This document shows, one piece after another, positions 1 to 23,090 of a DNA stretch of 23,090 nucleotides. Every line of letters begins with the position of its first letter. The stretch's first letter is position 1. The position numbers and the translations under genes are program-made. Under the pieces are notes generated by a model. That model had not been told where the DNA came from. It made no database searches and was given only the letters and a program-made list of their open reading frames with translations. The DNA comes from a virus, in the IMG/VR virus record IMGVR_UViG_3300030090_003009, positions 1 through 23,090 of that record; one strand, 5' to 3'.

Positions 1-2063
1 GGGTCTATAGTTAAAGTTGGTGCATTTGTTATATTTAAAATACTACCAAGTGTATAAGCTAAATCATTAGTGTTAGATTGTTGGTTGTTAGTCCAATAAG
101 GAAATAAAACAATGGATTGTGCCTCTTCACCTGTTAAAGCTGTTGGGTTAGATGTAAAACCGTATTGAGGTGTTAACAAAGTATCTGTTAAAGGGACATC
201 AAAACCTTCTGTATAATTACCAAAAGCTAATCTATTGTTAGACAAAATAGTTTGTGTTGTAGCAGATCTAGGAACGTTATCAAATAATTTTGTACTTTCT
301 ACGCTATCTACATTAGTGTACATTTTATCATTATAAAAACTAACTGTTTGTGTGGAGTCTTGATCTATCAACCAAGAACCGTAGTCATTTTTTATTTTAG
401 CCATACTTTTAAAGTCACCTCTATTACCTTTTGAAAAATTCCCAAGGTCTTTACATTTTAATACAGCTATTTCTATAAACTCAACAATACCTGAAGAGTT
501 CTTTACAGTTACCTCTATTTTATTGTCTGATGATTGATTGTTTTCCTGAGGTATGTTATTCATACTAACTTGAGAAAGAGCGATGTCACTAATAGGGGAC
601 CATGCACTCACTTCTTTATCGTAAAAATGATATCTATATTTAAACTGCCACATGCTACCGTGTAAGTTATTCTTTTTAAAATTTGGATCGGTTGCGTATG
701 TGTATGTAGGATAATCAAGTGGAGGTCTTTTAATTAACTCCACATATTGCTTTTTATCTGCCGCTGGGTAAGTTGGGCTGTATAGTTGATATGGATAATA
801 ATCACTTAATGAATAACCAGTAACAACACCTTCTTCATTAACTTGATAATCTCCCACTATACCATCAATCAAAGCCATACTAGCTCTAGATTTCACAACA
901 TTAAGTGCATTAGGTTCTCCATACTGTCTTGAAGTCCAATAAAGTATATCTCCTATTTTATCAATATCATTTATTAAAAACTCTTTTCTCCAATTAAATA
1001 CACTTGTTCCTGGATTACCACTATCTCTAAAAATAGTTTGTATAGTATTAGTTTGTAAATCATATCTTAGTATATGATGAAGTCCTGCTCCAGGATCACT
1101 AGCTATCATATAATATATTTGATCGTTTTTAGTGTCTTCATAATAACCTATACAACTATAATTTACAGGTGTTATATCTGGGTGTTGACCTAGGTTTGTT
1201 AAAGCTGTGGCTGCACCTTCCATATAGTTTTTGTTTGCCTGATCTACTATATTCCAACCCATTGAAACTAAACCATTATCAGGTGTGTTCAGCTGTTCAC
1301 TATCTCCATATGGTCCATTTACAATGTTAACATCAGGGCTTCCTTGAGTTAATATATTTATATAAAATTGATTAACAGAAACAGCACTACAATTCCCTTC
1401 AAACAATAAAGCGTAAGCATATATTTGACCAGGAGTGTAGTTAGGATTACTTGTTATAAGGTTAGGGTTGTCAAACCAATCTTCATCATTCCAATATTCT
1501 GAGTTGTTATTTATTACAGTAACTGTTACCCCTGCATTTGAAAACATTGCTCCATAAGTTTCTACAAAAGCTGTTAAGTAAAGTAATTGATTTTCAGCAG
1601 TAGATCCTTCATATTCTATAGGAGCTTGTATTTCTGGAGTATTTATATTTGACAAAGAAGATGTAAGTCCTATATTAAAAGTTGCAGCATAGTAACCCTG
1701 TTGTGTATCTGAAACGTATGATGATATAGGGTTATCTATTAATTGACCATTAAAATATGCTGAAGGGTTTTGTTGTATTACATAATCATATGCCTCTGGC
1801 CAGTTAGAATAATTAGATATATAATTATTAGATGGCATAAAAAGAACTGTTCTTTGTGGTGTACACTTACCAACTAAATTAGGAAACTCATAAGAAACTA
1901 TTTTATTTCCCTTTATATTCTCTATAACACCTTCTGTGTTTGACTCAGAAGATATATTCCTTATATTTAAAGCATAGTGATAATCACCATTCTTCAATAG
2001 TCTAGGATCGGTGTCCTTGTCTAGTCCACCTACAAATACTCTTTTTAATTGTTGACTAGGCAT
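1..2063 (-). CDS. Large tail 'stabilization/muzzle'-type protein, 3' end outside window (partial)
   Basis: The frame is open from the ATG at 2063 to the window edge, 687 codons without a stop, so only the N-terminal part is seen. It starts MPSQQLKRVFVGGLDKDTDP and continues with a pattern (LLKNGDYHYALNIRN, then a run ending in GVIENIKGN) that I recall from the N-termini of large crAss-like 'stabilization' or muzzle proteins, which close the tail tip. The rest is rich in Asn, Tyr, Ser and aromatic beta-strand sequence, with no signal peptide or membrane segment. Four bases separate it from the preceding 256-aa connector gene, consistent with one transcript. The assignment rests on the N-terminal signature, size and position after connector genes. 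A generic tail or receptor-binding protein is the alternative. Confidence 0.62.
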   Translation of the reverse strand, partial: MPSQQLKRVFVGGLDKDTDPRLLKNGDYHYALNIRNISSESNTEGVIENIKGNKIVSYEFPNLVGKCTPQRTVLFMPSNNYISNYSNWPEAYDYVIQQNPSAYFNGQLIDNPISSYVSDTQQGYYAATFNIGLTSSLSNINTPEIQAPIEYEGSTAENQLLYLTAFVETYGAMFSNAGVTVTVINNNSEYWNDEDWFDNPNLITSNPNYTPGQIYAYALLFEGNCSAVSVNQFYINILTQGSPDVNIVNGPYGDSEQLNTPDNGLVSMGWNIVDQANKNYMEGAATALTNLGQHPDITPVNYSCIGYYEDTKNDQIYYMIASDPGAGLHHILRYDLQTNTIQTIFRDSGNPGTSVFNWRKEFLINDIDKIGDILYWTSRQYGEPNALNVVKSRASMALIDGIVGDYQVNEEGVVTGYSLSDYYPYQLYSPTYPAADKKQYVELIKRPPLDYPTYTYATDPNFKKNNLHGSMWQFKYRYHFYDKEVSAWSPISDIALSQVSMNNIPQENNQSSDNKIEVTVKNSSGIVEFIEIAVLKCKDLGNFSKGNRGDFKSMAKIKNDYGSWLIDQDSTQTVSFYNDKMYTNVDSVESTKLFDNVPRSATTQTILSNNRLAFGNYTEGFDVPLTDTLLTPQYGFTSNPTALTGEEAQSIVLFPYWTNNQQSNTNDLAYTLGSILNITNAPTLTID

Positions 2064-2067
2064 TTAT

Positions 2068-2838
2068 CTAAAGTTTTGGAGCCTGCTTAAATGCTTTTCT
2101 TGTAGTCTGTAAAGCCTCTTCTTTATTAAACGACTGCATTCTAGCTCTAGCAAGTCTCTTTTGATTATAAAATTCTTTTTTAGCAACCATCTTCTCATTC
2201 ATATTGATTGCTCTTTTTCTATATATAGACTTCCAATATATATAAGCTTTTAAAGCTTCTTCAGCAAAAGCGTGTATTTTTATTTCATCTCCAGAAAGGC
2301 CCGTAGATCCATCTGAAATATATTCTAATATTATAGATCCTGTTGTGTTTGAAAACTCAATAGTGCCTTCTTGTAAATTTTCTCTATAATAACCATTTGC
2401 ATTATTACCACCTCCTTCTCCAAACCTACCATGTATACCATCTCCAGGAATATTATCTGTAAATATAGGTGGATCAGTTTCGTTATCATCAATAGTTGAT
2501 TTAGATCCGTGAACAAAATTTATTTTAGTTCTTTGGCCTAAATAATTCATCTCTCCAGATCCATCCACAACACCTATCTTTACATAAGAAACATAATCAA
2601 GGGGTAGTCTAACTGTATTTTTATGATCTAAAGATAACTCTATTGTTTTTATTTGTCTTACAGTATCAAAACTTAATTCTTTTAATCCACTTAAAGCCAT
2701 CTTAAAATATCTTAAATAATCATGCTCGCTAGATTTTCCTTCTTCAACAATAAGATCCTGTATAACATCTTCAATAGACACAAACTGTGCTGAATCCATG
2801 TTATTATTTTGTTCGTACCAATTTTGATTAAAAGTCAT
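2068..2838 (-). CDS. Head-tail connector / ring-type virion protein (256 aa)
   Basis: This protein probably forms one of the rings between portal and tail. Residues about 15-60 form an alpha-helical stretch (SIEDVIQDLIVEEGKSSEHD, then YFKMALSGLKELSFDT). A short beta segment follows (TIELSLDHKNTVRLPLDYVSY), resembling the N-terminal layout of crAss-like ring proteins and tail-tubular-A-like adaptors: helix bundle, then a strand with 'LPxDYxxYxKIGV'. A Gly/Asn/Asp-rich loop (about 115-150) precedes a second strand region (IEFSNTTGSIILEYISDG) and a basic helical C-terminus. It sits 7 bases after the 516-aa gene and directly before the muzzle-like gene, so the connector role also follows from order. 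It has no enzymatic motif. The exact ring number cannot be assigned by eye. Confidence 0.55.
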   Translation of the reverse strand: MTFNQNWYEQNNNMDSAQFVSIEDVIQDLIVEEGKSSEHDYLRYFKMALSGLKELSFDTVRQIKTIELSLDHKNTVRLPLDYVSYVKIGVVDGSGEMNYLGQRTKINFVHGSKSTIDDNETDPPIFTDNIPGDGIHGRFGEGGGNNANGYYRENLQEGTIEFSNTTGSIILEYISDGSTGLSGDEIKIHAFAEEALKAYIYWKSIYRKRAINMNEKMVAKKEFYNQKRLARARMQSFNKEEALQTTRKAFKQAPKL

Positions 2839-2845
2839 TTTTTAT

Positions 2846-4396
2846 TTATTTAAGGTTATCATTAGTCATATCTTCTCTAGCTTGCCTCATAACACCAAAT
2901 ATTTGAACAAGATTTTTTATGATTATAGACTCAAAATCAGTAGGTATTGGATAAGGGTCTGTGTCACTCATAGAAGCGGATGAAGCTATATATTTAACAC
3001 TAATAAATTGAGTGTCTTCAATGTTATACTTTCCGTATAAATATATATAACGACCCTCTATATAATAATAATCTCTACCACTCATTTTAACCGCTTTGTT
3101 ATACAAAGTGTTATACACGCCACTACTAGGCATTCTTGTGAAAACAATAGGTTTTCTAAATCTACCTGGATAATATCCAGGAATCTCTAACAGACCATAT
3201 GCAGCAGGAGCTCCCTGAAATAGTTCTGTAACATAAGTTCCAGTTACTAACTGTGCATTAACAACGCCAGGGCTGTAGATATCAATAGAAAATCCACCTT
3301 TAGGCTCTATCTCTTCTATAAATATTGGAGACCCTACAGAAAATCCACCAAACCCATCTGTACCAAGATAATCGCCCGTTCCAGTAAATCCTGTAGAAAC
3401 CAATACATTTTGTTCTTTAGCTATTCTATCTGCGTTCTTTAATACAAAAGCTTTTGCTATATACTGCTGTGCTAATTCAATAGTCATATTACCCCCTCCT
3501 ATAGATCCTAAAACATCCCCCCAATCTTCGTTAGAAAAATCTACTGTGTATGGGGTGTTATTTATTATAATCTCTAAAGAAGTGTCAGATATTTGATCTT
3601 GGGATAAACTATCTGCGTCAACCACTGTGTAAGCAAAACCATGGCTGCCACCAGACTCCGCTGAATTAATTGTTAAGTTTGAAATTTTAAAATTATAAAG
3701 ACCCGTTAAAGTTATGCTAGCTGTAGTACCTGATGTGCTAGTTGTGTTGTATGATAATTTAAAGTCTTTTAAAAAATTTTTAAAATCATCACTAGAGGAT
3801 ATAGCTTGTGTTAATCCTTGCCAACTGTATATTGTATTTTTAAATTTTTTTGTATTAACATTAAAACTAATGTTATGTTCTTTTGGCCCATTATAAGTAT
3901 CTCCTGTATTTATCTTGAATGATATAATATAATTATCATCCATTTTTAAAGGTCCATTTGTAAGGGTTATAAAATTAATATCAGAACTTGAGGTTGAATT
4001 TAGTGGGGTTGTTACCGTAACACCTAAAACTTTTCTTTGTTTTATAGCCCCATCACCATCTATAATAGAAGAAACTCTTTGAACAGCCATGTCTTTAGGT
4101 AATGAAATTATATCAGGTAATTGAGCGAACAACAAACCCCTTCTTTCTCTAGTGTTACTTTTCATTACAGTTAATACTCCAGATGATAAGAATTGACCCA
4201 AAACCTCTAATTCATTTTTTGAGGTAGCTGTTCCCTTTGTATACATAGAGTCCATTATTTGAGCCTTTATTAATGCGTCTCTTTCTTGATCAACTAAAGG
4301 CATAACATCTCTTAGCTCTATTCTAGAGTCTTCATTAAGGTCTCCCCCATTAATGATTCTTAAAACTTGTTCTGCTATACTTTGTCTTGTTGCCAT
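2846..4396 (-). CDS. Connector-like virion structural protein with beta-rich insert (516 aa)
   Basis: Probable structural protein of the neck or tail. The helical N-terminus (about 1-95: RQSIAEQVLRIINGG, then a run with VMPLVDQERDALIKAQ) and the C-terminus (about 390-516, with RMPSSGVYNTLYNKAVKMSG, YYYIEGRYIYLYGKY and a helix containing DFESIIIKNLVQIFGVMRQA) look like one adaptor-type fold. They are separated by a long Ser/Thr/Asn-rich beta stretch at about 125-300, with repeated short strands such as ASITLTGLYNFKISNLTINS. That insert looks like an Ig-like or similar decorative domain in a connector protein. It lies 3 bases after the 269-aa gene in the same operon. I know no enzymatic function for it. 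A second ring protein is the best guess from position and the helix-strand pattern. Confidence 0.45.
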   Translation of the reverse strand: MATRQSIAEQVLRIINGGDLNEDSRIELRDVMPLVDQERDALIKAQIMDSMYTKGTATSKNELEVLGQFLSSGVLTVMKSNTRERRGLLFAQLPDIISLPKDMAVQRVSSIIDGDGAIKQRKVLGVTVTTPLNSTSSSDINFITLTNGPLKMDDNYIISFKINTGDTYNGPKEHNISFNVNTKKFKNTIYSWQGLTQAISSSDDFKNFLKDFKLSYNTTSTSGTTASITLTGLYNFKISNLTINSAESGGSHGFAYTVVDADSLSQDQISDTSLEIIINNTPYTVDFSNEDWGDVLGSIGGGNMTIELAQQYIAKAFVLKNADRIAKEQNVLVSTGFTGTGDYLGTDGFGGFSVGSPIFIEEIEPKGGFSIDIYSPGVVNAQLVTGTYVTELFQGAPAAYGLLEIPGYYPGRFRKPIVFTRMPSSGVYNTLYNKAVKMSGRDYYYIEGRYIYLYGKYNIEDTQFISVKYIASSASMSDTDPYPIPTDFESIIIKNLVQIFGVMRQAREDMTNDNLK

Positions 4397-4399
4397 TTA

Positions 4400-5209
4400 C
4401 TATTGTTTTTGATCTTTCATTTTTCTTTCCGCATAACCTAGAGGCTCCCCATCTCTGAGTGATATACCTATATAAGAAAGCATTCTTTGAGCTATTTCAC
4501 TATGTGTTTTTTCTGGTAATTCTAGTTCAACTGTATTTGGACTCGATGGATTGAATACATACATATCATTAACCATAGTATATCCCCAATGAGGGCTTTT
4601 TGGCTTTCTAACGTATTCTAAAAATATCCCTCTTGATTCAGGCTCTGAATTAGTAGAGTTCCATGTTTCAGTAAGATCTACAGTTGGATTGGTATAAACC
4701 TCAAATCCCTCATCAATCATTACAGACACCATATTATCACTATTTATAGGAACAATAACACTTGATCTTCTTTTTGAAAATTGATCTAAAGTTAATAGTT
4801 TAATACCTCTCTTTACAGTAATAAAAACTCCATTTTCATTAAGTTGTTTAAACGATCTAAACATAGATAAAAAATGTAAATAATCATCAGGATAACTAAA
4901 GGCTCCATTTTTATTTGGATCAAATGGTGGGTATGGATTAGGATCTGGTTCAGAACCTGATGGTATTTCTATATTATTAAACACCAACAACTTTCTCTCT
5001 ACTACCGTTCTTATATCATCCAGTACAGAATGACTTAATTCTAAAACCTCAGAAGGTTTATCCTTTCCCTTGTATCTAGCAACTCTATCGTGTATTAAAT
5101 CAATTTGAGCTCTTTCAGCTAGCATATTAAACTCAGAAGGCTTTATAAACCCTCTTTGCTCTTTATTTGCTATAAATTGTATAAACTTATATAACTCATC
5201 AATCGTCAT
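4400..5209 (-). CDS. Connector/adaptor-type virion protein (269 aa)
   Basis: First gene of the promoter-led tail-connector operon. It begins with a helical region (TIDELYKFIQFIANKEQRGF, followed by KPSEFNMLAERAQIDLIHD). The middle has a Pro/Asn-rich loop (about 82-100), and the second half is beta-rich with the strand pair ELTxxWNS / GIFLEYVRKPKSPHWGYT. It ends with a helix (EIAQRMLSYIGISL) and a charged tail. Similar small proteins sit in the structural modules of Bacteroidota podoviruses, where they are annotated only as virion structural. The start at 5209 is supported by the TATATTTG box 17 bases upstream (5226-5233) and by a terminator that isolates it from the gene before. Head completion or neck protein is an inference. 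Confidence 0.5.
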   Translation of the reverse strand: MTIDELYKFIQFIANKEQRGFIKPSEFNMLAERAQIDLIHDRVARYKGKDKPSEVLELSHSVLDDIRTVVERKLLVFNNIEIPSGSEPDPNPYPPFDPNKNGAFSYPDDYLHFLSMFRSFKQLNENGVFITVKRGIKLLTLDQFSKRRSSVIVPINSDNMVSVMIDEGFEVYTNPTVDLTETWNSTNSEPESRGIFLEYVRKPKSPHWGYTMVNDMYVFNPSSPNTVELELPEKTHSEIAQRMLSYIGISLRDGEPLGYAERKMKDQKQ

Positions 5210-5225
5210 ATCTAAACATTTTCAA

Positions 5226-5233
5226 CAAATATA
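5226..5233 (-). promoter_or_regulatory. Bacteroidota-type -7 promoter box (TATATTTG) for connector/tail operon
   Basis: The plus strand reads CAAATATA, so the minus strand has TATATTTG, matching the Bacteroidota sigma-A -7 consensus TAnnTTTG. It lies 17 bases before the ATG at 5209 and immediately after the T-run of the terminator at 5236-5267, where a fresh transcription unit would begin. No TTTG is seen at the usual upstream spacing. It is a prediction from sequence match and position. Confidence 0.6.
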
Positions 5234-5235
5234 GC

Positions 5236-5267
5236 AAAAAAAAAGGAGGTAACAAATTTGTACCTCC
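5236..5267 (-). terminator. Rho-independent terminator after the 300-aa gene
   Basis: On the minus strand a 7-bp perfect stem (GGAGGTA / TACCTCC; plus-strand arms 5245-5251 and 5261-5267) encloses a 9-base loop and is followed by nine T residues (A-run 5236-5244 on the plus strand). It lies 24 bases past the stop codon of the 300-aa gene (5291). The orientation fits ending the head-gene transcript and not the plus strand, where no gene exists. Confidence 0.8.
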
Positions 5268-5290
5268 CTTATTGTTAATGTTAATTAATG

Positions 5291-6193
5291 TTAATTGAAC
5301 TTTGATAAGTGTATCTTTATTTGATCCATAATAGAACTACCAGAATCAGTCATGCATTTATCAGCTAAAAAGTCCACTGGCTTAACTCCCAATGGTACAT
5401 TTGTTATTACAGGTCTTTTATTTCCTTGGACCCACATAACTTTTTGAGAATCCCAATCTATAATATTATGATCTTTAGCTCTAATTAAGGTTTGTTTAAT
5501 TTCCATCTTAGGATCATCAAGTCCTGTTATAAATTTTTCAGGATCCTTTTCAGCTAAAACTTTCATATCATATCTAATTTCATCTGTAGACTTATCAACC
5601 TTTACTCCTAAAACCTGAGCGTAACCTATTAATTTATCTAGAGGAAGTTCAAAAACTAACTTTAAAGCATCCATAGACCTAACACTTTTTTCTAACTTTT
5701 CTTGAGCTTGTTTAGCGTAGTCCATAAGTTTAAATGTTGCAGCTGTTGTATTCACCCTATTAGGATTACTAGCATTAGCATTACACATATCCAAAAACTT
5801 TTTTAAAGTAGGATTTGTATAATCAACTCTTAAGAATCCATTACTAAATGTAATAGGTGATTTTATTTTTGCATCTTCTTTTTGTTCATCTTCAAATATA
5901 GATGATTCTCCAGGTATATATCTTATTTTTCTATTTATACCCTTTTCTGCATCAAATATAATATCTTCGGCTTTTAACATATAAACAATAGGAAACTTAA
6001 GGTGACCTTTACGATCTCTTCTTTCTTTTGTTAATCTATAAGTAGTAGCTTCTCTAGAGTTTTTTTTAAAACCTCGATTAAGGTTTTTTATTCCGTGAGT
6101 GTTTGTTTTTTTAACTGGCTTTTCTGCCACTGGAGTCTCAACAGTTGTAGCAACCATTGGTTCCTTTGCTTTTGTAGTTTTTTTTGTAGTCAT
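5291..6193 (-). CDS. Unrecognised late protein downstream of the capsid genes (300 aa)
   Basis: I do not recognise the family. The first 45 residues are low-complexity and rich in Lys, Thr and Pro (MTTKKTTKAKEPMVA, then VAEKPVKK), ending in a basic patch; this looks like a disordered tail. The remainder (about 50-300) is a mixed charged globular sequence: a beta stretch around 60-115 (LKFPIVYMLKAEDIIFDAEK), then helices (KLMDYAKQAQEKLEKSVRSM; KLIGYAQVLGVKVDK). It is the last gene before the strong terminator and follows the 144-aa protein, so it is probably made with capsid protein and could be a virion, internal-head or assembly protein. No nucleic-acid enzyme motif is visible. The ATG at 6193 follows an AAATT-repeat leader like those before other genes here. 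Confidence 0.5.
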   Translation of the reverse strand: MTTKKTTKAKEPMVATTVETPVAEKPVKKTNTHGIKNLNRGFKKNSREATTYRLTKERRDRKGHLKFPIVYMLKAEDIIFDAEKGINRKIRYIPGESSIFEDEQKEDAKIKSPITFSNGFLRVDYTNPTLKKFLDMCNANASNPNRVNTTAATFKLMDYAKQAQEKLEKSVRSMDALKLVFELPLDKLIGYAQVLGVKVDKSTDEIRYDMKVLAEKDPEKFITGLDDPKMEIKQTLIRAKDHNIIDWDSQKVMWVQGNKRPVITNVPLGVKPVDFLADKCMTDSGSSIMDQIKIHLSKFN

Positions 6194-6232
6194 TGTATTA
6201 AAAATTAAATTAAATTAAAATTAAAACATCTT

Positions 6233-6255
6233 GGAGGAGGAGAAACTCCCCCTCC
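6233..6255 (-). terminator. Hairpin between 144-aa and 300-aa genes, possible attenuator
   Basis: On the minus strand GGAGGGGGAG pairs with CTCCTCCTCC (10 bp with one G-T wobble) around a TTT loop. It sits 53 bases after the stop of the 144-aa gene. The bases after it (AAGATGTTTTAATTTT) have only a poor T-tract, so it may be a leaky terminator or an RNA-end stabiliser that lets capsid mRNA exceed that of the downstream gene. Confidence 0.45.
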
Positions 6256-6308
6256 TTAATGTGTTCTTTATCCTGCCTATATATCATTTCAAGACAGTCT
6301 ATTAATTG

Positions 6309-6743
6309 TTACGAGTCAGAAGCAACTGTAATAGACGTAGTGTGTCGTCTAACCTGAAGTCCAGTAACATTTTCGATAGGGTAAACACTGTTTACAGCAT
6401 CGAATTTTAAAACTGGTCCAGCAGAAACTGAGTTCATAGCAACCCAAAGGTCTTCCATAACCGCAGCTTCCTTTCCAGAAGTACAAGTGATTCTAACAAA
6501 TGCTTGCTCCATTGATTCTATCACAGAACCACCTACAGCTACACCATCCTCATGCTTAGTTCCATTTTTAAAATAAACGTAAACTAATCCACTGCCATTA
6601 TTTTCAGCAGCCATAGAAGTGATATTTTTAGCAGGAAAAGCTGCTAAATCTAAATCAGCTCCATTATCTGCATTAGCAACAGAGTTTGCGTCCACCGTAG
6701 AAACGTGAAACATTAATAATTTGTCTCCAAAAATTTGTGCCAT
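6309..6743 (-). CDS. Small virion protein next to the capsid gene, decoration candidate (144 aa)
   Basis: A compact, beta-rich protein with many Ala, Val, Gly and Ser residues: short strands (FGDKLLMFHVSTV, GSGLVYVYFKNGTK, AFVRITCTSGKE, GLQVRRHTTSITVASDS) separated by turns. It has no signal peptide, membrane segment or enzymatic motif. The gene starts 27 bases after the capsid-protein stop, and a hairpin follows it, so it is likely expressed at high level with the capsid protein. That location, size and fold type suit a head decoration or cement protein. A head-completion protein is equally possible. The role is inferred from context only. Confidence 0.45.
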   Translation of the reverse strand: MAQIFGDKLLMFHVSTVDANSVANADNGADLDLAAFPAKNITSMAAENNGSGLVYVYFKNGTKHEDGVAVGGSVIESMEQAFVRITCTSGKEAAVMEDLWVAMNSVSAGPVLKFDAVNSVYPIENVTGLQVRRHTTSITVASDS

Positions 6744-6770
6744 TTTATATAAATTTTATAAGGTTAATAA

Positions 6771-8222
6771 TTAAGATTTCTTGATTAACATGTATCTGTT
6801 AGCCGCAAATCCTTCAAAACCTCTTTCACATCTGTAGTGCGATTGTAGCACGTCAGTAGTGTTAGTTTTGTTTTGTAGAACAGCAGAACCAGTTAACCAG
6901 TGCTCCATATCTCTAGAATAACCATTAGCAGCTTTATATCGTATTCTTAACGATGGAATACTTTCACCAGACTTAGCGTCTTTTTGTGTGTCCATAGGAA
7001 TACAAACACCATATCCATTGTAGTTGAATCCAGAAGCTCCTAATAATCTAGGGTGGTTAAATAAATCATAAGTTTTCTTATGAAATGTATATCCTCCTCT
7101 AGTAAATGAGTTGAAACCTAAGTTTAACGCCATGTTTTTATTATTTTGGAAAGCACCATAGTTAGCACCACCAGCAGCATAAGCTCCTTGAGCAGCTAAT
7201 AAGTCATCAATATCTAAAGATAGATTGATACCTGAATACATAGCGTATTCTTTAGCACCTCTATATTTATCTAATGATTTGATCATAGCGTCAAAGTCTG
7301 CCATTGTGATAGAAGCAGAACCTAAGTCCATAGACTGTCCGTTAGACTCTATCCAAGGAAGTAAACCTTGAGTTCCTCTAAGTGTTGCGTTACTTTGTGC
7401 AGTACCACTTTTGAAAGTTGTATTAACACCCTCTAAAGTAGTATTGTCAATATCCTCACCTAACATCATCATGATCTCAGAATAATCTAAGAATCTCTTA
7501 TATGTATCAGCTTCACCTTTTAAGTACCATACAAAACCTGAGCCCATTTTTTCATTGTCAACTTTTACATATACAATGTTTGTAGCCTCAGAACCTGTTA
7601 CCTCAAAAGATTCTTTTAAAATCATACACTTATTAGAGTATTCGTGAATTAATGGAGATAAGCCATCTGGTTGTATACCACCTTCTGGGTGAGCATTACC
7701 AATAATTGCAAATTCATAATCCACTCCTGTTGATTTAGATCCAGCACCACCAGAAGCTATTGAATACATTGTTACTGTATAAGTAGAGTCTGAAGGCATT
7801 GAAGTTGCTGTTACATAAAACATATCACCATCTTTATCTCTTAAGATGTCACCAGGTCTAACTGGAGTGTACTCATCTGATCCAATAAAGTTTGAGGAAT
7901 AACCTCCTGATGCTTGAAGAGCCATTGTTATTGAGGCTGTTCCTGGAGAAGCTCCAGGGAATCGACCCGTTACACTATTGTGAACAAAAGTTTCTTCGTA
8001 GTGCTCAAACGTAGTGTTTGAAGAAGGAGCCTTTGATCCCATTAGCTCCATAAGTCCCGTAATACCTTGCTCGCCATAACGCTTAACAAGTTTTTCAGAG
8101 ACATCTCTTTGTCTGAATTGACCTGAAGTAGCTGTTAAAGCACTTACATAGTTCTCATTAGTTGCAATTTGAACTGCTGAAGGCTTTATTAACATACTAG
8201 CAGGTATATTTACTGTTGCCAT
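6771..8222 (-). CDS. Major capsid protein (probable HK97 fold, 483 aa)
   Basis: This protein should form the icosahedral shell. The position is decisive: it follows TerL, portal and an acidic scaffold-like protein and precedes small structural genes. The sequence agrees. An N-terminal arm leads to KRYGEQGITGLMELMGSKAP near residues 48-66 and a strand-rich EHYEETFVH segment, a pattern I recall from crAss-like capsid proteins. A long mixed alpha/beta body follows (for example a helix near ITMADFDAMIKSLDKYRG and a strand near GYTFHKKTYDLF), with no enzymatic motif. The length is near that of crAss-like capsid proteins (about 490). Codon use appears more regular and less A/T-biased than in neighbours, as expected for an abundant protein (impression only). 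The ATG at 8222 is preceded by an A/T-only leader. Confidence 0.8.
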   Translation of the reverse strand: MATVNIPASMLIKPSAVQIATNENYVSALTATSGQFRQRDVSEKLVKRYGEQGITGLMELMGSKAPSSNTTFEHYEETFVHNSVTGRFPGASPGTASITMALQASGGYSSNFIGSDEYTPVRPGDILRDKDGDMFYVTATSMPSDSTYTVTMYSIASGGAGSKSTGVDYEFAIIGNAHPEGGIQPDGLSPLIHEYSNKCMILKESFEVTGSEATNIVYVKVDNEKMGSGFVWYLKGEADTYKRFLDYSEIMMMLGEDIDNTTLEGVNTTFKSGTAQSNATLRGTQGLLPWIESNGQSMDLGSASITMADFDAMIKSLDKYRGAKEYAMYSGINLSLDIDDLLAAQGAYAAGGANYGAFQNNKNMALNLGFNSFTRGGYTFHKKTYDLFNHPRLLGASGFNYNGYGVCIPMDTQKDAKSGESIPSLRIRYKAANGYSRDMEHWLTGSAVLQNKTNTTDVLQSHYRCERGFEGFAANRYMLIKKS

Positions 8223-8252
8223 TTTTTAAAAATTTTAAATTAATATTTGTTA

Positions 8253-9377
8253 TTATCTATTCCATAATGAATTGTTCCCTCCATGTATCTGATCATCTAA
8301 CTGCTCAAGAATAGATTTAGATTGAGTTGTGGTTCCTCTAGGCTCGTTATTAAACGATGGATTTTTAATATCCCTTATCACCTGCTCGGTGCCTTTAGAT
8401 CTATATTGACTCGCAACACTTCTTATGATGTCTTCGAAGTTATCTAAAACAAACATATCAATGTTTAATTTATCAAAGTTCCAGTTGCCCTCTTCACCAA
8501 CATATCTATCAAAAAAATCATTAAGATTAGAGTTTGATTCCACTAATGATCTTTTGTGATCATCAGTTAAATGAAAATCAAAAACCTCTCCTTTATCATT
8601 TATTTCAAAAGATAAAGACTCTACATCATTAACCTCACTTTTCATGTTATTAATCCAGTCTTCCCTTATTTCATTTACCTCCTCATTACTCATACCTTTA
8701 TTTTCATTAGGCATTCTGTATTGTTCTTGCAAATTAATAAGTTCTTTTCTTGCATTAATAACATCTCTTTTAAGCTCAATCTGTGCAAGTTTTTTCTCAG
8801 CCTCATTACCATCCTTTTCGCCTAATTTGTATTTAGAATTGATTAATAAATTAACCTCTTCGTTTGTAAGTTCAGGGCTATTTTGTTTCATATAAACCTT
8901 CATTACATCTTCATTAGACATTTTGGTATAGTCAATCGTTTGAGTTCTTAAGTAATCAACAACAGATCTCCCAGTTTCACCCACAAACTTATTCATTTGT
9001 GCTATCTGTTCGTTAGCAAAATTAAGCTCTTTAGGTGAGAGAGCACTTTTAGCCTCATCAACAGACTTAAACTCTGTACCGAACTGTTCGTTCATATATG
9101 CAACAAAGCCCTCGTTTATTTCTGAAGCATCAGGTTGTTGTACCGTTTCCTGTACAGGTTGATTGCTAGATTCAGTATTTAAAGAACGATTATTATCTTG
9201 TTCTACAGGACTTTCTGTTTGCACAGGTGCATCCTGTTGTGTTTGTTGTGTTGTTTCTACTGGTTGTTCTGGTGCTGGTGTTGTTAAATCAACTACTTCA
9301 GCAGCTTGTGAATTATCATTAGAAACTACGTCACCGCTTAATTGCTCTGCGATGATTTCTCCCATTTCGTCAGCCAT
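8253..9377 (-). CDS. Scaffolding protein (374 aa)
   Basis: Probable assembly scaffold that shapes the procapsid and leaves the mature head. The first 80 residues are low-complexity, acidic and rich in Gln, Thr, Pro, Val and Glu (VETTQQTQQDAPVQTESPVE), so disordered. The middle (about 85-245) is strongly helical with long charged stretches (ELTNEEVNLLINSKYKLGEK; LAQIELKRDVINARKELINL), a likely coiled coil. The C-terminus has a short helix (SILEQLDDQIHGGNNSLWNR), as in scaffolds that contact capsid protein with their C-terminus. No protease triad is visible. It lies between portal and capsid genes, the usual scaffold slot, and has its own well-formed promoter (9411-9442). Confidence 0.7.
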   Translation of the reverse strand: MADEMGEIIAEQLSGDVVSNDNSQAAEVVDLTTPAPEQPVETTQQTQQDAPVQTESPVEQDNNRSLNTESSNQPVQETVQQPDASEINEGFVAYMNEQFGTEFKSVDEAKSALSPKELNFANEQIAQMNKFVGETGRSVVDYLRTQTIDYTKMSNEDVMKVYMKQNSPELTNEEVNLLINSKYKLGEKDGNEAEKKLAQIELKRDVINARKELINLQEQYRMPNENKGMSNEEVNEIREDWINNMKSEVNDVESLSFEINDKGEVFDFHLTDDHKRSLVESNSNLNDFFDRYVGEEGNWNFDKLNIDMFVLDNFEDIIRSVASQYRSKGTEQVIRDIKNPSFNNEPRGTTTQSKSILEQLDDQIHGGNNSLWNR

Positions 9378-9399
9378 AATAAATTAAATTAAATTAAAC
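9378..9399 (-). promoter_or_regulatory. AAATT-repeat translation leader before scaffold gene
   Basis: Immediately upstream of the ATG at 9377 the plus strand carries three AAATT units in a row (AAATTAAATTAAATT within 9381-9395), so the mRNA leader reads (AAUUU)n. There is no Shine-Dalgarno sequence. Related runs precede the genes starting at 6193, 8222 and 15842. A/U-rich leaders are typical of efficient translation in Bacteroidota; a specific role for this repeat is an inference. Confidence 0.4.
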
Positions 9400-9410
9400 A
9401 ATATTTTTCG

Positions 9411-9442
9411 CAAAAGTAATTCTTTTATTTATTAAAAACAAA
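9411..9442 (-). promoter_or_regulatory. Promoter for scaffold/capsid genes with both -33 and -7 boxes
   Basis: Read on the minus strand, TTTG (plus CAAA 9439-9442), a 20-base spacer and TACTTTTG (plus CAAAAGTA 9411-9418) match the Bacteroidota consensus TTTG-N19/20-TAnnTTTG. The -7 box lies 33 bases before the scaffold ATG at 9377, leaving room for the AAATT-repeat leader. This is the best-formed promoter in the window and sits where extra scaffold and capsid expression is needed. Confidence 0.72.
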
Positions 9443-9461
9443 GTTTTACTTATATTTTTAT

Positions 9462-11987
9462 TTAAGCACCCTTAATTGGTGCTTGTGGCATTGGCCTTGG
9501 TGCACCACCTTGTAGAGGCATTTGTGGATCTGGCATAGATTGCATCATAGATGGCTGTTTAGAAAAAGAAAAATCACTTTTAATATTTGGTATGCCACTC
9601 ATCATTCCATCAGGGTTTTCTATTGGCGGCCCATCACCCTTTCTTTGTTCTATCATTCTTGATTGATAATGAGCGCTTTTTTCTATACCCTGTTGTTTAG
9701 CGTCACCTTGTATTTTATGTCCAGCAACCTTAGCTTGATTACCTAAATGTATTTCGTTCATTCTTCTTTTATGAGCAGCCTCTTCAAGTTGTGCTTTTAA
9801 TTGAAACTCTAATTGCATTTTTTGAGCCTCTATTTGAGCCTCTGCTTGCATTTTTTGTATTTCTATTTGAGCTTCCATTTGCATTTCTTGTTGTTTCGCC
9901 TGAGCTGCCATCATTACAGATTGTTGTTGCTGTTGAGAATTTGCTTGTGATGCAGCTTTTTGCATAGCCATTTGTTCTTGCTGATATTTCTTTCTTCTCA
10001 TAACAAGAAGCTGATTAGCTAGTTTAACGTTATTTATATCCCTAATCATAATAGCATCCTCAACCCTAAGTTCTTTTTGAGCTATTGACACTTGTATATT
10101 TTGTTCTAGCCTAGCTCTCTCCTCCTCATCAGGTTCTACTTGTATAGATATACCAAAGTCCTTAAAAGAAACATCTTTATTTATCTTTATAGTTTTAACA
10201 ACCGCACTACCTAAAGCTGATATATAACCATCAATAGGTTTATCATATTCTACAATATCCTGTAACTTTAAACATATAGACTCCGATAGTTTTTTTACTA
10301 TTTTTAAATAACCATCATTAACACTTCTGGTAGCGTTATTAGAAGCTAATAACTGCATTTTTTGAATACCAACCAAAGCTTCGCTAGATGGCTTAGTCCC
10401 ATCTCTAGCCTCATTAACACCAGTTACATCCCTAATCATTTGTAGGTTATGTTGATATATTTGTATTAACTGCAACATGTCTCTACCTATACCATTTTCT
10501 AACTCTTGTATAGGAGCTGCATTAGCGGCCATACCCTCATCATCCATTCTTCTATAATATATATTACCAGTTTGATCAAATATTTCTTGAAGCTCCATTG
10601 GTGTAAATGTACCGCCATCTCCTTTTGATACATTTTCTAAAGAACCAACTTCAAATGCAGCACCTTTTGGTCTAGCCTTAGCCATAACTTGTTGCATTTT
10701 TAAATGAGCTAATTGTATCTGATCTCCAAAAGGAATCATTCTTTGAACTAAAGAAACGTTTTGCATCTTATGAATATTTGGAGTATAAATCATATAAGAT
10801 AAAGAAACTTCTGAAAGATTTGATTTTTTTCTAGACATGTTTTTAGCAAGACCATAATCAAAAATATAATCTGTTCCAACTATATATTTACCACTGTACA
10901 CAACTTTAACTGTGTTTGCTACAACCTCTCTTTTGTTTTTTGATTTTTTAGGCTTTTTGTAAGCATAACCTCTTTTATTAACAGTATAACCACCATATTT
11001 ATTTTCTTTTTTCTCGTACTTCATATCATAGGTAGATATAAACTCTGAATCCATTATCTCTATAGAAAATTTATCATACTCATGGTTATAATCACCTATT
11101 CCAGAAAATCTACCATTATTCATATAATCAGTATCTTCTGTTTTTTTTGCGTAATTTTCTGCTATATCTTTATACTCTTCTTCTGTAAATTGATCTCCAG
11201 CCATTTGCTTTAACTCAGCTATAGAAATTGTGTAAACCTCTCCAGCATGTTGTATGTTTTTATAATCAGAATAATTAGTGTGTGATGTAACTAAATTTGC
11301 TGGATCAACATATCTTATTTTAACACCGTAAGATGGGTCTATATAAGTTTTTAGAGAAGCTGTGCCTATTACAACCATATCTCTAATTAATTTTTTCCTC
11401 ATCTCTTCAAAATCATTTTGTTGCATAACAAATTTGATTCCGTTTTCTATAGCAATTTCTTGAGCTTGTTTGTAGTTTAAAGACATAAATAATTTTATCT
11501 CTTCATAATCTTCTGCAATAAATCCTGGCTTATTATAATTTTGACCTGTAGCTTTAGACATCTTAGCTTTTATAGGAGCCGATAACATATCTGCTAACAT
11601 TTGCCTAGCATCTTTTCTTCTAACATCTACGGATATTGGGTCTATAGCATCAGCTTTAACAGTGTGTTCTTGATTTATAATACTACCACAAACAACATCT
11701 ACAAATTTAGGTATAATCGAAACTGGAGTCCAATCTATATTCATATAAGAACTGTCCCCCTGAACATCTAATAAATCTTTATATTTACCAACACTTTGAG
11801 TTCCTTCGGCATAAGATCTCATTTTTTCAAATCTTCTTTTTCTGTCTTGATAGTTCATATGACTGTTGTTTTTCCAGTCATGATACATTCTTTTAAAATA
11901 CTGAAGACCGTATTCATTTTTAGCTTTATCTTCGTTGCTCACAAAAATGGTTGGATAACCACCTATAGTTTCAAATTGTGTTTTCAT
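9462..11987 (-). CDS. Portal protein with hendecad coiled-coil tail (841 aa)
   Basis: This protein should form the dodecameric DNA channel at one capsid vertex. It starts directly after the TerL stop (TAG then ATG at 11987), the classic TerL-portal pair, and its size (841 aa) suits crAss-like and related large portals (about 700-850). Body features typical of portals are present: an N-terminal helical region (QYFKRMYHDWKNNSHMNYQD), a wing-like beta segment (KYIVGTDYIFDYGLAKNMSR) and a helix-rich stem/clip region (RMIPFGDQIQLAHLKMQQVM, then DVTGVNEARDGTKPSSEALV). Residues about 650-760 are Gln/Met/Glu-rich and hold an 11-residue repeat at 703-735, a probable barrel or coiled coil reaching into the head. 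The last 70 residues are Pro/Met/Gly-rich and likely disordered. No enzyme motif is expected or seen. Confidence 0.82.
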   Translation of the reverse strand: MKTQFETIGGYPTIFVSNEDKAKNEYGLQYFKRMYHDWKNNSHMNYQDRKRRFEKMRSYAEGTQSVGKYKDLLDVQGDSSYMNIDWTPVSIIPKFVDVVCGSIINQEHTVKADAIDPISVDVRRKDARQMLADMLSAPIKAKMSKATGQNYNKPGFIAEDYEEIKLFMSLNYKQAQEIAIENGIKFVMQQNDFEEMRKKLIRDMVVIGTASLKTYIDPSYGVKIRYVDPANLVTSHTNYSDYKNIQHAGEVYTISIAELKQMAGDQFTEEEYKDIAENYAKKTEDTDYMNNGRFSGIGDYNHEYDKFSIEIMDSEFISTYDMKYEKKENKYGGYTVNKRGYAYKKPKKSKNKREVVANTVKVVYSGKYIVGTDYIFDYGLAKNMSRKKSNLSEVSLSYMIYTPNIHKMQNVSLVQRMIPFGDQIQLAHLKMQQVMAKARPKGAAFEVGSLENVSKGDGGTFTPMELQEIFDQTGNIYYRRMDDEGMAANAAPIQELENGIGRDMLQLIQIYQHNLQMIRDVTGVNEARDGTKPSSEALVGIQKMQLLASNNATRSVNDGYLKIVKKLSESICLKLQDIVEYDKPIDGYISALGSAVVKTIKINKDVSFKDFGISIQVEPDEEERARLEQNIQVSIAQKELRVEDAIMIRDINNVKLANQLLVMRRKKYQQEQMAMQKAASQANSQQQQQSVMMAAQAKQQEMQMEAQIEIQKMQAEAQIEAQKMQLEFQLKAQLEEAAHKRRMNEIHLGNQAKVAGHKIQGDAKQQGIEKSAHYQSRMIEQRKGDGPPIENPDGMMSGIPNIKSDFSFSKQPSMMQSMPDPQMPLQGGAPRPMPQAPIKGA
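9783..9881 (-). repeat. Three 33-bp tandem repeats encoding 11-residue coiled-coil units in the portal
   Basis: On the minus strand three successive 33-base units (9881-9849, 9848-9816, 9815-9783) encode QMEAQIEIQKM, QAEAQIEAQKM and QLEFQLKAQLE. The first two are close copies at both DNA and protein level; the third is diverged. The 11-residue period is a hendecad, typical of straight or slightly right-handed coiled coils, and fits the long helical barrel some portals extend into the head. Confidence 0.75.
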
Positions 11988-14015
11988 CTATATTCTCTTA
12001 GATATTAATCCTGAATTATTATATTTTTTTATAAAGTTAATACTTATTTTCTTAACTTTTTTTACTGTAACATGTTTTTGAGCAGCTAATAGAGCTAAGC
12101 TTGAGGCTACAGTAGCGTCATACTTTGTTCTGTTATCTGGCTCAAAACGACTCCAATCATCAAGTAATCTGTTAAAATAACATTTACCCATCTCCATTTT
12201 TTCTAAATCAAGTATACCTATATAATCATACACATATGAAGCTACTGCCTCTGTTTGTGCATTCAATACAGCTACACCTGTAGAAGGTATTCCTTTTGTT
12301 TTTTGCTTTCTACTACTATCTGTATGGGTTGATTCTGGTCTATCCATTAGGTATTCATAATAACCTCTTCTTTCAAAATATTTTATAATACCTATTTTAT
12401 TATTCTCAACCAATATCTGACAACCATAAAAAACACAAGTTTTAAGAACATCTTCATAAAACATTTCTGCTTTAGGCGGTCTAGCTATATACTCACAAAC
12501 AAAAACATTAGAAAAATCATCCATCATTGTAAACTTCTTATAAACATAACAAGCAGCATCTGATCTTCTACCATCTGTTGTTGTGTCATGATCATAAGGG
12601 TCACATCCAGCAACCATTTCTATATCATTTCCTGGGCACTTTTTAGTACCCTTCATTTTTATATTATTTCTTCTATCCTCTGGTGGCAACCAAGATATCC
12701 TCCATCTTCCTGTAGAACCTGGTCTCCAAACAACCTTAGTGTCTTTTATACCATCTCTCCATATAAAATCACCTTTTACTACTAAACCTTGTGACTCTTC
12801 ATTATAATCCATTTGTTGATATATTCTTTCTACATCAAAAGGACTGTGTCTTGAGTCACTTCTAAAAGCTTCTTCAACAGTAAAAGGCCTTTGTCTTTTT
12901 TCTTCAGATAATTTAGTGGTATTTTTCTTGTAAGCATCTCTTACGTTCTGAAGATACTCTTTAGCACCAATATTTTTACCTATAAATTTAGCCTGCTCTT
13001 TTGTTGGGGTATCAATAACAGACATCCCATACTCATCTATAAAACCCTCATACCCATCATAAGCTGGAGTAAAATAACTATACATTCCAGACCTTGTTCT
13101 ACCATTACCATCTCTTTCCTCTATACTACTATCGTCCCATATATTTTTAAATCTTTCCCCTCCAGAATCAGCCATTTCGTTTACTGTAGTGGGCATAAAA
13201 CATTTTCCTATTATTTTATCACCTAGCGTTAAACAAGATCTAACAACTTGCCAATTTTTTTCTACGTTAGCGTCTACCCATTTTCCTCCCTCATCACATA
13301 AATACCTAACTAACTTAACAGAGTCATAAGAATTATCTTTTGTGTTTCTCCAATCTATCTTACTATTTAAAGCTTCTGACTTAACAATCTTTTGATAGTT
13401 TTTAGATATTTTTTGACCTGGAGCATTAAAGCTTAATGTGCTTTTTGGATTATCACTACCATCTATAATAGGTTGAAAGAAAAAAGGAAGGTGCCTAAAC
13501 ATATAAACTAACTTGTCAGTAAATAATGATTTAGCATCCACACCTGTTTTACTTATAATACCACCATGTGAATTATATCTAGATGTTATTTCATACAACA
13601 ACATAGCTGCCCCTTTATAAGAAGCACCCTCTCTACGATGTTTTACCATAACCATACCAAAGCACTCTGGATCGTTTTTACATATTTCCCAAAAAATAAA
13701 GAACCTTCTGTCCCTATCTCTATATTGAGGATAACCTATATCTAGTTTACACCAGTTTAAATAATAGTAATGCTCTCCTGTTATATAGGTAGGCTTGCCA
13801 TTGTTCATAAACCAAACACCGTTTTTTCTTCTATCAAACTCTGTGCTTATGAAATCTGAATGGCTAGCGGCAGTTTCTTCTGAAAGGGTTTCTGGTATTT
13901 CTACTCTCCTCCATTTTTGATCTTTCTTTTTTAGATCAGAAAAAAGAATATCTTTCTTCTTTGGTTTAGGAGGAAGATTGAAATATAATCCATTTACTCT
14001 TATTTTGCCTTCCAT
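11988..14015 (-). CDS. terL: Terminase large subunit (TerL, packaging ATPase-nuclease, 675 aa)
   Basis: Cuts concatemeric DNA and pumps it into the procapsid by ATP hydrolysis, docked on the portal. ATPase signs: a Walker A-like KHRREGASY (about 125-133) with Arg and Gly at the loop and a non-standard Ala, a Walker B VRYLCDE (236-242, D241 and E242), and a coupling-like segment MPTTVNE (274-280). The nuclease half shows the expected acidic residues of the RNase H-like fold: D472 in GCDPYD, E537 in ILVENN and D633 in KYDATVASSLALL. The length is usual for the family. An N-terminal aromatic stretch (GEHYYYLNWCKLDIGY) is also seen in TerL relatives of crAss-like phages. Its promoter box lies 22 bases upstream, and it abuts the portal gene. 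Confidence 0.93.
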   Translation of the reverse strand: MEGKIRVNGLYFNLPPKPKKKDILFSDLKKKDQKWRRVEIPETLSEETAASHSDFISTEFDRRKNGVWFMNNGKPTYITGEHYYYLNWCKLDIGYPQYRDRDRRFFIFWEICKNDPECFGMVMVKHRREGASYKGAAMLLYEITSRYNSHGGIISKTGVDAKSLFTDKLVYMFRHLPFFFQPIIDGSDNPKSTLSFNAPGQKISKNYQKIVKSEALNSKIDWRNTKDNSYDSVKLVRYLCDEGGKWVDANVEKNWQVVRSCLTLGDKIIGKCFMPTTVNEMADSGGERFKNIWDDSSIEERDGNGRTRSGMYSYFTPAYDGYEGFIDEYGMSVIDTPTKEQAKFIGKNIGAKEYLQNVRDAYKKNTTKLSEEKRQRPFTVEEAFRSDSRHSPFDVERIYQQMDYNEESQGLVVKGDFIWRDGIKDTKVVWRPGSTGRWRISWLPPEDRRNNIKMKGTKKCPGNDIEMVAGCDPYDHDTTTDGRRSDAACYVYKKFTMMDDFSNVFVCEYIARPPKAEMFYEDVLKTCVFYGCQILVENNKIGIIKYFERRGYYEYLMDRPESTHTDSSRKQKTKGIPSTGVAVLNAQTEAVASYVYDYIGILDLEKMEMGKCYFNRLLDDWSRFEPDNRTKYDATVASSLALLAAQKHVTVKKVKKISINFIKKYNNSGLISKRI

Positions 14016-14036
14016 AAGAAATTTTTACCAATTATG

Positions 14037-14044
14037 CAAATATA
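14037..14044 (-). promoter_or_regulatory. Bacteroidota-type -7 promoter box (TATATTTG) before terL
   Basis: CAAATATA on the plus strand gives TATATTTG on the minus strand, in the 48-base gap between the 96-aa gene and terL and 22 bases before the terL ATG at 14015. It matches TAnnTTTG exactly; no TTTG lies at the standard upstream distance. It would start a packaging transcript independent of the upstream small genes. Confidence 0.58.
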
Positions 14045-14063
14045 GTAAAATAAATTGTACTCT

Positions 14064-14354
14064 CTATTTTTTAGCGTATTTTTCTGAGAATCCAGCCTGA
14101 AATGAGTTTTCTTCTTTGTCTATATTTTGCTCAATATTTTCTTCTTCTATTTGTTTTTGAATTTTATTTATAGACATTAAAATTTCTTGTGCATCCATGA
14201 AGCATTCTTTTTTTGCCTTCATAGCGTTTCTAGCTTTATCATCTTGTAATTCTGGGTCTACGGGTTTTTTAACTTCTTCAAGCAAAAGATCAAATGCTTG
14301 TTTACCCGACTCTATTAACTCTTCTAATCTTTTTTTTACGTCTAAGCTTCTCAT
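14064..14354 (-). CDS. Small helical protein upstream of terL, small-terminase candidate (96 aa)
   Basis: The sequence is almost wholly alpha-helical and charged: KKRLEELIESGKQAFDLLLE, then a PVDPEL turn, DDKARNAMKAKKECFMDAQE and a coiled-coil-like helix around ILMSINKIQKQIEEENIE, with a short polar tail. No HTH is certain. Its slot directly before terL (48 bases, with a promoter between) is where small terminase subunits usually lie, and the size and helical oligomer-type sequence would fit TerS. That is inference from order alone. It starts inside the preceding 96-aa gene (53-base overlap); the next Met is about 45 codons in, so the overlapping start is probably the true one. Confidence 0.45.
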   Translation of the reverse strand: MRSLDVKKRLEELIESGKQAFDLLLEEVKKPVDPELQDDKARNAMKAKKECFMDAQEILMSINKIQKQIEEENIEQNIDKEENSFQAGFSEKYAKK

Positions 14355-14592
14355 TTTTCTTAAATTTTAATAATTTTGAACAGCGTTCATACATTTCCAT
14401 ATCCTCGTAATATTGTATCATAAGGTCTAATACATCATTAAATATAGAGCTTTTAAGATCTTTTTCGCTAACAACGTTCCATAAGATATAAGGAACTTCA
14501 CTTGATTCTAGTATTTCGTCTAACGATTTCTTACCCATAATAAGGTCATATGAATTTTCCATACATATGTCTAAGATTTCGTAATCCTCCAT
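14302..14592 (-). CDS. Unrecognised small acidic protein with basic tail (96 aa)
   Basis: I do not recognise it beyond a vague match to small late proteins of Bacteroidota phages. Residues 1-70 are acidic and helical (MEDYEILDICMENSYDLIMG; KSLDEILESSEVPYILWNVV), with a Cys at residue 10 and aromatic residues that suggest a compact fold. The last 20 residues are nearly all basic (KLLKFKKNEKLRRKKK). That basic tail is exactly the part encoded in the 53-base overlap with the next gene, so it may partly reflect the overlap's constraint. The ATG at 14592 lies one base from the co-chaperonin stop, indicating translational coupling. Confidence 0.5.
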   Translation of the reverse strand: MEDYEILDICMENSYDLIMGKKSLDEILESSEVPYILWNVVSEKDLKSSIFNDVLDLMIQYYEDMEMYERCSKLLKFKKNEKLRRKKKIRRVNRVG

Positions 14593-14593
14593 A

Positions 14594-15175
14594 CTATTTT
14601 TCTATTTTAGCTAATATATCAAAATTTCTCATCCTCATCAACTTTTTACCCATAATATCCATGTCATACTCTGAGTTTTCTGAAAAAATAACCTCATCAC
14701 CCTCTTTTAGCCCTTGTTTTTTAGACCAATCACTCATGTGTCTTATATATCCATGTAGCTTAACCTCTTCCATATAAGGTTTGGTTATTAAACCAGATTC
14801 GGTTTTAAAGTCTTTTTCGTCTTCCATTTTTTGTTCTACAAAATTCCAATAGTGTAACATTTTTAATTTACCATTTCTAACCCTACAATAAATGTCGCTC
14901 CAATGAATTTTATAAACAAGTTCTTGTTCATAAAACTTTACTTCGTTTTCATTTTCAGTTAAAAAGTGATGACAATATACCGTGTCTCCTTCCTTTATAT
15001 CTAGTTTAACCCCCTTAGAAAGTGATATAGGAGTCTCTACAACAACTCCATATTGTCTAGCTAACTTCATTGGATCGTAGCTAGTATCTATTACTAATTC
15101 AGTATTTCCTATAATTGTAGTGTCTTCAGTTTTTTTATCAACCTTGATAAAAAAGTGATCTTTAATTGGTTTCAT
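14594..15175 (-). CDS. Two-domain GroES-like (Cpn10) co-chaperonin (193 aa)
   Basis: Probable GroEL partner for folding phage capsid or fibre proteins, the role of T4 gp31. It appears to hold two Cpn10 domains. Domain 1 (about 1-98) starts PIKDHFFIKVDK, has a loop with ELVID (26-30), the YGVVVE strand (42-47), KEGDTVYC (61-68) and ends near WSDIYCRV. Domain 2 (about 103-193) gives the clearer match: KTESGLITK (124-132) at the place of the GroES mobile loop, HGYIRHM (141-147), GLKEGDEVIF (155-164), and the family's typical end LMRMRNFDILAKIE (179-192). Single-domain GroES has about 97 residues, so 193 is two copies. It lies in a tight block upstream of terL and the capsid genes. No GroEL is in the window. 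A chloroplast-Cpn20-like fused form is the closest known architecture. Confidence 0.78.
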   Translation of the reverse strand: MKPIKDHFFIKVDKKTEDTTIIGNTELVIDTSYDPMKLARQYGVVVETPISLSKGVKLDIKEGDTVYCHHFLTENENEVKFYEQELVYKIHWSDIYCRVRNGKLKMLHYWNFVEQKMEDEKDFKTESGLITKPYMEEVKLHGYIRHMSDWSKKQGLKEGDEVIFSENSEYDMDIMGKKLMRMRNFDILAKIEK

Positions 15176-15178
15176 ATA

Positions 15179-15460
15179 TTATTGTACTTCGTAAGAATCT
15201 CTATCCTCAACATCAAACTCTATAGCTGTCGGCTGATCGAAAAACCTTTTCCAAGGCCTTGAGAATTTATCTCCATTTGATTTTATATATACATCATAAA
15301 CTACTTGTTGGTGTTTGTACCACGCTGCCTCATCTTGTATTATAGCAGTAATCTCTACAGATCCGCCTAACATTTTTTGACCAACTTTATAAGTTAATCC
15401 TTGCTTTAAGTCTCCTATTGTTATTTTTCTTATTATAGGATTTATTGATTCAATTTCCAT
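15179..15460 (-). CDS. Unrecognised small protein between DUF1599-like and GroES-like genes (93 aa)
   Basis: I do not recognise the family. The protein is a compact mix of strands and helices: PIIRKITIGDLKQGLTYKVG, a strand around SVEITAIIQDEAAWYKHQQ, then VYDVYIKSNGDKFSRPWKRF and an acidic end. The aromatic-rich centre and absence of low complexity suggest a folded domain. It has no Cys, signal peptide or membrane segment. It starts one base after the DUF1599-like stop and ends 3 bases before the GroES-like ATG, so all three are probably translated together. A role beside the co-chaperonin or in nucleotide metabolism would be guesswork. Confidence 0.5.
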   Translation of the reverse strand: MEIESINPIIRKITIGDLKQGLTYKVGQKMLGGSVEITAIIQDEAAWYKHQQVVYDVYIKSNGDKFSRPWKRFFDQPTAIEFDVEDRDSYEVQ

Positions 15461-15461
15461 T

Positions 15462-15842
15462 TTATTTATTTTTTTCTGAGTAGTAAAAATCTAAATCATC
15501 CACCTCACCCATTGTTCTACCATTTATTGTAACATAACCACCATTCTCAATAATTTCTTTTTCTGATTTATATTCCTCGTCTTTCTCTATTATTAAAGCA
15601 ACTTTATAAAGAATAAGATATCCTATTAAATCAGATATAGTGTCCTCTGTTTCATCATTAACTCCTACGTTTTGTATACGCATAAGTTTATCATCTATTC
15701 TTGATCCTAATGATTCAAAAACATCTCCTTTTGAAAATACACCTGATGGGCTTAGAGCGGAATTTCCGTAGTCTCTATTTTTTTGTAGAAGTAGATCTTT
15801 AACGTCCTCACAGACCTTTTTGATTAGTTTTTCGGTTTCCAT
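15462..15842 (-). CDS. DUF1599-like (nucleotide-modification-associated) protein (126 aa)
   Basis: Residues about 1-90 match the pattern I recall for DUF1599: LLLQKNRDYGNSAL (17-30), then RIDDKLMRIQN (48-58) and a helix DTISDLIGYLILYKVAL (67-83). The family is common in phages and has been linked by genome context to modified DNA bases or nucleotide handling; its exact reaction is not settled. The C-terminal 40 residues are charged and include NGGYVTINGRTMG, probably a short added strand pair. It sits at the head of the small-gene block before the co-chaperonin, and its leader holds an A/T run with two AAATT units. It is an unusual neighbour for virion genes. Confidence 0.65.
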   Translation of the reverse strand: METEKLIKKVCEDVKDLLLQKNRDYGNSALSPSGVFSKGDVFESLGSRIDDKLMRIQNVGVNDETEDTISDLIGYLILYKVALIIEKDEEYKSEKEIIENGGYVTINGRTMGEVDDLDFYYSEKNK

Positions 15843-15895
15843 GTTATATTAAATTAAATTTCTACTAATATAGTAAAAATTTTTTATTAATACAA

Positions 15896-17278
15896 CTAGC
15901 CTATAATTCTACTAATTCTTTCGTAAAATAAAATAATTGTTTTAGCAGCAGTAGTTAAAGTCTCTACACCAACAAAGGGAATTAAAGGTACTCCACTTGT
16001 CATAGCTAAAGACTTTGTGGTTGCAACACTTTGTGTAGCCCCACCTGCTGTAGCTGATGTAACCAGTCCATATTGAACATCATTAACAAATACAGAGACT
16101 TGTCTATTTATATCTATTTCTATTCTTAATCTGTAAACAGTATCTGCCGCAACCGCAACACCTAAGTCTGTTATATAATCAGTATCTCCAACAGAGTAAA
16201 TAAAATGTAAATTAGCGTTTGTTGTTAAAGCCCCTTGAGTATCATCTGCTGAATATAAAAAGTAAGCCTGATCATCATCTGTAGCATAAGCGGCATCATT
16301 AGTTTTCTTTATACCAGCCCAAAAAGAAGCATCTGCCACAGAAGAGCCTGATTGTATGGCACCTTCCCAAATGATTTGTTTTTGAGTTAAGAATTGAGCT
16401 GCATTCCATATAGTTTGATTAGTGTCTACGTGAGGGCGAACAATAACTTGATCATTAGCTGAATTATGTGTTATTAAATTTATTCCACCATATCCTCCAG
16501 TGTCAAACCTAACGGTAGCATTTGCCACATCTGTTCCAACAATTTCAAAATCTTTATTTGCTATAACATAATTAGCTAAAGCGGTTGCATCATCTGCATC
16601 AGCATCTATAACTAAAGTGGCGTTAACAGCTGGTACTTTTTTAAAGTATTCCTCTAACTCTATTCTTTGTGTGCTTTTTCTAAAAGATCCAGTTCCCGTC
16701 ATCTCCAAGGAGCCATTAACCACAACTTTTTCATTCTGTGTGTCAACTTTAAGTAGCTCTGTATTACCACTCTTACCTACTTTAAAAGCACTGGTGTCAG
16801 ATCCTAGTGAAAAGTTTGCTGTTCCAGAAAAATTACCAACATGTAATGTTGATGTAGGAACTGTATTATTTATACCAAAGTTTGTAGTTTTAAAAAAAGA
16901 TCTATTGTTATTATCCTCTATACACATGTAATTATTATTACCTGGAGACGTTACATCTATATCACCAAGCTTTACATTGTAAGACCCACTTGAGTCACCT
17001 ATATAAAACTTATCATAACCATCTGAGTTTTCAACTAACATAGATTTAGTAGAGGTTCCTATGATATGTAGATTTGCTGAAGGAGTAGAGGTTTCTGAAA
17101 CATTAACAGCTACACTACCAGACACGTGTAAAGATGATTTACCTAAGTGAACTGCACTTTTTACCCCATCACCGTCTTCTATTCTTGTTGGTGTAGAAGA
17201 ATTAAATCCTGTTGTTGCTTCAGTTTTAATTAAACTTTTATAACTATCTTTTATTTTTTGTCCTGTTAATGAGCTCAT
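15896..17278 (-). CDS. Fibre-like virion protein with C-terminal lectin-type domain (460 aa)
   Basis: Probable tail-fibre or head-surface protein for host contact. The first half (about 60-190) shows tandem fibre-type repeats: ANLHIIGTSTKSMLVENSDG and TSTLHVGNFSGTANFSLGSD, each followed by an 'F-x-(I/V)-G-x-S-G' turn, the style of trimeric shaft sequences. The second half (about 260-430) resembles a jelly-roll, concanavalin/LamG-like domain seen in marine phage proteins: ITHNSANDQVIVRPHVDTNQ, then TIWNAAQ, IIWEGAIQSG, FWAGIKKTNDAAY and YRLRIEIDINRQVSVFVNDV. It has no signal peptide. It lies 11 bases after the 287-aa lectin-like gene in an operon started by the divergent promoter. Adhesion is inferred; no sugar-binding residues can be named. 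Confidence 0.6.
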   Translation of the reverse strand: MSSLTGQKIKDSYKSLIKTEATTGFNSSTPTRIEDGDGVKSAVHLGKSSLHVSGSVAVNVSETSTPSANLHIIGTSTKSMLVENSDGYDKFYIGDSSGSYNVKLGDIDVTSPGNNNYMCIEDNNNRSFFKTTNFGINNTVPTSTLHVGNFSGTANFSLGSDTSAFKVGKSGNTELLKVDTQNEKVVVNGSLEMTGTGSFRKSTQRIELEEYFKKVPAVNATLVIDADADDATALANYVIANKDFEIVGTDVANATVRFDTGGYGGINLITHNSANDQVIVRPHVDTNQTIWNAAQFLTQKQIIWEGAIQSGSSVADASFWAGIKKTNDAAYATDDDQAYFLYSADDTQGALTTNANLHFIYSVGDTDYITDLGVAVAADTVYRLRIEIDINRQVSVFVNDVQYGLVTSATAGGATQSVATTKSLAMTSGVPLIPFVGVETLTTAAKTIILFYERISRIIG

Positions 17279-17289
17279 ATTATTTTATT

Positions 17290-18153
17290 TTATGATATAC
17301 TATGTTTGTCCTTTAAAAAATTTTCCATTAAAACAATATCAACATCTGATAAAGCCGCATCAAAAACAACCACTTCGTATACAAGTGAGTTTAAATAATT
17401 AGCTGAACCATCTTTTGATCCTAACATAACTTTAACATCTGCGTCATTTGGTGAAAGATCAATGTCATGATCATCAGTAGCCCCATTTGTTACTCCATCT
17501 GATGTGTCACCATCTCTATATAAAGATCCGCTACTAGCTCCATCTAAATCAACAGTCCAAAGTTCTTTATTAGTTGTTATGTCTATACCACTATTAATTA
17601 TACTATTTGTTCTAGCGGTATTGTTTTGAAGGTGAAATTGCCATCTATCATCAGTAGCGTTTTTTACATATATAGACATCCTATCAGCGGTACTAGAAGT
17701 AGTTGTGTGAAATAAATATTCATCATCACTGACGCTAGTTCCTGGTAACTCTACCACATAAAATATAGTAAGTTCTCTGCCATTTAGCGTTGTGTTAGAA
17801 AGTGTGTTAGTAGCCACATTACCAATTCCGTTAGTAGCTTTTATATGATCGTTAGAGCCATCAAACAGTGCTCCTCCAGTCCCAGCTGTTTTATATAAAG
17901 GTCTATTAGCCTCAGTTCCTTGTTGTAAAAAAATTCCTAAAGCGTTAGCTGGAGTTCCTATTAAACTGTAGGCTTTATTATTTATTCTGTATATTTTATC
18001 ATCGTTTGAAGAAACCTTAGTAGTACCAGCGTCTGTAAACATAGTATCTGTATCAGTAAAATCCCACCATCCAACTAATGTTGATATTTGTTCTGGAGAA
18101 AAACCTGATGCGGGTGCAGATCCCGAAGTTATACTATTTCCTAAACCTAACAT
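17290..18153 (-). CDS. LamG/concanavalin-like surface protein (287 aa)
   Basis: This is probably a virion-surface lectin-type protein. After a short low-complexity start (MLGLGNSITSGSAPASG), residues about 20-280 look like one jelly-roll domain: LVGWWDFTDTDTMFTDAG near 26-43 is a very common opening of such domains in marine phage and bacterial adhesins. Strands such as LTIFYVVELPGTSV, DRMSIYVKNATDDRWQFHLQ and ELWTVDLDGASSGSLYRDGD follow, and it closes with SLVYEVVVFDAALSDVDIVL. There are many Asp/Asn/Thr/Gly turns and no Cys-rich motif. The gene lies between the 120-aa and 460-aa surface proteins. A binding or decoration role is inferred from domain type and neighbours. Confidence 0.6.
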   Translation of the reverse strand: MLGLGNSITSGSAPASGFSPEQISTLVGWWDFTDTDTMFTDAGTTKVSSNDDKIYRINNKAYSLIGTPANALGIFLQQGTEANRPLYKTAGTGGALFDGSNDHIKATNGIGNVATNTLSNTTLNGRELTIFYVVELPGTSVSDDEYLFHTTTSSTADRMSIYVKNATDDRWQFHLQNNTARTNSIINSGIDITTNKELWTVDLDGASSGSLYRDGDTSDGVTNGATDDHDIDLSPNDADVKVMLGSKDGSANYLNSLVYEVVVFDAALSDVDIVLMENFLKDKHSIS

Positions 18154-18162
18154 ACTTATATA

Positions 18163-18525
18163 TTATAATGGAGCGTAGTAACATATGCAACCACCACTAT
18201 TTAATTCAACGTGATCCCATTTTCCATATATAGTAACTCCTGTTTTAAAAGTGTGAGAAGTGGTTACGTCTGTAGAATTTGCTGACGCTCCAAAACCTTG
18301 TGTTGCGTGATCATGATCGTTTTCTGCTGTAACCGTACTTATTGATCTTATGTCTCCTCCTAAGTTTTCTAGTTTTTGAAAAGTAGTATCTTCGCACATT
18401 GTGATTGCACAAATAAATACTTTTGTAGAAGATTCTAAATTAATTAAATCCCCATCACCATTTAAGTAACTTGATCCGTATTGACCGAAAGCAGCTTCAT
18501 CCGCCTTTGTTCCTGATAATGCCAT
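18163..18525 (-). CDS. Small virion-surface-type protein, first of the fibre cassette (120 aa)
   Basis: A compact, Gly/Ser/Thr-rich, probably beta-strand protein: SYLNGDGDLINLESSTKVFI, then AITMCEDTTFQKLENLGGD, and a close with TVYGKWD-like 'VTIYGKWDHVELNSGGCICY'. Three Cys are present, two of them close together near the end (CIC), which could bind metal or crosslink. I recall similar short proteins in marine phages, annotated only as structural. It has no enzymatic motif. It is the first gene leftward of the divergent promoter (box at 18553-18560) and 9 bases before the lectin-like gene, so it is likely an accessory or anchor of the surface cassette. Confidence 0.5.
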   Translation of the reverse strand: MALSGTKADEAAFGQYGSSYLNGDGDLINLESSTKVFICAITMCEDTTFQKLENLGGDIRSISTVTAENDHDHATQGFGASANSTDVTTSHTFKTGVTIYGKWDHVELNSGGCICYYAPL

Positions 18526-18620
18526 ATTATTATATTTTTAATTAACGATTCACAAATATAGGTAATTATTTTCAATATAAGAAATATTTATTTATATTTG
18601 CTGTACTATAATTTAACTAA
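18526..18620. promoter_or_regulatory. Divergent promoter region between virion and regulator operons
   Basis: This 95-base, nearly all A/T gap is the only head-to-head junction in the window. It holds TATATTTG on the plus strand (18593-18600, 20 bases before the ATG at 18621) and TATATTTG on the minus strand (plus CAAATATA 18553-18560, 27 bases before the ATG at 18525). Both match TAnnTTTG. No clear -33 TTTG lies at standard spacing for either. The 32 bases between the boxes are a natural operator for the wHTH gene product next to it. Confidence 0.65.
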
Positions 18621-18962
18621 ATGCAAATAGACCTAAAGAGCTGTCTAAAGAATTACAGAAAAATACTGTTTTCTTTTAGAGATCATTACAAACTAAAAGT
18701 TTCTGATCTTGAGTTCTTGTTTTTTATTTATGATCTAAGGTCTTTTACTGGAACTACTATAAAGAAAGATTATCAATGTTCTTTAACCTTTATAACCAGA
18801 AATCTACCAGATCTATTGAAAAATGGTTATATTAGCATATATTTAGAAAGATCACATAATAGAGCAAGAAGATATGTTATATCACAAAGGGGTAAGATTA
18901 TTGTGACTAAATTTTGTACCGCACTAGAACAAGAGGTACTTATAAAAAAATTATTAATATGA
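18621..18962 (+). CDS. MarR-like winged-helix regulator (113 aa)
   Basis: Probably binds DNA and controls late genes. Residues about 20-95 give a winged-helix layout: helix LKVSDLEFLFFIYDL (25-39), SFTGTTIKKDYQCS, a recognition helix around SLTFITRNLPDLLKNG (54-69), then the wing with basic turns (YISIYLERSHNRARRYVISQ). 'DLEFLFFIYD' and 'LPDLLKNGYI' are typical of MarR-type repressors, though at 113 aa the dimerising C-terminal helix is short. It is first in the plus-strand operon, and its ATG is 20 bases from the TATATTTG box. Its stop overlaps the next start (ATGA at 18959-18962). Autoregulation at the divergent promoter is inferred from position only. Confidence 0.6.
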   Translation: MQIDLKSCLKNYRKILFSFRDHYKLKVSDLEFLFFIYDLRSFTGTTIKKDYQCSLTFITRNLPDLLKNGYISIYLERSHNRARRYVISQRGKIIVTKFCTALEQEVLIKKLLI

Positions 18963-20386
18963 AATTCAAAAAAAAATATAGAGCTGGAGGCAAAACAGAA
19001 AAGCCTATGGTTTATGCTCAAGAAACTACTCAAGTACCATCAACAACAGTCGATCCTGCTATCGACCCTACCCGTGCAAATCCTTATGCTGGAATGAGAG
19101 CAGGAGAAAGGCAATACCAATATAGTTTAGATCAGTATCAAAAAGAAAATCCTGGTAGAAGACTTGCTAGTTATGCTAATTTATTTTCAGAAAGTTTACC
19201 TAATATAACTTTTGTAAATGAGGATTTTGATGCAGTTAAAGAGTTTGCAACTAAACAAGGCAAAGATCCTAGTGACTTTCCTTTTGGTATAAACACAGGT
19301 GTTTTTAGTGACCCATCTCTTAAAAGATTTGACAGAATAGGTAAGTCTGCTGGTTTTGAGCAATACGCTAATTTATTTAATAGGGTAACTGGTCGGGAGT
19401 TAGGTTCTGAGAATAGAATGACTTCTGACTCTATTCAGAGTTTATATAATAATCCTAATGAATTATATAACACTTTTAAAAACATGAATACAAAGGGAAA
19501 GAGGGGAAGAGATGAGTGGATAGGAGAAAACTCTGGCTTTGATTTTGACGATAATGTTTTTACAAAAACAAATAGACAAACAGGAGAAAAAGAAAATGTT
19601 CCTGGTTTTACATACACTTTTAGTGACAAAGAAAGAAGTAGAGGTAACCCCTTATTTAATGATACAAGGCTTACAAATTTATACGAAAAGGTTAGTACAG
19701 GTAGTTTAGTTTTTGATATGAATGGTAATCTTATGGATTTCACCAGAAACGATGATACCTCCGATTTTAATAAGCTTTCAGATACTGAAAGAAAATCATT
19801 AGAGCTTTATGTTAAAAATAAAGGTTTACAGACTATTGTTACTCAAGGTAAGACTGGTCAGGAGTTAGGTCAATTTGCAGATCCTGGTATAAATATACCA
19901 TCAGTGGGACTTGAAAGTGTTGGTACTGTTACTCCTACACAAGGAATGACGAATTTAATGCCAACATTTATAGACAAAGATGACCAGGTAGGGGGAGATA
20001 TAAAACAAATAGATCTTGAAGAAAGTAAGCAAATAATGTCTGGAAATGTTCCTTCAGGAACAGATGATCCACCACCTCCACCATCAGATGATACAGATAA
20101 AGAGGGTGATACGGATAAAGAACCAAAAGCACCAGAGGATAAGGAAACAGAGAAAAAAGAGGAAGTAGTAGAAGAAAAATTTACTATAGGTGGAAAGGAG
20201 TATGAAAGCGAAGAGGAGGCTAAAAGAATGCTTGAAAAAGAACCTCAAGGTCAACTATCTGATGAAGAGTATGATTTCGTATATGGATACAAACCTCAAG
20301 CGGGTAAAAAAGGAATGAAGGTACCTGGATATAAAAAAGGTGGAATACAATTAAAAAAGAAAAAAAGAAAAAGTTATGGCAATTAA
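18959..20386 (+). CDS. Lys/Gly-rich protein with acidic linker, cargo candidate (475 aa)
   Basis: I do not recognise it. I chose the ATG at 18959, not the ATG 45 bases upstream, because it overlaps the previous stop as ATGA and gives a tidy start, MKFKKKYRAGGKTEKP. Residues about 20-330 look globular with many charged and Asn/Phe residues. Residues about 345-410 are a Pro/Asp/Glu-rich acidic linker (DDPPPPPSDDTDKEGD). Then come IGGKEYESEEEAKRM and the motif PQGQLSDEEYDFVYGY (429-444), followed by GMKVPGYKKGGIQLKKKKRK at the basic end. That motif recurs in the next protein. The K/Y-GG patches at both ends resemble those in other aquatic phage proteins of unknown function. An internal virion or packaged protein is one possibility. 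Confidence 0.5.
   Translation: MKFKKKYRAGGKTEKPMVYAQETTQVPSTTVDPAIDPTRANPYAGMRAGERQYQYSLDQYQKENPGRRLASYANLFSESLPNITFVNEDFDAVKEFATKQGKDPSDFPFGINTGVFSDPSLKRFDRIGKSAGFEQYANLFNRVTGRELGSENRMTSDSIQSLYNNPNELYNTFKNMNTKGKRGRDEWIGENSGFDFDDNVFTKTNRQTGEKENVPGFTYTFSDKERSRGNPLFNDTRLTNLYEKVSTGSLVFDMNGNLMDFTRNDDTSDFNKLSDTERKSLELYVKNKGLQTIVTQGKTGQELGQFADPGINIPSVGLESVGTVTPTQGMTNLMPTFIDKDDQVGGDIKQIDLEESKQIMSGNVPSGTDDPPPPPSDDTDKEGDTDKEPKAPEDKETEKKEEVVEEKFTIGGKEYESEEEAKRMLEKEPQGQLSDEEYDFVYGYKPQAGKKGMKVPGYKKGGIQLKKKKRKSYGN
20243..20290 (+). other. Shared PQxxL..EEYxF motif, copy 1
   Basis: Encodes PQGQLSDEEYDFVYGY in the 475-aa protein. Copy 2, PQTELTNEEYEFIQKY, is at 21687-21734 in the next gene. Eight of 16 positions are identical and four more are conservative changes, and a Leu four residues before the PQ is also shared. 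It lies near each C-terminus. Confidence 0.7.
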
Positions 20387-21740
20387 TATAAACCCAGAAG
20401 ATTTAGAAAATATAGCACAATTAATACAGGACAGCACTGATCCTACAGATAAAGGTAGAGAAAAAAGAAAAAGGTCTGTTGAAAGTATCCTTTTATATGA
20501 CTGGCAAAAAATGTCTGAAAAGGAAAAAAAAGAGGCTGCTGCTAGTGTAGGGCTACCTGTTGATGAGGTTGACAATAGACTTAGAGAAAGAAGTGTTGAA
20601 ACTAGAATGGAATTTAATGTTGAAGGTAATCCTAAAAAAACTAAGTTTTTACAGAGATCAGCTCAAGCTATGATAGATGAGTTTGGGGGTAAGGATTTAG
20701 AAAATAATAGAAGGTTTGATCGTGATATTAAATTATTTGAAAACGCTTACGGTAAAGAAAACGCTGATAAGTTAGTAAGTTTATTAGCACCTAAAATTGA
20801 TTCTAACGTTTCTGCACCAAAAGATTCTAAATCTACTATGGTGGGCCCAGGTGATTTAATCCCATCTGAGGAAGAGCTTATGAAAAAGGATAAAGAGATG
20901 TTGGAGGAAAAGCTAATGAATGATCCTGGGGTACAAGCTTTTATTAACTACATAATGCCCAGCTCTACACCTGAAGAAAAGAAGCTTAAAGAGTTTGAAG
21001 TAGTTGATGAAGATGAAGAAGATGAAACTGAAGTTGTTGAAACTAAAAAAAGCTCTAGTGATCCATTTGGGGGGTCATCTAAAAAAGATAAAAAAGAAGA
21101 AGTTGAAACAGGTTCAAGCACTCCTATGTTTATGACTCCAGTAGATCCATTTGGCCCTGAAGAAATGATTATGGGTTCAGAGGGTTCTGAGTCTGCTGAT
21201 CAAGGGGGTCCTGATCCAATAGAAGGTGACATGCCAGAAATCGTTCTTACACCTGAAGATGAAAAGAAAGAAAAGGGTAGAGGTAAGCAAAAGATAAAAG
21301 ACTTCTTTAAAAAATTTAAAAGGAAAAATAAAAAGAAGAAGAATAGAGGTAACGATATGGATATGCCTGAGTTTGATCCTGCTGATGAAATGACTAAATA
21401 CATGGAAAACGGGGGTAAGCTAGTGGGAGATCAGTATAAAATTGATATGAATAAAGATGGTAAAATATCTGGAGCTGATTTTAAAATGATGAAAGAAGGA
21501 GGTAAAATGAAGTATATGGGTGGTGGAATGATGAAACCTTTTATGGCGTACTTAATGGGGGGTAAGTCTCCAAAATATGCTATGGGGGGTATGACAGATG
21601 AAGGGCCTGATGAGATGAAATTACAAACATCTAAGCCTGTAATTACACCAGAGATACAAGCTAGATTAAATCAACTTAGATCAAAGCCTCAAACTGAATT
21701 AACAAATGAGGAGTATGAATTTATACAAAAATATAGTTAA
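20376..21740 (+). CDS. Acidic/basic modular protein with EF-hand-like loop and GG motifs (454 aa)
   Basis: I do not recognise the whole protein. The N-terminal third is charged and helical. The middle (about 205-300) is acidic, low-complexity and likely disordered (DEDEEDETEVVETKKSSSD). A Lys-rich stretch follows near 305-325 (KKFKRKNKKKKNRGN). Residues about 357-369 (21444-21482) read DMNKDGKISGADF, a good match to the calcium-binding EF-hand/dockerin-type loop. After it come Gly-Gly patches with Met and Tyr (KEGGKMKYMGGGMMKPFMAY; LMGGKSPKYAMGG). It ends with PQTELTNEEYEFIQKYS, the motif shared with the preceding protein. It starts inside that gene (11-base overlap, ATGGCAATTAA), so the two are co-translated and probably work together. 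No enzyme motif is visible. Confidence 0.5.
   Translation: MAININPEDLENIAQLIQDSTDPTDKGREKRKRSVESILLYDWQKMSEKEKKEAAASVGLPVDEVDNRLRERSVETRMEFNVEGNPKKTKFLQRSAQAMIDEFGGKDLENNRRFDRDIKLFENAYGKENADKLVSLLAPKIDSNVSAPKDSKSTMVGPGDLIPSEEELMKKDKEMLEEKLMNDPGVQAFINYIMPSSTPEEKKLKEFEVVDEDEEDETEVVETKKSSSDPFGGSSKKDKKEEVETGSSTPMFMTPVDPFGPEEMIMGSEGSESADQGGPDPIEGDMPEIVLTPEDEKKEKGRGKQKIKDFFKKFKRKNKKKKNRGNDMDMPEFDPADEMTKYMENGGKLVGDQYKIDMNKDGKISGADFKMMKEGGKMKYMGGGMMKPFMAYLMGGKSPKYAMGGMTDEGPDEMKLQTSKPVITPEIQARLNQLRSKPQTELTNEEYEFIQKYS
21687..21734 (+). other. Shared PQxxL..EEYxF motif, copy 2
   Basis: Encodes PQTELTNEEYEFIQKY, the last but one residues of the 454-aa protein, matching copy 1 at 20243-20290. Here it follows the Gly-Gly patches, while in the first protein it precedes them, so the two elements behave as separate modules. 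Confidence 0.7.
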
Positions 21741-21743
21741 GAC

Positions 21744-22193
21744 ATGAATGAGTCAATGGTTATAATAATAGAGGGCGTTAGCGATCACTCTATGGACATG
21801 CAAAGAGATGGTAAGGGTGGTGAGATGGATGTCATGGGTTATAAAACTCAAAACTTTCATATATGCCCTGGGGCTACTGCTGCTTTTTCAGAACTTGTAA
21901 ACAGAGGTTTTAGAGGTGATGAGGCTGAGATGCTAGCACAAATAGCTATGTTAGTTGATGATTATTTAGGAATAGAGGTCATGGCTTTACAACAAGGTGG
22001 TACCGATATGGCTAATACAAGAAAGATGATAGATATGGGTAACGCAGCCTTTTATCACTTAGGTGCTTTTGCTTTAGAAGTAGAGGATGAAACCATTGTT
22101 TCTTTATTTGACTTTATGCCAGATCATATTCTAAAAGTAGTTGAGATCTCTACAGAAGAGATTAAGGACGATGAGGACTGCGGTTGTCATTAA
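21744..22193 (+). CDS. Unrecognised acidic protein with Cys/His tail (149 aa)
   Basis: I do not recognise the family. The body is acidic and mixed: a strand SMVIIIEGVSD, Met/Asp/Gly-rich turns (MDMQRDGKGGEMDVMGYKT), then helices (AAFSELVNRGFRGDEAEMLA; IAMLVDDYLGIEVMALQQGG) and ALEVEDETIVSLFDFMPDHI. The last residues, DEDCGCH, could bind a metal or form a disulfide. It begins 3 bases after the preceding stop, so it is the last gene of the plus-strand operon. Its final 32 bases lie on top of the end of the opposing HNH-like gene, and no terminator hairpin was seen between the two. A role with the two preceding proteins is likely but unknown. Confidence 0.5.
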   Translation: MNESMVIIIEGVSDHSMDMQRDGKGGEMDVMGYKTQNFHICPGATAAFSELVNRGFRGDEAEMLAQIAMLVDDYLGIEVMALQQGGTDMANTRKMIDMGNAAFYHLGAFALEVEDETIVSLFDFMPDHILKVVEISTEEIKDDEDCGCH

Positions 22194-22566
22194 ACTTTTT
22201 CTTATTTCTTCTATATTCACGTTTAGCTTCTAAACAACCTTCACATCTACATCCGTTTCTATAAGCTGTTACAGAAGGGCATGGCTTACCTACTCTACCC
22301 CTAGATGCTTTATAATTACAACTAGCGTGAGAGAATGCGATGTTTTCTATGTCAAAAAACAGACGTTTAGGATCTTCAGAATCCAACCAAGGTTTCTTAT
22401 GCTCCACAGTAAACTTTTGCACATCCGTTATTTCACACCCACACTGGTAACACCAGTTTAGATCCAATCGTTTAGCAAGTGAAAATAGTAATGATTTTTT
22501 TAGTCTGTTAGCCGCAGTGCTAGGATTCATACCTAGCTGTTTGGTCTTCTTTTTTTTAGTGCACAT
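22162..22566 (-). CDS. HNH endonuclease-like protein with extra Cys cluster (134 aa)
   Basis: Probable metal-dependent nuclease. The HNH-type core runs from about 38 to 84: WCYQCGCEI supplies C39 and C42, VEHKKPW the catalytic-type EH (55-56), ENIAFSHASCN the N75, H80 and C83-N84. A basic N-terminus precedes it. A second motif follows at 96-120, AYRNGCRCEGCLEAKREYRR, with C106, C108 and C111; this 'YRxGCRCxxC' form occurs beside HNH domains and alone in phage proteins and may bind zinc. The ATG at 22566 overlaps the previous stop by one base. It might be a homing-type or DNA-processing nuclease. It is 8 kb from terL, so the terminase-linked HNH role is not supported here. Confidence 0.65.
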   Translation of the reverse strand: MCTKKKKTKQLGMNPSTAANRLKKSLLFSLAKRLDLNWCYQCGCEITDVQKFTVEHKKPWLDSEDPKRLFFDIENIAFSHASCNYKASRGRVGKPCPSVTAYRNGCRCEGCLEAKREYRRNKKKFNDNRSPHRP

Positions 22567-22763
22567 TATTTACCCACCTTATCCATAGCGATCTTGTGAG
22601 CCTCCGTGAAAGACTTTCCTTCCCCCATTAATTTAACCATTAACTTCATGTGTTTTATAGTGTGGTGTTCAGCATGTTCTTTCATGGTAGTTTTTTGTCT
22701 TTCTGACATATCAGAATTATCTATAAAAGACATCTTGCTTGATTTTTTATTTAGTTTTGCCAT
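22566..22763 (-). CDS. Small conserved-looking protein of aquatic phages (65 aa)
   Basis: I know no function. It is a short, helical, very charged protein with a His-rich middle (KEHAEHHTIKHMKLMVKLMG) and the end GEGKSFTEAHKIAMDKVGK. Small proteins with this 'xHHxxKHMxxMxxLMxxGxSFTxAHKxAM' pattern appear familiar to me from marine phages, annotated as hypothetical. It starts one base after the stop of the 97-aa gene and ends on the ATG of the HNH-like gene (TAATG). The His cluster might bind metal, or the protein may bind DNA with its basic residues; neither is shown. The opposite-strand reading frame is hydrophobic by composition and was not called. Confidence 0.55.
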   Translation of the reverse strand: MAKLNKKSSKMSFIDNSDMSERQKTTMKEHAEHHTIKHMKLMVKLMGEGKSFTEAHKIAMDKVGK

Positions 22764-22764
22764 T

Positions 22765-23058
22765 TTATTTCTTTTTCTTTTTTACTCTAGTTTTACGTTT
22801 TTTTCTTTTTGATTTTTTGTTTACTTTAGTTTTCTTGTATTTACTAACTCTTCCCTTCTCATTCTTCTCCTTCTGTGCTCTTCGTTTTTCAGACGGGCTT
22901 AATTCACTCCACGTGGTAGGGGTGTCTTTAGAAATTCTTTTAGTAGGTCTAAAAGTATTCTCACCGCCACTATAATCCTTCTTGCCCTTTGGTGTACGCC
23001 AATCTTCTTTAAACCAACGCTTAAGTCTTAATCCAGCTTTTGTTTTACGTACAGCCAT
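22765..23058 (-). CDS. Very basic DUF5872-like protein (97 aa)
   Basis: The N-terminus, AGLRLKRWFKEDWRTPKGKK, followed by a Gly/Thr-rich central part and SELSPSEKRRAQKEKNEKGR, resembles small proteins I recall as DUF5872, whose core is 'GLKKWFxExWVxxxxPK' and then Ser/Pro-rich KR repeats. Function is unknown. The last 30 residues are almost all Lys and Arg (KKTKVNKKSKRKKRKTRVKK), so it is likely to bind DNA or RNA, for example as a histone-like or condensing protein. It overlaps the preceding stop by one base (TAATG) and lies one base before the 65-aa gene, in the right-hand minus operon. Confidence 0.55.
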   Translation of the reverse strand: MAVRKTKAGLRLKRWFKEDWRTPKGKKDYSGGENTFRPTKRISKDTPTTWSELSPSEKRRAQKEKNEKGRVSKYKKTKVNKKSKRKKRKTRVKKKKK

Positions 23059-23090
23059 TATTTTTTAGATTTATTACCCCAGTTAGCAGC
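23058..23090 (-). CDS. 3' end of an upstream gene (partial, 10 codons)
   Basis: Reading leftward from the window edge, the frame gives AANWGNKSKK and then TAA at 23060-23058, whose last base is the A of the next gene's ATG. The one-base overlap, seen again twice nearby, supports a real gene end. Only the basic C-terminus is visible, so no product can be named. Confidence 0.5.
   Translation of the reverse strand, partial: AANWGNKSKK

Follow-up and report, generated by a model that had tools for sequence, protein, structure and literature searches.

Bacterial GroES (PF00166) is a single Cpn10 domain of about 97 aa that works as a heptamer. Phages can encode this fold as well, and gp31 of phage T4, again a single-domain protein, serves the folding of the capsid protein gp23. 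In the literature consulted, proteins with Cpn10 domains in tandem are treated as characteristic of plastids and apicoplasts (PMC5780408, PMC3542282). Cpn20 of chloroplasts forms homo-oligomers, or joins single-domain Cpn10, in seven-domain rings (PMC5780408), and malarial cpn20 can substitute for GroES in E. coli (PMC3542282), which shows that GroEL can operate with a tandem Cpn10.

Here we describe a gene of a marine phage whose 193-aa product shares the Cpn10 fold with GroES and gp31 but differs from both in having two domains. It was found in a stretch of 23,090 nucleotides (virus record IMGVR_UViG_3300030090_003009, positions 1 to 23,090), which is called the window below. The protein is confirmed to consist of two fused Cpn10 (GroES) domains, and it belongs to a phage family with two, in a few cases three, such domains, which represents a second, probably independent case of the tandem design. 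In the part of the open-access literature that was searched, no description of a phage tandem, double, fused or triple GroES or Cpn10 was found. Databases already name these proteins co-chaperonins, and what appears to be new is their architecture, their spread and the pattern in which they co-occur with other chaperonin genes. The reading that we favour, with some reserve, is that of a morphogenesis co-chaperonin, which would form a lid on host GroEL during the folding of phage proteins, most likely of the SU10-type capsid protein. Family members are small natural proteins with which the fit of even-domain lids on a seven-fold chaperonin can be tested, and in a phage setting they probably serve a single abundant client. 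The family also lets one ask why some phages retain a tandem lid alongside a GroEL and GroES of their own.

Two Cpn10 domains in one chain

The tandem Cpn10 gene occupies positions 14594..15175 on the minus strand, as defined by its open reading frame (ORF), Pfam and PHROG matches, structure match and dN/dS. An earlier note, made from the sequence alone, had reported a 193-aa ORF at these positions. The coordinates and the length stand, and the strand, which had been left unstated, is the minus strand, the plus strand over the same interval being riddled with stops. Against relatives at 77–88% identity, dN is 0.07–0.14 and dS is 0.65–1.6 (Nei-Gojobori), and purifying selection acts on both domains. 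A chance or spurious ORF is ruled out by the 34 aligned relatives together with the resulting dN/dS of about 0.1–0.2.

The Pfam Cpn10 model (PF00166, curated cut-off 21.1 bits) matches the whole protein in two stretches with 40.5 bits (E 2.9e-10). Scored alone, domain 2 (residues 102–193; 14597..14872, minus strand) reaches 28.9 bits (E 1.2e-6), above the cut-off, and it is the domain nearest to canonical GroES, with an hhalign E of 1e-10 against the single-domain protein. Domain 1 (residues 1–101; 14873..15175, minus strand) has diverged and scores 16.5 bits alone (E 0.0086), below the cut-off, which counts against the favoured reading. In profile–profile comparisons domain 1 scores 33.6 with domain 2 and 29.2 with GroES, and domain 2 scores 61.3 with GroES, while the highest score among 30 column-shuffled profiles per comparison was 20.6. 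All motifs quoted beforehand for the two halves were found (PIKDHFFIKV, ELVID, YGVVVE, KEGDTVY, SGLIT, KEGDEVIF and DILAKIE), and the proposal of two Cpn10 domains in tandem is borne out both by the profiles, which score above the shuffles, and by structure prediction. The description of Cpn10/GroES as a single domain of about 10 kDa does not apply to this protein, which has two domains in 193 aa. The alternative that only one half is a genuine Cpn10 domain is ruled out by the structure matches and the profile controls.

An AlphaFold2 single-chain model, with 34 family sequences from viral-contig loci as input alignment, has a pLDDT of 87.5 and a pTM of 0.81, and it predicts in each half the barrel that is also that of bacterial GroES. 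Residues 1–100 of the model align to GroES (8wuc_a) with Z 9.5 over 89 residues at 2.9 Å, and residues 104–193 align to GroES (4pko_O) with Z 9.1 over 83 residues at 3.2 Å. Two results had been named in advance as contrary to a tandem protein, namely a barrel in only one half and a first half without similarity to GroES; each half matched and neither result arose. Alcohol dehydrogenase and quinone reductase domains in the PDB also match the model (Z about 4–5), because these enzymes share the GroES-like fold. T4 gp31 resembles the model at the level of fold only, with Z 7.2–7.6 and 5–12% identity in structural alignments, and it is absent from the sequence matches to the PDB.

The top full-length match among solved structures is 7ekq_R, a chain named in its record as a Cpn20 co-chaperonin subunit, with Z 10.8 over 170 residues (1–192) and an rmsd of 5.0 Å, which is a loose match; the likeness to Cpn20 that had been guessed earlier thus reappears in the structural comparison. 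Chloroplast and apicoplast Cpn20 and the phage protein alike have two head-to-tail Cpn10 domains per chain, and the model predicts a similar relative placement of the two. The family profile scores 35.0 bits against bacterial GroES and 26.7 bits against 7ekq_R, the latter through domain 2 only, and since the sequence is nearer to bacterial GroES than to Cpn20, this comparison suggests a fusion independent of Cpn20. The Cpn20 chain of 7ekq belongs to a ClpP structure, and this best full-length match could be taken to mean that the phage protein caps a Clp-type protease. However, the match follows from the fold and the tandem layout, and with the profile preferring bacterial GroES we regard a protease cap as far-fetched.

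Mobile loops and a conserved His-His pair

The mobile loop of domain 2, S-G-[IL]-x-x-K (residues 117–141; 14753..14827, minus strand), was located by alignment of the 34 relatives and of E. coli GroES, and its motif is shared with bacterial GroES. The fuller pattern is [TS]-x-[ST]-G-[IL]-x-x-K, in which G128 and K132 are invariant among the 34 relatives. Residue 129 is I or L and residue 130 is hydrophobic in all 34, and residue 131 varies, being T in the window protein and in 10 of the 34. Residues 129–131 (LIT) align with I25-V26-L27 of E. coli GroES. From alignment and model, the counterpart in domain 1 (residues 16–42; 15050..15130, minus strand) is a hairpin that bears the motif E-[LI]-x-[LMI]-[DNE]. 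All 34 relatives have a hydrophobic residue at position 27, and 33 of the 34 have L, M or I at position 29. This loop is longer than that of GroES, is modelled as a hairpin with a pLDDT of about 75, and aligns weakly to the GroES loop. The two hydrophobic tripeptides that seemed to be kept according to the earlier note are L-I-T (129–131), which sits in a clear GroES-type loop, and L-V-I (27–29), which sits in the longer, lower-confidence hairpin.

Domain 1 also carries a His-His pair (residues 69–70; 14966..14971, minus strand) after its GD-x-V strand, present in 34/34 of the close family. The pair, as GD-x-V-x-x-HH, is kept in the phi38:1, elemo, Panino and MW202828 proteins as well, and E. 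coli GroES is without a counterpart. It could point into the cavity or bind metal. In the tandem proteins of the Flavobacterium elemo phages, Maribacter phage Panino and MW202828 (loci L015:9959-10519, L085:8001-8540 and L086:8001-8546) the loop of domain 2 is mostly deleted, domain 1 is kept, and the gene still lies beside terL, for which a division of labour between the domains is a possible explanation. Because these distant relatives have lost most of the domain 2 loop, docking on GroEL through both loops is no constant trait of the family, and they too count against the lid reading.

The relatives that drop this loop and retain the gene, and the invariant His-His pair that E. coli GroES does not have, would both suit another explanation, in which the GroES fold is reused without GroEL, as an assembly factor whose loops bind terminase, portal or capsid. 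The strict linkage to terL and portal and the presence in some genomes of an additional GroES for the usual lid function, both described below, would fit it too. In the window's clade, however, the GroEL-contact loop of domain 2 ranks among the best conserved parts, and in phi18:3 mass spectrometry underlies the annotation of several virion proteins, whereas the co-chaperonin is annotated by similarity only and is thus in no way marked as belonging to the virion. We judge a GroEL-free assembly factor to be unlikely, although part of the family may have shifted to a GroEL-independent role, given the loss of the domain 2 loop in some relatives.

Family, spread and co-occurring chaperonin genes

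The window protein matches PHROG_13932 (‘co-chaperonin GroES’) with residues 6–191 on profile positions 5–199 of 200 (E 1.1e-16). It had been presented as if it were a singular oddity, which it is not: the family is large and catalogued, and viral contigs yielded 13 relatives in a first scan, 89 in a profile scan and at least 365 matches in a wider scan. The ORFs taken from these loci are mostly 180–228 aa long, and those tested find a match in PHROG_13932, with Cellulophaga phage phi18:3 gp096 (E 5e-102) and phi38:1 gp089 (E 2e-82) as the strongest matches. These two PHROG_13932 proteins occupy the same place before terL and portal, and their records, which are silent on two domains, already call them co-chaperonin GroES or Cpn10. 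Identity between the window protein and the aligned annotated proteins of flavobacterial phages is 19–25%. The nearest terminase relatives in the phage collection are those of MW202828 and Flavobacterium phages, and a flavobacterial host is plausible from the terminase and co-chaperonin relatives. Bacterial genome contigs scanned with the family alignment for a prophage or host link gave pattern matches and zero relatives.

In nearly all distant members the domain 1 profile scores best on the first half and the domain 2 profile on the second, and the duplication therefore appears, on this sequence pattern, to be older than the spread of the family; domain 1 of phi18:3 is too diverged for assignment by domain profiles. 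Three relatives of about 290 aa have a third, C-terminal Cpn10-like region. It is clear in L134 (L134:3998-4867, 290 aa), which has three Pfam Cpn10 stretches with 70.7 bits in all, and whose third domain (204–290, model pLDDT 75.8) matches GroES 3nx6 at 1.6 Å over 66 residues. In L131 (L131:4001-4873, 291 aa) the third domain is backed by Pfam at 220–285, and in L139 (L139:3551-4414, 288 aa) the third region is indicated by length and a weak alignment only.

Other chaperonin genes accompany the tandem gene in some genomes. In earlier articles, chaperonin cpn10 counts as a core protein of Pervagoviridae (Bartlau and colleagues, PMC8776804), GroEL is reported in phages related to phi38:1 (Nishimura and colleagues, PMC5332604), and GroEL and GroES homologues are mentioned for Panino (PMC11590407). 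We find the tandem protein together with GroEL and a single-domain Cpn10 in phi38:1, elemoF, MW202828 and Panino. In phi18:3 and phi19:3 it occurs with a single-domain Cpn10 (85-aa frame), and a search of these two genomes for a GroEL match found none. A search for GroEL in contigs of the window's clade, some of 52–64 kb, also found none. One contig of this clade (G022, 62,996 bp) ends in exact 99-bp terminal repeats and so is probably a complete genome; its sole Cpn10 locus is the tandem gene. In another contig (G047, 74,729 bp, exact 60-bp terminal repeats) a triple gene is the only Cpn10 and GroEL was not found.

Because several relatives also carry a full GroEL/GroES pair, a simple substitution for GroES does not explain everything. 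By analogy, a lid of seven domains that combines tandem chains with host or phage GroES is plausible. A specific form of it would be a mixed-symmetry lid of three tandem chains and one single GroES (2+2+2+1=7), with triple-Cpn10 versions in other phages; the single GroES would be the phage's own in phi18:3 and phi19:3, and phages of the window's clade would take it from the host. This arrangement is possible and we propose it tentatively. If true, it would show the cavity two types of wall, and it could be adapted to the capsid protein. The protein could instead modify or inhibit host GroEL, an even-numbered or asymmetric lid diverting the chaperonin from host proteins during infection. Genomes without a GroEL of their own would depend on that of the host, and domain 1 has strongly diverged, both of which would agree with such a modifier. 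We nevertheless consider it quite improbable, given that the gene is placed in the packaging and capsid block and that malarial tandem cpn20 is a working lid (PMC3542282).

Gene neighbourhood and proposed role

The co-chaperonin gene lies within a run of minus-strand genes with short gaps or overlaps between them. The run includes ORFs at 15462-15842 and 15179-15460, the latter directly preceding the co-chaperonin gene. Two overlapping 96-aa ORFs with no assigned function lie between the co-chaperonin and terL, one at 14302..14592 (from the ORF list and Pfam and PHROG searches) and one at 14064..14354, and one base separates the co-chaperonin stop codon from the start codon of the first. On the same strand follow the large terminase subunit (11988..14015; PHROG_6681, E 3e-156), which has 39–43% identity to the best phage terminases found, the portal protein (9462..11987; PHROG_6547, E 2e-139), a 374-aa protein encoded between the portal and capsid genes, and the major capsid protein of SU10 type (6771..8222; PF17236, 35.5 bits with a cut-off of 24.1; PHROG_13704, E 7e-79). 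This synteny agrees with the earlier note, which had placed the gene just upstream of the terL, portal and capsid genes. A scan for promoters and terminators around the co-chaperonin gene gave counts at about chance level.

The same linkage is seen across the family. Of the 93 loci that could be tested, a few of which share a contig or come from nearly identical ones, 88 have a terminase match no more than 3 kb downstream of the co-chaperonin, and in the remaining five a terminase could not be recognised within the locus. Four annotated phage genomes show the tandem Cpn10 gene followed by terL, portal and structural genes. Placement in a morphogenesis block is a difference from Cpn20, and because the gene shares its run with those for packaging and capsid, co-expression with them is probable.

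As a morphogenesis co-chaperonin, three or four tandem chains, possibly with host single-domain GroES, would form a lid whose loops dock onto host GroEL, and the lid would enclose phage proteins so that they fold. The location in the morphogenesis block and the precedent of T4 gp31 and gp23 point to the SU10-type capsid protein as the most likely client. Binding to GroEL, the make-up of the ring and the identity of the client are inferences.

Other genes of the window include a possible virion surface protein with a laminin-G/concanavalin-like domain (PF13385, 29.1 bits; 17290-18153, minus strand) and a 454-aa acidic protein (20376-21740, plus strand) with a dockerin/EF-hand-like calcium motif near residues 339–373, under the Pfam cut-off. 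An HNH endonuclease (PHROG_23251, E 2e-33; PF01844; 22162-22566, minus strand) overlaps the end of a plus-strand ORF (21744-22193), and a very basic 97-aa protein with a lysine/arginine-rich tail (22765-23058, minus strand) matches DUF5872 with 46.7 bits.
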